DNA of 64,000 nt from Betaproteobacteria bacterium. GTDB lineage: Bacteria; Pseudomonadota; Gammaproteobacteria; Burkholderiales; WYBJ01. Both the position numbers and the translations under genes were made by a program. Below are positions 1 through 64,000 of the stretch, piece by piece; the stretch's first letter is position 1, and every line of letters starts with the position of its first letter. The stretch covers positions 7,269-71,268 of the forward strand of contig WHTS01000001.1 in the NCBI GenBank assembly GCA_009377585.1, in the 5' to 3' direction. The notes below the pieces were generated by a model. The model did not search any database. It was given only the letters and a program-made list of their open reading frames with translations, and was not told where the DNA came from.

Positions 1-44
1 GGCTGCAGCAATCAACAGGCTGCAACAATCCATGGAGGAGACCC

Positions 45-752
45 ATGACGATTCACTTCGGAGTTTTGATCCCGTCCACCAACACGACGACCGAGACCGA
101 GTACTCGCGCTTGCCGCCGGCCTACCAGGCGCACTATGCGCGCGTGCGCACGAGCACGCCCGGCCGGCCGTTCTCGCCGGGGCGTGAGGAGGAGGTCACG
201 TATCAATCGGAGCTGCTCGCCACCGCCAAGGTGCGGATGGTCGCGCTTCTGCAGACCTCCGCCAGCCTCTTCGCCGACGACTACGACGAGGCGACGATCA
301 AGCGCATGCACGCAGCCGCAGGCGTACCCGCGACCACCTCGGCGCTTGCCGTCGGCCGTGCAGTGCGCGCGCTCGGTGCGCGCCGCATCGCGCTCGTATC
401 GCCGTATTCGCCCGAAGTCAACGAGCGCGCTCGCCACTACTTCACCGGCAAGCACGGGCTCGACATCGCAGCGCTCGACGGCTTTGCCGCCACGGATTCG
501 TACGCGATCGGCAAGCTCGGTCCCGAGAATGCGCGCGCAGCGTTCGTGCGCATCGATCGGCCGGACATCGACGCCTTCGTCGTGCCCGGCGGCAATTTCG
601 CCACCATGGCTTCGATTGCCGCGTGGGAAGCGGAGTTCGGCAAGCCCGTGGTGACTTCGAGCCAGGCGTTGCTATGGGCAGTGGCGCACCAGCTCGGCGG
701 CGAACGCCTGGCGGGATTCGGCCGCTTGCTCGGCGAGCTGCCGCCCGGGTAG
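45..752 (+). CDS. Asp/Glu racemase / maleate isomerase superfamily protein without cysteines
   Basis: This 235 aa protein has the fold signature of the aspartate/glutamate racemase, maleate cis-trans isomerase and arylmalonate decarboxylase superfamily: an N-terminal FGVLIPSTNTTTETEY stretch, a central LVSPYSPEVNERA segment and a C-terminal VTSSQALLWA segment. Family enzymes use two cysteines for proton transfer, usually in CTS and CTN-like motifs. Here the equivalent places read LLQTSAS (about residue 69) and VVPGGNF (about residue 180), and there is no cysteine anywhere in the protein. A racemase or isomerase mechanism of the usual kind is therefore unlikely; a decarboxylase, a binding role or a new chemistry remain open. 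The start is supported by GGAGGAG just upstream. A Bug gene follows 190 bp downstream on the same strand, suggesting an organic-acid substrate. Family call is firm; function is inference. Confidence 0.8.
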   Translation: MTIHFGVLIPSTNTTTETEYSRLPPAYQAHYARVRTSTPGRPFSPGREEEVTYQSELLATAKVRMVALLQTSASLFADDYDEATIKRMHAAAGVPATTSALAVGRAVRALGARRIALVSPYSPEVNERARHYFTGKHGLDIAALDGFAATDSYAIGKLGPENARAAFVRIDRPDIDAFVVPGGNFATMASIAAWEAEFGKPVVTSSQALLWAVAHQLGGERLAGFGRLLGELPPG

Positions 753-945
753 CCAGCCTCGCTCCAGCTTTCGAGCGTGGCGGTTCGGCGCGCCGTACGG
801 AGCGTGTTTGGAGAAGCTCGTTCACATTGCGGGTAAGTGAGCTCCAGCCTATGATTGCCCGTGCCGGACGCACGGGTGGTTTTGGAAACCCCGCAACGAT
901 GACATGCGGGTATGCGGCCCGTTCTCGACTGGGAGGAGGAAAGGC

Positions 946-1908
946 ATGAGGAGCACGCATTGGATTACGGCGCTCGCGCTGGTGGCGTGCGGGACGAACG
1001 CTGCTGCGCAAGCGACCAAATTTCCGCTCAAGCCGGTGCGAATGGTGGTGGGCTTCTCCGCCGGCGGCGCGACCGACATCATCTCCCGCGCGCTCGGGCC
1101 GGGCCTGTCCGAGGGTCTCGGGCAGTCGGTCGTGATCGAGAACCGACCCGGGGCGAGCAGTCAGATCGCCGGCGATGTGGTCGCCAAGAGCCCGCCCGAT
1201 GGCCATGTCATCATGATGACCACGCAGACGCTGATGACCTCGGTCATGATCGAGCGCAAGACCTTCCCCGACATCCTCAAGGATTTCGCGCACGTGGGGC
1301 TGGTGGCCACGAGCACGCTCATCCTCGTGGTCAATCCGTCGTTTCCGGTGAAGTCGGTGAAGGACTTGATCGCGCTCGCCCGCTCGCGTCCGGGCGAAAT
1401 CAATTACGCCTCGGGCGGCGTCGGCACCACCCCGCATCTTTCCGGCGAGCTCCTGGCCACCATGGGCAAACTGAAGTTCGTGCACGTTCCGTACAAGGGC
1501 GAGGCGCCTGCGCTGACCGACATCATGGGCGGTCACGTGCCGTTCATGTTCAGCAACGTTTCGGCGTCGAGCCAGTTCGTGAAAAGCGGCAAGCTGCGCG
1601 CGCTCGCGAGCACGGGTCTTAAGCCCTCGCCTGCGATGCCTGATTTGCCGACGATGGCCGCATCCGGCTTGCCGGGATTCGAGGTGGTCGGCTTTTTCGG
1701 TATCCTCGCGCCGGCCAAGACGCCGCCGGAGGTGGTGAGCCGCCTGAACGCCGAACTCGTCAAGGTGCTGGCGCGGCCCGATATCAAGAAGCTGTACGCT
1801 TCCCAGGCGCTGGAGCCCGGGAACATGTCGCCATCCCAGTTCGCGGACTACATCAAGGTCGAGAAAGGCCGCTGGGGCAAGCTCATCCAGGAGGCGGGGA
1901 TCAAGTAA
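946..1908 (+). CDS. Bug family (TctC) periplasmic solute-binding protein
   Basis: A 320 aa secreted binding protein. The chosen ATG follows a strong GGGAGGAGGAA ribosome site; an upstream in-frame start at 904 would only add 14 non-signal residues. The signal peptide ends near AAAQ (about residue 21). Bug hallmarks are present in order: KPVRMVVGFSAGGATD near the N-terminus, ENRPGA, PPDGH (usually PDGYT), HVPYKG and a C-terminal GKLIQEAGI. Bug proteins bind carboxylates, amides or other small organic anions in the periplasm, most often without a dedicated permease nearby. The preceding gene is a racemase-superfamily protein and the next is an MFS symporter (2036), so this may be a racemase, binding protein and carrier module. 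The ligand cannot be read from the sequence. Confidence 0.95.
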   Translation: MRSTHWITALALVACGTNAAAQATKFPLKPVRMVVGFSAGGATDIISRALGPGLSEGLGQSVVIENRPGASSQIAGDVVAKSPPDGHVIMMTTQTLMTSVMIERKTFPDILKDFAHVGLVATSTLILVVNPSFPVKSVKDLIALARSRPGEINYASGGVGTTPHLSGELLATMGKLKFVHVPYKGEAPALTDIMGGHVPFMFSNVSASSQFVKSGKLRALASTGLKPSPAMPDLPTMAASGLPGFEVVGFFGILAPAKTPPEVVSRLNAELVKVLARPDIKKLYASQALEPGNMSPSQFADYIKVEKGRWGKLIQEAGIK

Positions 1909-2035
1909 CGTCGTATCGGCGCGCGTTCCTCTGCCCGAGAGACGGATGCGCGCCGTGAGTCCCTGCGCGCAGTCGGCCTGCGAGTGAAACTCCCGAGTTT
2001 CGGAATCGGGCTGCCGGAGTAACATTCGAGGCGGT

Positions 2036-3526
2036 ATGCCATCCGCCGAGCGCCGACTCGACCCTTTTTCCACCGACATCCCCGCACGGCTCGACCGCCT
2101 GCCGTGGAGTCGCTTCCACTGGCTGGTGGTGCTGGCGCTTGGCGCGAGCTGGGCGATCGACGGGCTGGAGGTAACGCTCAAAGGCGCGGTGAGCGGCGTG
2201 CTGCAGGACCCGGGCACGCTGGGGCTCACGAGCACCGAGATCGGTTTCGCCGCCTCGTCGTATCTGCTCGGTGCCGTCATCGGCGCGCTTTTCTGCGGCC
2301 ACCTCACGGACCGCCATGGCCGCGCGCGGCTGTTCTTCATCACCATGACGATCTACCTCACGGGAACGATGTTGACCGCGTTCTCGTGGGATTTCGTCAG
2401 TCTGTGCGCGTTTCGCGCAATCACCGGATTCGGCATCGGCGGCGAATACGCGGCGATCAATTCCGCCATCGACGAGCTCATTCCCGCCCGTGTTCGCGGG
2501 CGCGTCAGCCTCATCATCAACGGCAGCTTCTGGCTGGGCGCCGTCGCGGGGTCGGCTGCGACCGTGGTGCTGCTCGATCCCGCGATCCTGCCGGTTGACG
2601 TCGGCTGGCGGCTCGGTTTCGCCATCGGCGCATCGGCCGGATTCCTGGTGCTGTTTGCGCGCCGCTTCATTCCGGAGAGTCCGCGCTGGCTCGCGATTCA
2701 CGGTTATCACGCCAGGGCCGAGGACGCCGTGGCGAGCATCGAAGCACGGGTGGCGCGCGAGACGGGCGCCGCACTTCCTGCCGCGATGGAAGGCCCGATC
2801 ATGATTCGGCCGCGTACCCATACTGGCCTCGGCATCGTTTTTCACACGATGTTCGCCCGCTACCGGCGCCGCTCGGCGCTGTGCTTCGTATTGATCACCT
2901 CGCAGGCGTTCCTCTACAACGCCATCTTCTTCACCTATGCGCTCGTCCTGACGCGCTTCTACGCGGTGCCCTCGCAGCACACGGGGCTCTATCTGCTGCC
3001 GTTCGCGATCGGCAATTTTCTGGGTCCGCTGCTTCTTGGGCATCTTTTCGATACGGTGGGCCGGCGCGTGATGATCGCCCTGACCTACGCGCTGTCCGGG
3101 CTGCTGCTGCTCGCCACCGGCTACCTGTTCCTGCAGGGCGTGCTGTCCGCGCTGGAGCAGACGCTCCTCTGGAGCATCATCTTTTTCTTCGCGTCAGCCG
3201 CGGCGAGCTCGGCATACCTCACCGCCAGCGAGATCTTCCCCCTCGAGTTGCGGGCGCTCGCGATCGCCGTGTTCTACGCGCTCGGCACCGCGGCGGGCGG
3301 CGTGGCGGCACCGTGGTTGTTCGGCGCATTGATCGGCACCGGCGAGCGCCTCGCGGTTTTCTGGGGCTACGCGCTTGGCACCGTGCTCATGCTGATCGCG
3401 GCGGCGGTGGCATGGTGCTGGGGGGTCGACGCCGAGCGCCGTTCGCTCGAGGGCGTGGCGGCGCCGTTGTCGCTGCACACGGACGAGGCCGTGCATCGGA
3501 ACTCGGCGCAGCGTCAGCCCCACTAA
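2036..3526 (+). CDS. MFS transporter, sugar/metabolite:H+ symporter type
   Basis: A 496 aa major facilitator with about 12 predicted transmembrane helices. The inter-helix 2-3 motif GHLTDRHGRAR lies at residues 88-98, FGIGGEYAA near 131-139 matches the metabolite:H+ symporter group, and PESPRWL (212-218) is the sugar-porter-type signature before the central loop. The start follows a GAGGCGG stretch. Members of this group import aromatic acids, organic acids or sugars across the inner membrane. It follows a Bug gene by 127 bp on the same strand and may supply transport for the same module. The C-terminal tail is hydrophilic and ends just before a gene fragment. Confidence 0.9.
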   Translation: MPSAERRLDPFSTDIPARLDRLPWSRFHWLVVLALGASWAIDGLEVTLKGAVSGVLQDPGTLGLTSTEIGFAASSYLLGAVIGALFCGHLTDRHGRARLFFITMTIYLTGTMLTAFSWDFVSLCAFRAITGFGIGGEYAAINSAIDELIPARVRGRVSLIINGSFWLGAVAGSAATVVLLDPAILPVDVGWRLGFAIGASAGFLVLFARRFIPESPRWLAIHGYHARAEDAVASIEARVARETGAALPAAMEGPIMIRPRTHTGLGIVFHTMFARYRRRSALCFVLITSQAFLYNAIFFTYALVLTRFYAVPSQHTGLYLLPFAIGNFLGPLLLGHLFDTVGRRVMIALTYALSGLLLLATGYLFLQGVLSALEQTLLWSIIFFFASAAASSAYLTASEIFPLELRALAIAVFYALGTAAGGVAAPWLFGALIGTGERLAVFWGYALGTVLMLIAAAVAWCWGVDAERRSLEGVAAPLSLHTDEAVHRNSAQRQPH

Positions 3527-3543
3527 CAAGGATTACGCGTCGA

Positions 3544-3681
3544 GAAGGATTGCGCGTCGCCTACGCGGATGGCCGGCTCGATCGCGACGAAGATCACTTC
3601 GTGCGCAAGATCTCCCATTTGCTGCACGTTCCGAACACCGAGTGTATGCTCGCACGATCGCGGGCGAAGGCACAGCACTGA
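3544..3681 (+). pseudogene. C-terminal fragment of a TerB-family (tellurite resistance) gene
   Basis: An open stretch of 45 codons without its own start encodes YADGRLDRDEDHFVRKIS followed by HLLHVPN, which resembles the C-terminal end of TerB-like proteins (acidic ADGxLDxxE motif, then an LLHVP helix). The first two thirds of the gene are missing: upstream is the MFS gene and a short direct repeat (AAGGATTxCGCGTCG at about 3530 and 3545), which could mark the junction. I infer a remnant left by a deletion or rearrangement. It was not recognised as part of either neighbouring gene. Confidence 0.6.
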
Positions 3682-3773
3682 TTTTCGGGCATCGGCCGCG
3701 GCAATCCTTCGAGCACGGCGATTCCATTCCAATGGGCTCGGAAGGCGATCGAAAGGAAACAGGGAGAGAAGGA

Positions 3774-4751
3774 ATGCACTCGAAACAAGCACTGTTTGCA
3801 ACTGGCATTGCGGCCGGCGCGGCCGCGATGGTCCTGTCCGGTCCGATTCACGCACAAACCTATCCGGCCAAGCCGGTTCGTATCGTCATTCCCTTCGCCG
3901 CAGGCGGCGGCACCGACATCCAGGGGCGGCTCCTCGCCAAAAAGTTCTTCGAAAGCATGGGTCAGACCTTCCTGGTCGACAACCGTGCGGGCGCAAGCGG
4001 CCTGATCGGCACCGAGCTTGCGGCCAAGTCGCCCCCGGACGGTTACACGATCCTGTTCACCACGGCGTCGCTATCGGTGAACGTCACGCTGTATGCCAAG
4101 CGCCTGGCGATCGATCCGCTGAAGGATCTGCAGCCGATCAGCTGGATCTCGTCCGTGCCGCTGGTGCTCGTGGTGCACCCGAGCGTGCCGGCGAAGGACG
4201 TGAAGTCGCTGTTGGCGCTGGCGAAGAAGACCGGCAAGCTGAACGCGGGTCACAACGGCGCGGGCACCACCAGCCATCTTGCGGTCGAGATGCTGAAGCA
4301 GTCCGCCGGCATCGAGGTTGAGCCGATTCCGTACAAGGGCGGCGGTCCTTCCATGGCCGCGCTGATCGGCGGCGAGGTCGATTTCAATTTCGCGACCGCG
4401 CTCACGGTGACGCCGCAGCTCAAGGCCGGCAAGGTGCGCGGCCTGGCGGTTACCACGGCGAAGCCTTCGAAGGCGTTTCCCGGCCTGCCGACGATGATCT
4501 CGCTCTACCCGGGGTTCGACGTCGACAATTGGTACGCCATGTTCTTTCCCGCCGCGACGCCGAAGCCCCTGGTCGACAAGATCAACGGTGAGATCCGCAA
4601 GGCCTTGGCGGCCAAGGACGTGCTCGACTTCATGGCGCGGGAGGGCGCCGATCCGGTGGCGAGCTCTCCGCAGGAACTGAACGCGTTGTTCAAGCGCGAG
4701 GTCGGCAAGTACGCGAAAGTCATCAAGACGGCGAATATCGTCGTGCAGTGA
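3774..4751 (+). CDS. Bug family (TctC) periplasmic solute-binding protein
   Basis: A 325 aa binding protein. Translation is placed at the ATG preceded by AGGGAGAGAAGGA rather than at upstream in-frame starts, which would run through the TerB remnant region. The signal peptide (MHSKQALFATGIAAGAAAMVL) is cleaved around HAQT, then come KPVRIVIPFAAGGGTDI, DNRAGASGLIG, PPDGYTIL and PIPYKGGGPSMAALIGG. It precedes an SDR oxidoreductase by 112 bp on the same strand, so the two may handle the same organic acid. No cognate membrane component is adjacent. Confidence 0.95.
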   Translation: MHSKQALFATGIAAGAAAMVLSGPIHAQTYPAKPVRIVIPFAAGGGTDIQGRLLAKKFFESMGQTFLVDNRAGASGLIGTELAAKSPPDGYTILFTTASLSVNVTLYAKRLAIDPLKDLQPISWISSVPLVLVVHPSVPAKDVKSLLALAKKTGKLNAGHNGAGTTSHLAVEMLKQSAGIEVEPIPYKGGGPSMAALIGGEVDFNFATALTVTPQLKAGKVRGLAVTTAKPSKAFPGLPTMISLYPGFDVDNWYAMFFPAATPKPLVDKINGEIRKALAAKDVLDFMAREGADPVASSPQELNALFKREVGKYAKVIKTANIVVQ

Positions 4752-4863
4752 TAACCTGGCGTTTCGACCGTAGCGGCGCGGGGCCAGGTGTCCGTGGAGG
4801 AACCTGGCCCTTTTCGCTCCTGCCGCGGGCCGCGGCAGTTTCAAGTCACCGAGGGTACAACGC

Positions 4864-5655
4864 ATGGATCTGGCACTCGCCGATCGCAAGGCAATCCTCT
4901 CCGGCGCGAACCGCGGTATCGGCCGTACCATCGCGCTGGCTTACGCCGCCGAAGGCGTGCACCTGGCGCTGCTTGGGCGGGATCGCGAAGCCTGCAACGC
5001 GCTGGCAGCAGAGATCGCAAAGGCCCATCCGCAGATTCGGTGCACGGCCGTGCATGTCGATCTCGAGCAGCCGCAGACCATCCAGCCCGCGGTCGAAGCG
5101 AGCGTGCGCGCGCTCGGCGGGCTCGACATCCTGGTCAACTGCGCCGGCGGGGCGTATCGCGGCACGCTCGCCGAGATCCCGGACGACGCCTGGGAGCGTT
5201 ACTTCCTGGTGAAGCCGATCGGCCTCATCCGCATGACGCGCGAGTCGGTGGCGCACCTGTGCAAGTCGGACCAGGCGCGCGTGATCAACATCTCGGGCAC
5301 GCGCGGACGCGAGCCTGGCCCGCAATCGGTGATGGCGGGGCCGATCAATTTCGGCACGCTGAGCGTCACCAAGGCGCTCGCCAACGAGCTTGGCCCGCAG
5401 GGCATCACCGTGAACGCGATCGCGCCCGGCTCGACCCGCACGCGGCGCTGGGACGAACTCGTGGCGATCACCATGCGCAACCACGACCTTTCGCAGAAGG
5501 ACGCCGAGGCACGCCTGCTGGACGAGGTGCCGCTGCGCATCGTGATCGAGCCGGAGGACATTTCCGACGCCGCGGTGTTTCTCGCGTCGGCTCGGGCGCG
5601 AGCGATTTCAGGCGTGTGCCTCAACGTCGACGGCGGGCGCACGCGCAGCATCTGA
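4864..5655 (+). CDS. SDR family oxidoreductase lacking the catalytic tyrosine
   Basis: A 263 aa classical-length short-chain dehydrogenase/reductase. The nucleotide-binding GANRGIG is at residues 14-20, NCAGG at 92-96, the serine of INISG at 144, and the PG motif IAPGS at 186-190. The active-site lysine is K170, but the position four residues before it, normally tyrosine in YxxxK, is Leu166 (LSVTK). No nearby tyrosine can substitute in the same register. Such Tyr-less SDR subfamilies exist, but their reaction is uncertain. Catalysis as a standard alcohol/ketone oxidoreductase is therefore questionable. It follows a Bug gene and is convergent with the ABC export operon. Confidence 0.88.
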   Translation: MDLALADRKAILSGANRGIGRTIALAYAAEGVHLALLGRDREACNALAAEIAKAHPQIRCTAVHVDLEQPQTIQPAVEASVRALGGLDILVNCAGGAYRGTLAEIPDDAWERYFLVKPIGLIRMTRESVAHLCKSDQARVINISGTRGREPGPQSVMAGPINFGTLSVTKALANELGPQGITVNAIAPGSTRTRRWDELVAITMRNHDLSQKDAEARLLDEVPLRIVIEPEDISDAAVFLASARARAISGVCLNVDGGRTRSI

Positions 5656-5734
5656 GCATCACGCCGGCCGATAAACGCTTGCCGTTGCCTTGTACCGATC
5701 GAGCTCGAGCGGTGTCGCGTGTTCGCGCAAGTCG

Positions 5735-6901
5735 TCACACCGCCCGCAGCGCATCGACGATATTGAGCCGCGCCGCCCGGATCGCCGGCAGAAAGCCGCC
5801 GAGCAATCCCATCACGAGTGCGAACAGCATCGATTTCATCGCCACCTCGGGCGTAAGGACGAAGCGGAAGGAAAGATCGGCGAAGGTCTGAAAGTTGATG
5901 GTGGAGAACGAGGCGTGCTGCATGAACGAGGCGAGCACCAGACCGGCCACACCGCCGACCAGGCCCAGCAGCAGCGCCTCGGTGAGGAACGCACCGAGCA
6001 CGGCCCGGCGCTTGAACCCCAGCGCGCGCAGGGTGCCGATCTCGCCCACCCGGTTCGCGACCGAGGCGTACATGGTGATCATCGCGCCGATCATCGCGCC
6101 GATCGAAAAGATGATCGAAAGCGTAAGCCCGAGGACATTGATGAATGCGGACAGCGCCTTCGACTGGTCGCTGTAGAAGATCTGCTCGCGCTTGGACTCG
6201 TTGGTGAGCCGCGGGTCGGTGTCGATGTCCGAGCGGAAGCGTTCGAAAAGGTCCGAGCGCGCCAGGCGCAGCACCAGCGAGGAATACGAATTGCGCCGGA
6301 ACGCCTGCATGAGTTGATCGACATTGCCCCACACTTCGGAGTCGAAGCCGCTGCCGCCGGCGTCGAATATCCCGACCACGGTCCATTCGCGCTGGGCGAA
6401 GCTCATGCGACTGCCCAGGGCCGCGGAATCGAAGCGCGCGGCAATGCTGCTGCCCACCACGATCTCGCTGGTGCCCGGGCGGAACATGCGCCCGGCGCGC
6501 ACCTGGACTTGCGGGCGCAGTGCGAGCCCGGTGGTCGACGTGCCGCGGATGACGACGTTCGAGGGGCGGCTGTCGCCGCGCCGCAAGAGCGAGATCAAAA
6601 CCACCGTCTCCTTGGAGGCCAGCGGTTTGCCATCGCGCCCAATCGCAACCGCCGGGTGGGTCTCGATCACCCCGGCCTGGTCGCGTGTGATGCCGCTCTG
6701 GATCTCGGTTTCCGAACCTTTGCGGATGACGACCACGTTGTCGTGCTCACCGGTGGTTACCAGCGTGCGCTTCAGGCCCGCATCGAGCATCAGCACGGTA
6801 GCAAAAACGAACACGACCAGCGCCAGGCCGCCCGCGGTCAGCGCCGTGGTCAGACGCCGCGCCCACAGGTTGCGCGCGACGTAAATGAAGGGAATCTTCA
6901 C
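5735..6901 (-). CDS. ABC transporter permease, FtsX/MacB type (second permease)
   Basis: A 388 aa inner-membrane permease: one N-terminal helix (about residues 18-40), a large periplasmic domain, and three C-terminal helices of the FtsX domain ending in the typical RAARLNIVDALRAV tail. It is the last gene of a leftward operon, 38 bp after another FtsX-type permease (6940), an ATPase (8114) and an adaptor (9034). Such four-gene sets form a periplasm-spanning ABC pump, in which ATP hydrolysis drives mechanical export of substrate from the periplasm rather than transport through the permease itself. The substrate is unknown. Two separate permeases suggest a heterodimer instead of the MacB homodimer. 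Confidence 0.92.
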   Translation of the reverse strand: MKIPFIYVARNLWARRLTTALTAGGLALVVFVFATVLMLDAGLKRTLVTTGEHDNVVVIRKGSETEIQSGITRDQAGVIETHPAVAIGRDGKPLASKETVVLISLLRRGDSRPSNVVIRGTSTTGLALRPQVQVRAGRMFRPGTSEIVVGSSIAARFDSAALGSRMSFAQREWTVVGIFDAGGSGFDSEVWGNVDQLMQAFRRNSYSSLVLRLARSDLFERFRSDIDTDPRLTNESKREQIFYSDQSKALSAFINVLGLTLSIIFSIGAMIGAMITMYASVANRVGEIGTLRALGFKRRAVLGAFLTEALLLGLVGGVAGLVLASFMQHASFSTINFQTFADLSFRFVLTPEVAMKSMLFALVMGLLGGFLPAIRAARLNIVDALRAV

Positions 6902-6939
6902 GCAGGGGGCATCCGGTCAGTCACGGAGATGGCATCCGG

Positions 6940-8094
6940 TCAGCCGATCGCGCGCAAGCCCTCGACGATGCGCACGCGCGAGGCGCGCCACGCCGGGACG
7001 ATTGCGGCGGCAATCGCCACGATCGATGCGCAGGCCGCTTGCAGCGCGAGGGTGAGGCCGGAGACTTCGAATACCGGGAAGTACGTCCCGGCGAGATGCT
7101 TGAAACCTGCCGCGACCTGCGGCATGGCCGCGATCGCAAGGCCGCCGCCGAGCGCGCAGATCGCGGCCGATTCGCCGAAGACGATGAGCGCGATGAAGCC
7201 GGGCCGGAAGCCGAGCGTCTTCAGCGTGGCGTATTCGGCGACCCGCTCGCGCGCGCTCATCGCCATCGTGTTGGCCATCACCGCCATGATGATCACGATG
7301 ACCACGTAGGAAACGAGCCGGATCGCGGCGATGATCTCGTTGGACATCGCGACGAAGCCCAGCTGGAACGCCTGCTCGGTCTCGGTCAACGTTTCGGCCA
7401 GCGAGTTGCGGAAGGTGGCATCGATGGCACGCGCGACGCTGGGTGCGCTTTCCGGGGTTTTGACGCCGACGATGTAGATGCCCACCTGGTCGGCGCGCGT
7501 CTTCGAGGACTTGCGCACCGTTTCGTTGAGGTAATCCCAGTGGAACATCATCTGGCGGGTGATCTTGGTTTCGTCCGATCCATCGAAGATGCCGCGGATC
7601 ACGAATTCCCAGGTGCCCGGGAAGATCGTACCCCGCAGCGGCAGCACGTCGCCCACCTTGAAACCATAGTCATTCGCGAGCTGGCGCCCTACCAGGCAGC
7701 CCTTGCGGTCGCGTAGCCACGCCTGGCGCTGCGCATCGGGCAACACGAACTCGGGGTAGAGATCGAGATAGTTGGGCGAGATCGCGAACTGGGCGAAGAA
7801 CTTCTTCGGATCCTGGTAGATGCCGCCGAACCAGTTGGCGCGCGCAACCGTAGTGACGCCTTCCACGCTGCGGATGCGGGCCTCGTAGCTCAAGGGCAAG
7901 GGGAAGACGAGCGAGATCGCATTGCGCGTGACCAGGCGCGTGCTGGATGCGGCTTGCGCACCGGCGTACCAGGCATCGACGACCGTCTGCAGCAGCCCGA
8001 AGGCAACCACGGCGATCAGCAGCCCCACGATCGTGAGCAGCGTGCGCAGCCGGTGGCGCATGCTGTTTCGGACGATGAGTTTCAGGACGAACAT
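6940..8094 (-). CDS. ABC transporter permease, FtsX/DevC type (first permease)
   Basis: A 384 aa permease with the same topology as its neighbour: N-terminal helix (about 15-38, after MFVLKLIVRNSMRHRLRT), a periplasmic MacB_PCD-like domain, and an FtsX domain with three helices starting around residue 265. It ends with WRASRVRIVEGLRAIG, the conserved tail of this family. It lies 19-23 bp downstream of the ATPase stop and 38 bp upstream of the second permease, consistent with one transcript. The two permeases are clearly diverged from one another, which argues for a heterodimeric membrane part of the pump. Confidence 0.92.
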   Translation of the reverse strand: MFVLKLIVRNSMRHRLRTLLTIVGLLIAVVAFGLLQTVVDAWYAGAQAASSTRLVTRNAISLVFPLPLSYEARIRSVEGVTTVARANWFGGIYQDPKKFFAQFAISPNYLDLYPEFVLPDAQRQAWLRDRKGCLVGRQLANDYGFKVGDVLPLRGTIFPGTWEFVIRGIFDGSDETKITRQMMFHWDYLNETVRKSSKTRADQVGIYIVGVKTPESAPSVARAIDATFRNSLAETLTETEQAFQLGFVAMSNEIIAAIRLVSYVVIVIIMAVMANTMAMSARERVAEYATLKTLGFRPGFIALIVFGESAAICALGGGLAIAAMPQVAAGFKHLAGTYFPVFEVSGLTLALQAACASIVAIAAAIVPAWRASRVRIVEGLRAIG

Positions 8095-8113
8095 GCGCTG
8101 GGTGGCCGTGCCA

Positions 8114-8818
8114 TCAGGATGCGGACGCCTGCGGCTGGGTGCTGAGCTCGCCCTTCTCGAGCTGGATCAGGCGCCGTGCGAAACGGGCTGCCTGCGCGTC
8201 GTGCGTCACCATCAGGATGGTCTTGCCGAGCTCCTGGTTCAGACGCTGCAGCAATCCCAGCACCTCGCCCGCGGAGACGCGGTCGAGATCACCCGTCGGC
8301 TCGTCGGCGACGATGAGTGCAGGGTCGGTGACGATCGCGCGCGCGATGGCGACGCGCTGCTGTTGGCCGCCGGAGAGCTCGGAAGGGTAGTGCGTCTTGC
8401 GATCGTCGAGTCCCACCATCGAGAGTGTCAGATCCACCCGCTTGCGGCGCTCGGCGCGCGAGAGCGCGGTGAGCAGCAACGGCAGCTCGACGTTCTCGAA
8501 TGCGCTCAATACCGGCATCAGGTTATAAAACTGGAAAACGAAGCCGATGTGGCCGGCGCGCCAATCCGCGAGCTCCGATTCGGACAGCGCGGTGATGTCG
8601 AGGCCGCCGACGCGCAATTCGCCGCTGTCGGGCTTGTCGATGCCCGCGATCAGATTGAGCAGCGTGCTCTTGCCCGAGCCTGAAGGGCCCATGAGGGCCG
8701 TGAACTCGCCGGCCGCGACGTCGAGCGTGATGTCCGAGAGCACCGGCACGATCTGCCCGCCGCGGCGATACGCCTTGAACAGACGATGGATCGCGATGAA
8801 AGGCGGCGCTTCATCCAT
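8114..8818 (-). CDS. ABC transporter ATP-binding protein (LolD/MacB-like)
   Basis: A cytoplasmic ATPase of 234 aa (242 if an upstream GTG at 8842 is used; the ATG beginning MDEAPPF fits the family N-terminus better, and neither has a strong ribosome site). It carries Walker A GPSGSGKST, Q-loop VFQFYNLMP, signature LSGGQQQR, Walker B LIVADEPTGDLD and the H-loop VTHD, all intact. It powers the two FtsX-type permeases encoded downstream. A repeat-bearing 215 bp gap separates it from the upstream adaptor gene, so its expression relative to the adaptor could be affected by hairpins in the mRNA. Confidence 0.94.
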   Translation of the reverse strand: MDEAPPFIAIHRLFKAYRRGGQIVPVLSDITLDVAAGEFTALMGPSGSGKSTLLNLIAGIDKPDSGELRVGGLDITALSESELADWRAGHIGFVFQFYNLMPVLSAFENVELPLLLTALSRAERRKRVDLTLSMVGLDDRKTHYPSELSGGQQQRVAIARAIVTDPALIVADEPTGDLDRVSAGEVLGLLQRLNQELGKTILMVTHDAQAARFARRLIQLEKGELSTQPQASAS

Positions 8819-8876
8819 GCCGGCGGAGCTCGCTGCCTGCACGTCGCATCAGCAGGCGATTGAAAAACGATGTCGC

Positions 8877-8997
8877 TCCCGCTCTGGCGGAAGCGACCTC
8901 CCGCTCTGGCGGAAGCGACCTCCCGCGCAAGCGGGAGCCCAGGATTTGGGCTGCAATCCGAATCCGTCGGTTGCTGGATTCCCGCTTGCGCGGGAAT
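8877..8997. repeat. dRS3/REP-like intergenic repeat inside the ABC export operon
   Basis: Two perfect 22-bp direct copies of a TCCCGCTCTGGCGGAAGCGACC unit lie at 8877-8898 and 8899-8920 (each shown unit is split here as TCCCGCTCTGG + CGGAAGCGACC). Next come a 15-bp inverted repeat pair (CCCGCGCAAGCGGGA at 8922, its complement at 8980), a short hairpin around 8935-8951, and the palindrome ATTCCCGCTTGCGCGGGAAT at 8978-8997. The last resembles the ATTCCC-N8-GGGAAT dRS3 repeat of Neisseria and similar elements in other betaproteobacteria. It sits between the adaptor and ATPase genes of one operon. Confidence 0.75.
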
Positions 8998-9033
8998 GAC
9001 GACTTTCTTCGCTTGGCCGACTTTTCCAACAGC

Positions 9034-10251
9034 CTAGCCCGAAGCGGCCTGCAACGCGATCCGGTCGCCGTCGTGCAGCTTTTCGGGCGGGTTCGCGACC
9101 ACCTTGTCGCCGGGCGCGACGCCCTTGACCACTTCGAGCCAGTCGCCGAGCTTGTCGCCCGCTTCGATCGGGGTCTCGATGGCGCGATCCTCGCGCACGA
9201 CGTACACCACGCGCCGGCCGTTGCGCTCGACGATGGCGCCGGGATCGATCACGGTGCGCCGGGTGCGCAGCTCCGGCGGCAGCTCCTGCGACAGGAACGC
9301 CACCTTGGCGCTCATCTCCGGCAGCACGCGCGGGTCCTTGTCGATGAAGCGCACCTTCACCGTCACCGTGGCCTTGGCGCGGTCCACGGTCGGCACCATG
9401 CGCGCGACCACGCCGCGGAAGCGCCCATCGGGCAGGGCATCGAGCTGGATTTCGCACGGCTGATCGAGCCGCACCTTGCCCACGCTCGATTCGGACACGT
9501 CGGCTTCCACTTCCAGGGTCGACATGTCGGCCATCGTCACCACCGCCGCCTGCGATCCCAGCGCCGAAGAAAACGGCGTGATGACATCGCCCACGTTGGC
9601 GTTCTTGGTGAGGACCACGCCGTCGAACGGCGCGCGGATGAGCGTCTGTTCGACTTCGACTTCGGTCGCGCGCAGGTTCGCCTGCGCCACGGCGATCGCG
9701 GCGCGCTGGGCGCTGATCCCGGCCTTCGCCTTGTCCAGGCGGGCGATGGCGGTATCGTGCGCGGCCTGCGATACGAACTTGCGCTCGAGCAGGTCGCTCG
9801 AGCGCTTGAACGCGCGTTCGGCTTCGTGCAGCTCGGCCTGCGCTTGTTCGAGATTCGCCTGGGCGAGCTTCACGTTGGCGGCGGCCTGCTCGCGCTTCGC
9901 GGTCACATCGCGGTTCTCGAGGCGTGCCAACACCTCGCCCTGGTGCACGCTGCTGCCCTCGCGCACGCCCAGCCATTCGAGCCGTCCGGTTGCTTTCGAG
10001 GCGACCGCGGCCTTGCGTTGCGCGACCACGTAACCGGTCGCGTTGAGCAGCGTGTACGCCTGCGAGGGATACGCCGTGGCAACCGAGTAGGTCTCGACCG
10101 GCAACGGCGCGGTCGAGCGCCAGTAGAACACGCCCGCAGCGATTGCGGCGAGCACGATCAGCCACCCGATAAGGCGGGGCCAACGGCGTTTCGCGCGCAT
10201 TGCACCGGCGCCGCGTTCGATGCGCAGCTTGGACAGATCCGGTTGGGCCAT
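9034..10251 (-). CDS. HlyD/MacA-family periplasmic adaptor subunit
   Basis: A 405 aa membrane fusion protein. An N-terminal transmembrane anchor (about residues 26-44) follows a basic cytoplasmic stretch. Then come a lipoyl-like half-motif (VASKATGRLEWLGVREGSSVHQGEVLA, split by the hairpin), a heptad-rich alpha-helical hairpin (about 115-205), the returning lipoyl half (TLIRAPFDGVVLTKNANVGDVI) and beta-barrel domains. It is the first gene of the leftward ABC export operon and would bridge the inner-membrane permeases to an outer-membrane channel, which is not encoded nearby. The signature sequences are family-typical; the substrate is unknown. Confidence 0.93.
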   Translation of the reverse strand: MAQPDLSKLRIERGAGAMRAKRRWPRLIGWLIVLAAIAAGVFYWRSTAPLPVETYSVATAYPSQAYTLLNATGYVVAQRKAAVASKATGRLEWLGVREGSSVHQGEVLARLENRDVTAKREQAAANVKLAQANLEQAQAELHEAERAFKRSSDLLERKFVSQAAHDTAIARLDKAKAGISAQRAAIAVAQANLRATEVEVEQTLIRAPFDGVVLTKNANVGDVITPFSSALGSQAAVVTMADMSTLEVEADVSESSVGKVRLDQPCEIQLDALPDGRFRGVVARMVPTVDRAKATVTVKVRFIDKDPRVLPEMSAKVAFLSQELPPELRTRRTVIDPGAIVERNGRRVVYVVREDRAIETPIEAGDKLGDWLEVVKGVAPGDKVVANPPEKLHDGDRIALQAASG

Positions 10252-10588
10252 CTTTCGTTCTGGGCTCGCTGCCGGCAGCGCGGTGCTGGCGGCATGCTGC
10301 CTCGTGCCTCCGAAAACGTGCAGGGGAAGCGGGGTCGCAGGGGCGCCGACGAGGCGTCCCAGGCGGTTCGCGCCGGCGCTCGGGCCGGATGTAATCGCGC
10401 CGCGACTGCGGTGCGTTCACGTGGCCGGATTCTAACAGCCCGCCATACGGACTTTCGCATCCACTGCGTTCCGATACGCGGCACGCGCGTTCGCTTTTCG
10501 GCGCGATCGCTTGCGTCGAGTGCCGTAAGGCGGCGCGGCGCGCTACCATCGGTTCGTCATACCCCTATTGTCAATGCGAGGAGTCATC

Positions 10589-11563
10589 ATGCGAGTTGTC
10601 ATCGGGTCGCTTGCGTTTGCTGCTTTGTTCGGCGCTTGTTCCGCTTTGGCCCAGTCGAGCGCCGCTGCGAGCTATCCCGCGAAGCCGGTGCGGCTCCTCC
10701 TGGGCCCGGGACCGGGCAGCGTGGCGGACGGATTGACGCGCGTCGTGGCCGCTGCCATGAGCGAGATGTGGGGCCAGCAGGTCGTGGTCGAGAATCGGTC
10801 GGGCGCCGGCAATACGATCGCGCCCGCCTACGTTGCCAAGGCCGCCCCGGACGGTTACACGCTGCACCGCTGCGGCGTGGGTGATTCGATCGCCCCGGCG
10901 TTGTACAAGAACCTTTCGTACAGCCACCTGCGCGACTTCGCCATCCTGGCGCGGATCGGCCTGTCGCCCAACATCCTGGTGATCCATCCCAGCATACCGG
11001 CGAAGAACCTCAAGGAGTACGTCGCGCTCGCCAAGGCCCATCCCGGCAAGCTCGAGTACGGCTCGACCGGGCGCGGCTCGTCGCCGCAGCTTTCGTTCGA
11101 GCTGCTCAAGAGCATGTCCAAGGCGGACATCACGTTCGTGCCCTACAAGAGCGCCGCGCTGGCCCAGAACGACCTGTTGGCCGGCCGGATCTCGGCGCAC
11201 ATGTCGAACCTGCCCAATTACATCGCGCCGGTCAAAGCGGGCAAGGTGCGCGCGCTCGGCGTGACGACGGCCAAGCGCAGCGAATGGCTGCCGGAAGTGC
11301 CGTCGATCGCGGAGGCCCTGCCTGGCTACGACGTCTCTTCCTGGTACGGCATCTGTGCGCCCGTCGGACTGGACAAGGCCATCCAGAAGAAGATCGAGAC
11401 CGACGTTCTCAAGCTGCTCACCCAGCCGAAACTCAAGCAGCGGCTCACGGACATGGGTGTGATCGTGGAGCCTCTCGATTCGGTTGCCTTCACCGAGTTC
11501 TTCCGTGTCGAGACCGCCCGGTGGGCCAAGGTCGCGCGCGAAGCCGGGATCGAGCCGCAGTAA
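10589..11563 (+). CDS. Bug family (TctC) periplasmic solute-binding protein
   Basis: A 324 aa binding protein; the ATG at 10589 has GAGGAG six bases upstream, better than an in-frame TTG at 10568. The signal peptide ends at ALAQ (about residue 22). The first ligand-binding loop reads GPGPGSVADG instead of the usual PFxxGGxxD, and PDGYT is followed by LHRCGVGDSI, so the pocket is likely to differ from most Bugs here. ENRSGAGN, FVPYKS and the C-terminal AREAGIEP segment are retained. It is divergent from the ABC export operon and upstream of an MmgE/PrpD gene (236 bp gap). Confidence 0.94.
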   Translation: MRVVIGSLAFAALFGACSALAQSSAAASYPAKPVRLLLGPGPGSVADGLTRVVAAAMSEMWGQQVVVENRSGAGNTIAPAYVAKAAPDGYTLHRCGVGDSIAPALYKNLSYSHLRDFAILARIGLSPNILVIHPSIPAKNLKEYVALAKAHPGKLEYGSTGRGSSPQLSFELLKSMSKADITFVPYKSAALAQNDLLAGRISAHMSNLPNYIAPVKAGKVRALGVTTAKRSEWLPEVPSIAEALPGYDVSSWYGICAPVGLDKAIQKKIETDVLKLLTQPKLKQRLTDMGVIVEPLDSVAFTEFFRVETARWAKVAREAGIEPQ

Positions 11564-11798
11564 CGACTGGCGCGTTGATCTAAATCCACACCACCCCGCC
11601 CGCATCCGCGGGCACGTGGCCCGATGCGATGCAGCGCATCGGCGTTCGCCGGCTCGGATGTGCGCAGGGTCGCCAACCCGCATCCCCGCATCCGCCTTGT
11701 CAGCGATGACCTCGCGGTGAACGATTGACGCCCACTGCCCGCGGGCGCGACACTCGTCGCAATCCGAATCGAACCGGTTCCACCGCACGAGGTGCCAC

Positions 11799-13154
11799 GT
11801 GAACGCCAACGCCACCGAGCAAATCGCCCGCTTCATCGCCACGACGCGCTACGAGGACATCCCGCAGCCGGTGCGCGCTGCCACCCGGACCATCATTCTC
11901 GACGGGATCGCCAACCTTCTGGCGGGTTCGAAGCAGCCGGTGCTGGACCACATCCATCGCTACGTCGAGCGTCTCGGCGGCCGCCCCGAGTGCGCCGTGG
12001 TCGGTGCGAGCTTTCGCACCAATGCGTTGCTCGCGGCGTTCGCCAACGGCGCCGCCATGCACGTGCTCGATTACGAGCCGCAGGGCATTCCCTCGACGCA
12101 CGGCACCTCGACCTTGCTGCCCGGCGTGCTGGCACTGGCGGAAGTCAACGGCTCCTCGGGGCGCGAGGTGCTGACCGCGTTCGCGGTGGGATGGGAAATC
12201 CAGCAGCGCATCGCGATGGCCGCGCGCAAGTCCGAGTCGCGCCCGTTCCATCCGCCGGGCATCTACGGTCCGCCGTCGGCCGCCACGGCTTGCGCCAAGC
12301 TGCTCGGGCTGGACGAACAGAAGGTGCGCATGGCGCTCGGCATCGGCGCATCGAGAACCGGGGCGCTGTTCGCCAACAACGGCACCATGACCAAGTGCAC
12401 GCATCCGGGCAATTCGTGCCGCATGGGCGTGGAAGCGGCCCTGCTGGCCGCGGACGGGTTCACCGCGCACGATGCGATCTTCGAAACGGAACGCGGCTAC
12501 GTCGAGACGATCTTCGGCGCCGAGTTCGTCTGGGAGGACCTGCTGGACGGATTGGGCAGCCGCTGGAACCTGGAGCAGCACGGCTTCAACATCAAGCGCT
12601 ACCCGGCGCAGATCAACATGCAATGGGCGACCGAGTCGGTGGTGCTCTTGCGCGAGAAGCACGGTATTCGCGCCGACGATGTCGAGTGGCTCGAGATCGA
12701 AGCGTCCTCGCGCCGGCCCGGCCTTTCGCGCCCCGCGCCTGAGACCGGGCTGGACGGCAAGTTCAGCTACCAGTACGTTGCGGCCGTGGCGCTCACCCAG
12801 GATCAGGTCGGCATCGATTCGTTTTCCGACGCGGTGCGGTTCTCGGCGCCAGTGGAGGCCGCGCTGAAGAAGATCCGCCTCAAGCCCAACCCCGATATCT
12901 CCACCTCGACCCTCGAGACCTGGGTGCAGGCGCGGGCGAAACTGAAGGACGGACGCGAACTGGTCGAGCGCTGCGATGCGTATCGCGGCTCGTCGCGCAA
13001 TCCGATCGGGCGCGATCAGCACCTGGTGAAGGTGCGCGATTGCATGCGCCGCGCGCTGCCCGAAGCCGCCATGGAGCGGCTGATCGACCTGGTCGACGGC
13101 CTGGAAGAAGTGCAAGACGCCCGGGTGCTGGCGCGGGCGCTTTCGGGGGCGTAG
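11799..13154 (+). CDS. MmgE/PrpD family protein
   Basis: A 451 aa protein starting at GTG after a weak CGAGG site. It matches the MmgE/PrpD fold that includes 2-methylcitrate dehydratase, cis-aconitate decarboxylase and iminodisuccinate epimerase. Supporting segments are TIILDGIANLLAG near the N-terminus, FANGAAMHVLDYEP (residues about 78-91), HPPGIYGPPSAATACAKLLG, and GTMTKCTHPGNSC near residue 200. Many Burkholderiales genomes carry diverged MmgE/PrpD copies beside Bug genes, as here, and these act on unknown dicarboxylates or tricarboxylates. PrpD proper is longer (about 480 aa), so I do not assign the methylcitrate cycle. Confidence 0.9.
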   Translation: MNANATEQIARFIATTRYEDIPQPVRAATRTIILDGIANLLAGSKQPVLDHIHRYVERLGGRPECAVVGASFRTNALLAAFANGAAMHVLDYEPQGIPSTHGTSTLLPGVLALAEVNGSSGREVLTAFAVGWEIQQRIAMAARKSESRPFHPPGIYGPPSAATACAKLLGLDEQKVRMALGIGASRTGALFANNGTMTKCTHPGNSCRMGVEAALLAADGFTAHDAIFETERGYVETIFGAEFVWEDLLDGLGSRWNLEQHGFNIKRYPAQINMQWATESVVLLREKHGIRADDVEWLEIEASSRRPGLSRPAPETGLDGKFSYQYVAAVALTQDQVGIDSFSDAVRFSAPVEAALKKIRLKPNPDISTSTLETWVQARAKLKDGRELVERCDAYRGSSRNPIGRDQHLVKVRDCMRRALPEAAMERLIDLVDGLEEVQDARVLARALSGA

Positions 13155-13380
13155 CGAGCTTCCGCCACATGGCGGACAGCCCGCTCCCTCACTTGCAGTG
13201 CGCGCATCGGCATGCAGGCGGATGTCGTTTGGCCGGCGCGGACCGCCTCGAACAGCTACGTCGTAGGCTCGACGATCGGTGACACGGCGGTTGGCGTCGA
13301 CTCGCTTTGCGATCGATCCCCACAAGTGGGGCCCCTCGCCCGGGAAGCTCGCGCCGCTATGGTCCGCGAATTCCCGGCCT

Positions 13381-13422
13381 CACCCTCCCCTCTCCCCCCG
13401 GGAGAGGGGCTGGGGGTGAGGG
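13381..13422. repeat. CCCTCTCC/GGGAGAGGG hairpin repeat, copy 1
   Basis: A palindrome of CCCTCTCC and GGGAGAGGG followed by CTGGGGGTGAGGG. The same unit recurs near 24846, 39822 and 56641. Here it lies between the ends of a rightward PrpD gene and the leftward 60-aa gene, where it could act as a bidirectional terminator. Confidence 0.75.
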
Positions 13423-13432
13423 AAGATTCGCC

Positions 13433-13615
13433 TCAACCCGCCTGCGGCGGATGCTGCGGCGGTATCACGGTCGTTTCGGGATCTACCGCGTTGCGTCCGG
13501 CAGGGTTCGCGCGGCTTTCCTTTTTGTCGTCGGGCGGGAGTCGGATCGTGGTGCAGGCGATCGGTGCGGCGCCGTTACCGGCGGCAGGCGCGGTCGGCTT
13601 CTTTTCCTCGCTCAT
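13433..13615 (-). CDS. small hypothetical protein (60 aa), coupled to the upstream gene
   Basis: The ATG overlaps the TGA stop of the upstream 256-aa gene as ATGA, a classic translational-coupling arrangement. The product is 60 aa, hydrophilic, begins MSEEKKPTAP and is rich in proline and charged residues, with a single cysteine (ACTTIRLPP) and a PPQHPPQAG tail. It has no signal peptide or membrane helix and is probably partly disordered. The hairpin repeat lies immediately after its stop. I do not recognise a family. The overlap and shared strand suggest it works with the 256-aa protein, perhaps as a small partner; that is inference. Confidence 0.55.
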   Translation of the reverse strand: MSEEKKPTAPAAGNGAAPIACTTIRLPPDDKKESRANPAGRNAVDPETTVIPPQHPPQAG

Positions 13616-14382
13616 GCCGTTGCCCGCTCCTTGTGGCCGGCCAGCACGTGACTCAACCAGGTGAGCGCCTTGCGTTCCAGTCGATCGGCTCGAACCGCCG
13701 GATCGGCGATGCGCGGGTCGTGCAGGGTTCGGGCGATCCACGGATACAGCAGGTCGTCGCTGCAGCCGTGCCCGAACATGAACATCAGCATCACTACGGC
13801 CGTTTGGCTGCGCGCCGCTTCGAAGCCGGCCTTGCGGGCGGCTGCAATGCCTTCGGCGACGAGACCCCGCAACGCCTCCTTGCCGGCGTACGCCGCCTTT
13901 TCGGGAAAGACGTTCGCAAGCTCCCACATCACGCCGTCTTCGATGGAGCCGTGAGGAGGCGCCGGCGGACGCTGACTGAGCTGCGCGAGCTTGCGCAGCG
14001 CTTCGCGCGTATTGACGCCGTCCGGGCCTGAAACCTTCTGCTGGTAATCGAGCACTTTTTCGTACAGGCGGTTGGCCCGCGTCATCTGCTCCGCATCGGC
14101 TTGCAGGATGGCGCGGGCCCAGGGATATTGCGGGTCGTCGTCGAAGGCGCTGCCGAACAGGAACATCGCTTCGATGCACAGCCGCACCGGGCCGCGCTGG
14201 GTGAAGCCGTGCTGCTGCGCACGCGTCGAGCCAGCACGGATGGCACGGCGCAGCTGCTCCTCGCCGATCACCTTGGCGAGCTTCGGAGCGAACTGAAGGC
14301 CGTGCGCCACCATTTCGTTTTCGAACTGCACGCCAGCAGTTCGATGCAGGGCAGCCATATGCTGCTCGCTGATCACCAGCAC
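13612..14382 (-). CDS. conserved hypothetical protein with internal duplication, possibly T6SS/PAAR-associated
   Basis: A 256 aa soluble protein. The GTG at 14382 is preferred because GGGAGGA lies 4 bp upstream and it gives an N-terminus of MLVISEQHM; an ATG at 14358 would lose 8 residues. It contains two similar halves: EEQLRRAIRAGSTRAQQHGF...AMFLFGSAFDDDPQYPWARAI (about 41-94) and KEALRGLVAEGIAAARKAGF...LMFMFGHGCSDDLLYPWIART (about 168-220). I associate the family by memory with uncharacterised proteins found beside PAAR/VgrG genes of type VI secretion, but no such genes occur here. It is followed by the coupled 60-aa gene. Function unknown; helical, alpha-alpha repeat-like character is inferred. 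Confidence 0.72.
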   Translation of the reverse strand: MLVISEQHMAALHRTAGVQFENEMVAHGLQFAPKLAKVIGEEQLRRAIRAGSTRAQQHGFTQRGPVRLCIEAMFLFGSAFDDDPQYPWARAILQADAEQMTRANRLYEKVLDYQQKVSGPDGVNTREALRKLAQLSQRPPAPPHGSIEDGVMWELANVFPEKAAYAGKEALRGLVAEGIAAARKAGFEAARSQTAVVMLMFMFGHGCSDDLLYPWIARTLHDPRIADPAVRADRLERKALTWLSHVLAGHKERATA

Positions 14383-14540
14383 AGCGTCCTCCCGGAAGTC
14401 GTCCAAATGTACTCGCCTGCGCGGCGTTTGAACAGTTGAGGCGTGCCCATGTCGACGCGTGCCTCGGGCTTGGGGCCGTGAGCTTAAGGCGCGTCTTGCG
14501 CACGACGGGCGGCAGGAACACGCCCGGCGGCAGGCAAGGG

Positions 14541-14713
14541 ATGCGCCGGCAGGAGGCAAGAATGCGCCGGCCGGGAGGCAAGAATGCGCCGGCCGGGAGA
14601 CAAGAATGCGCCGGCCGGGAGACAAGAATGCGCCGGCGGGAGGCAAGAATGCGCCGGCCGGGAGACAAGAATGCGCCGGCCGGGAGACAAGAATGCGCCG
14701 GCGGGAGGCAAGA
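14541..14713. repeat. 21/22-bp tandem repeat array (8 units plus a partial)
   Basis: Eight head-to-tail units starting at 14541, 14562, 14584, 14606, 14628, 14649, 14671 and 14693, each ATGCGCCGGC(C)GGGAG(G/A)CAAGA. Three units are 21 bp and five are 22 bp. A decayed ninth unit follows. Every unit contains a Shine-Dalgarno-like GGGAG(G) placed 5-6 bases before the ATG of the next unit. There are no unique spacers, so it is not a CRISPR. It occupies the 396 bp gap between the leftward 14382 start and the Bug ATG at 14779. Confidence 0.92.
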
Positions 14714-14778
14714 ATGCGCCGAAGGCGCGTGGGCCTGTGGTTACAATGAAGAGACGCAGCATGAGGAGGAAAACACAC

Positions 14779-15744
14779 ATGAATCGCATCCTGGCCATCG
14801 GCGCGCTGGTCCTGTGCGCCGCCACGCCGCCGACATTCGCCCAGAGCTTCGGTGGGAAACCGATCCGGTTCGTGGTCGGCTTTCCGCCCGGCGGCCCGAC
14901 CGACTTCACCGCTCGCCTGTTGGCCGCGAAGATGCCGGCGCTGCTCGGCACCAATGCGATCGTCGAGAATCGGGCCGGCGCGAACGCCACCATCGCCGCC
15001 GATCACGTCGCGCGATCGGCGCCCGACGGCCATACGCTGTACTTTTCCACCTGCGGAGCGCTCGCGATCAGCCCGCACATCATGCCGAAACTTCCGTACG
15101 ATCCGCTGCGGGATTTCGCGCCGATCGGCCAGGTGGTCAATGCCAGCAGCACGCTTGCCGTCCATCCGTCGCTGCCGGTGAAGAATGTGAAGGAGTTCGC
15201 GGCGCTCGCCCGTGCGCGCAAGGGTCAAGTTACGCTCGCGTCCAGCGGGGTCGGCAGCATTCCGCACCTTGCGCTGGAGCTGCTGAAGGCTGCGGCCAAG
15301 ATCGACCTCGTGCACGTGCCGTACAAGGGCGCCGCGCCTTCGATGGTGGATGCGATGGGCGGGCAGGTGAGCGCCATCATCCTGGATGTCACGCCGTTGC
15401 TGCCGCACATTCGCGCCGGCAAGCTGCGCGCGATCGGCATCGCCGGCGAGAAGCGGGTCGAGGTCCTTCCCGATGTCGCCACCCTGGAAGAGCAGGGATT
15501 CAAGAACGTGGAGGCGGCCAACTGGTACGCGATCCTTGCCCCGGCCAAGACGCCGCGCGAGCTGGTGAATCGTTTGAGCCAGGCGATCCAGAAGGCGATG
15601 AGCATGCCGGACGTGCGCGACAAGTTGCTCGCCACCGGCGCCGACCCCGTTGCCGGAACGCCCGAGCAGCTTGCCGCGCTGCTCGAGCGCGACTACGACA
15701 AGTGGGGGAAGCTCATTCGGGAGAAGAACATCACGGCGGAGTGA
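14779..15744 (+). CDS. Bug family (TctC) periplasmic solute-binding protein
   Basis: A 321 aa binding protein whose ATG lies 8 bp after GAGGAGGA. Upstream in-frame ATGs belong to the tandem repeat array and are not considered the natural start, though they could give extended products. The signal peptide ends near TFAQS (about residue 23). KPIRFVVGFPPGGPTDF, ENRAGANATIA, PDGHTLY, HVPYKGAAPSMVDAMGG and LIREKNI are typical Bug landmarks. The reading frame continues after the TGA stop into a truncated conserved ORF at 15751, separated by only two codons. Confidence 0.94.
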   Translation: MNRILAIGALVLCAATPPTFAQSFGGKPIRFVVGFPPGGPTDFTARLLAAKMPALLGTNAIVENRAGANATIAADHVARSAPDGHTLYFSTCGALAISPHIMPKLPYDPLRDFAPIGQVVNASSTLAVHPSLPVKNVKEFAALARARKGQVTLASSGVGSIPHLALELLKAAAKIDLVHVPYKGAAPSMVDAMGGQVSAIILDVTPLLPHIRAGKLRAIGIAGEKRVEVLPDVATLEEQGFKNVEAANWYAILAPAKTPRELVNRLSQAIQKAMSMPDVRDKLLATGADPVAGTPEQLAALLERDYDKWGKLIREKNITAE

Positions 15745-15750
15745 TCGTGC

Positions 15751-16464
15751 TTGCCGTTCTTGCACGGCGGCAAGCTTTATATCGCCGGCCAGCCCGGTGA
15801 GCGCTATGCCATCCGGGTCAGCAATCGCAGCGCCGGCAGAATCCTCTCGGTGGTATCGGTCGACGGTGTCAACGTGGTGAGCGGCGAAAGCGCCGCCCCG
15901 GGCCAGACCGGCTACGTATTCTCGCCGTGGCAATCCTACGAGATATCGGGGTGGCGCAAGAACGCCGACGAGGTGGCTTCGTTTTATTTCACGGCGCTAC
16001 CCGACAGCTACGCCGCACGCACCGGGCGTGCGAACGACGTGGGCGTCATCGGCGTCGCGGTGTTTCGCGAGCGGACGCCAGCGCGTCGCAGGCCGCAGCC
16101 CTATCCGCATCCCCAGGAAAGCGCAGGGAACCGGATGGATGAGAGCGGGAAGGCCGAGCGCTCCGAAGCGCCCGCTGCGCCTGCGGACGATCCTGCCGGC
16201 AGCGTGCGGGAGTCGGAGCAATTCGGCGCGACGGCGCCGAGGCGGCAACTCGACAAGCTCGGCACCGGCCATGGCGAGCGCGAGCATTCGGCGGTGGCGT
16301 TCACCGACTTCCGGCGTGCGAGCGCGCACCCTGAGCAAGTGTTCACGATCTACTACGACCGCTATGAGAACCTGGTCGCGCGCGGCATCATCCCGGGTGC
16401 GCCACGATTCGCGCAACCGCGGCCGTTTCCGGGTGCCGTGCGTTTCGTGCCCGATCCGGGCTGA
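15751..16464 (+). pseudogene. 5'-truncated conserved hypothetical protein
   Basis: An open frame of 237 codons with no good start (TTG at 15751 only) and no ribosome site. Its beginning, GGKLYIAGQPGERYAIRVSN, followed by SVVSVDGVNVVSGESA and WQSYEISGWRKNADEVASFYF, matches a conserved betaproteobacterial hypothetical family whose members, as I recall, start roughly 25 residues earlier. The frame is in phase with the preceding Bug gene, only two codons after its TGA. I infer that the 5' end was lost when the upstream sequence was replaced by the Bug gene. The downstream part stays open, with a proline/acid-rich linker and a C-terminal EQVFTIYYDRYENLVARGII. It could still be translated by readthrough or reinitiation. 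Confidence 0.6.
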
Positions 16465-16722
16465 TTGCCCTCTCGCACGGCCCGCGAGCAGCGCCGGCGC
16501 AGCGGCTCGATGGCCGCGCGTGCAACCGATTCGCCGGGAGCGCACGCAAGCTTCGGTGTACGGCTGGAACGCGGCACGCGCGCGAAAACGGCTTCGTCCA
16601 TGATCGGAGTTACCATACCGGCAGGCTGTGTCCGGGCGCAGGAACGCCCCGTCGTTGCCGGCATGACCGGCACGGCTTGCGGGCGCAGAAATTTCAAAGC
16701 GCGATCCGTGGAGGGAATTTTG

Positions 16723-17691
16723 ATGATGCTGCGCACACTCGGGATGGCCGTGCTTGCCGTCGCCGCCATCGGGGGAGCCCACGCCCAGGAGAACTACCCC
16801 AGGAAGCCGATGCGCTGGGTCATTCCCTACGCGGCCGGCGGCGGCACGGATGCGATCGTGCGGCCGATCGCGGTCAAGGCAGCCGAGCTGCTGGGTCAAT
16901 CCGTCATCTACGAAAACCGGGGCGGCGCCGGCGGCATGATCGCCGGGGAGATCGTCGCCAGGGCGGAGCCCGACGGCTACACGTTTCTGGTGGCAGCGCC
17001 CAATACGCATATTTTCGCGACGCTGCTGCACAAGAAGGTCCCTTACGATCCGGTCAAGGACTTCGCCATGATCACGAAGTTCGACCTCACGCCGAACGTG
17101 CTGATCGCGCACCCCAGCTTTCCGCCCAACACCGCGAAAAAGATGATCACCTACGCCAGGGCCCATCCGGGCAAGGTCAACTTCGCTTCCTCGGGCGCAG
17201 GCTCCGGCGGTCACCTGTCGCTCCTGCTGTTGATGGACACGATGAAGATCGACGTATTGCACATCCCTTACAAGGGCGCTGGCCCCGCCGTACTGGAAGT
17301 GCTTGCAGGCAGGAACGACCTCATGTTCATCAATCCGGCGGTCGCCATGGGCCACTACAAGGCCGGCAGGGTAAAGGTGCTGGGCTTTGCCGGTCCCAAG
17401 CGCCTGGCCACCATGCCGGACGTGCCCACCTTCGAAGAGCAGGGCTTCGTCGATTTCGAATCGAGCAACTTCAAAGGCCTGGTCGCGCCGGCGGGAACGC
17501 CCCGCTTGGTCATCGACAAGATGCACGACGTCCTGGTGAAGATCGTCAACATGCCCGACATCAATGCCCGGCTGATCGCCGGTGGCTCCATCCCCAGAAC
17601 CACCACGCCCGAGCAGTTCGCCGAGGAGAATCGCAAGGAAGTGGCGCGCTGGGGCAAGCTCATGCGCAAGCACGGCATCCTGCCGCAATAG
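16723..17691 (+). CDS. Bug family (TctC) periplasmic solute-binding protein
   Basis: A 322 aa binding protein beginning with two adjacent ATGs after GGAGGGA. The signal peptide ends GGAHAQ (about residue 22). KPMRWVIPYAAGGGTDAI, ENRGGAGGMIAGE, PDGYTFLVA and HIPYKGAGPAVLEVL mark the family. Two lysines precede a C-terminal KHGILPQ. It is followed after 92 bp by a carboxymuconolactone-decarboxylase-family gene on the same strand, which hints at an aromatic-degradation intermediate or a lactone/keto acid as ligand; the ligand itself is not readable from sequence. Confidence 0.95.
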   Translation: MMLRTLGMAVLAVAAIGGAHAQENYPRKPMRWVIPYAAGGGTDAIVRPIAVKAAELLGQSVIYENRGGAGGMIAGEIVARAEPDGYTFLVAAPNTHIFATLLHKKVPYDPVKDFAMITKFDLTPNVLIAHPSFPPNTAKKMITYARAHPGKVNFASSGAGSGGHLSLLLLMDTMKIDVLHIPYKGAGPAVLEVLAGRNDLMFINPAVAMGHYKAGRVKVLGFAGPKRLATMPDVPTFEEQGFVDFESSNFKGLVAPAGTPRLVIDKMHDVLVKIVNMPDINARLIAGGSIPRTTTPEQFAEENRKEVARWGKLMRKHGILPQ

Positions 17692-17783
17692 CTGCCGCCG
17701 CGGCGATGCCTGATGGCCGCGGGCGGCGGCTTCCGAACAAGCGAAATGCTTCCTCCAATCGAAACTCGAACAGGGTGCGAGAA

Positions 17784-18347
17784 ATGTCTCGATTCAAACC
17801 GCTGACCGAAAGCGAGATGAGCGACGCGCAGCGCAAGGCCGTGAAGGAACTGGAGAGCGGCCCGCGTGGCAAGTTCAATCCGCTCGGTCCGAACGCTGTC
17901 CTGTTGCGCAGCGTGGCCTTGATGTCCCGAACGCAGAAGGTCGGCGAATACCTGCGCTACAGCTGTTCGCTGCCACCGCGCCTGCGCGAATTCGCCATCA
18001 TCATTACCGCGCGCCAGTGGAGCGCCCAGGTGGAATGGATCGAGCACAGTCCGCGAGCTGTGAAAGAGGGGATCGATCCCGGCGTAATCGAAGACCTCCT
18101 GCAGGGTAGGCCGCCGCGCGCGCTGCAAGACGACGAAGCGGCCGTCTACCGCTTCTGCAAGGAGCTGCACGACAGCCACGGCGTGAGCGATGCGACCTTC
18201 GCCGCCGTGGCGGACCGATTCGGCGAGCAGGGTGTCGTCGACCTGATCGGGCTGACCGGGTACTACACCATGCTGGCCATGGTGCTCAACGTCGCGCAGC
18301 AGCCGCTTCCGGGCGGCGTGGCGCCGCCGCTGCCGGCTTTGCAGTAG
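17784..18347 (+). CDS. carboxymuconolactone decarboxylase family protein
   Basis: A 187 aa protein of the CMD/AhpD-like fold. The recognisable stretch is LPPRLREFAIIITARQWSAQVEWIEHSPRAVKEGIDP (here cited in two parts: LPPRLREFAIIITARQW and EWIEHSPRAVKEG), where CMD proteins keep a Glu-x-x-His pair. The CxxC of AhpD peroxidase-type members is absent, so a thiol redox role is unlikely. VVDLIGLTGYYTMLAMVLN near the C-terminus is the usual last helix. It is probably a soluble oligomer acting on a lactone or related acid. The ATG has only a weak site (AGGGTGCGAG). It follows a Bug gene and likely shares its transcript. Confidence 0.88.
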   Translation: MSRFKPLTESEMSDAQRKAVKELESGPRGKFNPLGPNAVLLRSVALMSRTQKVGEYLRYSCSLPPRLREFAIIITARQWSAQVEWIEHSPRAVKEGIDPGVIEDLLQGRPPRALQDDEAAVYRFCKELHDSHGVSDATFAAVADRFGEQGVVDLIGLTGYYTMLAMVLNVAQQPLPGGVAPPLPALQ

Positions 18348-18426
18348 GCGATCCCGAAAGCTTGCCTGGCCGAGCGCTCACACTTTCCCTGCAGGCGCCG
18401 TACAGCGGACGCCGCCCGCGATGGCT

Positions 18427-18885
18427 TCATCGGGCGATCAGTTCAATCTCGTCGTTGCCCGCGAGTCTCACCCGGTCGCCGACGCTGTAGCGGCTGCCAT
18501 CGTGACGCTGGGTCGTGCGCAGCGTGCCGTCGTCGAGACGCACCAGAATCTCGTAGCTGCTTTGACGGAAGCGCGCCTGCGCCTCGGGCGTGCCGACGCC
18601 GCCGACGAAGGGTCGCTCCCTCGTTGCGCCGCCGAGCGGAAGATAGATCACTGCGCCAACCAGGTTGCGATCGACCGATCCGGACGAACTGCCGGGACTG
18701 CCGTGGAACGCCGGCGGGACACTGGACCTTTGATCGAGTTGGACCTCCCGGATCGAGACGACGCGGCCGCACGCGTTGCAGGGCTCGCCGGGTTTCAACG
18801 TGACCATCGACGGAGGCGGCGAGCGCAAATCCGGCAGCTTGATCGATTGCGCAAAGGCCGCCAGCGCGAGCGACGACCAGAACAT
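18427..18885 (-). CDS. exported hypothetical protein with SlyB-like C-terminus
   Basis: A 152 aa product starting at an ATG that overlaps the upstream stop as TGATG. A short hydrophobic N-terminus (MFWSSLALAAFAQS) without basic residues could be a weak or shortened signal peptide. CNACGRVVSIREV and the C-terminal YEILVRLDDGTLRTTQ plus VGDRVRL resemble the ends of SlyB-like outer-membrane proteins, but the glycine-zipper between them is replaced by NLVGAVIYLPLGG and RPFVGGVGTPEAQ. It was probably once preceded by a full-length binding protein gene. Function unknown; envelope location inferred. Confidence 0.65.
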   Translation of the reverse strand: MFWSSLALAAFAQSIKLPDLRSPPPSMVTLKPGEPCNACGRVVSIREVQLDQRSSVPPAFHGSPGSSSGSVDRNLVGAVIYLPLGGATRERPFVGGVGTPEAQARFRQSSYEILVRLDDGTLRTTQRHDGSRYSVGDRVRLAGNDEIELIAR

Positions 18886-19565
18886 CACGGCAAGCGGATC
18901 GAGAAGTCCTCGTCGAGCAGGCTGAAGCTGCGCTGGCTCGCGGACATCAGCCCGATCAGTGTCGTACGGTCGGCAGCGAATCCGTCCACCTTGGAGCCTT
19001 CGACCAGCTTCAACCCTTGGGGGCGCGACTTGACAGTCACCACCTCGGCCTTGATCGAGCGCTCGGCGAGCGACTCGCGCAATACCTTCTCGGTGGTGGT
19101 GCCCGAGATCACCGCGATGCGTTTGCCGCCGAAGTCGAGCAGGCGCCGCGTGCTGCTGGCGCTCGTGGTCAGGATGCTGCCCCCGTCGACGAAGGTGATC
19201 AGGCTGAAATCGACTTCGGCTTGGCGCGACAGCGTCCGAGTGGTGGTGCTGCACTCGAGATCGACGCGGGCTGTGCGCACGGCCTCGAGCCGGTTCTGTA
19301 TCGTGAGCGCAACCCAGCGCGTGTCGAGCTTGGGAAGCTTCAATTGCTCCCGGATGCCGCTGGCGATCTCACGGCACAGATCCACCGAATAGCCTTGCGG
19401 CTCCCGGTTCGCGCCGGCCGTGGAGAAAGGTGCTGCGCCGTCGATGTATCCCAGCGTGATCACGCCCTTGTGGCGGATCCTCTCGAGGGTTCCTCCACCC
19501 TGGGCGGCCGCAGGCAGGGCCAGCGCGAACATCAGCGTGCAGCAAAGAAAAAGCTTGTCGTTCAT
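18885..19565 (-). CDS. family 3 extracellular solute-binding protein, C-terminally truncated
   Basis: A 226 aa periplasmic protein (228 if the ATG at 19571 is used; GAGGGG is better spaced for 19565). After a signal peptide ending PAAAQ it has GTLERIRHKGVITLGYIDG (first beta strand), GYSVDLCREIA, the VALTIQNRLEAVRTARVDLEC ligand region and SGTTTEKVL. Family 3 proteins bind amino acids or similar polar ligands and are usually 260-300 aa. Here the frame ends at LLDEDFSIRLP, precisely where family members continue for about 50 residues. The stop overlaps the next gene's ATG, so the missing tail was probably lost by deletion. It is divergent from the Bug at 19887. May be non-functional. Confidence 0.7.
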   Translation of the reverse strand: MNDKLFLCCTLMFALALPAAAQGGGTLERIRHKGVITLGYIDGAAPFSTAGANREPQGYSVDLCREIASGIREQLKLPKLDTRWVALTIQNRLEAVRTARVDLECSTTTRTLSRQAEVDFSLITFVDGGSILTTSASSTRRLLDFGGKRIAVISGTTTEKVLRESLAERSIKAEVVTVKSRPQGLKLVEGSKVDGFAADRTTLIGLMSASQRSFSLLDEDFSIRLP

Positions 19566-19886
19566 CCTCATCCCCTCGCGTGCGTCCGGCGCGTCGTTCC
19601 GCGGCCACTTCCCCGATGGTCGCGATCTGCGGACGCCACGCTCACTGCGGTTTCATTCCACCGGCTCGCCTCGATCATACTGACTTGCTGTTGCACCGGG
19701 GCGAAAGAATTACCGGTCGGCACGGGAAGGAGCGGAGGCCGCAAGGCGAGGATTAGGGAAAGCGCGAATAGGGAGGGCGCGAATTGCGCGGTTCGCGCGC
19801 TGGGTGTACCGTCCGGCCCGATGATGTTGGCATCGGATCGATGCCGCAACGGTCCACCGAGCAGCGTAAAACGGAGGAGGGTCTCA
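19566..19886. other. divergent intergenic region
   Basis: A 321 bp gap between the leftward truncated family-3 binding protein and the rightward Bug gene. It must carry both promoters. I see a GGAGGAGGG ribosome site at its right end, short repeats of GGGAGGGCGCGAAT-like sequence around 19760-19790, and no convincing gene or terminator. Confidence 0.5.
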
Positions 19887-20855
19887 ATGCGTGCCGCACT
19901 GCCGATCGCAATCGCCATCTTCACCGCTGCGACAGCGCCTATGGCGCCTGCCGCGCAAACGAGTTTCCCGGACAAGCCGATCCGCCTGATCATCGGCAGC
20001 GCGCCGGGGTCGGGCCCGGACATCATGTCCCGGCTGATTGCCGATCATCTCTACAACGTGTGGGGCCAGCGGGTGATCGTCGATTCCCGTCCGGGGGTGG
20101 CCGGCATCCTGAGCGCGGAGCATACGCTGCGCGCGAATCCCGACGGCTACACCTGGATGATGCTGACCTCGCAGCTCTTCATCGCCACCGCGGTCTACCC
20201 CAATCTCAAGTTCGACCTGGACAAGGATTTCGTCTCGGTCTCGCTGGTTGGGCTGGTGCCATGGATCCTGGCCGTCAATCCCCAGGTGCCGGCGAAGTCG
20301 GTCTCCGAGCTGATCGCGCTGGCGAAGCAGTCGCCGGGGAAGCTGCGCTACGGCTCCGGCGGCATGGGCAGCGGCGAGCATTTCACCACCGTCATGTTCA
20401 CGCACATGAGCGGCATCGACATGCTGCACGTGCCGTACAAGGGTGTCGCGCCGGCCCTGATCGATGCGATCGCGAACGAGATCCAGATGCAGTTCGCCGT
20501 GTTCCCGGCGGCGTATCCGCATGTGACGTCCGGGCGCTTGCGGGCGCTCGGTGTCAGCACGGCCAAGCGCGCACCGGGATTGCCCAAACTGCCGACCATC
20601 GCCGACACGGTGCCGGGCTACGTGACCTTCGGCTGGTACAGCATCGTCGCCCCCAAGGGCACGCCCGAGGCGATCGTCGACAAGGCAGCAGCGGAAGTGG
20701 TCAAGGCTGCCCGCGAGCCCGCGTTCGGCGATCGCCTAAAGACGCTGGGCATCGAGATCATCGCCGGCGGGCGCAAGGAGCTCGACGACTATCGGAACGT
20801 GGAGCGCAAGCGCCTCACGACACTGGTCAAGGAGACCGGGATCAGCATCAAGTAG
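19887..20855 (+). CDS. Bug family (TctC) periplasmic solute-binding protein, GSAPGSGPDI subtype
   Basis: A 322 aa binding protein with ACGGAGGAGGG upstream of the ATG and a signal peptide ending PAAQT (about residue 21). The first pocket loop is IIGSAPGSGPDIMSR rather than the common PFxxGGxxD. MMLTSQLFIATAVYPNLKFDLDKDF and NPQVPAKSVSELI continue this pattern and match the Bug at 49886 closely, so the two are paralogs within the window. HVPYKGVAPALIDAI and VKETGISIK are conserved. A fragment of a TfdA-like dioxygenase follows directly in the same frame. Confidence 0.94.
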   Translation: MRAALPIAIAIFTAATAPMAPAAQTSFPDKPIRLIIGSAPGSGPDIMSRLIADHLYNVWGQRVIVDSRPGVAGILSAEHTLRANPDGYTWMMLTSQLFIATAVYPNLKFDLDKDFVSVSLVGLVPWILAVNPQVPAKSVSELIALAKQSPGKLRYGSGGMGSGEHFTTVMFTHMSGIDMLHVPYKGVAPALIDAIANEIQMQFAVFPAAYPHVTSGRLRALGVSTAKRAPGLPKLPTIADTVPGYVTFGWYSIVAPKGTPEAIVDKAAAEVVKAAREPAFGDRLKTLGIEIIAGGRKELDDYRNVERKRLTTLVKETGISIK

Positions 20856-21068
20856 CTGTCGGTCGGCGCCGGCTACACGCTTCTGCATGCGCGCGTGATC
20901 CCCTCCAGCGGCGGCAACACCGAGTTCGCCGATATGCGCACCGCCTACGATGCGCTATCGGCCGAGGACAAGGCCGAGGTCGCGGATCTCGTCTGCGAGC
21001 ACTCGATCGTCTTCTCGCGCGCGCAGATCGGCCTCGAAGTGAAGAGCGAGGAGCACGCCGAGCCGCGA
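20856..21068 (+). pseudogene. TauD/TfdA-family dioxygenase fragment
   Basis: Starting right after the Bug stop and in its frame, about 65 codons encode YTLLHARVIPSSGGNTEFAD followed by MRTAYDALSAEDKAEVADLV and CEHSIVFSRAQIG. This is the middle of a 2-oxoglutarate/Fe(II) dioxygenase of the TfdA/TauD type, covering the region just before and after the HxD-type metal motif of the family (here SSGGNTEFAD in the position of the GNTxWHSD-related loop). Both ends are missing: upstream is the Bug gene, downstream the frame runs into the 3' end of a leftward MFS gene. I read it as a relic. Confidence 0.68.
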
Positions 21069-21079
21069 GCGCGATCCCG

Positions 21080-22087
21080 TCATTGCGAACGGTGCAGGCT
21101 GGGCACCAGCAGCACGATCGCCAGCATGATGAAGATCGCGATTGCTGCGTAGGCGCCCTGGGCGATCGGTGCGCCGAAGCGTTCGGCCGCCGCGCCGGCG
21201 AGAAAATTGCCGATCGGTAAACTGAAGACGACGCCGGTGCGCAGTCCCATCACCCGGCCTCGCATCGACTGCGCGGTGTTGCTCAGGATCAACGTCGCTA
21301 TCATGGTCCAGACGATCGCCTGGGCAAGCCCGGCGGCGAACACGAGCGCCATCGAAACCGAATATTGGGTCGAGAACGCGAACAGCAGCAGGGAGACCGG
21401 CCAGGCGAGGCCGCTCCATATCAGCATCCGCCCCTTGCGTCGGAAATTGCCCAGGGAGACGACCCATATACCCGCCACCAGCGCTCCGACGCCGGCCATG
21501 GCTGTGAGCATGCCGTAGCCCGCCGGGCCCGCATCCAGGATGTAGCGGGCGAACAGGGGCAGAAATGCATAGCGGTAGGGCGCGGCGAGCAGGTTGAGAA
21601 GGAAGGCGACCACCAGCAGCACGAACACCGTCTGGTTGCTCCAGACATAGCGCAGTCCGCCGAGCAGGCTGCGCGCCGGGGACTCGTGCGCGTGCGGCGC
21701 AGCCTGCCTCACGTCCTTCAGCATCAGCAGCACCAGCACATCCAGGAGATAGATGGCCGAGATGAGCGCGTAGGCGCCGCTCATGCCCAAGGCCGGAATC
21801 AGTATCCCGCCCAGGGCCGGACCGACCACCACCGTGATCTCTATGGCGACCGAATTGAGCGCGATGGCATTGGTCAGGTCTTCCCGGTCCACCAGGTCCG
21901 GCACGAAGGCCTGACGGGTGGGATTGTCCACGGCCCAGGTCAGGCTGCTCACGAGCGCCAGGGCGATGATGTGCCACAGCGCAAGCGCAGCGCTGACGAA
22001 AAGCAGCAGCATGAGCGTCGACACCGCCAGGTTCACCGCGGCCGCGACGATGAGCAGCAGACGCCTGTCCATGGCGGAGCGCGGCAA
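21080..22087 (-). pseudogene. MFS transporter missing its N-terminal helices
   Basis: An open frame of 335 codons resembling EntS/DHA3-like MFS exporters. It begins in the equivalent of ADRxDRRxLLxxxxA, i.e. the loop after helix 2-3 (MDRRLLLIVAAAVNLAVS), and then contains NPTRQAFVPDLV, LNSVAIEITVVVGPALGG and the C-terminal half with GMLTAMAGVGALVAG. The first roughly 70 residues (two to three helices) are absent, a TGA lies just upstream in frame, and the only starts are TTG at 22087 or the internal ATG. I infer a 5' deletion; a 10-helix product is unlikely to be a normal transporter. It adjoins other gene fragments. Confidence 0.65.
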
Positions 22088-22474
22088 AGGGCATCCGGCT
22101 CAGCCGGACCAGGACCTCTTGCATCATGCCGAGCTCGAAGGGGTGTGATTTCTTGTGCTGTGCGCCGACGGGCAGACGCTGCGATCCGCAGCGAAGCGTG
22201 TCGGGGTCCCGATGTTGCCACAGGCGGCCGCGTCTGGTTTGGCTGCGCGTGACAGTCCACAATGCGGCTGTACGGCTTCGGTGGATGGACGACGGCACTT
22301 CTACAATCGGCGCTCTTGGTGGACAATGCGGCTGAAATCCGAACGCGGCTGCGGCGCGCAGTCCAGGCGCGCAGTCCAGGCGCACAGCCCAGGCGCGCGG
22401 AGAGGCCGCGCGGAGAGGGCGGGGACCTCGCTTCCGACCCGGCAGCACATCGAACCCGAACGAAAGGTGACGCA
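22088..22474. other. intergenic region with short direct repeats
   Basis: 387 bp without a gene. It contains a direct repeat of ACAATGCGGCTG at about 22259 and 22323 and a GC-rich set of CCAGGCGCGCAGT-like repeats from about 22362 to 22400. The promoter of the FMN oxidase gene at 22475 is presumably here; GAAAGG precedes that start. No coding potential recognised. Confidence 0.5.
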
Positions 22475-23734
22475 ATGATTTTCCCGAGCGTGGACGAGGC
22501 TCAGAACATTTTCGACCTGCGCGACATGGCCAAGCGGCGCTTGCCCAAGTGGCTGTTCGAATTCGTCGATCGCGGCACCGAGGAAGAGTGCGCGCTGCGC
22601 AACAACCGCGAGGCGTTCGAGCGCATCCGGTTTCGGCCGCGCATGCTGGTCGACGTGTCCGGCCGCAAGCTCGACACCACGGTTTTCGGCAAGGAACACA
22701 GGATGCCGATCGGCATCGCGCCCACCGGCGCCGCCGGCATGATGTGGTATCAGGGCGAGCTCGAGCTCGCGCGCGCCGCCAAGGACGCCGGCATTCCGTT
22801 CTCGCTCGCGACCGGCTCGATTACCAGCATGGAGAAAATCTCCGGCGAGGTGGGCGGCACGCTCTGGATGCAGCTCTACATGTGGGCCGATCGCAAGCTC
22901 TCGCATCAACTGGTGCGCCGCGCTTCGGCCGCGGGATTCGAAGCGCTGCTGGTCACTGTGGACGGCGCGGTCGCCGGCAACCGCGAATACAACCGCCGCA
23001 ACGGCTTCTCCGTGCCCTTCCAGTACAACAGCAAGAACACGACCGACGTGCTCATGCACCCGCGCTGGATGCTGGGCGTGCTGGGACGCTACATCGCCAA
23101 CGGCGGCATGCCGCAGCGGGTGAATTTTCCCGCGGAGCTGCAGGGCAAGGTCACGGCCGCTTACGGCGGCAACAAGGAAACGCGCAACGATTCGCTCAAC
23201 TGGGACGACCTCAAGGCGCTGCGCGACATCTGGCCCGGCAAGCTGCTCGTGAAGGGGCTGCTGCATCCGGATGACGCGTCCAGGTCGGTCGAGCTCGGTG
23301 CCGACGGCGTGATCGTCTCCAACCACGGCGGACGCAACTGCGACTGCGCGCCCGCGCCGATCGAAGTATTGCCGGATATCGTCGCCGCAGTGGGCGATCG
23401 CACCACGGTCATCTTCGATAGCGGCGTGCGCCGTGGCAGCGACGTGGTGAAGGCCTTAGCGCTGGGCGCGAAGATGGTGCTGATCGGGCGCAGCACGCTC
23501 TACGGCACGGCCGCCGCGGGCTACGCGGGCGCGAAACGCGCGCTGGACATCTATCGCGGTGAGATCAGCCGCGGCATGGCGCAGATTTCCTGCAACACGG
23601 TGTCCGACATCGGACGCCACCACATCGCCTACGATTGGGAGCTGCAAGGCGCGAGCTCGTCTCGTTCCGGTTCACGTCTGTCCGATAGCGACTACACCGA
23701 GGTCGCACAGAACGTGAGCACGCTGCGCCGGTGA
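22475..23734 (+). CDS. FMN-dependent alpha-hydroxy-acid oxidizing protein (LldD/glycolate oxidase family)
   Basis: A 419 aa TIM-barrel flavoenzyme that oxidises a 2-hydroxy acid to a 2-keto acid. Active-site landmarks are retained: QLY with Tyr135, TVD with Asp163, Lys260 (LLVKG), SNHGGR with catalytic His284 and Arg287, and DSGVRRG for phosphate binding. The residue equivalent to Tyr24 of glycolate oxidase, which contacts the substrate carboxylate, is Phe30, and SNHGGR is followed by NCDC rather than QLD, so specificity is probably shifted. The insert around residues 180-225 is longer than in glycolate oxidase. Its TGA overlaps the ATG of a Bug gene, strongly linking the two. Confidence 0.93.
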   Translation: MIFPSVDEAQNIFDLRDMAKRRLPKWLFEFVDRGTEEECALRNNREAFERIRFRPRMLVDVSGRKLDTTVFGKEHRMPIGIAPTGAAGMMWYQGELELARAAKDAGIPFSLATGSITSMEKISGEVGGTLWMQLYMWADRKLSHQLVRRASAAGFEALLVTVDGAVAGNREYNRRNGFSVPFQYNSKNTTDVLMHPRWMLGVLGRYIANGGMPQRVNFPAELQGKVTAAYGGNKETRNDSLNWDDLKALRDIWPGKLLVKGLLHPDDASRSVELGADGVIVSNHGGRNCDCAPAPIEVLPDIVAAVGDRTTVIFDSGVRRGSDVVKALALGAKMVLIGRSTLYGTAAAGYAGAKRALDIYRGEISRGMAQISCNTVSDIGRHHIAYDWELQGASSSRSGSRLSDSDYTEVAQNVSTLRR

Positions 23735-24759
23735 TGCTTCTGCGGGGACGAACGCGCAAGCTCGAGGAGTCGAAGGCATCCGGTTGGCAGGCGCCGAGCA
23801 ATCCGGGCGCTCGCCTCCTGGGCTGTTGCCTGCTCGCCCATGCGGCCGTCGCGGCCACCGCCGGCGCGCCCGAGTTTCCGCATCGACCGATACGCCTGAT
23901 CGCCTCCGGCGTGGGCGGGACGGGAGACTTCACCGCGCGTCTCATCGGTCCTCACCTGACGAGCCGCCTCGGCCAGCCGGTCGTCGTGGACAATCGCCCG
24001 GGCGGCGTCGTTCCCGGTCAGATCCTGGTGGAGGCGCAGCCGGACGGCCATACCCTGATGCTGACGGGCGCCGTGACCTGGCTCTCGCCTTTCATGCGCA
24101 CATCGGTGCCGTTCGATCCGGTGCGCGATTTCGCGCCGATCATGCTGGCGATTCAATCGCCCAATGTGCTCGTGGTCCATCCGTCGCTGCCGGTGAAGAC
24201 GGTCAAGGACCTCGTCGAGCTGGCGAAGCAGAAGCCGGGCGAGCTCAACATGGCGAGCTCCGGCATCGGCAATTCGAACCATCTCGCCGGCGCCATCTTC
24301 AGCGCGATGGCGGGTGTGGATATCACGGTCATTCCCTACAAGGGGGCGCAGCTCGCGCTGAACGACGTGATCGGCGGGCGGGTCCAGTTGATGTTCGCCA
24401 CCGCGAACGCCTCGAAAGGGCATCTTGCGGCCGGACGGTTGCGGGCGGTAGGAGTGACCACGGCGCAGCCCACGCGCCTCATGCCGGGCTTGCCCACCAT
24501 CGCATCCGCGGGCTTGCCCGGTTACGAATCGGCCGCGACGATCGGCGCCTTCACCCGCGCAGGCACGCCGCCGGCCGTCATCGGCCTGCTTCACCGCGAG
24601 ATCGCGCAGTTCCTGCAGCGCCCTGATATCACCGAGCGCTTGTTCAACGCAGGCATCGACGTGGTGGCCAGCACACCGCAGGAATTCGCCGAGCTGATCC
24701 GCACCGAAATGAAGGTGAAGGGCAAGATCATCCGCGATGCCGGCATACGGATGAATTGA
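23734..24759 (+). CDS. Bug family (TctC) periplasmic solute-binding protein, coupled to 2-hydroxyacid oxidase
   Basis: A 341 aa binding protein; its ATG overlaps the upstream stop as TGATG. The N-terminal region is unusually long and basic (MLLRGRTRKLEESK), with the hydrophobic core at about residues 27-42 (LLGCCLLAHAAVAATAG). Then come RPIRLIASGVGGTGDF, DNRPGGVVPGQIL, PDGHTLMLT and VIPYKGAQLALNDVIGG. The first pocket loop, ASGVGGTGD, is atypical. Because translation is coupled to the 2-hydroxyacid oxidase, a hydroxy acid is a reasonable ligand guess. The start could also lie downstream if the long n-region is spurious. Confidence 0.9.
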   Translation: MLLRGRTRKLEESKASGWQAPSNPGARLLGCCLLAHAAVAATAGAPEFPHRPIRLIASGVGGTGDFTARLIGPHLTSRLGQPVVVDNRPGGVVPGQILVEAQPDGHTLMLTGAVTWLSPFMRTSVPFDPVRDFAPIMLAIQSPNVLVVHPSLPVKTVKDLVELAKQKPGELNMASSGIGNSNHLAGAIFSAMAGVDITVIPYKGAQLALNDVIGGRVQLMFATANASKGHLAAGRLRAVGVTTAQPTRLMPGLPTIASAGLPGYESAATIGAFTRAGTPPAVIGLLHREIAQFLQRPDITERLFNAGIDVVASTPQEFAELIRTEMKVKGKIIRDAGIRMN

Positions 24760-24790
24760 GTAAGCGCGCAGCCATGGCCCGAGCCTTCAT

Positions 24791-24883
24791 TCCCTCACCC
24801 CCATCCCCTACCCAGGAACCTGCCCGCCCCAGCGGGCACGCGACGCTCCCCTCTCCCCCTGGGAGAGGGGCTGGGGGTGAGGG
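24791..24883. repeat. CCCTCTCC/GGGAGAGGG hairpin repeat, copy 2 (extended)
   Basis: The core CCCCTCTCC..GGGAGAGGGGCTGGGGGTGAGGG is at 24847-24883, preceded by a second CCCTCACCCCCATCCCC arm at 24792. A further CTCTCCC-GCAGGGAGAGGGG hairpin lies near 24936-24957. The region fills most of the 259 bp gap between a Bug gene and the GST gene, and can form a long foldback. Confidence 0.72.
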
Positions 24884-25018
24884 AAGAGACGCCAGGTTCC
24901 AGGGCGCAAGTCGGGATGCGCGCATCGTGGCGTCTCTCCCGCAGGGAGAGGGGAGTCTTGTGCGGAAAGCGTGCCGGCCGGTTCGAACCATCGATATGAG
25001 AAAGGAAGGGAGCGCCCC

Positions 25019-25645
25019 GTGACAATCGAGCTGCACACCTGGAACACCCCCAACGGCCGCAAGATCAGCGTGGCGCTGGAGGAGATGGGCCTGCCTTACA
25101 ACGTGCACACCGTGAACATCGGCAAGAACGAGCAGTACCAGCCGGAGTTCCTGAAGATCAGTCCGAACAACCGCATTCCCGCGATCGTCGATAGCGACGG
25201 GCCCGGCGGCCAGCCGATCAGCGTGTTCGAATCCGGTGCGATTCTGATCTACCTGGCGGAGAAAACCGGCAAGTTCCTGCCCACCGACACGCGCAAGAAG
25301 GTCGCGGTGCTGGAGTGGCTGATGTGGCAGATGGGCGGATTCGGGCCGATGCCCGGCCAGGTGCATCACTTCCTGCAGGTGGCCGATCCCGCCGACCAGA
25401 AGTACGGCCTGGAACGGTACTCGAAGGAGACGCGCCGCCTGTATGGCGTGCTGGATCGGCGCCTGGCGGGCCGTGACTACGTCGCCGATGAGTGCTCCAT
25501 CGCCGATTTCGCGATTCTCGGCTGGGCCTGGCGGCACGAGCGGCACAAGGTGGATCTGGCGGAATTCCCGAACGTGAAAGCGTGGTACGAGCGCTGCATG
25601 GCACGACCTGCGACCAGGAAGGGCTTCGAGGTCGCGCTCTCCTGA
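25019..25645 (+). CDS. glutathione S-transferase family protein, nu-class (YfcG/YghU-like)
   Basis: A 208 aa protein starting at GTG with AAGGAAGGGAG upstream. The thioredoxin-like domain shows TPNGRKISVALEEMGLPY (residues 10-27), the nu-class TPNG motif that contacts glutathione, SPNNRIPAIVD, and VFESGAILIYLAEKTG. The C-terminal helical domain contains SIADFAILGW, the conserved N-cap/hydrophobic staple motif. Nu-class enzymes typically act as disulfide-bond reductases on small glutathione disulfides. It stands alone, convergent with an MFS gene, with no obvious partner. Confidence 0.92.
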   Translation: MTIELHTWNTPNGRKISVALEEMGLPYNVHTVNIGKNEQYQPEFLKISPNNRIPAIVDSDGPGGQPISVFESGAILIYLAEKTGKFLPTDTRKKVAVLEWLMWQMGGFGPMPGQVHHFLQVADPADQKYGLERYSKETRRLYGVLDRRLAGRDYVADECSIADFAILGWAWRHERHKVDLAEFPNVKAWYERCMARPATRKGFEVALS

Positions 25646-25665
25646 GCACGTCGATCGGACGCTCC

Positions 25666-26820
25666 TTACCGCCGCCCGATGATCAGCCCTCCGCCCGCGA
25701 GCATCAGCGAGTTGAACAGGAACACCGGCGTCACCCCGAAGGCCGTGCCGAGTGCGCCGAACATGAGCGGGGTCACCATGTGGGTGAAGTTGTTCAGCGT
25801 GGCGCGCAGTCCCAGCGCCTCGCCGGAACGCCCGCCCGGTGCCCGCTGGTAGATCAGCGATAGCGACAGCGGCTGTCCGCATCCGGTGCCCAAGCCCAGG
25901 ATGAAGCAGATCACGCACAGCACCACCATGTGGGTGACGAACGGTACCGCGACATAGGTGACGGCCGCCGTGAACATGGAGGCGACCAGCACCCGTTCCG
26001 CGCCCAGCCGCTCGACGATGGCCGGCATCCAGATGCGCACGATGAACGCCGCCGCCGAGAACGTGCCGAGCACCACGCCGATCTGCGAGGCGGAAAGACC
26101 GATGTAGTGCCCGTAGATCGGCATGTAGAACTGAAACAGATCGATCCCCGTCAGCAGCACCGCGCCGGTGATCAGCACCCGGCGCAGCGGACGGCTGGTG
26201 AAAAGAAGCTCGAACGGTTGCGACGAAGCGGCTGCTTCGTCCTTGGTGATGGCATCGTCCGCCTTGTGCCGGCTGCGGCCGCTGCTCACGTGTTTCGCCG
26301 TGCCCATGATGACGGCGGTGATCAACGGCGACGCGGCCAGGATGAGATACGCGTATATGTATCCGACGTGATCGATGGCGAACCCGGCGACCAGCGGCCC
26401 GATGAAACTGCCCGTTGCCATCGCCAGACCGAAGTTGCTGAAGTTCTTGGTGTGATCCGCCTTCGCGCCGATGCCGCCGATCATGTTTTGCACCGACACG
26501 TTGTAGAACACGTGCCCCGCGCCCACCAGCGCTGCCTGAAAATAGAGCGTGGTCGTATGCGGAAACCAGTACGGCAGCGTGAGCCCGAACGCGATGCCGC
26601 ACGATCCAGCCACCATCGGCCAGCGTGCGCCCAGCCGATCGGTCAGCTTGCCGGCAAAGATGGCGAGGATCATCGGAAACAGCGAATACAGCGCCACCAG
26701 CACGCCGATGACCACTTGCGGCGAGCCGAGCTCGATCGAGAACAGGGTGATGATGATCTTGCTGCCCTTCATGGCCAGCATGTTGCACACCACCATGAAC
26801 ATCACGACCCAGATCGACAT
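25666..26820 (-). CDS. MFS transporter
   Basis: A 384 aa carrier with about 12 transmembrane segments. Motif A appears as AGKLTDRLGARWPM, and the central cytoplasmic loop (HVSSGRSRHKADDAITKDEAA) separates the two six-helix halves. No specific substrate family can be assigned. The start is ATG at 26820; a GTG one codon earlier is also possible. It is 61 bp downstream of the DHA2 exporter gene at 26882 on the same strand, so the two are probably co-transcribed. Ends with GGGLIIGRR. Confidence 0.9.
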   Translation of the reverse strand: MSIWVVMFMVVCNMLAMKGSKIIITLFSIELGSPQVVIGVLVALYSLFPMILAIFAGKLTDRLGARWPMVAGSCGIAFGLTLPYWFPHTTTLYFQAALVGAGHVFYNVSVQNMIGGIGAKADHTKNFSNFGLAMATGSFIGPLVAGFAIDHVGYIYAYLILAASPLITAVIMGTAKHVSSGRSRHKADDAITKDEAAASSQPFELLFTSRPLRRVLITGAVLLTGIDLFQFYMPIYGHYIGLSASQIGVVLGTFSAAAFIVRIWMPAIVERLGAERVLVASMFTAAVTYVAVPFVTHMVVLCVICFILGLGTGCGQPLSLSLIYQRAPGGRSGEALGLRATLNNFTHMVTPLMFGALGTAFGVTPVFLFNSLMLAGGGLIIGRR

Positions 26821-26881
26821 CACTCGTTCCCAATCCCGTTCCGGCGCTTCAGGTCATGCAGCCGGCATTGTTGCACAGCGT

Positions 26882-28444
26882 TCAGCGTGCCATGCCGCTT
26901 TCGCGCCTTTGCCTCGAGCGCCTGCGCTCCTTGCCGAGATTCCACGCCGGTATCGCCGCCAGGATGAACACGATCGCGATCATCAGGAAGCCGTCGTTGA
27001 AACCGCGTGCGGACGCCTGCGCCTCGATCATCTCGTTGAGGTAATGCAGCGCGCCCGGCCCCCGCACGTGCTCGGACAGACCCAACTCCGCCAACAGGTC
27101 CCTGACCTTGGATAGCAGCTCCACGCTGGTCGTGTTGGCGGGCGTCTGGGTCGCGGCCATCGCCTGGGCGTGAAATTCGGTGCGCTGCTCGATGAACACG
27201 ACCAACGCGGTGACGCCGCAGGAGCCGCCGAGCTGACGGATGAAATTGATCGTGCCGGTGCCCCGGTGCAGCTGCGCAGGGGTGAGCGCGCGCAGCGCCG
27301 AGACGTTGAGCGAGGGGATGATCAGGGCCATTCCGCAGCGGGCGACCACGATCATGCCGGCGAAAGCGAGGAAGGTCGTGTTCGCATCGGTTCCGCTCAT
27401 CAGGTAGTTGCCCAGCGCGAACAGGGTGAGGCCACACATCACCATCAGATTGGCCGGAAGGGCATCGGCGACGCGGCCGAAGATCGATGTTCCCGAGATC
27501 ACGAGCATTCCGGCCGGAACGAGCAGCAGCCCGGAGAGGAACGGCGTGAACCCCTGCACGTGCTGGACGGTAACCGGGATGAGGTAGTTGGATGCGAAAT
27601 TGCCGAGGCCGAACACGAACGCGACGATGACTGCCGAGGTGAACTGCGGGATTCGGAAGAGCGAGAAGTCGAGCAGCGGCGCCTTCGATCGGAGCTGCAG
27701 CCACACGAACGCCGTGCCGGTGGCCAGCCCGGTCGCCGCCATCGTCACGATCGGGTTGGAGTCCCAGCCGAAGCGCTGCCCGTTGGCGCCGGCGAAGAGC
27801 AGCGTTGCCAGGGTCGCAACCAGCAGTGAGTAGCCGAGCCAGTCGAATCTGGGCAGGGCGCCCCGCTCCTCCCGCCCCGGCAAGTACAGCATGCCGAGGA
27901 ACAACGCGACGATACACACCGGCACGGGCATCAGGAATATTTCTCGCCAGCCCAGGGTGTCGATCACCAGGCCGCCGACCATCGGCCCGAGCATGGGGGC
28001 GATCTGAATGCCCATGCCGTGGATTGCCATGGCCTGGCCGCGGCGGTCCGCAGGGAACTGGCTGAAGATGAGCGCCATGATCATCGGCTGCACCACCCCG
28101 GCGGCGAATCCCTGCAGCACGCGCCCCAGGATCAGCATCTCGATGTTCGGGCTGAAGAAGCAAATCGCGGTGCCGGCAAAGAACACGACGTTGACCACCA
28201 TGAATGCGCCGCGCACCCCGAGGGCGCGCGCGAACCAGGCGCTCAGCAGCTGGCTTGCGACCATGGTCGCAACGAACCCTGTCGCCAGCCACTGCGCCTG
28301 GTCCTGCCCGACCCCGAACGCGCCCATGACCGTCGGCACCGCGACATTGGCGATCGTCGACGAGAGCACCATCGAGATCGCGCCCGCCATGCCGGCGATC
28401 GTTACGAGCCACTTGTTGGTTGGAGATGCGGCAGTGGTCGACAA
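26882..28444 (-). CDS. DHA2 family MFS multidrug transporter (EmrB-like)
   Basis: A 520 aa transporter with about 14 helices. LSSTIANVAVPTVMGAF corresponds to the D1 motif LDxTIVNVALP of DHA2 proteins (here the aspartate is Ser), and motif C is seen as GIQIAPMLGPMVGGLVID. DHA2 proteins expel lipophilic drugs or dyes by proton antiport, often with an adaptor; no adaptor gene is adjacent. The start is a TTG with poor ribosome site, so the true start is uncertain by a few codons. It is divergent from the enolase-superfamily gene at 28605 across a 160 bp gap that holds both promoters. Confidence 0.9.
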   Translation of the reverse strand: MSTTAASPTNKWLVTIAGMAGAISMVLSSTIANVAVPTVMGAFGVGQDQAQWLATGFVATMVASQLLSAWFARALGVRGAFMVVNVVFFAGTAICFFSPNIEMLILGRVLQGFAAGVVQPMIMALIFSQFPADRRGQAMAIHGMGIQIAPMLGPMVGGLVIDTLGWREIFLMPVPVCIVALFLGMLYLPGREERGALPRFDWLGYSLLVATLATLLFAGANGQRFGWDSNPIVTMAATGLATGTAFVWLQLRSKAPLLDFSLFRIPQFTSAVIVAFVFGLGNFASNYLIPVTVQHVQGFTPFLSGLLLVPAGMLVISGTSIFGRVADALPANLMVMCGLTLFALGNYLMSGTDANTTFLAFAGMIVVARCGMALIIPSLNVSALRALTPAQLHRGTGTINFIRQLGGSCGVTALVVFIEQRTEFHAQAMAATQTPANTTSVELLSKVRDLLAELGLSEHVRGPGALHYLNEMIEAQASARGFNDGFLMIAIVFILAAIPAWNLGKERRRSRQRRESGMAR

Positions 28445-28604
28445 CGGGCTATGACGTGGATGTATCGGCTTGGGGAGGAGGCAGAATCGTTCGGTGCGCT
28501 ACGTGAAGGCGACCGTGAGCGCTGCAAGAGGGTGATTCTAGCCCGTGCGGGCCGGGCCCGGGCCGCGATATGATCGCAGGCGTGCGCTTGTGTGAGGAGA
28601 GGCC

Positions 28605-29693
28605 ATGAAGATCACCGACATCAAGACCTATTCGCCGGTCTATCCGGTCAAGGATCCGTTCTCCAACGCCATGCGCACGACGCGTGAGCGGCCGTTCGGC
28701 GTGGTCGAGGTCATCACCGATGCCGGCATCACCGGCTGGGGAGAAGGGGCCACGGTGCCGGCGCGGCGTGCGCTCGAATCCCAGGCGATCGGCCGCAATC
28801 CATTCGACCATGAAGTCATCTGGGAAGGGTTGCACAAGCAAGGCGTCGACCCCGCTGCGATCAGCGCGGTCGATATTGCGCTGTGGGACATCATGGGCAA
28901 GGCGCTGCAGCAGCCGATCCACCAGCTGCTGGGCGGCGCATTCCGCACGCGCGTGCAGGCTTACGCGACGGGTCTGTTTCGCCGCGAACGCGCCGATCGC
29001 ACCGCCGCCCTGGTGGAAGAAGCGCGCGGCTACGTCGACGAGGGTTTCAAGGCCATGAAGATGAAGGTCGGGTTCGGCCCCGACTACGACATCAGGAACG
29101 TGGCGGCCGTGCGCCGCGCGATCGGCGACGATATCCTGTTCGCGGTGGACGCCAACTGCGGTTACGACCGCGGCACGGCCATCGCCGTGGGGCGGGAGAT
29201 CGCCAAACAGAATCTGCTGTGGTTCGAAGAGCCGACCAGTGCCGACGACGTCGAGGGCTACATCGAGATCGGCCGAGCCCTGAACATCCGCATATCGGGC
29301 GCCGAGCAATTTCGCGGCCGCTGGGCCTTCCGGCGCGTGATCCAGGAGCGCGCGCTGGACATCATCCAGCCCGACGTCTGTGTCTGCGGCGGCTTCACCG
29401 AGTTCAGGAAGATCGCCGCCATGGCGAGCGCCAACCATGTGAGAGTCATCCCGCACATGTTCGGCACCTCGATCCGGCTTGCCGCCACGCTACACCTGCT
29501 CGCCGCGCTGCCCGATTCGCCCCGTGCACTGGAGCCGTTCCCGACGCTGCTCGAGTACGACATGAGCGAGAATGCGCTGCGCACCGAGCTCGCGCGCGAG
29601 CCCATCCGCCACAGCGACGGCATCGTCGCCGTGCCGCAAGGGCCCGGCCTGGGTATCGAGATCGATCGGGAGGTACTGCGCAGATATTGTTAG
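28605..29693 (+). CDS. mandelate racemase / muconate lactonizing enzyme family protein
   Basis: A 362 aa enolase-superfamily enzyme, which abstracts the alpha-proton of a carboxylate. The KxK acid/base motif is Lys152-Met-Lys154. Metal ligands are Asp182 (VDANCGY), Glu208 (WFEEP) and Glu234 (SGAEQ). The opposite general base is His284 (IPHMFGT) paired with Asp257 (QPDV). This set is that of the mandelate-racemase subgroup, which includes many acid-sugar dehydratases. AVDIALWDIMGKALQQPIHQLLGG is the conserved N-terminal segment (cited in full as two parts: AVDIALWDIMGKA and PIHQLLGG). GAGGAGAG precedes the start. It lies upstream of a Bug gene. Confidence 0.95.
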   Translation: MKITDIKTYSPVYPVKDPFSNAMRTTRERPFGVVEVITDAGITGWGEGATVPARRALESQAIGRNPFDHEVIWEGLHKQGVDPAAISAVDIALWDIMGKALQQPIHQLLGGAFRTRVQAYATGLFRRERADRTAALVEEARGYVDEGFKAMKMKVGFGPDYDIRNVAAVRRAIGDDILFAVDANCGYDRGTAIAVGREIAKQNLLWFEEPTSADDVEGYIEIGRALNIRISGAEQFRGRWAFRRVIQERALDIIQPDVCVCGGFTEFRKIAAMASANHVRVIPHMFGTSIRLAATLHLLAALPDSPRALEPFPTLLEYDMSENALRTELAREPIRHSDGIVAVPQGPGLGIEIDREVLRRYC

Positions 29694-29822
29694 CTCGGTC
29701 GGGAAAACGGACAAACCTGCGTCTGCGAATCGACGCCGTAGCGCGCGCAAGCGGTGGCGTCGTCTACGCTGAGTGTCAGCGTCGGTATGGGATCGCCGCC
29801 ACTGCGGCGGGAATTGGAGGAG

Positions 29823-30809
29823 ATGGTGTTGAAGATGTCGTCGTTGTTTGCGAAAGCCGTTCTGGCTGCGATGCTGGCCTCGTCCTTCCAGGCGGGCGCC
29901 GAGAATTACCCGAACAAGCCGGTGCGCGTGGTCGTTCCCCTCTCGCCGGGCGGCGCCACCGACATCCAGGCGCGACTTTTTTCGCAGAAGCTCTCCGAGG
30001 CGCTGCAGCAGACGTTCCTGGTGGACAATCGGCCCGGCGCGGGCGGCATGATCGCCTTCAAGCACATCGTCCAGCAGGCGACGCCCGACGGCTATACCTT
30101 GCTTGCCACATCGCCCGGCTTTACCAATGTCCCAGCGCTCTACGAGAAGCCGCCGTTCGATCCGCAGAAGGATTTCGAGCCGATCATCCTTATGAGCAAG
30201 GCGCCCTACGTGCTGGTGGTGAATCCGAAGTTTCCGGCCCAAAACATAAGCGAGTTCCTGGGCTGGGCCAAGGCTAATCCGCGCAAGCTCAACTTCGCGA
30301 TCTCCGGGATAGGCACCACCATTCATCTCGCGCAGGTATGGCTCGCCGATGCGACCCGCATCGAGATGACGACCATCCCCTACAAGGGAACGGGCCCGGC
30401 GACGCAGGATCTGATCGCGGGGCAGGTGCATGCCAGCTTCGCCAACGTCATCAGCGCGGGGCCGCATATCAGGGCCGGCAGGATCAGGCCGCTGGCGGTC
30501 ACCACGGCCGAACGATCGGCCGGCCTGCCCGAGATCCCGACCTTGGCCGAGTCCGGATTGACCGGCTACGAAGTGACAACCTGGCACGGATGGCTCGCCC
30601 CGAAGGGCACGCCGCGCGCCATCATCGGTACGCTCAATGGCGCGTTGAACCGGGTGCTGAAGGACCCGGACGTGGTGAAAGTGATCTCGGCCGACGGCGG
30701 CATGATCGTCGGTGGCACGTCGCAAGCATTCCGCAAGCACATCGGCGAGGAGATCGAGCGCTGGCGGCGCCTGGTCAAGCTCGCCGACATCAAGCCGCGG
30801 GACAAGTGA
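29823..30809 (+). CDS. Bug family (TctC) periplasmic solute-binding protein
   Basis: A 328 aa binding protein. GGAGGAG abuts the ATG at 29823, so initiation at the TTG (29829) or ATG (29835) a few codons later is about as likely. The signal peptide ends FQAGAEN (about residue 24). KPVRVVVPLSPGGATDIQ, DNRPGAGGMIAF, PDGYTLLA, TIPYKGTGPATQDLIAG and RRLVKLADIKP are the family landmarks. It follows an enolase-superfamily gene, so an acid sugar or aldarate-type ligand is plausible but unproven. The next gene on the strand is the damaged NDH-2. Confidence 0.94.
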   Translation: MVLKMSSLFAKAVLAAMLASSFQAGAENYPNKPVRVVVPLSPGGATDIQARLFSQKLSEALQQTFLVDNRPGAGGMIAFKHIVQQATPDGYTLLATSPGFTNVPALYEKPPFDPQKDFEPIILMSKAPYVLVVNPKFPAQNISEFLGWAKANPRKLNFAISGIGTTIHLAQVWLADATRIEMTTIPYKGTGPATQDLIAGQVHASFANVISAGPHIRAGRIRPLAVTTAERSAGLPEIPTLAESGLTGYEVTTWHGWLAPKGTPRAIIGTLNGALNRVLKDPDVVKVISADGGMIVGGTSQAFRKHIGEEIERWRRLVKLADIKPRDK

Positions 30810-30929
30810 CGGCGCCGCGCGGGCCCCGCTGCGAGCCGAGCGGGCAGAGCGCATCGTCTCGCGGAAGGCTTCCGAGGCGTTCGGATCGCAGGGCGTGCTG
30901 CCGTCCTGGATCTGGAAACGGGCACTGAC

Positions 30930-31748
30930 ATGCGCGTCGTGATCGTCGGCTGCGGATTCGGCGGCTTGTTCGCAGCGCGCGCGTTGTGCGACGCATCGTT
31001 CGAGATCACCGTGCTGGATCGCGTCAATCACCATACCTTGAAGGGCGAATTCCGCCGCTATGACCCCCGCAACGCGCGCGTCGTGCTGGTCGAAGGTATC
31101 GATCGCGTGCTCTCTGCGTATCCACCAGACTTGTCGGAGCGCGCGCGTCTGCAGCTCGAGCGCCTCGGCGTCACGCTTTGGCTTGGCAAGCGCGTGATCG
31201 GCATCGATGCCGACGGCGTCGACCTCGGCGGAGAACGGCTCGCGGCGAAGACGGTCATCTGGTGCGCAGGCGTTGCGGCTAGTCCACTCGGCGCATCGCT
31301 CGGCGTGCCGCTCGATCGCACCAAGCGTGTCATCGTCGAGGCTGATCTCACCGTGCCAGGGCACCCGGAGATCCAGGTGGTGGGCGACCTCGCCATACTG
31401 CCGATGCATAGCCCTCCCGTGCCAGGCGTGGCGCCGGCTGCAAAGCAGATGGGCAGGCACGCTGCTCGAAATCTACTCGCCGAGCTCGCCGGAAAAAAGC
31501 CAAGCCCGTTTCGGTATCGGGACTACGGGCAGCTCGCCACGATCGGTCGCAGCAAGGCGGTTGCGATGTTCGGTCGTGTACACCTCTCGGGTTGGCTCGC
31601 CTGGGTTACGTGGCTGACCGCCCACATATATTTCCTGATCGGATTCCGAAACCGCCTTGTCGTGCTGATAGACTGGGCCTGGTCCTATTGGACCTTCGAT
31701 CGATCGGCGCGAATCGTGGCCCGCAACGATAGGGCGGCGGGGTCATAA
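30930..31748 (+). pseudogene. type II NADH dehydrogenase-like gene with large internal in-frame deletion
   Basis: An open frame of 272 codons versus about 430 in NDH-2 proteins. Residues 1-33 are a normal FAD-binding N-terminus (VVIVGCGFGGLFAARAL, then VLDRVNHH). At residue 36 the sequence jumps to TLKGEFRRYDPRNARVVLVEG, which in NDH-2 enzymes lies just after the NADH-binding GGGPTGVE segment. About 160 residues, including that NAD(P)H motif and the substrate half of the first domain, are missing. The rest is intact: TVIWCAGV, VVGDLA (FAD site), AAKQMGRHAARN and the C-terminal FLIGFRNRLVVLIDWAW. The junction contains HH/HT codons found on both sides in relatives, consistent with short-homology deletion. 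Very unlikely to be an active dehydrogenase. Confidence 0.75.
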
Positions 31749-31761
31749 CCAGCGTGCGCTA

Positions 31762-33375
31762 TCAGAACTCCGAGCGTTTCCGCCGGTCCGGCCTCTCGCG
31801 CCGCCTGCCGGCCATGCGTTTCCTGTCGCCTTCCGTTCGTCGTTCGCCGTGGCGGCGATCCTCGCCGCTGCGACGGTCGGTGAAGGTCACGTCGTGTCTC
31901 GCCCTCGTCGCCGCCAGCCACCGAACCCCTTCTTGATCGATGTAGTAGCAATCCGAGAAGTCGATGGTCAGGTCGCGGGTGCGGGCGACCGCGCTGTGGA
32001 AAGTCGATTCGACAACGGGCAGGGAACCGTAATAGAGATTGCCGCGGAGCTTCAGAACGTTGCCGCGCAGGCTGATGTTGGGATGCGCCTGTGCCCACTT
32101 GGAATATGCAATGGCGAGAACGGATCCCACGATCACTGCGCCGAACAGGTCGAGCAACAGCACCGATAGAAAAGACGCCATGAACACCACCGTTTCACGG
32201 CGATCCTTGAAGTGGGGTTTGATGTCCTCCCAGTTGATCATGTTCGCCCCGAGCAGCATGATGATCGCGGCCATGGTCGGCATGGGGATGATTGCAATCA
32301 GCTGGGCAAGAAACAATACGAGGAGCAACAGCCACAGCGCCGAGCTGGCAATGGCGATACGGCTATGAATCCCGAGTCTGTGCACCAACCACATGCGATT
32401 GAATGACGCGCACGTGGGCAGCGACGACAGGAATGGAAGCAGGCAGTTCGATACGGCGTCTGAAAAGATCGCCTTGCGGCTGTCGGTGTAACCGCCGACT
32501 TTGCGATTCATGCGGCGCATTGCCGCGACCGTCTGGAACAGTCCCAACAGCGCGAGCGTGACGGCCCCGGGCACGATCGCAATGACATCCGGCATGGCCT
32601 CCTGGCTGAACAGCGGCAGCGAGGGAGACACGAAGCCGATCGACGACAGATTGCCGATCTGTTCGATGAGTGTGTTGTCCAGACCCAGGGTGGCGGTCAG
32701 GTACTCCGAATACAGGGTACCCGCCGCAATGCCGAACAGAATCGCCCAATTGCGCAACCGCGCGAACTGCTGCACGATCACGCAGGTGATGAGGGTGATC
32801 ATCCCCACCTGGATGGCGTGCATGTTGCCGATCTCCAGCACCGCGAGAAGCGACTGCCATGCGATCCAGAGGGGCCATTCCACTTCCGTATTGAGCGGCA
32901 GCCCACCGAAGGTAGTCAGGGACTTGAAGATCAGAAACAGACCGATGCCGCAGATCATGCCGTTGATGACCGGCTCGCTTATCAGGTCGAGCATCCTTCC
33001 CAGTGGCCGCACCAGATAGAACGCCAGTTGGATCAGGCCAGCCATGAGTCCGAGCGTCAACGCATAGCCCATGTACTCGGCGCCGAAGGGAGGCGCAAGC
33101 GGCAACAGGGTGATGCCGATCGTGGCGGACATCGCGGTGTTGGGACCGCCATGGAAAACCCGCGACGGATTGAGCAGAGTGCAGAACAGAACGCCCCAGA
33201 TGGCGGCGTATATCCCGAAATGGGGGGGAACCCCGGCCAACGTGACCGAGAATGCCACAGCCTGGGGCAAGGTCACCAGCGCGAGGGTCAGGCCCACCAC
33301 CAGATTGCCCTGTAATTGCGGCCAATGCTGGGCAACGACGGCCTTGTCTTTCAGTGCTAGCGCGAAAGGTCTCAT
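31762..33375 (-). CDS. SulP family inorganic anion transporter with STAS domain
   Basis: A 537 aa inner-membrane transporter. GLTLALVTLPQAVAFS (about residues 28-43) and FGIYAAIWG are the SulP N-terminal signature. About 12-14 helices follow, then a cytoplasmic STAS domain (about 430-505, containing LTIDFSDCYYIDQEGVRWLA). The tail is remarkably basic, with repeated DRR/ERR motifs (TDRRSGEDRRHGERR and more to the C-terminus). SulP proteins carry sulfate, bicarbonate, molybdate or other oxyanions or dicarboxylates. It is the last gene of a five-gene leftward operon and its ATG follows the stop of the diheme cytochrome gene with no gap. In this context a sulfur oxyanion is the best guess. Confidence 0.93.
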   Translation of the reverse strand: MRPFALALKDKAVVAQHWPQLQGNLVVGLTLALVTLPQAVAFSVTLAGVPPHFGIYAAIWGVLFCTLLNPSRVFHGGPNTAMSATIGITLLPLAPPFGAEYMGYALTLGLMAGLIQLAFYLVRPLGRMLDLISEPVINGMICGIGLFLIFKSLTTFGGLPLNTEVEWPLWIAWQSLLAVLEIGNMHAIQVGMITLITCVIVQQFARLRNWAILFGIAAGTLYSEYLTATLGLDNTLIEQIGNLSSIGFVSPSLPLFSQEAMPDVIAIVPGAVTLALLGLFQTVAAMRRMNRKVGGYTDSRKAIFSDAVSNCLLPFLSSLPTCASFNRMWLVHRLGIHSRIAIASSALWLLLLVLFLAQLIAIIPMPTMAAIIMLLGANMINWEDIKPHFKDRRETVVFMASFLSVLLLDLFGAVIVGSVLAIAYSKWAQAHPNISLRGNVLKLRGNLYYGSLPVVESTFHSAVARTRDLTIDFSDCYYIDQEGVRWLAATRARHDVTFTDRRSGEDRRHGERRTEGDRKRMAGRRRERPDRRKRSEF

Positions 33376-34527
33376 CTATCGCGCTCCGGCAGCCTGCTGC
33401 CCTGGCTGCGCTCCGGCAGCCTGCTGCCCTGGCTGCGCTCCGGCAGCCTGCTGCCCTGGCTGCGGACTCTTCTCTGCCGATTCCGTCAGCTGCATCAGCG
33501 GCGGCAGCACCGTCATCAGAAGCTGGTTGCGCAAAGCGATCAGCGGTCCTTGGCGATCGCCCGCGGGTCTGGGCAGATTGCTGATGTAAAAAGCAATATC
33601 CCGGCACTGTTGATTGTCGAGCGTGTTTTCCTGCCCCAATGGCATGTTGCGGCAGATGAAGCCAGGCAGGATGGTCGAGACATAGTAGAAGTAGTTGCGG
33701 GACTGCATATTCCAGGCGTTGGGCCCGGCCAGAGCGGGCGCGACGACGCGGCCCTCTGCCACTACGCCGAATGCCTGGCGGCCATGACACACCTGGCATT
33801 TCTCCTTGTAAAGCGCTTCGCCGCGAACATAGTCGTCGCCTTGCTTGATGGTGGCCGATGCGGCGATCTCGTCGACGCCTTGTTCATCGTAGTGATTGCC
33901 GATCTTGAGATCCAGCGCAGCCGAGAGAAAGCGACTATAGGCGGTGACATCGCGTACGAGGTCATCGGCAATGTTCGGCTTGTATCCATTGGACGAATTG
34001 ATGTAGCACTGCATCTGCCGAAGCTCGTAGGGCAGGAGCAAGCCGGTAAAGCGATCGTACATGTCCGCCATCACCCATGAGGCGCCCAGGCTCAGCGAAC
34101 CCTTCAGCCGGTTGCCGCTGGCATCCTGCTTGTCCCCGATACCTTGATGGCAGTGATCGCAGCTGGTGTGGCTGCCACGGATGAATCGTTTCGAGTTCCA
34201 GCGCTCGGCACCTGCAACGCGCGCGAAGTGCCCTTGCGTGTCGTCGATGATGTTGCAGCCGCGCTGGATCGCACGGACATCGGCCTCACTGTAGCCGCGA
34301 ACCTTGACGGGAGCGCCGGCCTTTGCCAGGACGTACGGCGATTGGTAGTGCTCGCCGGCAGCGAGCCCATAGCGAGCGAGCTTCGCTTCGCAACCGGGTG
34401 TCAGCGCCACCGTGGATTGCCGGAGCTCTTCTCGCTGCTTGTGCTTGTGCGTTGCCAGGACATAGAGACCCCCCATTACAAGAAGCAGAAGGATCACTCG
34501 GGTCAGTTTTCCGGTCGGCGTGGACAT
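33376..34527 (-). CDS. membrane-anchored diheme c-type cytochrome, TsdA/SoxA-like
   Basis: A 383 aa protein with an N-terminal helix (about 9-25) and two heme c sites: CDHCH (residues 123-127) and CQVCH (244-248). In the first domain Cys174, in MQCYINSSNGYKP, occupies the place of the axial cysteine of SoxA and thiosulfate dehydrogenase TsdA (CxxSxNG pattern). In the second domain Met295 in CRNMPLGQ is a likely sixth ligand. This His/Cys plus His/Met pair is the TsdA plan, so oxidation of thiosulfate or a related sulfur compound is plausible. The C-terminus carries three exact QPGQQAAGA copies. It is 3 bp after a monoheme cytochrome gene and directly before SulP. Specific substrate is inference. 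Confidence 0.85.
   Translation of the reverse strand: MSTPTGKLTRVILLLLVMGGLYVLATHKHKQREELRQSTVALTPGCEAKLARYGLAAGEHYQSPYVLAKAGAPVKVRGYSEADVRAIQRGCNIIDDTQGHFARVAGAERWNSKRFIRGSHTSCDHCHQGIGDKQDASGNRLKGSLSLGASWVMADMYDRFTGLLLPYELRQMQCYINSSNGYKPNIADDLVRDVTAYSRFLSAALDLKIGNHYDEQGVDEIAASATIKQGDDYVRGEALYKEKCQVCHGRQAFGVVAEGRVVAPALAGPNAWNMQSRNYFYYVSTILPGFICRNMPLGQENTLDNQQCRDIAFYISNLPRPAGDRQGPLIALRNQLLMTVLPPLMQLTESAEKSPQPGQQAAGAQPGQQAAGAQPGQQAAGAR
33381..33461. repeat. three perfect 27-bp tandem repeats in the cytochrome gene
   Basis: Units at 33381-33407, 33408-33434 and 33435-33461 are identical and in frame. They encode QPGQQAAGA three times at the extreme C-terminus of the diheme cytochrome. Perfect identity at DNA level suggests recent expansion and possible length variation between strains. 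Confidence 0.95.
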
Positions 34528-34530
34528 GAT

Positions 34531-35139
34531 CTAGTGCGTGTTCAATCCAAAACGATCTTCATTCGGGGTAAAGCGCTCCTGCTCCGCTTTCTCGAGTGAG
34601 CCTTCGCTCAATTGAAGGTGATGAGCAACCGCTCGGGCGAGAAGGCGAATGTCGCGGACGGCGGGATCATAGATCGTCGGCACGAATCCATTCATGGAAC
34701 GGGCATAGCAGCGCCTTACGCTGTCTTCGAACGAGATGCGCTTTCCCGTCTTCCGGTCGAGGCGGTCCGAGTTGACGAAGCCGTACGCAAGATCCTCCGC
34801 CGTATGACAGGTGGAACAAGAGTTGGCGGCGTTGCCGGCGGTCTTACGGGTGAAGCGCGATGCGTACTTGTGAGTGAAAAAAACGAGGTTGTAGCCGTTC
34901 TGCACGGCTCTCACGAACTGACCGTCGTTGCCGAAGTGGTCGACGTGATACTCGGTGCGGAACCTTTCCCAGCCGGGCTCGGAGACCACTTCCGAGTGGA
35001 ACACTCGAAACCCGGACGCCAGATGTGCCCAGATCACGAAGCCGGCCATCAAACCGATGGTGACTAGTGTTCTCACTCGTGTCGCGCTTCTGCGCGCCCC
35101 CTGCTTGCTCTCGGCATCCGACGAAGCTGATGAGCTCAT
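34531..35139 (-). CDS. membrane-anchored monoheme c-type cytochrome, SoxA/TsdA-like
   Basis: A 202 aa protein: basic N-terminus, one transmembrane anchor (about 24-43), then a periplasmic domain with a single heme site CSTCH (108-112). Cys144 in RRCYARSMNGFVP matches the CxxSMNG axial-cysteine pattern of SoxA and TsdA, as in the adjacent diheme protein, which suggests that they are related and may work as a heteromeric electron-transfer or catalytic pair. The rest of the mature domain is short (about 150 residues). It starts 12 bp after the PhnD-like gene and ends 3 bp before the diheme cytochrome. Confidence 0.83.
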   Translation of the reverse strand: MSSSASSDAESKQGARRSATRVRTLVTIGLMAGFVIWAHLASGFRVFHSEVVSEPGWERFRTEYHVDHFGNDGQFVRAVQNGYNLVFFTHKYASRFTRKTAGNAANSCSTCHTAEDLAYGFVNSDRLDRKTGKRISFEDSVRRCYARSMNGFVPTIYDPAVRDIRLLARAVAHHLQLSEGSLEKAEQERFTPNEDRFGLNTH

Positions 35140-35151
35140 GCCTGGTCCGAA

Positions 35152-36060
35152 TTATCTATCTTGAATATCGTCTGGACCAAAAACCGCATGCATCATTTTG
35201 CGATGAGGATCATAGTCCTTGTCCGCTGCCTTTTCCAGGCCTGTGGTCCGCGCCGATTTCAACACGTTCTTGCCGGCGTCTGCAGTATCGAGGCTCACGA
35301 GTATCGCCTGAATGGATTCGGCCAGCTTCGTCGGCATTGTGCGTTTCACCGCCCATGGCAGAAAGAGCAGGGGTTCGGTCACCGCCAACGTTACGAGCTC
35401 CTGGGTATTTATGGCGTTCTTCACCACCGGCAGATCGATCAGAATATCGCCGCCGCCCGCGGCATCCGCCTGCTTGCTATAAAGCGCGAGCAACGCGTTC
35501 GGAGGATTCACGGCGAACTCCGACTTGAAATCGTCTTCGTCCAACCCAGCCTGCATCAACAGGAACCGCGGCGCGACATAGCTCATCATCGCGTCCTTGC
35601 CGCCTCCGAAAATGATGGTGCGGCCGCGTAGCTGGGACAGATTGGTAATGCCGCTGTCCTTGCGCACGAAAAGCGCTCCCGCGACCGCGCTTCTGCCGAA
35701 CTCCTGGCTGTGGGCGATGACTCTATATAAGTGCGCCGAACGGGCGTAGTGATTCTGATTGAAGTGCACGATGTCGTACCGGCGCTCCATCAGCTCCTTC
35801 CAGAACGAATCGAAGTCCTTGGAAGTGACCAATACGACCTTGCGACCGAGCCGCTCGCTCAGATAGTTCGATAGCGGCGTGTACATCGTGGTGGTTTCGG
35901 TGGCTTTGTACCGCGGAAAGATGCCCAAAACGATAGGCTCTTCCGCGGCATGCGCAGCCGGCGCCACTGCGGCCATGGCGATCAACCCAAACAAGGCAGC
36001 CCAGAGGAGCCAATTCTTGCGATTCAACGAGCGAGAAAATTCAAGTCCCATTGGCATCAT
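35152..36060 (-). CDS. PhnD-like periplasmic phosphonate/oxyanion-binding protein
   Basis: A 302 aa exported protein with a signal peptide ending AHAAEEP (about residue 39). It matches the phosphate/phosphite/phosphonate binding family: LGIFPRYKATETTTMYTPLS at the start of the mature part, LSNYLSERLGRKVVLVTSKDF, YDIVHFNQNHYARSAH and RGRTIIFGGGKDAMMSYVAP. No ABC permease or ATPase is adjacent. Instead it lies 30 bp downstream of a membrane GGDEF-EAL gene, so it more likely acts as a ligand-sensing partner for that protein's periplasmic domain than as a transport component. The ligand may be an oxyanion other than phosphonate. Confidence 0.88.
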   Translation of the reverse strand: MMPMGLEFSRSLNRKNWLLWAALFGLIAMAAVAPAAHAAEEPIVLGIFPRYKATETTTMYTPLSNYLSERLGRKVVLVTSKDFDSFWKELMERRYDIVHFNQNHYARSAHLYRVIAHSQEFGRSAVAGALFVRKDSGITNLSQLRGRTIIFGGGKDAMMSYVAPRFLLMQAGLDEDDFKSEFAVNPPNALLALYSKQADAAGGGDILIDLPVVKNAINTQELVTLAVTEPLLFLPWAVKRTMPTKLAESIQAILVSLDTADAGKNVLKSARTTGLEKAADKDYDPHRKMMHAVFGPDDIQDR

Positions 36061-36090
36061 CCATAAGTAGCGAGTTGCACGACCAGTTCG

Positions 36091-38166
36091 TCAGGCCGAA
36101 CTGCCGATCCGGCGCGGTTTGTTGCGGGTCGCAGAAAGTCGAAGCGATTCGGAGCCAGCTTGCAGGTTACTCAAATAGGTCATGTAGGCTTCCTCGCCCA
36201 TGGGTCTGGCAAGGAGATAGCCTTGAGCAAGGTCGCAGCCTTGAATCGTCAAGAAACCGAGCTGCTGAAGATTTTCCACGCCTTCGGCGACCACTTTGAG
36301 ATCGAGTCCTTTGGCCATGGCCAGTATTGCCTTGACCAACAGGACGTCTTCCGCATTGTTCGGCAGGCCGGCGACGAAGCTTCGATCGATCTTCAACATA
36401 TCGAAGCGGAAGCGTTTCAAGTAACTGAGCGACGAGTAGCCGGTGCCAAAGTCATCCAGGGACAGCGTCACGCCGACTGCCCTCAGGCTGCTCAGCTCCT
36501 CGGCGACATGATGATGGTCATCCAGAAGAACGCTCTCGGTGATTTCCAGTTCGATTGCGTGCGGCGGAATCCCGTAAAGCGAGATCAGTTCAGAGAGCCG
36601 CTGGGAAATGCGCTTTCTGAATTGAATGCGCGAGATATTGATTGCCAGGAAACCTGGTTCGATCCCGCTGCTGCGCCATGCCGACCAACTGCGGCAGGCC
36701 TGTTCGAGCACCCAGTCGCCGATGCCGACGATCTGACCGGTAGCCTCGGCCAGAGGAATGAACTCGACCGGGCTGATGGCCCCTTTTTCGGGGTGGTTCC
36801 AGCGCAACAGCACTTCGGCGCCGCGATGAACCTGGGCGGCCGCATCGAAGATCGGCTGAAAATGCAGCGTCAGCTGGCCGGACTCTATCGCCACGTTCAG
36901 GTCCTGCTCCATCTGCATGCGATCGCGCAGACGGGTATTCATTTCCTCCGTGAAGAAAATGGCGGAGCCTTGTCCCATGGCTTTCGCCTGGTACATGGCA
37001 TTGTCAGCGTTCGCCATGAGCTTCACCAGACCGTTGCCGTTGTCGGGAAAGATCGCGATACCGATGCTGCAACGCGCCACCACTTTGCGCCCGCCCAGCA
37101 TCTGCGGCTCCGATATGGCCCGGATCAGGCGCTCGGCGATTTCCTCTACCTGCACTTCGTTGTCGATATCGGGTGCGAGAACCAGGAATTCGTCTCCGCC
37201 GAGCCGAGCTACCGTGTCAGCATCTCTCAAGATGGCGCGCACCCGGTTCCCCGTGGAAACCAGCAGTTCATCGCCCACGGCATGGCCGAGCGAATCGTTG
37301 ACGCTTTTGAAGTCATCGAGATCGATGAAGAACAAAGCGAACCGCTGACGACTGCGCTTCGATCGGTGGATAGCCTGATCGAGTCGATCCAGCGCCATCA
37401 TCCGATTGGGAAGGCCGGTCAAGGTATCGAAGTTGGCCTGACGATACAATTTGGCCTGTTCCTGCCGAACTTCTTCCGCCATGGCGTTGAATGCCTTCCC
37501 GAGCATTCCGAATTCGTCCATGGATTTGACTTCGACCAGAGTGTGCTGACCTCGGCCGACTTTCTCGGATGCGGCAATCAGCGCTTTGATCGGATCCAGA
37601 ACCTTCAGGCGAAACACGATGTGGATCGCCGCGCTGAGAAACAGAACGAGGGCGGTCCACATCAGTAGTTGTATCGTCAATTGCCGACGAAATTCGTCGT
37701 GCAATGATTGTTTGCTGATGCCGACCAGAAAGCGTCCTAGCACTACGTCGTTGTGGCTGATCGGAAATTCGAGCCGGATCAGTCCAGCCTGACGGTCGAG
37801 CTCCTGCAGCAATTTCGGTATGTCGTTCGACTTCGCCGCCTTCAAGCGCCGTTTGATCAACGCATCGGAATCGTCGATATAGGAACTGAGCGGGACTCCC
37901 TTGGGGCTCATGATCACGCCATAAACCACGTCTTGCTGCGAGGACATCTGGCGCGTGTAGTCATTGAGTAGCAGAAGATCGAAGCCCAATATCGCATCCG
38001 GGCTGACTAGCGAAATCAGGCGCCCGAGGGCACGTCCGCGCTCGAGTAGTTGCTTTTCGTGAAAACGCGTCGACGAATGCAGGTAATAGAGCGTATTCGC
38101 TGCCATGGTGGCCGCCACTATGGTGAGCACCGTGAGAGTGAATTTCGCGCCCAGGCCGAGCCGCAT
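36091..38166 (-). CDS. membrane-bound GGDEF-EAL (c-di-GMP) signalling protein
   Basis: A 691 aa protein and the first gene of the operon. Two helices (about 9-29 and 165-185) enclose a periplasmic sensor of about 135 residues, followed by a HAMP-like linker (to about 240). The GGDEF domain has RLGGDEF (321-327) intact and an inhibitory RxxD site (RDAD, 314-317) five residues upstream. The EAL domain has EVL (451-453) in place of EAL, keeping the metal-binding glutamate, with NISRIQF, EITESVLL, DDFGTGYSSL (571-580), KIDRSFV and AEGVE all present. Both diguanylate cyclase and phosphodiesterase activity are therefore possible. The periplasmic domain could read the PhnD-like protein encoded next. 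Confidence 0.93.
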   Translation of the reverse strand: MRLGLGAKFTLTVLTIVAATMAANTLYYLHSSTRFHEKQLLERGRALGRLISLVSPDAILGFDLLLLNDYTRQMSSQQDVVYGVIMSPKGVPLSSYIDDSDALIKRRLKAAKSNDIPKLLQELDRQAGLIRLEFPISHNDVVLGRFLVGISKQSLHDEFRRQLTIQLLMWTALVLFLSAAIHIVFRLKVLDPIKALIAASEKVGRGQHTLVEVKSMDEFGMLGKAFNAMAEEVRQEQAKLYRQANFDTLTGLPNRMMALDRLDQAIHRSKRSRQRFALFFIDLDDFKSVNDSLGHAVGDELLVSTGNRVRAILRDADTVARLGGDEFLVLAPDIDNEVQVEEIAERLIRAISEPQMLGGRKVVARCSIGIAIFPDNGNGLVKLMANADNAMYQAKAMGQGSAIFFTEEMNTRLRDRMQMEQDLNVAIESGQLTLHFQPIFDAAAQVHRGAEVLLRWNHPEKGAISPVEFIPLAEATGQIVGIGDWVLEQACRSWSAWRSSGIEPGFLAINISRIQFRKRISQRLSELISLYGIPPHAIELEITESVLLDDHHHVAEELSSLRAVGVTLSLDDFGTGYSSLSYLKRFRFDMLKIDRSFVAGLPNNAEDVLLVKAILAMAKGLDLKVVAEGVENLQQLGFLTIQGCDLAQGYLLARPMGEEAYMTYLSNLQAGSESLRLSATRNKPRRIGSSA

Positions 38167-38640
38167 GACAGGTTCCTGCGTTTGGATTCGGATTGTTATT
38201 CAGAAGGATCGCGCAGCATCTTGGCACAGGGCCTTGCGTCTCTATCCGCGGGAATGCCGTCGATTCCCGACCTATATCGGCGTTCGGCACCGAATCGCGA
38301 GGATGATCGAGGCCCTTCTGCGCGAGGGTAGACAGCCTTGGGGGGAGCGCCGTACGCCGGTGCTGCAGGCGGGCGGGGGCCGGCAGGCGTGTTGGCGGGG
38401 GCGAGCCGGTTCGTACCTAGGCAACCCTCCACCCGGAGCAATGCCTGTCGCTAATTCCTTGAATCGCCGGGACGAAATGTGCCGACGGGGTGCTGCCGGG
38501 GATCAAGACCGAAACGTTCCAGAAGGCCGTTACCGTGCCGGTGCATATTCCGCTCAGCGGCAAGCTGATGGAGTTCGACAATGCGGGCAAGTGCGTGGGC
38601 GGGTGTTAGTGTTCGAAGCACGACATTTTGCGCGCGCCGA
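38167..38640. other. intergenic region with a possible coding remnant
   Basis: 474 bp between the start of the GGDEF-EAL operon and the metallophosphoesterase end. It must hold the operon promoter (AGGA precedes the 38166 start). An open stretch at 38463-38609 (+ strand) without a start codon encodes PGIKTETFQKAVTVPVHIPL then SGKLMEFDNAGKCVGGC and stop, which reads like the end of an exported protein, but I do not recognise it. No RNA gene seen. Confidence 0.35.
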
Positions 38641-39783
38641 TCACGCTCGCACCAGGCGCAAATAAGTGATCTCCGAAGGCGCGCCCAAGCGCTTCGGCGG
38701 TCCCCAATAGCCGGTGCCGCGGCTGACGTAGACCCAAAGCGATCCTACGCGATGCAGGCCCGCGGTGAAGGGCTGCTGAAGACGCACGAGATATTTCCAC
38801 GGAAAGATCTGTCCACCGTGCGTGTGGCCGGAGAGCTGCAGATGGAACCCCGCCGGCGCTGCGGCGAAGGCCGATCGCGGCTGGTGCGCGAGCAGCACCC
38901 TTACGCCCGCATCGGTCGGTGCGCCCGCCAGGGCCGCGGCAGGATCGCTGCGGTGCGAGGGAACGAAGTAGCCGGCGCTGTAATCGGTGACACCGGCTAC
39001 GACCACCGACGCACCGTCGTGGACGAGCACGATGTGCTCGTTCAAGAGTACGGCGAGCCCCAGGCGGCGCATTTCGTTCACCCAGTCGTGCACGCCCGAG
39101 TAGTATTCGTGATTGCCGGTGACGAAGAATGTCCCGTGCCGGGCGCTGAGTTTCGATAGCGGCTCCGTGTGCGGGGCCAGCTCGCGCACGCTTCCATCCG
39201 CGAGATCGCCCGTGATGGCGATCATGTCCGCTCCGAGCCGGTTGGCGGCATCCACGACCCGTTCCAGGAAGCGGCGCTTGATCGATGCGCCGACGTGCAG
39301 ATCGGTGATCTGGACGATGCTGAAGCCGTCGAGCGCAGCCGGCAGGCCGGCGATCGGAACGTCGACGCGCCGGATCCGGGCGCGCATGCGGGCGTTGGCG
39401 TATCCCAGCAGCGTCGCGATCGCGGCCAGTATCAGGACGACGAGTGCGCCCGGGTAGCGCAACGCCGCCGTCGCGGCGTCGGCGCCGATCGCCCCGCTCA
39501 CGCCAAGCGCGATGTCCCGGGCAATGGTGAGCGCGAGAAGCGAGGAGAAGGCGCCGATGGCGATCATGCTGGCGAATATCAGGCGATCCTTGAGCGGCTG
39601 GCGCTCGATGCGCCGCGCCAGCGGCCACAGCGGCGTCGCCACGACGGAGACGATCAGCCACAAGGCTGTCGCAGCGCATGCGACCGGATTCGAAGCAAGC
39701 AGATCGGGAAGCAGTCGCCAGCTCACGTAGGGGTGGAGTAGCAGGATGATGTAGGGAAGTCTTCTGAACACGACCGTGCGCAC
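38641..39783 (-). CDS. membrane-anchored metallophosphoesterase (YkuE-like)
   Basis: A 380 aa protein: four N-terminal helices (about 8-130) followed by a calcineurin-like phosphoesterase domain. Metal-binding motifs are DLHVG (161-165), GDLADG (192-197), GNHEYY (223-228), LAHQP (His300) and GHTHGGQ (319-325), all intact. YkuE-type enzymes act on membrane-linked phosphate esters such as UDP-diacylglucosamine-like or other lipid substrates, but the substrate here is unknown. The gene is alone on its strand between the operon above and a small conserved gene. Confidence 0.92.
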   Translation of the reverse strand: MRTVVFRRLPYIILLLHPYVSWRLLPDLLASNPVACAATALWLIVSVVATPLWPLARRIERQPLKDRLIFASMIAIGAFSSLLALTIARDIALGVSGAIGADAATAALRYPGALVVLILAAIATLLGYANARMRARIRRVDVPIAGLPAALDGFSIVQITDLHVGASIKRRFLERVVDAANRLGADMIAITGDLADGSVRELAPHTEPLSKLSARHGTFFVTGNHEYYSGVHDWVNEMRRLGLAVLLNEHIVLVHDGASVVVAGVTDYSAGYFVPSHRSDPAAALAGAPTDAGVRVLLAHQPRSAFAAAPAGFHLQLSGHTHGGQIFPWKYLVRLQQPFTAGLHRVGSLWVYVSRGTGYWGPPKRLGAPSEITYLRLVRA

Positions 39784-39821
39784 CGCGGCATCCGTCTGGG
39801 GAAATTGTCCTGGCGAGTCTT

Positions 39822-39860
39822 TCCCTCACCCCCGGCCCCTCTCCCGAAGGGAGAGGGGAG
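39822..39860. repeat. CCCTCTCC/GGGAGAGGG hairpin repeat, copy 3
   Basis: CCCTCACCCCCGGCCCCTCTCC followed by CGAAGGGAGAGGGG (cited in two parts). It has the same core as the copies near 13381, 24846 and 56641 but in the opposite orientation to those with the CTGGGGGTGAGGG tail on the right. It lies in the 145 bp gap upstream of the metallophosphoesterase gene. Confidence 0.7.
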
Positions 39861-39928
39861 CTGCGGAAGCGGCTTGTCAGCCACTTTCCGGACCGTCGCT
39901 AGGATACGCGCCCGGCACGAGCCGGGGG

Positions 39929-40543
39929 TCAGTGCAGATCGAGCGCCTGGACGAACACCAGTTCGCAGCTGCCGTTGCCCGTGTCCTCGCGGGTGAGCGA
40001 GCTGCGCCACATCCAGCCGTCTCGCGCCCGGACTTCGACCAGATAGCCTCGAAGCGAGACCAGCTGTCCCTTGTTCACACTGCTCAAGGCGCGTGCGACC
40101 TCGCGGCTCGCCGGGATGAGGTGCATGTTGGCGCTGGACGTCTCGATCTCGCGCACGGGCAACGGCGGCTTGCCGCTGTAGCGCCAGTGGTACCAGCGGC
40201 CGCTTTGCGAAATCGAGAGCTGCTCGTAGATCGCCGGATCGGCCATCCGTCCCCAGCCGAACGCGATGTCGGTCGGCGACAGATCGGCCTCCCGGCCCGT
40301 GCGGTAATGTTCGACCGAGAGCGTGCGCGCCTTGATCGCGAACGCCTGCAGAGCCCTTACTTCGTAGCCGTTGACTTCGAACGCGGCCGCGACGGCTGCG
40401 TTACGCTGCACTGGCGTTTCGGTCTCCGAGACCGGTTGCAAGACCACCGGCGGCGGGGCGGCCTGCACGACCGGGGCTGCCGGCTGCGAGAAGTAAAACC
40501 ATGCCCCGCCGGCGAGCAATGCGAATAGAAAGAAGCCTTTCAT
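39929..40543 (-). CDS. conserved hypothetical membrane-anchored protein
   Basis: A 204 aa protein with one N-terminal helix (MKGFFLFALLAGGAWFYF) and a proline-rich linker (QAAPPPVV). The periplasmic domain contains DLSPTDIAFGWGRMADPAIY, GRWYHWRY, SSANMHLIPA, KGQLVSLRGYLVEV and DGWMWRSSLTREDTGNGSCE, a pattern I recall as a conserved hypothetical family in several proteobacteria. No catalytic function is known to me. The tryptophan-rich small beta domain may be OB-fold-like (inference). It starts 100 bp after the DHA2 exporter gene's end, on the same strand. Confidence 0.75.
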   Translation of the reverse strand: MKGFFLFALLAGGAWFYFSQPAAPVVQAAPPPVVLQPVSETETPVQRNAAVAAAFEVNGYEVRALQAFAIKARTLSVEHYRTGREADLSPTDIAFGWGRMADPAIYEQLSISQSGRWYHWRYSGKPPLPVREIETSSANMHLIPASREVARALSSVNKGQLVSLRGYLVEVRARDGWMWRSSLTREDTGNGSCELVFVQALDLH

Positions 40544-40645
40544 CCCCGCGTTAACGGCGGGCGGTCACTTTTCTGCAGCGACGCGTGTGCGAGCCTGCCA
40601 TGCCGGGCCGGGAACGGGGCCATCGGCGCAGGCTCGGTTCGCGAG

Positions 40646-42163
40646 TCAGGCGCGCGCAGGGCGAAGCGAGCGCAAGGCAAGGATGGCGCTGGCTGCCATT
40701 ACGAGCGCCGCACCGATCGCGCTCGCCCGCAGCGCCTCGACGAACGCTCCGCGAGACGCATCGAGCAGCGCGCTGGCCCACGGTTCGCCGAGTTGCCGTG
40801 CCGCCTCGACTGCTGCGCCCAGCGTCGATGCCGCGCTCCGGATCGACTCTTCGGGCAGGCCTTGCGGCGCCGCGTCGTTCATCGCGATGCGATAGACGGC
40901 GGCGCCGACGCTGCCGAGCATGGCGATGCCGAGCGCACCGCCAAGTTCCGAACCGGTTTCCGATATCGCGGCTGCCGCACCGCCCTGCTCCGGCGGGGCG
41001 CTTCCGACGATGAGGTCCGTGGAGAGCGTGAACACCGGCGCCAGCCCGAGCGCGTAGACCACGAAGGCGGTCGCGAGCACGACAGGCGAGGTGGTGACAC
41101 TCACCTGACTCAACATCGCAAAACCGGCCGCAGAGATGAACAATCCGGCCGTCATGATGCGCGTCGGCGGATAGCGACGCGCGAGCTTGGGTGTCACCAT
41201 GGAGCCGACGATGAAGGCTGCAGCGAAGGGGGTCGTCCACAGGCCCGCCTGCAATGGATTCATGCCGAGCACGAGCTGCAGGTGCTGCGCGACGAACAGG
41301 AACATACCGAAGGCCACGAATGTGCCGAGCGCGTACATCGCAAGCGCAGCGGCGAACCCGGGCAGGCGAAACAAGCTCAGATCGATCATCGGCTTGGCAA
41401 GCATGCGCTGTCGGCGCAGGAATGCCCACCCGATCATGAATCCGGCGATGATCGACAGGAGCGCAGGCCAGGAGACGCCTTGTTCGGCCACGCGCTTGAG
41501 CCCGTAGATCGAGGCCAGCACGGCGGCGAGCGACAGCCCTGCGCTCGGCAGATCGATTTGGCCGGCCGCGGAATCGCGATATTCCGGCAGCAGCAGGGGT
41601 GCGATCCCGAGCAGCAGCAGCATCACCGGTACGTTGATCAGGAACACCGACCCCCACCAGAAATGCTCCAGCAGTGCGCCGCCCAGCAATGGGCCGATGG
41701 CTGCACCCACCGAGTAGCTGGAGACCCATATACCGATCGCGACCGTCCGTTCGTGCGGGTCGTGAAACATGTTCCGGATCAGCGACAGGGTCGACGGCGC
41801 CAGTGTGGCGCCCGCGACTCCCATCACCGCGCGCATGGCGATCAGCATTTCGGCGTTGGGCGAGAAAGCGGCGAGCGCCGAGGCGATGCCGAACGCCCCG
41901 GCGCCGATGAGCAGCAGCCGGCGGCGCCCGATGCGATCGCCGAGCGTGCCCATCGGGATCAGCATGCCCGCGAGCAGGAAACCGTAGATGTCGATGATCC
42001 ATAGCAGCTGCGCCGCGGTCGGCTCCAGGTCCGCGCTGAGCGCCGGTATCGCGAGGTTCAGCACCATCAGGTCCATCGAGTACAGCAGGCACGGCAATGC
42101 GATTACCGCCAATCCGATCCACTCGCGCCGGGTCGCCTTCGATTCAGGGGTACGGGAGGTCAT
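40646..42163 (-). CDS. DHA2 family MFS multidrug transporter (SmvA/LfrA-like)
   Basis: A 505 aa, 14-helix exporter. It has YSMDLMVLNLAIPALSADL, which contains the DHA2 D1-type aspartate, the motif A GTLGDRIGRRRLLLIG, and motif C GVSSYSVGAAIGPLLGG-like sequence (WVSSYSVGAAIGPLLGGALL). This arrangement is typical of quaternary-ammonium or dye exporters of the SmvA group. The ATG starting MTSRTPES is chosen; an in-frame ATG 26 codons upstream would add a non-conserved, non-hydrophobic stretch. No regulator gene is adjacent. Confidence 0.92.
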   Translation of the reverse strand: MTSRTPESKATRREWIGLAVIALPCLLYSMDLMVLNLAIPALSADLEPTAAQLLWIIDIYGFLLAGMLIPMGTLGDRIGRRRLLLIGAGAFGIASALAAFSPNAEMLIAMRAVMGVAGATLAPSTLSLIRNMFHDPHERTVAIGIWVSSYSVGAAIGPLLGGALLEHFWWGSVFLINVPVMLLLLGIAPLLLPEYRDSAAGQIDLPSAGLSLAAVLASIYGLKRVAEQGVSWPALLSIIAGFMIGWAFLRRQRMLAKPMIDLSLFRLPGFAAALAMYALGTFVAFGMFLFVAQHLQLVLGMNPLQAGLWTTPFAAAFIVGSMVTPKLARRYPPTRIMTAGLFISAAGFAMLSQVSVTTSPVVLATAFVVYALGLAPVFTLSTDLIVGSAPPEQGGAAAAISETGSELGGALGIAMLGSVGAAVYRIAMNDAAPQGLPEESIRSAASTLGAAVEAARQLGEPWASALLDASRGAFVEALRASAIGAALVMAASAILALRSLRPARA

Positions 42164-42283
42164 GTCGGAGATCCGGCCGGTGGGGGTGGAAACGCATGCC
42201 GATAGTCGTCCGGCGAGGACCGGGATCGACATCGCAGGCATTCGCGCAGGCGCTTGCCTCGGGCTGATGCGCTGCCCGTCGGG

Positions 42284-42985
42284 TCACTTGATCGGCAGGA
42301 ATACCGCCGTGGCGACGCTCTGGATCATCTTCACGACCGTGCGGTCGGTCTTGTCGGCGACGATCTTGGACAGCACGTCCAGGCTGCCGATCATCTTGCC
42401 GAACTCGCGTTCGAAGCTCAGGTTCGCCACCGGCCCGGCGGCTTCGTTGGACAGCAGGTAAAGCGCACCCGTGCCGTTGCGGTCGTTGGAGAGCTTCCAC
42501 ACCGCGATCTCCACGTTGCGTGCGGCGTTGTAGAGGCTCTGCGGATCCAGGTCGTCCAGCACGAAGAACTCGGTCTTGTCCTGAAAGGCGGTCTGGATCA
42601 TGCTGCCGAGACCGGCGACGAAGGCCAGCACCCGGTCGCCGCGGTAACCGTCCTCGAATGCGAGATGGATCGCCTGCGTGCCGCGCTTGCCCTGCAGCTC
42701 GGCAAAATCCCAGGCGTGCCGCTCGTCGAAGATGCGGCCGAGGCCGGCGGTAAGCGTCCGATTGCTTTTCTGCAGCTCGCGCGGATTGCGCCGATAGAGC
42801 TTTTCGGCGAGCAGCCGAAGGTTGCCGAACACCTCGCGCTGATGCGCTTCCGCCACCCGGTCGATGTCGGTCTTTGCGAGCTGAGAGGTGGAAAAGCCGG
42901 GCGCGTGCTTGCGCGGCACCGTGCCATGGTTTGCGCAAGCCGCCAGCACGCAAAGGCAGACCGGAACGACGAGCGGCTTCAGCAT
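42284..42985 (-). CDS. conserved lipoprotein of unknown function
   Basis: A 233 aa lipoprotein: short signal (MLKPLVVPVCLCVLAAC) with lipobox LAAC, lipidated at Cys17. The mature part is helical and contains RRNPRELQKSNRTL, FDERHAWDFAELQGKRG, EDGYRGDRVLAFVAGLGSMI and a C-terminal DKTDRTVVKMIQSVATAVFL. The same pattern occurs in uncharacterised betaproteobacterial lipoproteins. Repeats of NxxR motifs do not point to a known enzyme. The gene is separate from its neighbours (120 bp after, 295 bp before). Confidence 0.8.
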   Translation of the reverse strand: MLKPLVVPVCLCVLAACANHGTVPRKHAPGFSTSQLAKTDIDRVAEAHQREVFGNLRLLAEKLYRRNPRELQKSNRTLTAGLGRIFDERHAWDFAELQGKRGTQAIHLAFEDGYRGDRVLAFVAGLGSMIQTAFQDKTEFFVLDDLDPQSLYNAARNVEIAVWKLSNDRNGTGALYLLSNEAAGPVANLSFEREFGKMIGSLDVLSKIVADKTDRTVVKMIQSVATAVFLPIK

Positions 42986-43147
42986 GGCCGCCGATCATAG
43001 CGCGGAAAACGGCGCTCTTCCGGAAAGCCGGCGGCGTCGTTCGCGCGGGCCTTACTCGGTCGCGAAGCCACCACCCCCTCCGCGCACAGCGCGTCGCGCC
43101 CCTCCTTGGCAGGAGGGGATGGGTCGGGTTTTCCCGCCTCGTCGATT

Positions 43148-43240
43148 GAGATGGTTCGTCTCCCCCTCCTCGGCGAGAGAGATGGTTCGTCTTCCCCTCC
43201 TCGACGAGAGAGATGGTTCGTCTTCCCCTCCTCGACGAGG
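43148..43240. repeat. three 31-bp tandem repeats
   Basis: Units at 43148-43178, 43179-43209 and 43210-43240 of GAGATGGTTCGTCT(T/C)CCCCTCCTCG(A/G)CGAGA type; units 2 and 3 are nearly identical, unit 1 has two changes. They lie in the 295 bp gap between the lipoprotein start and the Gfo/Idh/MocA gene end. Each unit includes half of the hairpin at 43225, so the array can fold in several registers. Confidence 0.88.
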
Positions 43241-43245
43241 AGGGG
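43225..43245 (-). terminator. strong hairpin downstream of the Gfo/Idh/MocA gene
   Basis: A perfect 10-bp stem, CCCCTCCTCG-A-CGAGGAGGGG, 36 bp after the leftward gene's stop. There is no clear T-run on the minus strand, so termination strength is uncertain. Confidence 0.45.
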
Positions 43246-43280
43246 CGGGACGCGCGAATCGCGCGGACGGGGTGGTATCG

Positions 43281-44378
43281 TTACGTTACCGGCAGCGTCC
43301 GGCCCGTATCCGACGCCTGCTTGATCGTATCGAGAAAGCGATGCAGCTCGACCGCCGTGTCGAAGGTCGGCAGGCGGTTCTCGCCGCTGCGGATCGCCTC
43401 GGCGAAGCGCGTGTACATCTGTCCGACGTTGAACGGATCGCCGCGCGGAAACTCCGGCGGGACCCATACGAAGCGATCCGGTATCGTCAGGTCGCGCAAC
43501 TCGTGGCTGCGCTGCGCGCCCTGGAGTCGCAGCATCTCGCCGCGCTGGGACGAGACGTTGCCGGTGACGACCAGCGTGCCTTCCCGACCGTAGACGTCCA
43601 TGCGAAAGCCGATGCCGGCCCAGGGCACGCCCGCGACATGGACCGAAGCCACCGCGCCGCTCGCGAGCTTGCCGCTCACCAGCACGTTGTCCGGCGAGGT
43701 GACGTCGACCGTCTGCCTGGTGTCGGTTTCGTACCACTGGCGAACCTGGGTCGTGACCACGCACGCCACGCGCGTGAAATCGCCCGCGACGAAGCGAAGC
43801 GCGTCGATGACGTGTCCGTTGGCGATGGTGAGCGTGTTCGCGCCGAGGCTCGCATCGCGCTGCCAGGCGCGGCTCGAGGGACGCTCGAGCGGCCCGTCGC
43901 GCATGCAGACCGCATGGCAGGACAGCACCTCGCCCACGTAGCCGGTCTCGATCAGCTCTTTCATGTAGAGCAGCACGGGGCTCACGCGCGACTGCAGCCC
44001 GACCACGGTGTGCACGCCCTTGGCCCGGGCGAGTGCGGCCAGTTCTTCCGCCTCGGCCGTGGTGCGTCCGAGCGGCCACTCGGTGTAGACGTGCTTGCCG
44101 GCTTCGATGGCCGCCTTGGTCGGCTCGTAATGCGACGGCACGCGCACGCATACGGCAACGGCGTCGATCTCGGGTGAGGCGACCAGCGTGTGGAAGTCGT
44201 GGAAGGCAAGCTTCGCCCCGAATGCCTTGCGCGCTTCCTCGGCGGTTTCGGGCCGGGTCGTGCAGACCGCCGTCATCTCGACATCGGAGCTCGCGGCGAG
44301 CGCCGGGAAGTGCGACTGGGAAGCCCAGTGCGAACGGGGGTTGGCGCCTATGAAGCCCAGGCGGATCTTGTTTGGCAT
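43281..44378 (-). CDS. Gfo/Idh/MocA family oxidoreductase
   Basis: A 365 aa NAD(P)-dependent dehydrogenase. The ATG beginning MPNKIRLGF has AAGGAG 9 bp upstream, preferable to the in-frame start three codons earlier. The Rossmann start is RLGFIGANPRSHWASQSHFP, with CTTRPETAEEARKAF after the second strand. HVYTEWPLGRTTAEAEELA carries the EKP-like motif as EWP, so the conserved catalytic lysine of EKP is replaced by tryptophan. IANGHVIDALRFVAG supplies the GxxxD/H active-site segment. Substrates in this family are sugars, inositols or other polyols. It is followed 139 bp upstream by a TauD-type gene on the same strand. Confidence 0.9.
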   Translation of the reverse strand: MPNKIRLGFIGANPRSHWASQSHFPALAASSDVEMTAVCTTRPETAEEARKAFGAKLAFHDFHTLVASPEIDAVAVCVRVPSHYEPTKAAIEAGKHVYTEWPLGRTTAEAEELAALARAKGVHTVVGLQSRVSPVLLYMKELIETGYVGEVLSCHAVCMRDGPLERPSSRAWQRDASLGANTLTIANGHVIDALRFVAGDFTRVACVVTTQVRQWYETDTRQTVDVTSPDNVLVSGKLASGAVASVHVAGVPWAGIGFRMDVYGREGTLVVTGNVSSQRGEMLRLQGAQRSHELRDLTIPDRFVWVPPEFPRGDPFNVGQMYTRFAEAIRSGENRLPTFDTAVELHRFLDTIKQASDTGRTLPVT

Positions 44379-44517
44379 GCAGCGCACTCCTTCGACAAAG
44401 TAGATGTGTCCCTCTTGGAGGGGCTGTAGGTTCGCCGCGGCAGGCGGCCGCCGCGTTCCGAGGACTCGCAGCGCCTTTCTTCAGCGCCGAAACCTTGCAT
44501 GACGCGCTGATGCCGCT

Positions 44518-45360
44518 TCAATGCGCCGGCGCAGGCTCCTTTATGGACACCCGCCAATGGATCCTTTCTTCCTCCGGAGGATAGTCGCCGGCGGCCTTGT
44601 GGTAGGAGCAGCGGTTGTCCCAGATGACGATGTCGCCTTTGCGCCACTTGTGGGTGTATTGAGCGCCGCGCGGCGTCATGCAGGCGGCGAGCTCCTCGAT
44701 CAGCTCGTTGCTTGCGGCCGGCGCCATGTCTTCGATGTGCGAGATCTTCACCGAGTCGAAGTAGAGTACCCGGCGGCCGGTTTCCCGATGGGTGCCGAGA
44801 ATGGGGTGCCGGACCGGCTTTCGAGTCTCGAAATCCTCCTGGGTGAGCAGGGTGTTGTATTCCTTCTTGCGACCGCCATAGAGGTAGACGCCGTAGCGCC
44901 CTTCCAGACGCTCCTTCAGTCGGTCGGGCAGCATGTCGTACGCGGTATACATGCTGGCGAAATAGGTGTCTCCGCCCCGGCTCGGAATGGCAAGGGCGTA
45001 GAGCTGGGTCGCCTTGAACGGTTCTTCTTCGTAGTTTCCGTCGGTGTGGAAATTCTCGGCGCCGCGCCGGTAGATCTTGTTGTTCAGCTTGCCGTCGGGT
45101 CCGAACTTGTTCACGCCCAGCAGCGTGATCTCCGCATGATCGAGATGGCGTGTGTTCTTCGAGGGATGCTCGGCCAGCCGGCCGAAACGCCGGCTGTAGG
45201 CCAGGAAGTCCTCGGTGGCCAGCTGCTGGTCGCGCACGGCGATGATGTTGTAGTCGAGCCAGGCCCGGTAGAGCTGCGCGAACGCGTCATCGTCCATTGC
45301 TCGCACGTCCAATCCGGTGATTTCGGCCCCGATCCCATCGCCCAGACATCGAATTTCCAT
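44518..45360 (-). CDS. TauD/TfdA family 2-oxoglutarate-dependent dioxygenase
   Basis: A 280 aa Fe(II)/2-oxoglutarate dioxygenase. The facial triad is His105 and Asp107 (FHTDGNY) with His254 (CSYHKAAGDY); Arg270 (IHWRVSI) binds the oxoglutarate carboxylate. IGAEITGLDVRAMDD is the conserved N-terminal motif. Such enzymes hydroxylate taurine, 2,4-D or other small carboxylates or sulfonates, often releasing sulfite or an aldehyde. The neighbours are a Gfo/Idh/MocA dehydrogenase downstream and a damaged Bug gene divergently upstream, suggesting a small organic-acid module. Substrate unknown. Confidence 0.93.
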   Translation of the reverse strand: MEIRCLGDGIGAEITGLDVRAMDDDAFAQLYRAWLDYNIIAVRDQQLATEDFLAYSRRFGRLAEHPSKNTRHLDHAEITLLGVNKFGPDGKLNNKIYRRGAENFHTDGNYEEEPFKATQLYALAIPSRGGDTYFASMYTAYDMLPDRLKERLEGRYGVYLYGGRKKEYNTLLTQEDFETRKPVRHPILGTHRETGRRVLYFDSVKISHIEDMAPAASNELIEELAACMTPRGAQYTHKWRKGDIVIWDNRCSYHKAAGDYPPEEERIHWRVSIKEPAPAH

Positions 45361-45498
45361 CGTCGACTCCCAGCTCGCTGCGCATTCACGCCTGCCCGAA
45401 TCTTACTCTTCGAATGAAGCCGTGGCGGTTCCTGCGCGCCGTCAGTCCACATAACGCAACCGCGACCAACCGCGTGCGTTTTCGACGGGCGCACGCGC

Positions 45499-46428
45499 AT
45501 GGATTTGCCTGGCGTCTGCCGCAACCCTGGTTGCGCGGATGGCGCACATCGCACCCTCATCCTGCCGTATGCGCCGGGCGGGTCCACCAGCACCCTCGCG
45601 TACCTGATCCGGCAGAAGCTCACCGACAGCTGGGGCCAGCAGATCGTCGTGCTGCACCGTCCGGGCGGCAGCGCCACGATCGGCGCCGCGGCCGCTGCGA
45701 AGGCGCCTGCGGATGGGTATACCCTCATCCTGGTCACTGCGACACACGTCATCAGTCCGCTCTTGTTGCCGGTGTCGTACGATGCGATCAAGGATTTCGC
45801 GCCGGTGACGCCGGTGTCCAATGTGGAGGTCATGCTGGTCGTCCACCCGTCGGTGCCGGCGAAGAACCTGAAAGAGTTCGTGGCGCTGGCGAAGACTCGC
45901 CCGGGCCAGCTCAATTACGCGACTTCGTCGGCCGGCAGCCCGGCGCACCTCGCTGCGGAGCTGTTCAGCATGCGGGTGGGCATCAAGATGCAGGCGATTG
46001 CCTACAAAGGCGGCAACCCGGCCGTCACGGATTTGCTCGGCGGACAGGTCGAGGCGTTGTTCGGCAATCCGATCAACGTGGCGCATCACATCAATGCCGG
46101 CAGGCTGAGGGCGCTTGCGGTTTCCGGGGAGCACCGGTTGCCGGCGCTCAAGCAGGTGCCGACGTTCGGCGAAGGCGGCCTGGCGAACTTCGATGTAGGC
46201 TTCTGGCAAGGCATACTGGCTCCGGCCGGCACCCCCCGTCCGGTGGTCGACAAGCTTGCCGGCGAGATCGGACGGATCATGCTCATGCCAGACATCAAGG
46301 AAAAGCTGGCGAGCCTTGGCGTCGAGCCGTATGTCGCCTCGCCCGAAGCATTCGCCGCGCGCATGAGGGCGGACACGGAGAAATACGCCGACGTCATCGG
46401 GAAGCGAAATATCAAGAAAGCCGACTGA
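45499..46428 (+). pseudogene. Bug family binding protein with frameshifted/deleted N-terminus
   Basis: The open frame encodes 309 residues, of which the mature Bug domain is normal from TLILPYAPGGSTSTLAYLI onward (RPGGSATIGA, ADGYTLILV, AIAYKGGNPAVTDLLGG). It lacks a signal peptide: the first residues are MDLPGVCRNPGCADGAHR. In the +1 frame the same DNA (45500-45555) reads AWICLASAATLVARMAH, a convincing signal-peptide core, but that frame has no start codon and leaves the Bug frame. I infer a small deletion or frameshift that removed the junction between signal and mature protein. The product would stay in the cytoplasm, so the gene is probably inactive. Confidence 0.7.
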
Positions 46429-46442
46429 ATACGAGCTGCTCG

Positions 46443-47780
46443 TCATCTCGCCGCGTTGATCCCGGACAACGTCAGGTGTGCCTGTTTTTCCGGTGCGCTC
46501 CCGGGCCGATCCGTCGGAGGTGGGGTCTGGCGTCCGGCAAGGAACGCGCAAACGGCAAGGCACTGCACGGCCATGACGATCGCGAACAGCAGCGGCGCAT
46601 CGCCCTGCGCGGTAGTCCGCGTTTGCGCCGCGTACGTCCTGACGATGCCGAAGAAGGCCGGTGCAATGGCATAACCGCCCTGCGCGATGGCGACCACGAG
46701 AGCAGCCACTCGGGGAACATCCTCCTTGACGAATTCGACCTGAGCAATGAGCGGTGGAAGTGAGGTGGCGTTGCCGAACCCCATGCCGAACAAGACCACC
46801 CCCACGAGCAGCAATGGGACGCTCGCGCCTTCCGCGAGAATGAAAGCTACGGAGCCACCGATCTGCAGGACATAGCCAGAGCAAGCCACCAGCCGCCGAT
46901 CGGCTCGCAGAGGCATGAGCCAGCCGAGAAGGGAGCGTCCGACAATTGCCATCAGCGTGACTGCCGCCATGGCCGATCCCGCGTTGATGGGGCCGAGCGC
47001 CGGCACGAGCAGCGAGAACAGGTGCGCCGTCAGGCCGATCTGCGCGAACAGTCCCAGACTCATCCCGGCGGCCAAGCTGAGGAACTTGCGATCACGCCAC
47101 AGCCGCGCACCGGGCAACGGTCTTGCGGACGGCGAGGTGACGGAAAAGATCGAGTCGCCGGGTTCGATGCCGTCGGGTTTCAAGCGCATCGTTTCGGGCG
47201 TGTGGCAGAACACTTTGTCCGCCAATGCCCAGATCGTAACGAGCATGATTGCCGCGACTACGGACGCCGCTGCTGGAAACCCCAATGCGCCGATCGCGGC
47301 AACCCACAGTGGGGAGAACACGATACCGCCGACGCTGCCGCCGTTGTATGCCATGCCGAGCGCGGCCGGACGTGCGCGCACGAACCATGGCGAGACGATC
47401 GCATTGAGGGCCGCTGCGCTCATCGTCCCCCATCCGACCCCGCTCAGCAGCGCGGAAAGGAAAAGCTGCCGCGGCGACTCCACCACCGACCAGCCCAGGA
47501 CACCGGCCGACATCGAGAGCGCACCCGCCTTCGTCACCGCCGCTATGCCGAAGCGGCGGTGGAGTATCGGGAGCTTCGCGCCAGTGACGGCGCCCGCTAC
47601 GAAATGAAAACTGACCGCCAGCGAAACGAGCGCGACGGACCAGCTGCCCGATTGCCCCATGACGCCGAGGAATACCGGCGGACCGTAGAAGCCCATACCC
47701 CAACCGAATACTGCCAGCAGGAATGCGGCGTGGACAACCCGCCATCCGTAGAATCCGGCGTTACGCCTTTCGACCGCCAT
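46443..47780 (-). CDS. MFS transporter, monocarboxylate/oxalate:formate-type
   Basis: A 445 aa carrier with about 12 helices. The N-terminal GFYGWRVVHAAFLLAVFGWG is typical of the OFA/monocarboxylate group (the GWxVVxxxF pattern), as are SVALVSLAVSFHFVAGAV and SPWFVRARPAALGMAYNGGS, the conserved loop between helices 4 and 5. The C-terminal tail is hydrophilic (GRQTPPPTDRPGSAPEKQ). Members import or exchange small monocarboxylates. It is convergent with the broken Bug gene (14 bp between stops). No operon partners. Confidence 0.88.
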   Translation of the reverse strand: MAVERRNAGFYGWRVVHAAFLLAVFGWGMGFYGPPVFLGVMGQSGSWSVALVSLAVSFHFVAGAVTGAKLPILHRRFGIAAVTKAGALSMSAGVLGWSVVESPRQLFLSALLSGVGWGTMSAAALNAIVSPWFVRARPAALGMAYNGGSVGGIVFSPLWVAAIGALGFPAAASVVAAIMLVTIWALADKVFCHTPETMRLKPDGIEPGDSIFSVTSPSARPLPGARLWRDRKFLSLAAGMSLGLFAQIGLTAHLFSLLVPALGPINAGSAMAAVTLMAIVGRSLLGWLMPLRADRRLVACSGYVLQIGGSVAFILAEGASVPLLLVGVVLFGMGFGNATSLPPLIAQVEFVKEDVPRVAALVVAIAQGGYAIAPAFFGIVRTYAAQTRTTAQGDAPLLFAIVMAVQCLAVCAFLAGRQTPPPTDRPGSAPEKQAHLTLSGINAAR

Positions 47781-48036
47781 GTCTTCGCCCTCCAGCTCGC
47801 CACGCGGACGTACTGTGCGCCGGTCGCGGGGAGCGTTGTTTCGGCGGCGGCCGAAGCATTGCGGCAGCGATTGTATTAAGCTGCCTTACGCCCGAAGGGC
47901 GGCGCGTATTCGAGGATGCGTTCGGAGTGCGATTCCCCGTATAGCACACGAACAAGCGGTTTCACCCGGTTCTCGCGCGTGGGCGGAGGAGGGCAAAGAT
48001 CGTGTGGCGTCCCGGTTCACCCGGAACGATCGCACC

Positions 48037-48936
48037 TCAGGCGCGCGTCATGATCTGAGCCGGGTTGTCGAGGCTGAAACGCATGTGCCAGGCGACGTCC
48101 TTGTAGACATGCTCGGCACACACCGGAAACAGCTCCGCGCGACCCCAGTTGCCGTACTTCCAGCCTTCCAACTCGGCGGCAATACGATCCGGCGTCACGC
48201 CGTTGCCGATGAGCTCGGTGATGCGTGCCCGCAGCACCACGAGGTAATCCCGGTAGATATCGATCGCCTGCTTGCCGACGCCCTTGACCGGCATACCGTG
48301 CCCCGGGATCACCGTCTGGCAAGGAATTCCGGCAAGACGCTCCAGCATGGCGATGAGCGAATCGATGTCCGCGGTCTTGAGCCGCCCATGCACGCCGGCG
48401 AATAGAAGGTCGCCTGCGAACAGGACGCCGCGCTCGGGAACGTTGACGACCAGGTCGCCGGGGCAATGCCCGTGACCGAAGTGCAGCAACTCGATTCTTT
48501 CGCCGGCAATCTTCAGCGTGGCGCGATCCGCCACACCGACGTGCGGCACCAGTTCCTCGGGCGAAGTGAGCTCGTGAGCGAGCGCGGGGTTGCGCCGGCG
48601 CAGATCCTCGACCCACGATGGCATGCGCATCTTCGTCTCGATTCGCGATCGGCACGCTTCCGAGGCCATGATCACCGCGCCCTGGCGCCGGAAGAAGTGG
48701 TTCATCGAGAAGTGATCCGCGTCGTCGTGGGTGTTGATGGCGAAGCGCACCGGCCGGTCGCTCACGCGCTCGAGCGCCGCGGTCAGACCCGCGTAGTTCC
48801 TGACGAAGCTGTCGATGGAGATCGTGCCCTCGCCGGTCAGCACGATGCCGTTGTTGGAATCGCCGTCGGGGCCCACGTAGACGAACACCCCGTCCCCGAC
48901 ATCGGCCACACCACCCTTCTCGAAATCGATTCCCAT
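48037..48936 (-). CDS. MBL-fold metallo-hydrolase with altered metal motif
   Basis: A 299 aa metallo-beta-lactamase-fold protein. The ATG starting MGIDFEKGG follows GAGGAGG. An upstream in-frame start 10 codons earlier lies across that ribosome site and is rejected. Motif 1, normally HxHxDH, reads HDDADH (70-75): the second histidine is Asp72. The others are present: HGHCPGD with His157, FAGD with Asp176 and PGHG with His213. The first zinc site is thus changed while the Asp74/His75 site remains. GNNGIVLTGEGTISIDSF-type sequence (SNNGIVLTGEG) places it with quinoprotein-relay-like or other uncharacterised hydrolases. Substrate unknown; a lactone or thioester hydrolase is possible. Confidence 0.88.
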   Translation of the reverse strand: MGIDFEKGGVADVGDGVFVYVGPDGDSNNGIVLTGEGTISIDSFVRNYAGLTAALERVSDRPVRFAINTHDDADHFSMNHFFRRQGAVIMASEACRSRIETKMRMPSWVEDLRRRNPALAHELTSPEELVPHVGVADRATLKIAGERIELLHFGHGHCPGDLVVNVPERGVLFAGDLLFAGVHGRLKTADIDSLIAMLERLAGIPCQTVIPGHGMPVKGVGKQAIDIYRDYLVVLRARITELIGNGVTPDRIAAELEGWKYGNWGRAELFPVCAEHVYKDVAWHMRFSLDNPAQIMTRA

Positions 48937-49164
48937 CTTCGCCTCCTCGTGCCAAGTGAACGCCATCGCCCAGGCGCGGCAATTGTCGGATCGGTGAAAT
49001 AGTCATTATCGCCTTCCCGGCGAATGGAGTTAGCGTTCTCACACGGCGCGTTCTCGTCGTAAGGTGCAGCCTGAGTTCGCCGACGAATCGGAAAGGCGTC
49101 CGACGAGTCCGCGCCCGAGATTGCAGTCGAGCGCCCGCTCGTTCCACCCGAGTGGAGGCCGATC

Positions 49165-49476
49165 ATGAGTCCTGCCCGTGCATCGATGTTCGTCTTCGTC
49201 GGCTGGCTTGCCGCAGGTACGCCCGCCAGCGCGCAAAGTCGCTGGGTGATCGTCAATGGCGAACGCATGAGCGATGCGCAGGTGGCCTACCTGGAGCGGC
49301 GCGCCTGCACCCAAATTCCGAACGGTCAATACTGGCTCGACACGCAAACGGGCGCCTGGGGCTACGCCCGCAATCCGCAGGTGCAAGGAAGGTTCGGCGA
49401 GGCGTGCCGGCAGCCGCGCAAGAGCCTGTCGGAACGGCGCCAGCTCTACCGGCCGGGAGAAATCCTCAGTCAGTAG
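49165..49476 (+). CDS. small secreted hypothetical protein
   Basis: A 103 aa protein with a signal peptide ending PASAQ (about residue 24) and a mature domain of about 80 residues. GGAGG precedes the ATG. RRACTQIPNGQYWLDTQTGA followed by WGYARNP is a pattern seen in small conserved periplasmic proteins of proteobacteria (CxxIPNGxYWLDxxTGxWGYAGNP). Two cysteines (positions about 48 and 80) may form a disulfide. Function unknown. It stands between a leftward MBL gene and a 409 bp gap. Confidence 0.72.
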   Translation: MSPARASMFVFVGWLAAGTPASAQSRWVIVNGERMSDAQVAYLERRACTQIPNGQYWLDTQTGAWGYARNPQVQGRFGEACRQPRKSLSERRQLYRPGEILSQ

Positions 49477-49885
49477 CGGCGAGGGTGCCGCTGCGCTTGC
49501 GGCTCGGACGCACGTCGAGCTCGGAGGCTGGATAGCGGCCGGTGAGACATCGCAGCGCGAATGCGTCCAGCAGTCCGAGCGCATCATTGCCGAGTGCGCA
49601 TCATCCGAATGAATTCCCTCGCTGTCTCGTTGCCGCCGGTGGGTGAGTTCGAGCCGGCCACAGGCGGGGAGTGTGGATGGCTGGCGAAGATAAACCGTCG
49701 GCCCCGATCTTAGATATTGCGCGGACAATTTGCCGGTTCTTGCGTAAGACCGGCCTGTGCGAAAGGTTTGCATGTCCCGCACGGCGCGCGTAGATAATAT
49801 GCGGCACGCGCGCTAGCTGTTGTCCAGGCGGGAATCGATCGAGAGGAGTCTTACCCCCAGTACCTACACGAGGAGAGGAGGCGCC
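49477..49885. other. intergenic region upstream of a Bug gene
   Basis: 409 bp with no recognisable gene. The last 130 bp become AT-richer and include the candidate promoter annotated separately; GAGGAGAGGAGG lies just before the Bug ATG. I see no hairpin with a T-run after the small secreted protein gene. Confidence 0.5.
49768..49798 (+). promoter_or_regulatory. candidate sigma70-type promoter
   Basis: TTGCAT (49768) and GATAAT (49793) are separated by 19 bp, about 90 bp before the Bug start at 49886. The -10 box matches five of six consensus bases, the -35 only three, and the spacing is long. Confidence 0.3.
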
Positions 49886-50848
49886 ATGGTGAAGAGCAGC
49901 TCCGCAATTGCAGCTTGGCTCGCGCTCGCGACGTCGGTACTCGCTGCGCAGCCTGCATCCAATTATCCGGAACGTCCGATCCGGCTCGTGATCGGAAGCG
50001 CGCCGGGGTCCGGGCCGGACATCATCTCCCGCGTCCTTTCCGAGCGGCTGTACAAGGCATGGCGGCAGCGTATCGTCGTGGACGCACGCCCCGGCCTCGC
50101 GGGTGCGGTCAGCGCGGAGATCGCCGCACGCTCCGCCCCCGATGGCTACACGTTGCTCATGATGACCTCGCAGCTTTTCATCGCCACGAAGGTATATCCG
50201 AACCTGAAGTTCGACCTGGAGAGAGATTTCGCATCGGTCGCGCTGATCGGCAGCGTGCCCTACGTACTGGTAGTCAATCCACAGGTGCCCGCGAAGTCGG
50301 TCGCTGATCTGATCCAGCATTCGAAGAAGACGTCGCTAAGTCACGGCTCGGCCGGCCCTGGCGGCGGCGAACACCTCTGCATGGTCTACTTCCTGCACAT
50401 GGCGGACACGAAAATGCTGCACGTGCCGTACAAAGGCATCGCGCAGGCGCTCGCGGACGTAGCGGGGCAGGAGATTCACACCACGTTCGCGGTCGTTCCG
50501 GCCGCGTTGCCCTTCATTCAGGGCAAACGCGTCAGGCCACTCGGCGTCAGCAGTACGAAACCTGCGCCACTGCTGCCCGACGTCCCCCCGATCTCCGACA
50601 CCATTGCTGGTTTCGAGAACTTCGGCTGGTACAGCATCATCGCCCCGAAGGCAACGCCGGTTGCCATATTGGACAAGTTGAGCGCCGAAATCGTGAAAGC
50701 GATGGAGGAGCCTCAATTCGGCGAACAACTGAAGACGCTCGGCATCGAAATCCTCGGCGGCTCGCGCGCTGCGCTCGACGCGTTTCGCAAGAGCGAGTCG
50801 AAACGCATGGGGGATATCGTCAAGCAGGCGAATCTGGAGATAAAGTAG
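49886..50848 (+). CDS. Bug family (TctC) periplasmic solute-binding protein, GSAPGSGPDI subtype
   Basis: A 320 aa binding protein with signal peptide ending VLAAQP (about residue 20). It shares the unusual pocket loop LVIGSAPGSGPDIISR, the MMTSQLFIATKVYPNLKFDL segment and VVNPQVPAKSVADLI with the Bug at 19887, making these the closest relatives in the window outside the tandem TctC pair. HVPYKGIAQALADV and VKQANLEIK follow the family pattern. It precedes a zinc alcohol dehydrogenase by 221 bp. An alcohol, aldehyde or derived acid may be the ligand, but this is only context. Confidence 0.94.
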   Translation: MVKSSSAIAAWLALATSVLAAQPASNYPERPIRLVIGSAPGSGPDIISRVLSERLYKAWRQRIVVDARPGLAGAVSAEIAARSAPDGYTLLMMTSQLFIATKVYPNLKFDLERDFASVALIGSVPYVLVVNPQVPAKSVADLIQHSKKTSLSHGSAGPGGGEHLCMVYFLHMADTKMLHVPYKGIAQALADVAGQEIHTTFAVVPAALPFIQGKRVRPLGVSSTKPAPLLPDVPPISDTIAGFENFGWYSIIAPKATPVAILDKLSAEIVKAMEEPQFGEQLKTLGIEILGGSRAALDAFRKSESKRMGDIVKQANLEIK

Positions 50849-51069
50849 CTCCCGCACGCGTGCGTCGGCGCGACCTGGTGGAGGCTGGGAACCGGGAGTT
50901 GCGCAGGCACCGGCCGACCGTTGGCAGGCGCGTTCGCATTGACCTGCGTGGAGGCGAAAAGACATACTCCAACGCGGGTCGCTTACCGGCATCGCTCTGC
51001 GCTGGACGCATCGTTGTGCCAGATGCCGTGTTGCGCCAGCAAATGAAATTCGTTATGGGAGAACATCGC

Positions 51070-52167
51070 ATGAAGATTCAGGCCGCCGTCTTTCACAAGG
51101 TCCACGAACCACTCACGATCGAGACGGTCGAGCTGGACCAGCCGCGCGGGCGCGAGATCATCATGCGCACGGTCGCGACCGGCGTCTGCCACAGCGATCT
51201 GCATGTCATCGAAGGCCTGGGGCGCTATCCGACCGACCGGCCGTTCGTGCTGGGCCACGAGGGCGCCGGCGTGGTCGAAGCCGTCGGCTCGGATGTCACC
51301 GCGGTCAAGGTCGGCGACCACGTCGTCGCCTGCCTGTCCGGTTTCTGCGGCACCTGTCCGCAATGCCTGAGCGGCCATCCCAACGTGTGCACCGGCGGCA
51401 TCGCCACGCGGGCGGAATCGGAGGCCCCGCGCCTGTCGCAGGCGGGCGGCCTGGTGCGCCAGTTCGGCGGGCTGGGCAGCTACGCCGAGAAAATGCTGGT
51501 GCACGAGAACTCGGTGGTGAAGATCGACACCGACATTCCGTTCGACCGCGCGGCGCTGGTGGGTTGCGGTGTGCTGACGGGCGTGGGCGCGGCGCTGCGT
51601 TCCTCGGGCATGCGCGCCGGGCAGACGGTGGCCGTGTTCGGTTGCGGCGGCGTCGGCCTGTCGATCGTGCAGGGCGCGCGCATCGGCGGCGCGCGGCAGA
51701 TCATTGCGGTGGATCAGTTCGACTCGAAACTGGAGATGGCCAAGGGCGTGGGCGCAACGCATCGGGTGAACGCGAGCCGCGACGATCCCGTGAAGGCGAT
51801 TCGCGCCTTGACCGGCGGGCTGGGCGTGGACCATGCATTCGAGGCGGTCGGTCTCTCCAAGCTTTGCCGGCAGGCAATCGAAAGCCTTGCGATTCGTGGC
51901 ACGGCAACCATCTGCGGTGTGCTGCCGCCGGATGCGACCATCGAGTTTCCCTGGCTCGCGATCCGGCCCGAGTGCAAGGTACAGACCTCGCGCATGGGCT
52001 CGAATCAGTTTCGCACCGACATACCGAACTATCTCGAATTCTATCGCCAGGGGCGGCTCGATCTCGATTCGATGATCAGCCGGCGCGGGCGGCTCTCGGA
52101 TATCAACGAGGCGTTTCGGGCAATGAAGGCGGGCGAAGTCGCGCGCACCGTGCTCATGTTCGATTAG
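51070..52167 (+). CDS. zinc-dependent alcohol dehydrogenase (class III/NDMA-like medium chain)
   Basis: A 365 aa medium-chain dehydrogenase. Catalytic zinc ligands are Cys40 (TGVCHSD), His63-Glu64 (GHEGAGVVEAVG) and Cys166 (ALVGCGVLTGVGA). Structural zinc is held by Cys93, Cys96, Cys99 and Cys107, so both sites are complete. The coenzyme site is FGCGGVGLS (190-198) and an acidic residue follows the second strand (IIAVDQFD), favouring NAD over NADP. CGVLTGVGAA is typical of the class III/benzyl-alcohol-type group. The ATG beginning MKIQ is used; an ATG five codons earlier is possible. Its stop shares bases with that of the convergent PEP-CTERM gene. Confidence 0.94.
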   Translation: MKIQAAVFHKVHEPLTIETVELDQPRGREIIMRTVATGVCHSDLHVIEGLGRYPTDRPFVLGHEGAGVVEAVGSDVTAVKVGDHVVACLSGFCGTCPQCLSGHPNVCTGGIATRAESEAPRLSQAGGLVRQFGGLGSYAEKMLVHENSVVKIDTDIPFDRAALVGCGVLTGVGAALRSSGMRAGQTVAVFGCGGVGLSIVQGARIGGARQIIAVDQFDSKLEMAKGVGATHRVNASRDDPVKAIRALTGGLGVDHAFEAVGLSKLCRQAIESLAIRGTATICGVLPPDATIEFPWLAIRPECKVQTSRMGSNQFRTDIPNYLEFYRQGRLDLDSMISRRGRLSDINEAFRAMKAGEVARTVLMFD

Positions 52168-53207
52168 GGCAGCGCGCTCGCGTTCGGCAGTCCGGTTGCG
52201 CCAGGCCGGAGCCGCCGGTAGTGCGCGCAACCGATCACGAGCAGACCCGCGACCAGCATCGTGGCGACATGCGGCTCCGGAATCGGCGTCAGCACCACTC
52301 CGCCGAGAGCGAATATCGGATTCGGCTCGCCGGTCAGGGTGAAGGGATCGGAGAACGTGCCGCTGAGGCCTTCGGCACCTCCGTTCTGTGTGATGGTTAT
52401 GGTCGCCAGGTAGCCGATCAACAGGCGATCGTTGGGCTGCAGCGTGCCGAGCTCCAGCGTCTGCAGACTCAACGGAATCTCCACCTCGCGGATGCCGTCG
52501 AACGTGGCTCCCAGGTCGAGCCCACCGACGAACGAGCTCGTGAAGCTGCGATTGCCGCCGGCATCGGTGGATAGCGTGGCGGTATAACGGCCGCCGCCCG
52601 CAGCAAGGAAGCCGACAGCTGCCGTGACTTCTGCAAAGCCGGGGAGGAGGAAATCCGGCAACGGCTCGGCCGCACCCCTGTTTTCCGCACCGACCTGAAG
52701 GTCGAACGTGACGCTCGTATTGGTGGAAAACGCATCGAGCAGCCGCCCGCCATCGACGATGAACTGCGTCCGGACTCGCGCCGGCGCGCCGGAGATGTTG
52801 ACGAATTCGTCGCTGCCGACCAGCACCTGTGCCATGAGCGTGCTTCCGGTGCCGGCGCTGAGGTTCCCGACCTGCAGGCCAACCTGACCGAAGCGACCGG
52901 CGGCCGCGGTCACGGTGTATCGGCCGGGCAAACCGATCTGGGCCAGGACGTCCTGATTGATGTCCCCGCTCGTCGTACCGAAAATCTCGTCGCTGTCGAC
53001 GACCTCGACGCCGGCGCTCGGCGTGAAGCGCGCTTCGACCTGCTGCACGACGCCGCTCTGCGCGGGCATGCTCGCGAGCAGCATCGCGCCGAACAAGAGA
53101 GCCCGCAACGCGGTGCGGCAATCGGGCGCTTTACCGTTCCCGCTGACGCTATGGGATCGCGCGGTAACCACGCATCGTCCGTGCTCAGTCCACGCAGTCG
53201 TCACCAT
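52164..53207 (-). CDS. PEP-CTERM sorting domain exported protein
   Basis: A 347 aa surface or secreted protein. The C-terminus carries a PEP-CTERM signal: PEPHVATMLVAGLLVIGCAH (from about residue 310), then YRRLRP, i.e. PEP, a hydrophobic helix and an arginine cluster. The N-terminus has a hydrophobic stretch (about 33-50, ALRALLFGAMLLASMPAQSG) after a long basic region; a later start may be the true one. The middle is beta-strand rich with many Gly, Thr and Ser, typical of exopolysaccharide-associated proteins. It requires an exosortase (EpsH/XrtA-like), which is not in this window. Function unknown. Confidence 0.85.
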   Translation of the reverse strand: MVTTAWTEHGRCVVTARSHSVSGNGKAPDCRTALRALLFGAMLLASMPAQSGVVQQVEARFTPSAGVEVVDSDEIFGTTSGDINQDVLAQIGLPGRYTVTAAAGRFGQVGLQVGNLSAGTGSTLMAQVLVGSDEFVNISGAPARVRTQFIVDGGRLLDAFSTNTSVTFDLQVGAENRGAAEPLPDFLLPGFAEVTAAVGFLAAGGGRYTATLSTDAGGNRSFTSSFVGGLDLGATFDGIREVEIPLSLQTLELGTLQPNDRLLIGYLATITITQNGGAEGLSGTFSDPFTLTGEPNPIFALGGVVLTPIPEPHVATMLVAGLLVIGCAHYRRLRPGATGLPNASALP

Positions 53208-53374
53208 ATGCCCCTCCGCGAATGTCCTGATTGCGATTTCCGAAACCTATGGCACTTCCATCGCAACGTCAGCGAGGGTTTCCTCGACCGCGTGCGCGCT
53301 CGTTCGCACCCCCAGCGGCCGATCGGGACGGATTGCGTGGGGCGCGGACCTTGGTCGCGCGCCCCACAGCTTCC

Positions 53375-54370
53375 TTACCGCTTCAACGCCAGCGCGTGGA
53401 TCACCGGCCTGTAGCGTGCGATCTCGGTTCTCAGCATCGCCGCGGCCATCTTGGGGTCCGATTTCAGGATCGGATCCACGCCCAGCTTGACCAGCGCCTG
53501 CGTGAAGGTCCGGTCGGACATGATCTGCTGCATCGTTCCGCTCAGGCGATCGATCACGCTGGACGGTGTCCCTGCCGGCACGAAGATCATGTTGAACGTA
53601 TAGGCGACCGCGCCTTCCAGGCCAGCTTCGGCCGCGGTCGGAATTTCCGGCGCACCTTGCGAGCGCTCTTCCTTGAGCACGGTAAGGGTTCGCACACGGC
53701 CCGACCGATGATGCGGTATGACGCTGCTCAGCGAAGAGCAGATCATGGGGATCTGGCCGCCCATGAGGTCCGCCACGGCCGGGCCGGCGCCTTTGTAAGG
53801 CACGTGGACGATCTTCAATCCACCCGCGCGTGTTTTGAAGATCTCGCCGCCGAGGTGGTTGATGCTGCCCACGCCGGCCGTTCCGTAGAGATACCTGTCC
53901 GGGTGCGCCTTCGCGTCCTTGATCAATTGTTCCAGCGAGCGTGCCGGCACGCTCGGATGAACCGAGATCGTCATCGGCCCGGTGGCGAGCGCGATGACCG
54001 GCGAGAAATCCTTCACCGCGTCGTACGCGATCGTGGTCATGAACGTCGGATTGATCGCGTGGGTCGACGCGGTGCCCATCAGTAGCGTGTAGCCGTCGGC
54101 TTGCGCGTTTGCGGCCTCCGTGCTGCCGATCGTCCCCGACGCGCCCGAGCGGTTGTCGATGAGTATTTGCTGGCCGAGCTTCGATGCGAGGGCATTGCCC
54201 AGTTGCCGGCTGACATTGTCGGTCTGGCCGCCGGGCGGGAAGGGCACGATGAGGCGGATGGAACGGTTCGGATAGTTTTGTGCGTGTGCCGTGGGAGCGG
54301 CAGGAAGCGCGGCGCAGGCAACGATCAAGGCTGCAGCGACGCGAGTGGACCCCAATTCGACTTGGTGCAT
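53375..54370 (-). CDS. Bug family (TctC) periplasmic solute-binding protein
   Basis: A 331 aa binding protein; the ATG beginning MHQVELGS has CGGAGGAAAT directly upstream, so 18 extra N-terminal codons in the longer frame are excluded. Signal peptide ends PTAHAQ (about residue 31). SIRLIVPFPPGGQTDNVSR, DNRSGASGTIGSTE, ADGYTLLM and HVPYKGAGPAVADLMGG are the landmarks. It is transcribed divergently from another Bug gene (54689) across a 318 bp region, an unusual pairing, and is convergent with no other gene. Confidence 0.94.
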   Translation of the reverse strand: MHQVELGSTRVAAALIVACAALPAAPTAHAQNYPNRSIRLIVPFPPGGQTDNVSRQLGNALASKLGQQILIDNRSGASGTIGSTEAANAQADGYTLLMGTASTHAINPTFMTTIAYDAVKDFSPVIALATGPMTISVHPSVPARSLEQLIKDAKAHPDRYLYGTAGVGSINHLGGEIFKTRAGGLKIVHVPYKGAGPAVADLMGGQIPMICSSLSSVIPHHRSGRVRTLTVLKEERSQGAPEIPTAAEAGLEGAVAYTFNMIFVPAGTPSSVIDRLSGTMQQIMSDRTFTQALVKLGVDPILKSDPKMAAAMLRTEIARYRPVIHALALKR

Positions 54371-54688
54371 ATTTCCTCCGTGAACAAGTGGAAATTGCGG
54401 CTGCCTGAAGCAGGCGCCGGACACCCGTCTGTGTGGTCGTGAACGAATGGAATTTCTGAGGGAAAGCCGATTCTCGAGAGTGGGACGCTCCTGGTGATCA
54501 AAATGTGGACTCGATCGTCACCGATTGCTCGCCGTCCGGCAAGCCGATAAGGTCCGTACGGCGAGCGGCGGAGAAGTGCCGCGTACGAGAGGACCCCGTG
54601 ACCACTCAGGGCCGTTCGATTATGCTCGCTGCCATTCCCGATTCGAGCACACGCAATTCGCCATGTTCACGTTCAGAGGGGAAAGTGC
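54371..54688. other. divergent promoter region between two Bug genes
   Basis: 318 bp between the starts of a leftward and a rightward Bug gene, with GGAGGAAAT at the left end (minus strand) and GAGGGGAAA at the right. Somewhat AT-richer than surrounding genes. No coding sequence or obvious operator palindrome recognised; a shared regulator site would be expected here. Confidence 0.5.
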
Positions 54689-55660
54689 ATGCGATACCGA
54701 TTGAGATGGGCTGCGATGGCGATCACGCTGCTTGGTACGGTGGGCGCTCAGGCTCAGTCATACCCCAGCAAGCCGATTCGTATCGTCGTGCCGTTCTCGG
54801 CCGGCGGTCCGACCGATATCACGACGCGTAATATTGCGCCGCGGCTGACCGAGCTTCTGGGTCAGCCCGTCGTGGTCGACAATCGTGCCGGCGCCAACGG
54901 CATCATCGGCGCCGAAGTGGTGGCGCACGCACCGCCCGATGGCTATACCCTGTTGATGGCCACCGCGAGCGTGGCCGCGATCAACATGGTCACCTACAGG
55001 AAACCGCCCTACGACACCCTGCGCGACCTGCAGGCGCTGTCGCCGATCATGACCACCGCAAGCCTGCTGGTGGTGCACCCGTCGATGCCCGTCAAGACCC
55101 TGCAGGATCTGGTCGCCCTGGCGAAAGCCAAGCCCGCTTCGATCACGTTCGGCTCGGCCGGGACCGGCGGCACCTTGCACCTGCTGCTCGAGATGCTGCT
55201 CCACGAGGCGCACATCAAGATCACGCACGTGCCTTACAAGGGCGCCGCACCCGCGGTAGCCGATCTGCTTGGCGGTCAGATCAACGGCATGTTCGTCGAC
55301 CTGCCGGTCATCTCTCCCTACGTGAAATCGGGCAAGTTGCGCGCCCTCGCAGTGGCGGCGAAGCAGCGCTCGCAGTACTTTCGCGATGTGCCGACCACCA
55401 AGGAAGCAGGCTATCCCGGCGTCGAGATGACGAACTATTACGGATTGCTGGTGACGGCCAAGACGCCGCCTGCAATCGTCAAGAAGCTGCACGATGCGAT
55501 CGTGGCGGCGGTCAAGACGCCAGCCGTGCGCGACAAGCTCATGGAGGTCGGTGCGGATCCAAAGACCATGGGCATGGACGAATTCACCCGCTTCATTCGC
55601 GACGATATCGCCAAGTGGGAGAAGCTCATCAAGACGGTCGGCATCAAGATCGAGCGCTAG
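54689..55660 (+). CDS. Bug family (TctC) periplasmic solute-binding protein
   Basis: A 323 aa binding protein with GAGGGGAAA 5' of its ATG. Signal peptide ends GAQAQS (about residue 23). KPIRIVVPFSAGGPTDITTR, DNRAGANGIIGAE, PPDGYTLLMA, HVPYKGAAPAVADLLGG and LIKTVGIKIE show the standard Bug pattern. It is divergent from the Bug at 53375 and convergent (10 bp between stops) with a bicupin gene. This copy has the classical PFxxGGxxD pocket loop, unlike the GSAPGSGPDI pair. Confidence 0.95.
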   Translation: MRYRLRWAAMAITLLGTVGAQAQSYPSKPIRIVVPFSAGGPTDITTRNIAPRLTELLGQPVVVDNRAGANGIIGAEVVAHAPPDGYTLLMATASVAAINMVTYRKPPYDTLRDLQALSPIMTTASLLVVHPSMPVKTLQDLVALAKAKPASITFGSAGTGGTLHLLLEMLLHEAHIKITHVPYKGAAPAVADLLGGQINGMFVDLPVISPYVKSGKLRALAVAAKQRSQYFRDVPTTKEAGYPGVEMTNYYGLLVTAKTPPAIVKKLHDAIVAAVKTPAVRDKLMEVGADPKTMGMDEFTRFIRDDIAKWEKLIKTVGIKIER

Positions 55661-55670
55661 CCCAACCGCA

Positions 55671-56612
55671 TCACGCGGCCCGGAAGCGCACGTTCTCGGG
55701 TACGGGCTCGCCGACGATCATCATGAACTGCGCGTCGCCGAAGCCGTCGTTCCTGAAATAGTGCGGCTGGCCCGGCGGATTCAGGATGAGGTCTTTCGGC
55801 CCGAGGCGTTGTTCGACGATGACGCCGTTGTCCTCCCAGCCGCCGGTAATGCAGCCTTCGAGGACCAGGTAGGCCTCCTCGACCGAACGTTCGTAGGCGC
55901 GCACGCCGGCCCCGCGCGGCAGGGACACGAGATCCTTGCGATAGCTGCCGGCAGGCGCGCCGCCTTCGCCGATATAGGTGAGCTTGCCGAACCCCGCTTC
56001 GTGCCACTGCGGCTTCTGCTGGCTGTAGCGCACGATGTGCTGCGCGAGCAGGCGATGCCGCGGGTCGCTGCTTTCCCGGGACAGCAGATACGTCTTGCCC
56101 GGCTGTGCACCGAAGGCCCTGGCGATTTCGGGACTGTGCGTCTTCGGGTGACAGACGTATTGCGGCGGGTTCGGGCGCGCGCTTCCCAGCATGATGGAGA
56201 CCAGCACGGGCTCGACCCCGTCGTTCCTGAAGCCGTGCGCGATGTTGCTTGCCTGCAGCACCATGTCTTTGGGACCGAGCCGCGCGAGGATGACTTCGCC
56301 CTCCCATTCCCAGCCGACGGTGAGTACGCCCTCGATGACGAGAAACGCTTCTTCGACCTCGTGCGCGTGCGATGCCCCGTATTTGCCGACCGGCTGGTGC
56401 ACCATGCTCAGCGTGAAGTGATCGGGCGTGAGTGTGGAGGGGTCGTCGATCTTCGGCGAGCCGCCCGCGCCGATGTAACGGATCTGCGAGCGCGCCAGCT
56501 CGGGAAAGCCGCGGCTTGCGGGAAACGCGTCCCAGTCGTGCACCTTGTCGGCATGACGCCCGACGCGTGCCTTCATGCGCGCCGCCAGATTGTCTTCCAG
56601 TACCGCAGTCAT
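55671..56612 (-). CDS. bicupin domain protein
   Basis: A 313 aa protein made of two cupin barrels. The first (about 60-140) includes HQPVGKYGASHAHEVEEAFL, a G(X)5HXH-type motif with His-x-His and a Glu three residues on, and HGFRNDG with a further histidine. The second (about 205-300) has EEAYLVLEGCITGGWEDNGV and QPHYFRNDGFGD but lacks the HxH pair, so only the N-terminal barrel is likely to bind metal. Bicupins include gentisate- or dioxygenase-like enzymes, isomerases and regulatory folds. The next gene downstream on the transcript is none; upstream is a Bug gene (56750). Confidence 0.85.
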   Translation of the reverse strand: MTAVLEDNLAARMKARVGRHADKVHDWDAFPASRGFPELARSQIRYIGAGGSPKIDDPSTLTPDHFTLSMVHQPVGKYGASHAHEVEEAFLVIEGVLTVGWEWEGEVILARLGPKDMVLQASNIAHGFRNDGVEPVLVSIMLGSARPNPPQYVCHPKTHSPEIARAFGAQPGKTYLLSRESSDPRHRLLAQHIVRYSQQKPQWHEAGFGKLTYIGEGGAPAGSYRKDLVSLPRGAGVRAYERSVEEAYLVLEGCITGGWEDNGVIVEQRLGPKDLILNPPGQPHYFRNDGFGDAQFMMIVGEPVPENVRFRAA

Positions 56613-56640
56613 TTCATTTCTCCTGCAGGCAATTCTTCGC

Positions 56641-56679
56641 TCCCCTCTCCCTTAGGGAGAGGGGCTGGGGGTGAGGGAG
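56641..56679. repeat. CCCTCTCC/GGGAGAGGG hairpin repeat, copy 4
   Basis: TCCCCTCTCCCTTAGGGAGA followed by GGGGCTGGGGGTGAGGG. Same core as the other three copies. It lies in the gap between the Bug end (56750) and bicupin start (56612) on the leftward transcript, where it could attenuate or terminate. Confidence 0.75.
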
Positions 56680-56749
56680 GAGGGAGGATCGAGGGTGTGA
56701 GGCATTCCAGGGTAGTTCGATTCACTGTTCGAGTCGGATGTCGATGCCG

Positions 56750-57712
56750 TCACTCGAGCTTCACGTTCGCTTCACGCACGACCCGCCGCCATTTCGCGCT
56801 GTCCTGCTTGATGAACTCGGTGAATTGCGCGGGTGTATTTAGCACGAGGTCGAGCTCGGCCTTGGCGTACGCACGGCGCGCAGCTTCGGATTTCGATACG
56901 CGCGTGATCTCGCGGTACAGGGTATCGATGATCTCCGGCGGCGTGCCGCCGGGCGCGAGAATGCCGTAGTAGTTGACGGCCACGAGCTCTGGCATGCCCT
57001 GCTCGATCGCCGTGGGTACGTCGGGCAGATCGGGCTCGCGCTTCGTGCCCAGGGTGGCGATGACGCGCAGCTTGTTGGTCGGAATGAACTGGGCGACGCT
57101 CGTCTTCGCCCCGATGACCACGTCCACGTCGCCGCGCACGAGGTCGAGCACGGCGAAGGTCGCCGACTTGTACGGCACCTGCGTCAACTTCACTTTTGCG
57201 AGGATGCAGAAGAGCTCCGTGACCAGGTGGTTGGTCGATCCCTGCCCCGACGAGCCGTAGGTGAGCTTGCCCCCATGCGCGCGCGCTTCCTTGATGAAGT
57301 CGCGGATGTTCCTCGCCGGCACTACCGGGTGAACGACCATGAGGTTGGCGATGTTGCCGATCAGGGTGATGGGCGCGAAGTCGCGCAACGCATCGAGCTT
57401 GAGGCTCGGGCGCACGATCGGAGCGATCGTCAGTATCGGCGAGGCGACCAGCAGCGTATGACCATCGGGCGGCGCTTTCGCGACCATTTCGAGCGCGATG
57501 CTGCCGCCGGCGCCGGGGCGAGGCTCGGCGGTGATGCCTTGCTTGAACGTGTCGCGTAAGCCGTCGGAGAGAACCTGGCCGATGACGAAGCCCGAGCCGG
57601 TCGGGAAAGGCAGGATGAGCCTCACGCCCTTCGACGGAAACGCCTGTGCGTAGCCGTCGATTGCTGCCGAGAACAAGATCACTGCCGTGAGCAACTGCTT
57701 GATCGACACCAT
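56750..57712 (-). CDS. Bug family (TctC) periplasmic solute-binding protein
   Basis: A 320 aa binding protein. The ATG starting MVSIKQLL has GGGAGGC upstream; a longer in-frame version would read through the inverted repeat and is rejected. Signal peptide ends GYAQA (about residue 23). The pocket loop is ILPFPTGSGFVIGQVL rather than PFxxGGxxD, with EPRPGAGGSIAL, PPDGHTLLVA and QVPYKSATFAVLDLVRG after it. It is transcribed with, or just downstream of, the TctAB permease gene, but the gap of 199 bp contains a 19-bp inverted repeat. Confidence 0.93.
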   Translation of the reverse strand: MVSIKQLLTAVILFSAAIDGYAQAFPSKGVRLILPFPTGSGFVIGQVLSDGLRDTFKQGITAEPRPGAGGSIALEMVAKAPPDGHTLLVASPILTIAPIVRPSLKLDALRDFAPITLIGNIANLMVVHPVVPARNIRDFIKEARAHGGKLTYGSSGQGSTNHLVTELFCILAKVKLTQVPYKSATFAVLDLVRGDVDVVIGAKTSVAQFIPTNKLRVIATLGTKREPDLPDVPTAIEQGMPELVAVNYYGILAPGGTPPEIIDTLYREITRVSKSEAARRAYAKAELDLVLNTPAQFTEFIKQDSAKWRRVVREANVKLE

Positions 57713-57741
57713 GCCTCCCGATGGGGGTCTTACATTTGGGG

Positions 57742-57815
57742 GTCTTGCATCTTGCAGCGGCGATCGCATCCGCCTTGGGGGCTTGCAGCTTGCATCCCGC
57801 TGCAAGATGCAAGAC
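57742..57815. repeat. 19-bp perfect inverted repeat, REP/RAYT-like
   Basis: GTCTTGCATCTTGCAGCGG at 57742-57760 is matched exactly by its complement CCGCTGCAAGATGCAAGAC at 57797-57815, 36 bp apart, each flanked outward by GGGG/CCTGACCCC. A further GGGGTCTTACATTTG half-copy lies just to the left. The GGGGTCAGGTCTTGCAT-like outer sequence resembles repeats I associate with REP-associated tyrosine transposases, but no such gene is here. Confidence 0.7.
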
Positions 57816-57911
57816 CTGACCCCATATCCGTGCTGACCCTCGTGAATTGCGCGTGCGCTGACCCGCTCAGAGTCTACACCGGCATGCGCAAGGCAAGAAC
57901 TGGGACGGCGA

Positions 57912-59888
57912 TCAGTCGAACGGCCACGGCATCGGCAGCAGCCACTGCAGAATGCCCCTCGGGTACTCGAGCCCGAGCATGTGGCTCAAGAAGGCGAACA
58001 GGACGATGGAGCCCGAAGCGGCCAGCGCGGCCTTATACCATTTGGTTCGCCCCTTGATGATCAGGAACGTGGTGATGAATGCGTAGATGCCGAGCACGAA
58101 GCCGACCAGGCCGATGGCGCCGAGCATGCCCAGCATCCACGCCTGGTAGTGCCAGTCGCTATACAGCGGTTTGTCCTCGCCTTGCAACCCGCGCTCGCTG
58201 TCGTAGAAGAGGTAGGACGGTGCCTTCTTCTTGCGCAGGAAGACAACGAACATCGTACCCAGTAGGACAAGCGCGATCAGCGCGACCGACAGCGGAAAGA
58301 CACCGCCCAGGAACGTGAGTCCGAACGACACGTAGGCCACGTATACGGCGCAGGCGAAGACCACGGCGAGGAAGCACAGCTGCGGTCCAAGCCCGACGGG
58401 CGCGTGCGGCCCGTCCGGGGTAAGCGGCGCGCGCCGCGGCCGCACGCGCACCGCCACGAAGATGGACAGAACGATCAGCGCGAGAATGATTTGCACGCCG
58501 GTGCGCTCCAGGAAGCTGTAGCCGTAGACCTGGATCGATTGGTAAAGCACCACTTCGAGCCGCGGCGACAGCACGAAGCCGATCAGCAGCGCCGGCGGCG
58601 ACCAGCCGAAGCGCTTCATGTACACCCCCAGCACGCCGAGCACGAACAGCGTGATCAGGTCGGGCCAGACGCGCGTGACCTGGTAAGCCGCGAAATAGAT
58701 GATCCCGATCATGAACGGCGCGAGCAGCGCGAAAGGCACCAGGGTGAGCCGCGCGATCGGCTTGGCAAGGATGAGGCAGATGCCCGCGCCGAGGACGTTG
58801 GCGAGCGCCAGCGACCAGACGATGACGAAGGTGAGATCGAGGTGACGGGTCATCATGCCCACGCCGGGCTCGATGCCCATCAGGATGAGCGCGCCGAGGA
58901 ACAACGCCATGCTCGCGGAGCCGGGGATGCCGAACATGAGCGTCGGGATGAGCTGACCGCCGTTGTCCGAATTGTTGGCCGACTCGGGCGCGATCACGCC
59001 GCGGATGTCGCCCTTGCCGAGGTTGTCGCGATCCTTGGTGGTCTGCACCATGTGCCCATAGGCGATCCAGGTGATGATCGGGCCGCCCATGCCCGGCAAC
59101 GCGCCCAGCATCGTGCCGATGGAAGAGCAGCGCAGGACCAGCCCGAAATGCCGCAGCGTCTCGAAGAATCCGCGCAAGGTGCCGGCGCCGAGCTTCTGGG
59201 TCGAGGAGATGCGCACGCGCGTGCGCAGGATCTCCACGATCTCCGGGATCGCGAACATGGCGAGCCCGACGATCACCACCGAAATGCCGTCGCTCAGGTA
59301 AATGGTATCGAAATCGAAGCGGTACTCGCCGGTGGCGCGCGAAGTGCCGACCGAGCCCAGCAGCAGACCGAAAGCGCAGGTGGCGAGCCCCTTGAGCGGG
59401 CTCGCCCCGGTCATCATGCCGATCATCGTGAGTGCGAGGATGATCAGCATCAGCATCTCGCCGAAACCGATGCCGAGGATGATCGGGCGCGCGAACTGGA
59501 CCGCCAGGGTGAGGACCAGGGCGCCGAACAGCCCGCCGATGAGCGAGGCGGAGAACGCGGCGCCCAGCGCCCGCGCCGCCTCACCGCGTTTGGCCATGGG
59601 AAAGCCGTCGAGGATGGTCGCTTGCGAGGAGGAGCTGCCGGGAATGCCCATGAGCACCGCCGGAAAGGTGTCGGCGGTGTTGTTGACGGCCAGCAGCCCG
59701 ATCATCATTGCCAGCACCGGTCCCGGATCCTTGCCGAACACGAACGGCAGCAGCAGTGCCATCATCGCCGTTCCGCCCAGGCCGGGCAGCAGGCCGATCA
59801 TCAGGCCAAGGAACGTTCCGATGCTCAGAAAAAAAAAGTGCTCCGGCGTGAACATCTGAGCGAGGGCTGCCAGGATGATATCGATCAT
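57912..59888 (-). CDS. tripartite tricarboxylate transporter permease, TctA-TctB fusion
   Basis: A 658 aa membrane protein. Residues 1-490 are a full TctA: GLLPGLGGTAMMALLLPFVF (32-51), MGIPGSSSSQATILDG, GALPGMGGPIITW (262-274), APESANNSDNGG (300-311) and FGIPGSASMALFLG. Residues about 500-658 have four more helices (about 503-523, 528-550, 583-610, 622-642) and end LEYPRGILQWLLPMPWPF, the characteristic C-terminus of the small subunit TctB. TctA and TctB are normally separate genes, so this is an apparent natural fusion. Two TctC genes lie upstream on the same strand. Together they form a proton- or sodium-driven importer of organic acids, the only TTT permease in the window and possibly shared by other Bugs. 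Confidence 0.93.
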   Translation of the reverse strand: MIDIILAALAQMFTPEHFFFLSIGTFLGLMIGLLPGLGGTAMMALLLPFVFGKDPGPVLAMMIGLLAVNNTADTFPAVLMGIPGSSSSQATILDGFPMAKRGEAARALGAAFSASLIGGLFGALVLTLAVQFARPIILGIGFGEMLMLIILALTMIGMMTGASPLKGLATCAFGLLLGSVGTSRATGEYRFDFDTIYLSDGISVVIVGLAMFAIPEIVEILRTRVRISSTQKLGAGTLRGFFETLRHFGLVLRCSSIGTMLGALPGMGGPIITWIAYGHMVQTTKDRDNLGKGDIRGVIAPESANNSDNGGQLIPTLMFGIPGSASMALFLGALILMGIEPGVGMMTRHLDLTFVIVWSLALANVLGAGICLILAKPIARLTLVPFALLAPFMIGIIYFAAYQVTRVWPDLITLFVLGVLGVYMKRFGWSPPALLIGFVLSPRLEVVLYQSIQVYGYSFLERTGVQIILALIVLSIFVAVRVRPRRAPLTPDGPHAPVGLGPQLCFLAVVFACAVYVAYVSFGLTFLGGVFPLSVALIALVLLGTMFVVFLRKKKAPSYLFYDSERGLQGEDKPLYSDWHYQAWMLGMLGAIGLVGFVLGIYAFITTFLIIKGRTKWYKAALAASGSIVLFAFLSHMLGLEYPRGILQWLLPMPWPFD

Positions 59889-60024
59889 GGGTTTTCCCGA
59901 CTTTCATGCGCCGTGAAGCGGGCACGAGGCGCGCGCCGTTCGCCGACTCGCGGGCGAAACGAGAGCGCGACGACTGCCGGACCCGCGCGGGCGGACAGGA
60001 TGGAGGCAGAGGGTTTCGACGCGT

Positions 60025-60053
60025 GCGAGCCCGGCATGCTTTGCCGGGCTCGC
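60025..60053. terminator. hairpin between tctC-like and tctAB-like genes
   Basis: A 12-bp perfect stem GCGAGCCCGGCA / TGCCGGGCTCGC with a 5-base loop, 28 bp after the leftward TctC stop. No T-run, so it may protect or attenuate the upstream TctC message rather than fully terminate it; TctC is usually needed in excess over TctA. Confidence 0.5.
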
Positions 60054-60080
60054 TGGGCGTGCGCTTCTTCTAGTGCGGCG

Positions 60081-61241
60081 TCAGTCGGATGTTCTCGCCG
60101 CGATGGTGACGTTGTAGTGGTCTTTCACGTACGCCGAGAGCCACTTGGCGGATTCGGGTTCGAGCGTGGTGTTTTCCCGCATGATGGCGACCGCGGCCTC
60201 GCCGATGAGGTTCTTGTACGGACCGAAGACCTTCTGGCCGGCGGGACTCTTGCTGACCTCGGCGTACACCTTGAGGGCGGCGTCGCGCCAGGCTTTGACG
60301 ACCTCGGGCGGCGTTTCGGCCTTGAGGTTCCACGACTTCGACAGCGGCACGCTCACGCCCATGAGCGACTTCCATCCTTCGTAGCCCTTGCCCGAGGGCT
60401 TCTTGCCGTAGTAGGCCTCGTAAGCCTCGTTGAACGTGGGTACGTCGGGCAGGGCCGGATCGCGGCTGATCGTGCCGTCTTTGTTCAGGACGCCGAAGGT
60501 GTACAGCGGCACCGCCATGCCGCTCTTGATCATGGAGGCCCGGTTGTTGATAAACGACAGCGTGTTGTCGTAGTTCATGTTGAACTCGCCGCGCTCGAAA
60601 CCCAGCGCCATCGGGCCATTACCGCCCAGGCCGAACACGGCCTTCACTTCGATGCCGAGCAGACTCAACGCGGTGTTCAGCGCGAGGCCGCCGGAGGTCG
60701 GGGTCTTGCCGCCGAATACGAGCTTGTCGGCTCCGAGCTGGCGCAGCTTCTCGATCTTCGCCTTCAAGGTCGGCTCCTTCTGGATGCCGAGACTGCCGCG
60801 CACATACTGCGTGATGCCGCGCGGCGAAAGGATGATCGGCACGAAATCCTTCATGTCGAAGCGCGCGCGCTCGTCGCCGAGCATGTAGTTCGAAAGGGCC
60901 GAGGTCGAAAGCGCGAGCACCGTGAGGCCGTCCGGCTTGGCCGTCGCGTCGTAGTAGTTGACGCCGGTAAGACCGCCGCCGCCCGGTCGATTGACGACCA
61001 GGATGGTGGGATTGCCGGGCAGGTGTTTCTCGAAGTACGGCGCCATGAGGCGGCTGTAGCCGTCGGTGCCGCCGCCTTCACTGAAGGGAACGATCACGTG
61101 GATCGTCTTGCCGGAAAAATCGACTTCCGCCGCCGCCGCCGTGCCTGTCGTAGTCATGAGCGCAAATGCAAGCAATGCCGAACAGGCTAGTGTGGCAGCG
61201 GTGGCAAACAGCCCGGTGCCGAGTCTGGTGCATGGATTCAT
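60081..61241 (-). CDS. TTT family substrate-binding protein (TctC), duplicate 1
   Basis: A 386 aa periplasmic binding protein, longer than the 320 aa Bugs. It starts with ACGCGGAT upstream; the signal peptide ends TAAAAEV (about residue 38). KTIHVIVPFSEGGGTDGYSR, NRPGGGGLTGVNYYDATAKP, GNGPMALGFERGEFNMNYDN and the C-terminal SAKWLSAYVKDHYNVTIAAR differ from the other Bugs, but the domain order is TctC-like. It is highly similar over its full length to the gene at 61862. Both lie upstream of the fused TctA-TctB permease and presumably feed it with different or overlapping carboxylates. Confidence 0.93.
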   Translation of the reverse strand: MNPCTRLGTGLFATAATLACSALLAFALMTTTGTAAAAEVDFSGKTIHVIVPFSEGGGTDGYSRLMAPYFEKHLPGNPTILVVNRPGGGGLTGVNYYDATAKPDGLTVLALSTSALSNYMLGDERARFDMKDFVPIILSPRGITQYVRGSLGIQKEPTLKAKIEKLRQLGADKLVFGGKTPTSGGLALNTALSLLGIEVKAVFGLGGNGPMALGFERGEFNMNYDNTLSFINNRASMIKSGMAVPLYTFGVLNKDGTISRDPALPDVPTFNEAYEAYYGKKPSGKGYEGWKSLMGVSVPLSKSWNLKAETPPEVVKAWRDAALKVYAEVSKSPAGQKVFGPYKNLIGEAAVAIMRENTTLEPESAKWLSAYVKDHYNVTIAARTSD

Positions 61242-61861
61242 ATCCGCGTCTCCTTTGATGGAATGGCCAACGCATAGCTTTGCGATGTATGCGACGAATG
61301 CTTTGCGTGTGAAGGACGGATGCTGAAAAGGCTGATGATGAAAACACTGATGACTCGTAATCTGCTATCGGGGTTCGCGTCCCATGCCCGATCGCGGTGC
61401 AGTCCATACGGCACTCGCCAGCGATCGGATCGCACGCTCGGTGAATCCTCGTTAGCCAAGCAGACCCTGCCTGCGAACCCGCGAGTCGCGCGCGAGCTGC
61501 ATGTCAGCAGAATAGGACAACGCGTTCGGCTCGGGCATCCGTAAATGCACGTGAGCAATTTCCACTCTCCTCGCTATCCCGATTGGGCGCGAGTCCGTAC
61601 GTCATGCTGGCGCGGCTCGAGCAATGCAGCATGTGCTGTTGCAAACCGGTGCCGTTACGCGGAGAAAATGACGTTGCAGTGCGCTGCATAGGCCACGCGG
61701 CAGAGCGTGGCGGGAAAGAAGAAAGCAAAAAGTAAGGTGCAAGAGATCAGGCTCGATTGCTTCGGCTTGCCGCAACGACACAGGCGGCAGTCGAAGATCG
61801 AGCCTGACTCGAGAGCCGGATCCCCTTTTCCTCGCTTGCGCGAGTACTTTCTACCCGGACG
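61242..61861. other. long intergenic region between duplicated tctC-like genes
   Basis: 620 bp with no gene recognised. Its right part carries a large stem-loop. Around 61390-61410 the sequence GCAGTCCATACGGCACTCGCC echoes CAGGCCATACGGCATTCGCC at about 63131-63150 upstream of the second copy, and GGAATGGC(C/A) motifs precede both starts, showing the upstream regions were duplicated together with the genes. Promoter of 60081 lies here. Confidence 0.5.
61748..61806. terminator. large stem-loop downstream of tctC duplicate 2
   Basis: CAGGCTCGAT at 61748 pairs with ATCGAGCCTG ending at 61806; inside it, CTTCG/CGAAG and TGCCGC/GCGGCA extend the stem. It lies 55 bp after the leftward gene's stop. 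Likely a terminator or mRNA-stabilising hairpin; no clear T-run. Confidence 0.5.
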
Positions 61862-63013
61862 TCAGTCGGTCCTCGCCGCGATGGTGACGTTGAAGTTGTC
61901 TTTCAAGTACGCCGTGAGCCACTTGGCGGCTGCGGGGTTCAGCGTGGTGTTTTCCCGGAAGATGGCGGTTGCGGCATCGCCGAAGAGATTCTTGTACGGA
62001 CCGAAGACTTGCTGGCCGGCGGGACTCTTGCTGACCTCGGCGTACACCTTTCTCGCCGCGTCGCGCCAGGCTTTGACGATCTCGGGTGGCGTGTCGGCCT
62101 TGAGGTTCCAAGACTTCGACAGCGGCACGCTTATGGACATGAGGGACTTCCAGGCTTCGTAGTCGGCGCCCGAGGGCTGCTTGCCGTAGTAGGCCTCGTA
62201 AACCTCGTTGAACGAGGGCACGTCGGGCAGGGCCGGATCGCGGCTGATCGAGCCGTCCTCGTTCATGACGCCGAAGGTAAAGAGTGGAACCGCCAGCCCG
62301 CTCTTGATCATGTGTTTGCGCTGGTTGAGATATGCCAGCACATTGTCGGAGTTTATGGTGAACTCGCCGCGCTCGAATCCGAGCGCCATCGGCCCATTGC
62401 CGCCCAGGCCGAACACCATCTTCACGTCGATCCCGAGCAGATCCAGCGCGATGGTGTACGTGAGACCGCTCGACGTGGGCGTCTTGCCGCCGTAGACGAG
62501 CTTCTCAGCGCCCATCTTGCGCAGTTTATCGATCTTCGCCTTCAGCGTCGGTTCGTCCTGGATACCGAGACTGCCGCGTAGGTACAGCACGCTGCTGCGC
62601 GGAGAAAGGATGACCGGCACGAAGTCCTTCATCTCGAAGCGTGCGCGCTTGTCGCCCAGCGCGTAGTTCATCAGCGCGGAGGTCGAAAGCGCGAGCACCG
62701 TGATACCGTCCGGTTTGGCCGTCGCGTCGTAGAAGTTGACGCCGGTAAGACCGCCGCCGCCCGGCCGATTGACGACCTGAATCGTCGGATGGCCGGGGAG
62801 ATACTTCTCGAAATACGGCGCCATGAGACGGCTGTAGCCATCCGTCCCGCCGCCTTCACTGAAGGGAACGATCACCGTGATCTGCTTGCCGGAAAAATCC
62901 GCCGCCGCGACGGCCGCTTCTGTCGCGGCAGCCAGCGCGATCAGCGCCGCGAAGCCGAATGTTGCAACCGTACGAAACAGCGTGCTCTTGGCGTGTGCGA
63001 TGCATGGGTTCAT
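61862..63013 (-). CDS. TTT family substrate-binding protein (TctC), duplicate 2
   Basis: A 383 aa paralog of 60081. The ATG starting MNPCIAHAKS has GAGGAGG upstream; a 64-codon longer frame is not conserved with the paralog and lacks a ribosome site. The signal ends AVAAADF (about residue 37). QITVIVPFSEGGGTDGYSRL, NRPGGGGLTGVNFYDATAKP, GNGPMALGFERGEFTINSDN and LTAYLKDNFNVTIAAR are nearly the same as in its neighbour. Differences concentrate around residues 105-125 and in loops near 195-250, where ligand preference might differ. Probably feeds the TctA-TctB protein at 57912. Confidence 0.93.
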   Translation of the reverse strand: MNPCIAHAKSTLFRTVATFGFAALIALAAATEAAVAAADFSGKQITVIVPFSEGGGTDGYSRLMAPYFEKYLPGHPTIQVVNRPGGGGLTGVNFYDATAKPDGITVLALSTSALMNYALGDKRARFEMKDFVPVILSPRSSVLYLRGSLGIQDEPTLKAKIDKLRKMGAEKLVYGGKTPTSSGLTYTIALDLLGIDVKMVFGLGGNGPMALGFERGEFTINSDNVLAYLNQRKHMIKSGLAVPLFTFGVMNEDGSISRDPALPDVPSFNEVYEAYYGKQPSGADYEAWKSLMSISVPLSKSWNLKADTPPEIVKAWRDAARKVYAEVSKSPAGQQVFGPYKNLFGDAATAIFRENTTLNPAAAKWLTAYLKDNFNVTIAARTD

Positions 63014-63212
63014 GTCCTGGCCTCCTCGTCGGTTGGAATGGCAGACGCGTAGTCCAAACGTTTCCAGGTGTCGCAAAGCTGGTGACTCGCGATCTCGACG
63101 GGAGTTCACGCGCGGCGTACGGTCGCGATACAGGCCATACGGCATTCGCCTCGCGACGAGCGAGGTCCGTACGTGAAATTGGCGAGCGTCGAGCGCTCCC
63201 GTCACACGTCGA

Positions 63213-64000
63213 TCATTGCGCCTTCAGCCCGGCCTGCTTGACGATGCGCGCCCACTTGGCGATCTCGGCGCGGACGAAAGCGGCGAACTCGGCGGGCGAG
63301 TTGCCGACGGGTTCGGCGCCGAGCGTCGCAAGCCGCTCCTTCACATCGGGCTGCGCCAGCATCTTCACCGTCTGCGCATGGATGGTCTTGACGATCGCCG
63401 GCGGCGTGCCGGCCGGGAAAAACAATCCGTTCCAGCCGACGATCTCGTAGCCCTTCAGTCCCGCTTCGTCCAGCGTCGGCAGGTCGGGCACGAGCGGCGA
63501 GCGTTTCTTGCCCGAAACCGCGAGCGCGCGCAGCTTGCCCGCCTTCACGAACGGCAGCGTGCTCGGGATGTTCTCGAGCATGAGCTGGATCTGGCCGCCG
63601 ACGAGATCGGCGAGCGCCGGCCCGCCGCCCTTGTAGGGCACGTGCGTCATTTGCAGCCCGGCCATCGCCTTGAGCATTTCGCCGGCGAGGTGAGGCGTAG
63701 TGCCGCGGCCGCCGGAACCGAAATTGAGCTTGCCGGGATTGGCCTTGGCATAGTCGATGAGTTCCTTCAACGACTTCACCGGCAGCGCCGGGTTCACAAC
63801 CAGCATCAAGGGCGCCGAGGCGATCAGGCTGACGGGAATGAAATCCTTCAATGTGTCGTACGGCAGCTTGCGATACAGGCTGGGATTGACCGTGAACGTA
63901 AGGCTCATCATGAGCAGGGTATACCCGTCCGGCGGCGCCTTGGCCGCGAGCTCGGTGCCGACGATGCCGCTCGCGCCCGGCCGGTTGTCCACGATCACCT
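63213..64000 (-). CDS. Bug family (TctC) periplasmic solute-binding protein, 5' end outside window
   Basis: About 262 codons of a leftward Bug gene; the signal peptide and first strand lie beyond the window edge, so this is a sequencing-window truncation and not a broken gene. The visible part runs from VIVDNRPGASGIVGTELAAK through PPDGYTLLMM, VVNPALPVKSLKELIDYA, GGRGTTPHLAGEML and HVPYKGGGPALADLVGG to IVKQAGLKAQ. All family landmarks are intact. It is upstream of the duplicated TctC genes by 199 bp on the same strand. Confidence 0.92.
   Translation of the reverse strand, partial: VIVDNRPGASGIVGTELAAKAPPDGYTLLMMSLTFTVNPSLYRKLPYDTLKDFIPVSLIASAPLMLVVNPALPVKSLKELIDYAKANPGKLNFGSGGRGTTPHLAGEMLKAMAGLQMTHVPYKGGGPALADLVGGQIQLMLENIPSTLPFVKAGKLRALAVSGKKRSPLVPDLPTLDEAGLKGYEIVGWNGLFFPAGTPPAIVKTIHAQTVKMLAQPDVKERLATLGAEPVGNSPAEFAAFVRAEIAKWARIVKQAGLKAQ

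Follow-up and report, generated by a model that had tools for sequence, protein, structure and literature searches.

A conserved five-gene operon in beta- and gammaproteobacteria pairs TsdA-like cytochromes and a SulP transporter with a putative c-di-GMP sensor

A five-gene operon of a Betaproteobacteria bacterium (assembly GCA_009377585.1, contig WHTS01000001.1) consists of two joined modules, a core of two cytochromes and a SulP transporter (cyt1-cyt2-SulP) and a sensor made of a periplasmic solute-binding protein (SBP) and a receptor. The gene set is maintained across beta- and gammaproteobacteria. We see an even chance that the operon combines redox chemistry on a sulfur oxyanion of the thiosulfate or tetrathionate type with anion transport, and that its ligand sensor ties both to c-di-GMP. 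If so, inorganic sulfur chemistry would be coupled straight to a c-di-GMP lifestyle switch, and the TsdA family would gain a transporter partner. The first-pass annotation of this DNA knew of no described system with this gene set; none was found in the open-access literature searched, and a search for the combination returned no paper.

Gene layout and conservation

The window is the whole stretch of DNA analyzed, 64,000 nucleotides in length. The operon region contains the following features.

36091–38166, minus strand: GGDEF-EAL receptor gene, 691 aa (ORF and Pfam)
35152–36060, minus strand: PhnD-like periplasmic SBP gene, 302 aa (Pfam PF12974)
34531–35139, minus strand: cyt1, 202 aa, single-heme cytochrome with N-terminal anchor, assigned by predicted fold
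33376–34527, minus strand: cyt2, 383 aa, diheme TsdA-like cytochrome with N-terminal anchor (Pfam Cytochrom_C and TsdA match)
31762–33375, minus strand: SulP/SLC26-type anion transporter gene, 537 aa (Pfam PF00916)
33381–33464, no strand: 27-bp tandem repeat, 3.1 identical copies, within the 3′ end of cyt2

ORF coordinates of the window bear out the first-pass layout of five leftward genes separated by 30, 12, 3, and 0 bp. A promoter and terminator scan of the operon gave signal no higher than in shuffled sequence, so the single-transcript reading rests on spacing and synteny. Pfam places no ABC family among the other four operon genes and five flanking genes, in keeping with the earlier claim of a PhnD-like SBP without an ABC transporter. 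Phage cargo was rejected (11 pattern matches in viral_contigs, 0 real relatives), as was plasmid cargo, the plasmid matches of cyt2 being distant (40 records, each below 60% identity and short of 80% query coverage).

Linkage was counted in 300 sampled order-level genomes and in 37 contigs with a cyt2 ortholog; the locus sets behind the two counts share assemblies, and the counts are not independent. The cyt1 search matched 24 of the 300 genomes, of which 12 were excluded because their matches, to distant TsdA-like proteins, are weak (E 1e-6 to 1e-3); all 12 genomes with a close cyt1 ortholog have the full set. SulP lies 3′ of the cyt2 ortholog in 37/37 contigs and cyt1 lies 5′ in 35, the contig ending in the other two. 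The SBP and GGDEF-EAL genes are present in 28 contigs, absent in 6, and cut in 3. In a wider phylum sample, cyt1 was found at E 1e-20 in 1 of 299 genomes, the window's own. An SBP profile scan of 24 core or distant loci gave a weak match in two.

This conserved synteny puts the gene set beyond chance. The proposal that the five genes are held together, for which loss of linkage had been named as the main refutation, survived in both beta- and gammaproteobacteria. The set is not inseparable, as six gammaproteobacterial loci carry the three-gene core without the sensor pair. Orthologs were found in Aromatoleum and Azoarcus, which are denitrifying degraders of aromatics.

Sensor pair

The receptor has an N-terminal transmembrane segment, a predicted PAS/Cache-like periplasmic domain (residues ~50–155), and HAMP (188–235), GGDEF (244–399), and EAL (421–655) domains assigned by Pfam, matching the membrane c-di-GMP enzyme with a periplasmic domain described at first pass. 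The predicted model of residues 1–240 has a pLDDT of 76. Catalytic residues of GGDEF, RxxD, and EAL are invariant in 25/25 alignment rows, with partial or cut L089, L093, L094, and L111 left out.

The SBP matches PF12974 (Phosphonate-bd) at 165.4 bits against a cut-off of 27. The SBP lacks the Ser/His oxyanion residues of PhnD and AioX. In a profile alignment, A157/M158 and P186 stand where PhnD/PtxB have the Ser/Thr loop and His of the oxyanion pocket, all three invariant in 30 rows (split L101 left out), and a pocket Tyr is retained as Y105 in the alignment with PtxB. Phosphonate or phosphite binding is disfavored because these pocket residues differ from PhnD/PtxB. AioX, ArxX, and ArrX are likewise free PhnD-like sensor SBPs in regulatory gene clusters (PMC5908839). 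Arsenic-oxyanion sensing of the AioX kind was rejected: the SBP contains no Cys in its 302 aa and hence no equivalent of Cys106, which binds arsenite in AioX/ArxX. The present system also differs in its replaced Ser/His and in having no kinase or response regulator in the operon. True TtrS relatives were also rejected, since the NCBIfam TtrS model returned nothing above its cut-off in 185 genomes; a TtrS-like pocket comparison used sub-threshold proteins and was set aside as evidence. Operon SBPs form one group in the SBP tree, separate from 12 outside SBPs (97/99), and one origin suffices, so the idea that the two gene orders acquired their sensor pair independently was rejected. The sensor-domain tree, with its long branches, does not decide the matter.

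Of 16 other loci, 11 pair an SBP with the receptor domain and 2 more do so weakly; the output is a kinase or GGDEF-EAL. This recurrence with other outputs is what signaling by the SBP through the receptor would predict, and it favors the earlier suggestion of such signaling. By eye, sensor-pair relatives in L184 and L185 lie beside genes resembling a urea ABC uptake cluster. No CxxCH protein or SulP was seen in 13 of 14 wider regions around sensor-domain/SBP relatives. The ligand class of the SBP may therefore differ from the cytochrome substrate.

A rather unlikely alternative builds on this point. The core would work on a sulfur compound, the SBP would sense another ligand, such as an organic acid, an amine, or a compound resembling urea, and c-di-GMP would only tune lifestyle while the respiratory module is in use. 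The occurrence of the pair without cytochrome c or SulP, its position beside an ABC uptake cluster in two genomes, and the missing canonical oxyanion residues fit this alternative. The separate grouping of operon SBPs instead fits a ligand particular to them, the pair accompanies the core in 28 loci, and PhnD-like domains are known to sense sulfur oxyanions. Such a domain is the sensing domain of ThsS (thiosulfate) and probably also of TtrS (tetrathionate) (PMC5408782), and tsdBA is under TtrRS control (PMC11293645). ThsS/ThsR and TtrS/TtrR thus tie a PhnD-like sensing domain to thiosulfate/tetrathionate enzymes. In those systems the domain shares one protein with a histidine kinase, whereas the operon encodes a free SBP with GGDEF-EAL output. 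Another parallel is NspS-MbaA of Vibrio cholerae, also a free SBP with a receptor able to make or break c-di-GMP (PMC8967002). The operon similarly links a free SBP gene to a GGDEF-EAL protein with a periplasmic domain and both catalytic domains intact. NspS-MbaA responds to polyamines, whereas the operon SBP belongs to PF12974.

Cytochromes

Both cytochromes carry CxxCH followed by a downstream Cys, as first noted, and this Cys is invariant among aligned orthologs. The further claim that both are SoxA/TsdA-like holds by sequence for cyt2; for cyt1 it has no convincing sequence match behind it and is made by predicted fold. The extra Cys fits a heme-ligand position, in cyt2 from the sequence alignment with TsdA and in cyt1 because its fold matches the Cys-ligated domain of TsdA.

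In the PDB, cyt2 matches TsdA 4wqc (E 2.6e-18). Heme 1 is assigned to CxxCH 123–127 with distal Cys174, and heme 2 to CxxCH 244–248 with Met295. C123/C126/H127 of heme 1 are kept in 37 alignment rows, and the remaining row stops short of the site. Cys123, Arg119, and Ser127 are among the residues named for TsdA (PMC4423706). Their cyt2 equivalents are C174 and R170, each kept in 38/38 rows, and S178, kept in 37/38 with Ala in one. The TsdA active-site Arg109 position is F160 by spacing; adjacent R159 is R in 32/38 rows and Q in 6/38. The heme-2 motif and M295 occur in 38/38 rows and the Met aligns with the TsdA Met, confirming the second heme of His/Met type reported for one cytochrome. With TsdA/TsdBA of Allochromatium vinosum and Marichromatium purpuratum, cyt2 has in common the diheme arrangement, Cys-ligated heme 1, Arg119/Ser127 equivalents, and heme-2 Met. 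It differs in its N-terminal anchor and in an N-terminal extension that holds two invariant Cys, C46 and C91; C292 and C308 are extra. Its putative partners are the one-heme Cys-ligated cyt1, SulP, and the sensor.

The 27-bp repeat encodes C-terminal PGQQAAGAQ repeats of cyt2, which are found in none of 14 other cyt2 proteins inspected. This C-terminal repeat plays no part in the proposed function.

Cyt1 has a CxxCH motif at 108–112 and distal Cys144. It scores 15.7 bits against Pfam PF21342 (SoxA-TsdA), under the 27-bit cut-off. Sequence searches gave no convincing match: SoxA appeared at E 0.015–0.017, ranked behind an unrelated protein, and in the PDB an unrelated WD-repeat protein came first (E 0.0044) and SoxA second (0.015). 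The assignment therefore leans on fold. The predicted fold aligns with TsdA 4wq8 (VIA Z 12.9, rmsd 2.7, 117 aa), a Z close to values that unrelated helical proteins can attain by the aligner's own note. It aligns with SoxA 1h31 at Z 8.4, and matches outside the TsdA/SoxA family reach ≤4.1. The best Foldseek match had E 5.7e-3, and none reached 0.001. The aligner reports ranges without residue pairs, and the ligand position of Cys144 is deduced from the fold range. Cyt1 is thus modeled as a TsdA/SoxA catalytic-domain fold with a Cys ligand.

The Arg four residues before the distal Cys, invariant in TsdA and SoxA, is Ser in the window's cyt1. The ortholog column holds 27 R, 5 S, 2 H, and 2 K of 36 (L115 left out), and the TsdA Arg and Ser are both unconserved in cyt1. 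Compared with SoxA of SoxAX, cyt1 is alike in fold, CxxCH, and distal Cys; it differs, in this window, in the absence of the conserved Arg, and the operon has no SoxX or SoxB genes. A host Sox pathway was rejected on a SoxB search, which gave no match in the genome.

SulP and related neighborhoods

SulP matches PF00916 (Sulfate_transp) at 156.7 bits against a cut-off of 23.2. STAS models fall below their cut-offs (PF13466, 25.2 versus 29.2 bits; PF01740, 21.3 versus 22.6), and the protein has a basic, Arg-rich tail. SulP transporters move a wide range of anions, and the presence of one does not imply specificity for sulfur.

Among the matches listed, distant TsdA-like genes adjoin SulP in 16 of 37 loci (L021–L031 and L043–L068; L032 was dropped, having no cytochrome match), and relaxing E brings in one further weak SulP match (L056). 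The corresponding count is 0 of 55 control loci (L001–L008, L136–L166, and L168–L183), one of which, L002, is the SBP locus of the window itself, its flank ending before SulP. SoxB-superfamily, DsrE, Sulf_transp, and rhodanese families occur near some distant TsdA-like/SulP pairs (L087, L198, L199, L207, and L208). Evident sulfur genes were absent by eye in several distant TsdA-like/SulP regions. A sulfur oxyanion is favored on account of the sulfur-type neighbors of some pairs and the PhnD-like sensing domains of ThsS/TtrS.

It is improbable that the cytochromes use another substrate (sulfite, selenite, tellurite, or an organic thiol/thiosulfonate), with SulP importing the matching anion and the TsdA likeness mechanistic only. 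The loss of the TsdA Arg and Ser from cyt1, the additional Cys residues of cyt2, and the orthologs in Aromatoleum and Azoarcus would suit such a substrate, but cyt2 retains the TsdA Arg, Ser, and Cys ligand, and sulfur-type families lie near some distant relatives. Detoxification or export of intracellular sulfite or thiosulfate by SulP and the cytochromes, in place of an energy-yielding oxidase, is very improbable. In its favor, SulP closes the operon with a gap of 0 bp and the genome has no SoxB match; against it, the link to a periplasmic sensor suggests a signal from outside.

Proposed function

In the sulfur-oxyanion reading, the operon products would form a periplasm-facing redox system anchored in the membrane, with its own sensor. 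Cyt2 would act as a TsdA-type enzyme that joins two thiosulfate-like molecules or splits a tetrathionate-like one at Cys-ligated heme 1, and electrons would leave via His/Met heme 2. Cyt1 may be a Cys-ligated single-domain partner that transfers electrons or provides another site for handling thiols. SulP would carry the anionic substrate or product over the inner membrane. The SBP would bind a small molecule in the periplasm, for which a sulfur oxyanion from this pathway is the likeliest candidate, and dock on the periplasmic domain of the receptor, switching c-di-GMP synthesis or breakdown. Attachment or motility would then track the presence of the compound. We infer the substrate, the SBP ligand, the SBP-receptor contact, the transport direction, and the sign of the c-di-GMP response.

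A narrower version is tentative and on balance doubtful. It holds that the operon is a dedicated sulfur-oxyanion c-di-GMP circuit, in which the free SBP responds to thiosulfate, tetrathionate, or a similar compound and, via the bifunctional receptor, keeps c-di-GMP in line with a membrane complex formed by SulP and the two Cys-ligated cytochromes. That complex would physically couple periplasmic redox to transport. To our knowledge, neither a c-di-GMP receptor that answers to an inorganic sulfur compound nor a redox-partnered SulP has been described, and the circuit, if real, would provide the first of each. We also know of no redox or transport genes beside NspS-MbaA. Were the main reading true, Aromatoleum, Azoarcus sp. 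Aa7, Marinobacterium, and Motiliproteus would be usable cultured hosts.

The recurring pairs outline a wider class of SBP-linked receptors with output swapped between c-di-GMP and histidine kinase. In the L196 genome, an SBP and kinase lie near a TsdA-like diheme cytochrome and a partial SoxB-like gene.

The five leftward genes at 31762-38166 form a real and conserved two-module operon, in which a core of two cytochromes and a SulP transporter (cyt1-cyt2-SulP) is joined to a sensor pair, a PhnD-like solute-binding protein (SBP) and a GGDEF-EAL receptor with a periplasmic domain. The genes and spacing described in the first-pass annotation are correct in positions and gaps:

36091-38166, minus strand, gene 1, HAMP-GGDEF-EAL protein (Pfam)
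35152-36060, minus strand, gene 2, PF12974 SBP (Pfam)
34531-35139, minus strand, gene 3, cyt1, short single-heme cytochrome (Pfam scan)
33376-34527, minus strand, gene 4, cyt2, diheme cytochrome (Pfam scan)
31762-33375, minus strand, gene 5, SulP transporter (Pfam)

No description of the set was found in the open-access literature searched. The single transcript proposed at first pass rests on spacing and synteny, because a promoter and terminator scan of the operon gave no signal exceeding shuffled background. In SulP, a sub-threshold STAS domain is followed by a strongly basic C-terminal tail (DRRSGEDRRHGERR...RRKRSEF, about 31765-31886).

Searching 300 genomes of the order gave cyt1 matches in 24, of which 12, own genome counted, hold close orthologs (at least 57% identity); the other matches are weak, to distant TsdA-like proteins. 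In each of the 11 further close-ortholog genomes the same five genes recur in unchanged order (GGDEF-EAL gene truncated by a contig end in two). In a phylum sample cyt1 was found in 1/299 genomes, the window's own. A cyt2 pattern scan, with one genome per species, gave 37 loci, partly from the same assemblies as the first set. They include Aromatoleum toluvorans, A. toluclasticum, A. toluolicum, A. diolicum, Azoarcus sp. Aa7, three Marinobacterium species, Motiliproteus sediminis, and beta- and gammaproteobacterial MAGs. SulP follows cyt2 in all 37, and cyt1 precedes it in 35, with the contig ending there in the other two. Both sensor genes, whole or cut, are present in 28 loci, three are cut too early to judge, and six (L113, L114, L115, L118, L119, L122) have at least 2 kb of upstream sequence and neither sensor gene. 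No judgeable locus has one member of the pair alone. GGDEF-EAL precedes the SBP in 18 loci and follows it in 10; in the cyt2 tree, supported branches (96/89, 95/87, 99/97) set off each of the two gene orders, and likewise the core-only loci, on one side.

In L090 (3572-5526) and L112 (8018-9951) the operon holds a tandem pair of SBP genes whose copies are placed apart in the SBP tree; perhaps two ligands feed one receptor. Split reading frames of SBP in L101 (8835-9803) and SulP in L118 (11346-12858) reflect either decay or sequencing error. The MAG contigs of L093 and L101 are titled Bordetella parapertussis, and these titles may be wrong. In Motiliproteus (L116, 2037-6624) the operon is preceded by genes resembling, by eye, formate dehydrogenase subunits.

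Of the two cytochromes, only cyt2 clearly resembles TsdA by sequence. The protein matches solved TsdA (E 2.6e-18), for which PMC4423706 names active-site residues including the Cys ligand, Arg119, and Ser127. All 38 aligned cyt2 proteins retain the Cys ligand, the Arg119 equivalent, and both CxxCH and Met of heme 2; 37 retain the Ser127 equivalent (Ala in one). By spacing, the TsdA Arg109 position would be Phe160 in cyt2, and the neighboring Arg159 is Gln in 6 of 38. The invariant Arg277 may correspond to TsdA Arg224, in a gapped part of the alignment. Cysteines 46, 91, 292, and 308 are invariant in every row reaching them and are supposed to form disulfides; the first two lie outside the TsdA-aligned stretch, and TsdA has no Cys at positions matching the last two. 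An N-terminal hydrophobic segment exceeds threshold in 36/38 cyt2 and 32/36 cyt1 rows, so both cytochromes look membrane-anchored. The cyt2 C-terminus is extended by PGQQAAGAQ units, encoded by a perfect 27-bp tandem repeat (3.1 copies, 33381-33464); L069, the closest ortholog among those compared, ends in PAPAQHAAGAR instead.

Placement of cyt1 by sequence alone is not secure, and its earlier SoxA/TsdA-like assignment stands on predicted fold and shared motifs. In Foldseek the model (mean pLDDT 87.8) retrieved TsdBA, TsdA, and SoxA at ranks 1 to 11, the best E value (5.7e-3) falling short of 0.001. VIA-align gave Z 12.9 to TsdA (rmsd 2.7, 117 residues), a value near the 13 that by its own note is possible for helical proteins in general, 8.4 to SoxA (1h31), and at most 4.1 outside the family. 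The placement thus relies on the Z gap to the next family and on the common CxxCH and Cys, which in cyt1 (CxxCH, Cys144) are invariant in 36/36 rows. The Arg that is invariant in TsdA and SoxA is Ser in the window's cyt1 (27 Arg, 5 Ser, 2 His, and 2 Lys among 36 rows), and the TsdA Ser is not conserved, so cyt1, instead of being a second enzyme, may serve in electron transfer or as a binding partner.

GGDEF, RxxD inhibitory site, and EAL catalytic residues are invariant in 25/25 receptor rows, four partial loci being left out; either c-di-GMP synthesis or breakdown is therefore possible from the residues present. In the model (pLDDT 76) the periplasmic part is a PAS/Cache-like domain flanked by helices. 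A domain search found it in 17/274 class genomes, own included; among the 16 other loci, the directly adjoining gene is a strong same-subfamily SBP in 11 and a weak one in two, and three lack it. Of ten outside receptors scanned with Pfam (nine of these and one from L196), seven carry kinase ATPase domains and three carry GGDEF-EAL. The SBP-receptor pair is a module with exchanged output, an argument for the SBP acting through the periplasmic domain. Operon SBPs fall on one side of a branch from 12 outside SBPs (97/99). No cyt1 or cyt2 relatives lie within about 1.5 kb of the pair in the 16 outside loci, and CxxCH proteins and SulP are absent from 13/14 wider regions. The exception is L196 (4915-14001), where the SBP and a PAS/HATPase kinase lie near CcmI, a TsdA-like diheme cytochrome, a pentaheme cytochrome, and a partial SoxB-like gene. 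In L184 and L185 the pair adjoins genes resembling, by eye, a urea ABC transporter cluster.

The PhnD and AioX pocket has two Ser, one His, and two Tyr (PMC5908839), and the Ser/Thr loop and His are visible in aligned PhnD and PtxB. Operon SBPs have Ala-Met and Pro at these positions and retain one of the Tyr (Y105 when aligned to PtxB), and the window SBP is free of Cys. Binding of phosphonate, phosphite, or AioX-type arsenite is therefore unlikely. A sulfur ligand is reasonable by analogy, since PhnD-like domains do the sensing in ThsS (thiosulfate) and probably in TtrS (tetrathionate) (PMC5408782), and TtrRS controls tsdBA (PMC11293645). The most likely chemistry is of a thiosulfate/tetrathionate type; from families and linkage we infer sensing, transport, and c-di-GMP output.

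The SulP-TsdA-like neighborhood is broader than this operon: a SulP gene lies within the fetched flank of 16/37 distant TsdA-like loci listed, versus 0/55 control loci of similar size fetched for other queries. Neighbor families were tested in a few such regions and viewed by eye in others. Tests found a SoxB-superfamily protein, DsrE, and Sulf_transp in L208, Sulf_transp and DUF6691 in L207, and SoxB-like proteins in L087 (TIGR04486, 172 and 204 bits, below the 550 cut-off). One family of the order has an apparent sulfur cluster, in L208, L209, and L087, where tandem TsdA-like cytochromes and SulP lie among SoxB-superfamily, LolA-like, DsrE, and Sulf_transp genes (gene families tested in L087 and L208). 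In L198 (3316-6138) SulP-STAS is fused to cNMP-binding and rhodanese domains, 3' of a TsdA-like cytochrome; L199-L203 have SulP proteins of similar length, and L199 a separate cNMP-rhodanese protein. Other-type PhnD-like SBPs (PF12974) are found beside the core in L119 and beside the TsdA-like/SulP pair in L198, and match the operon SBP profile weakly (2/24 core or distant loci scanned). In L084 (7852-8595) and L085 (8955-9635) the TsdA-like/SulP pair is preceded by a small protein whose N terminus is twin-arginine-like; Pfam gave only sub-threshold signal matches for the former and none for the latter, and family tests turned up no sulfur family there.

A search of the window's genome found no SoxB match, two full SulP genes, and two weaker SulP matches. 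Its contig 11 (64559-65143; L215, L216) has a 404-aa reading frame that the SoxA-TsdA domain matches twice.
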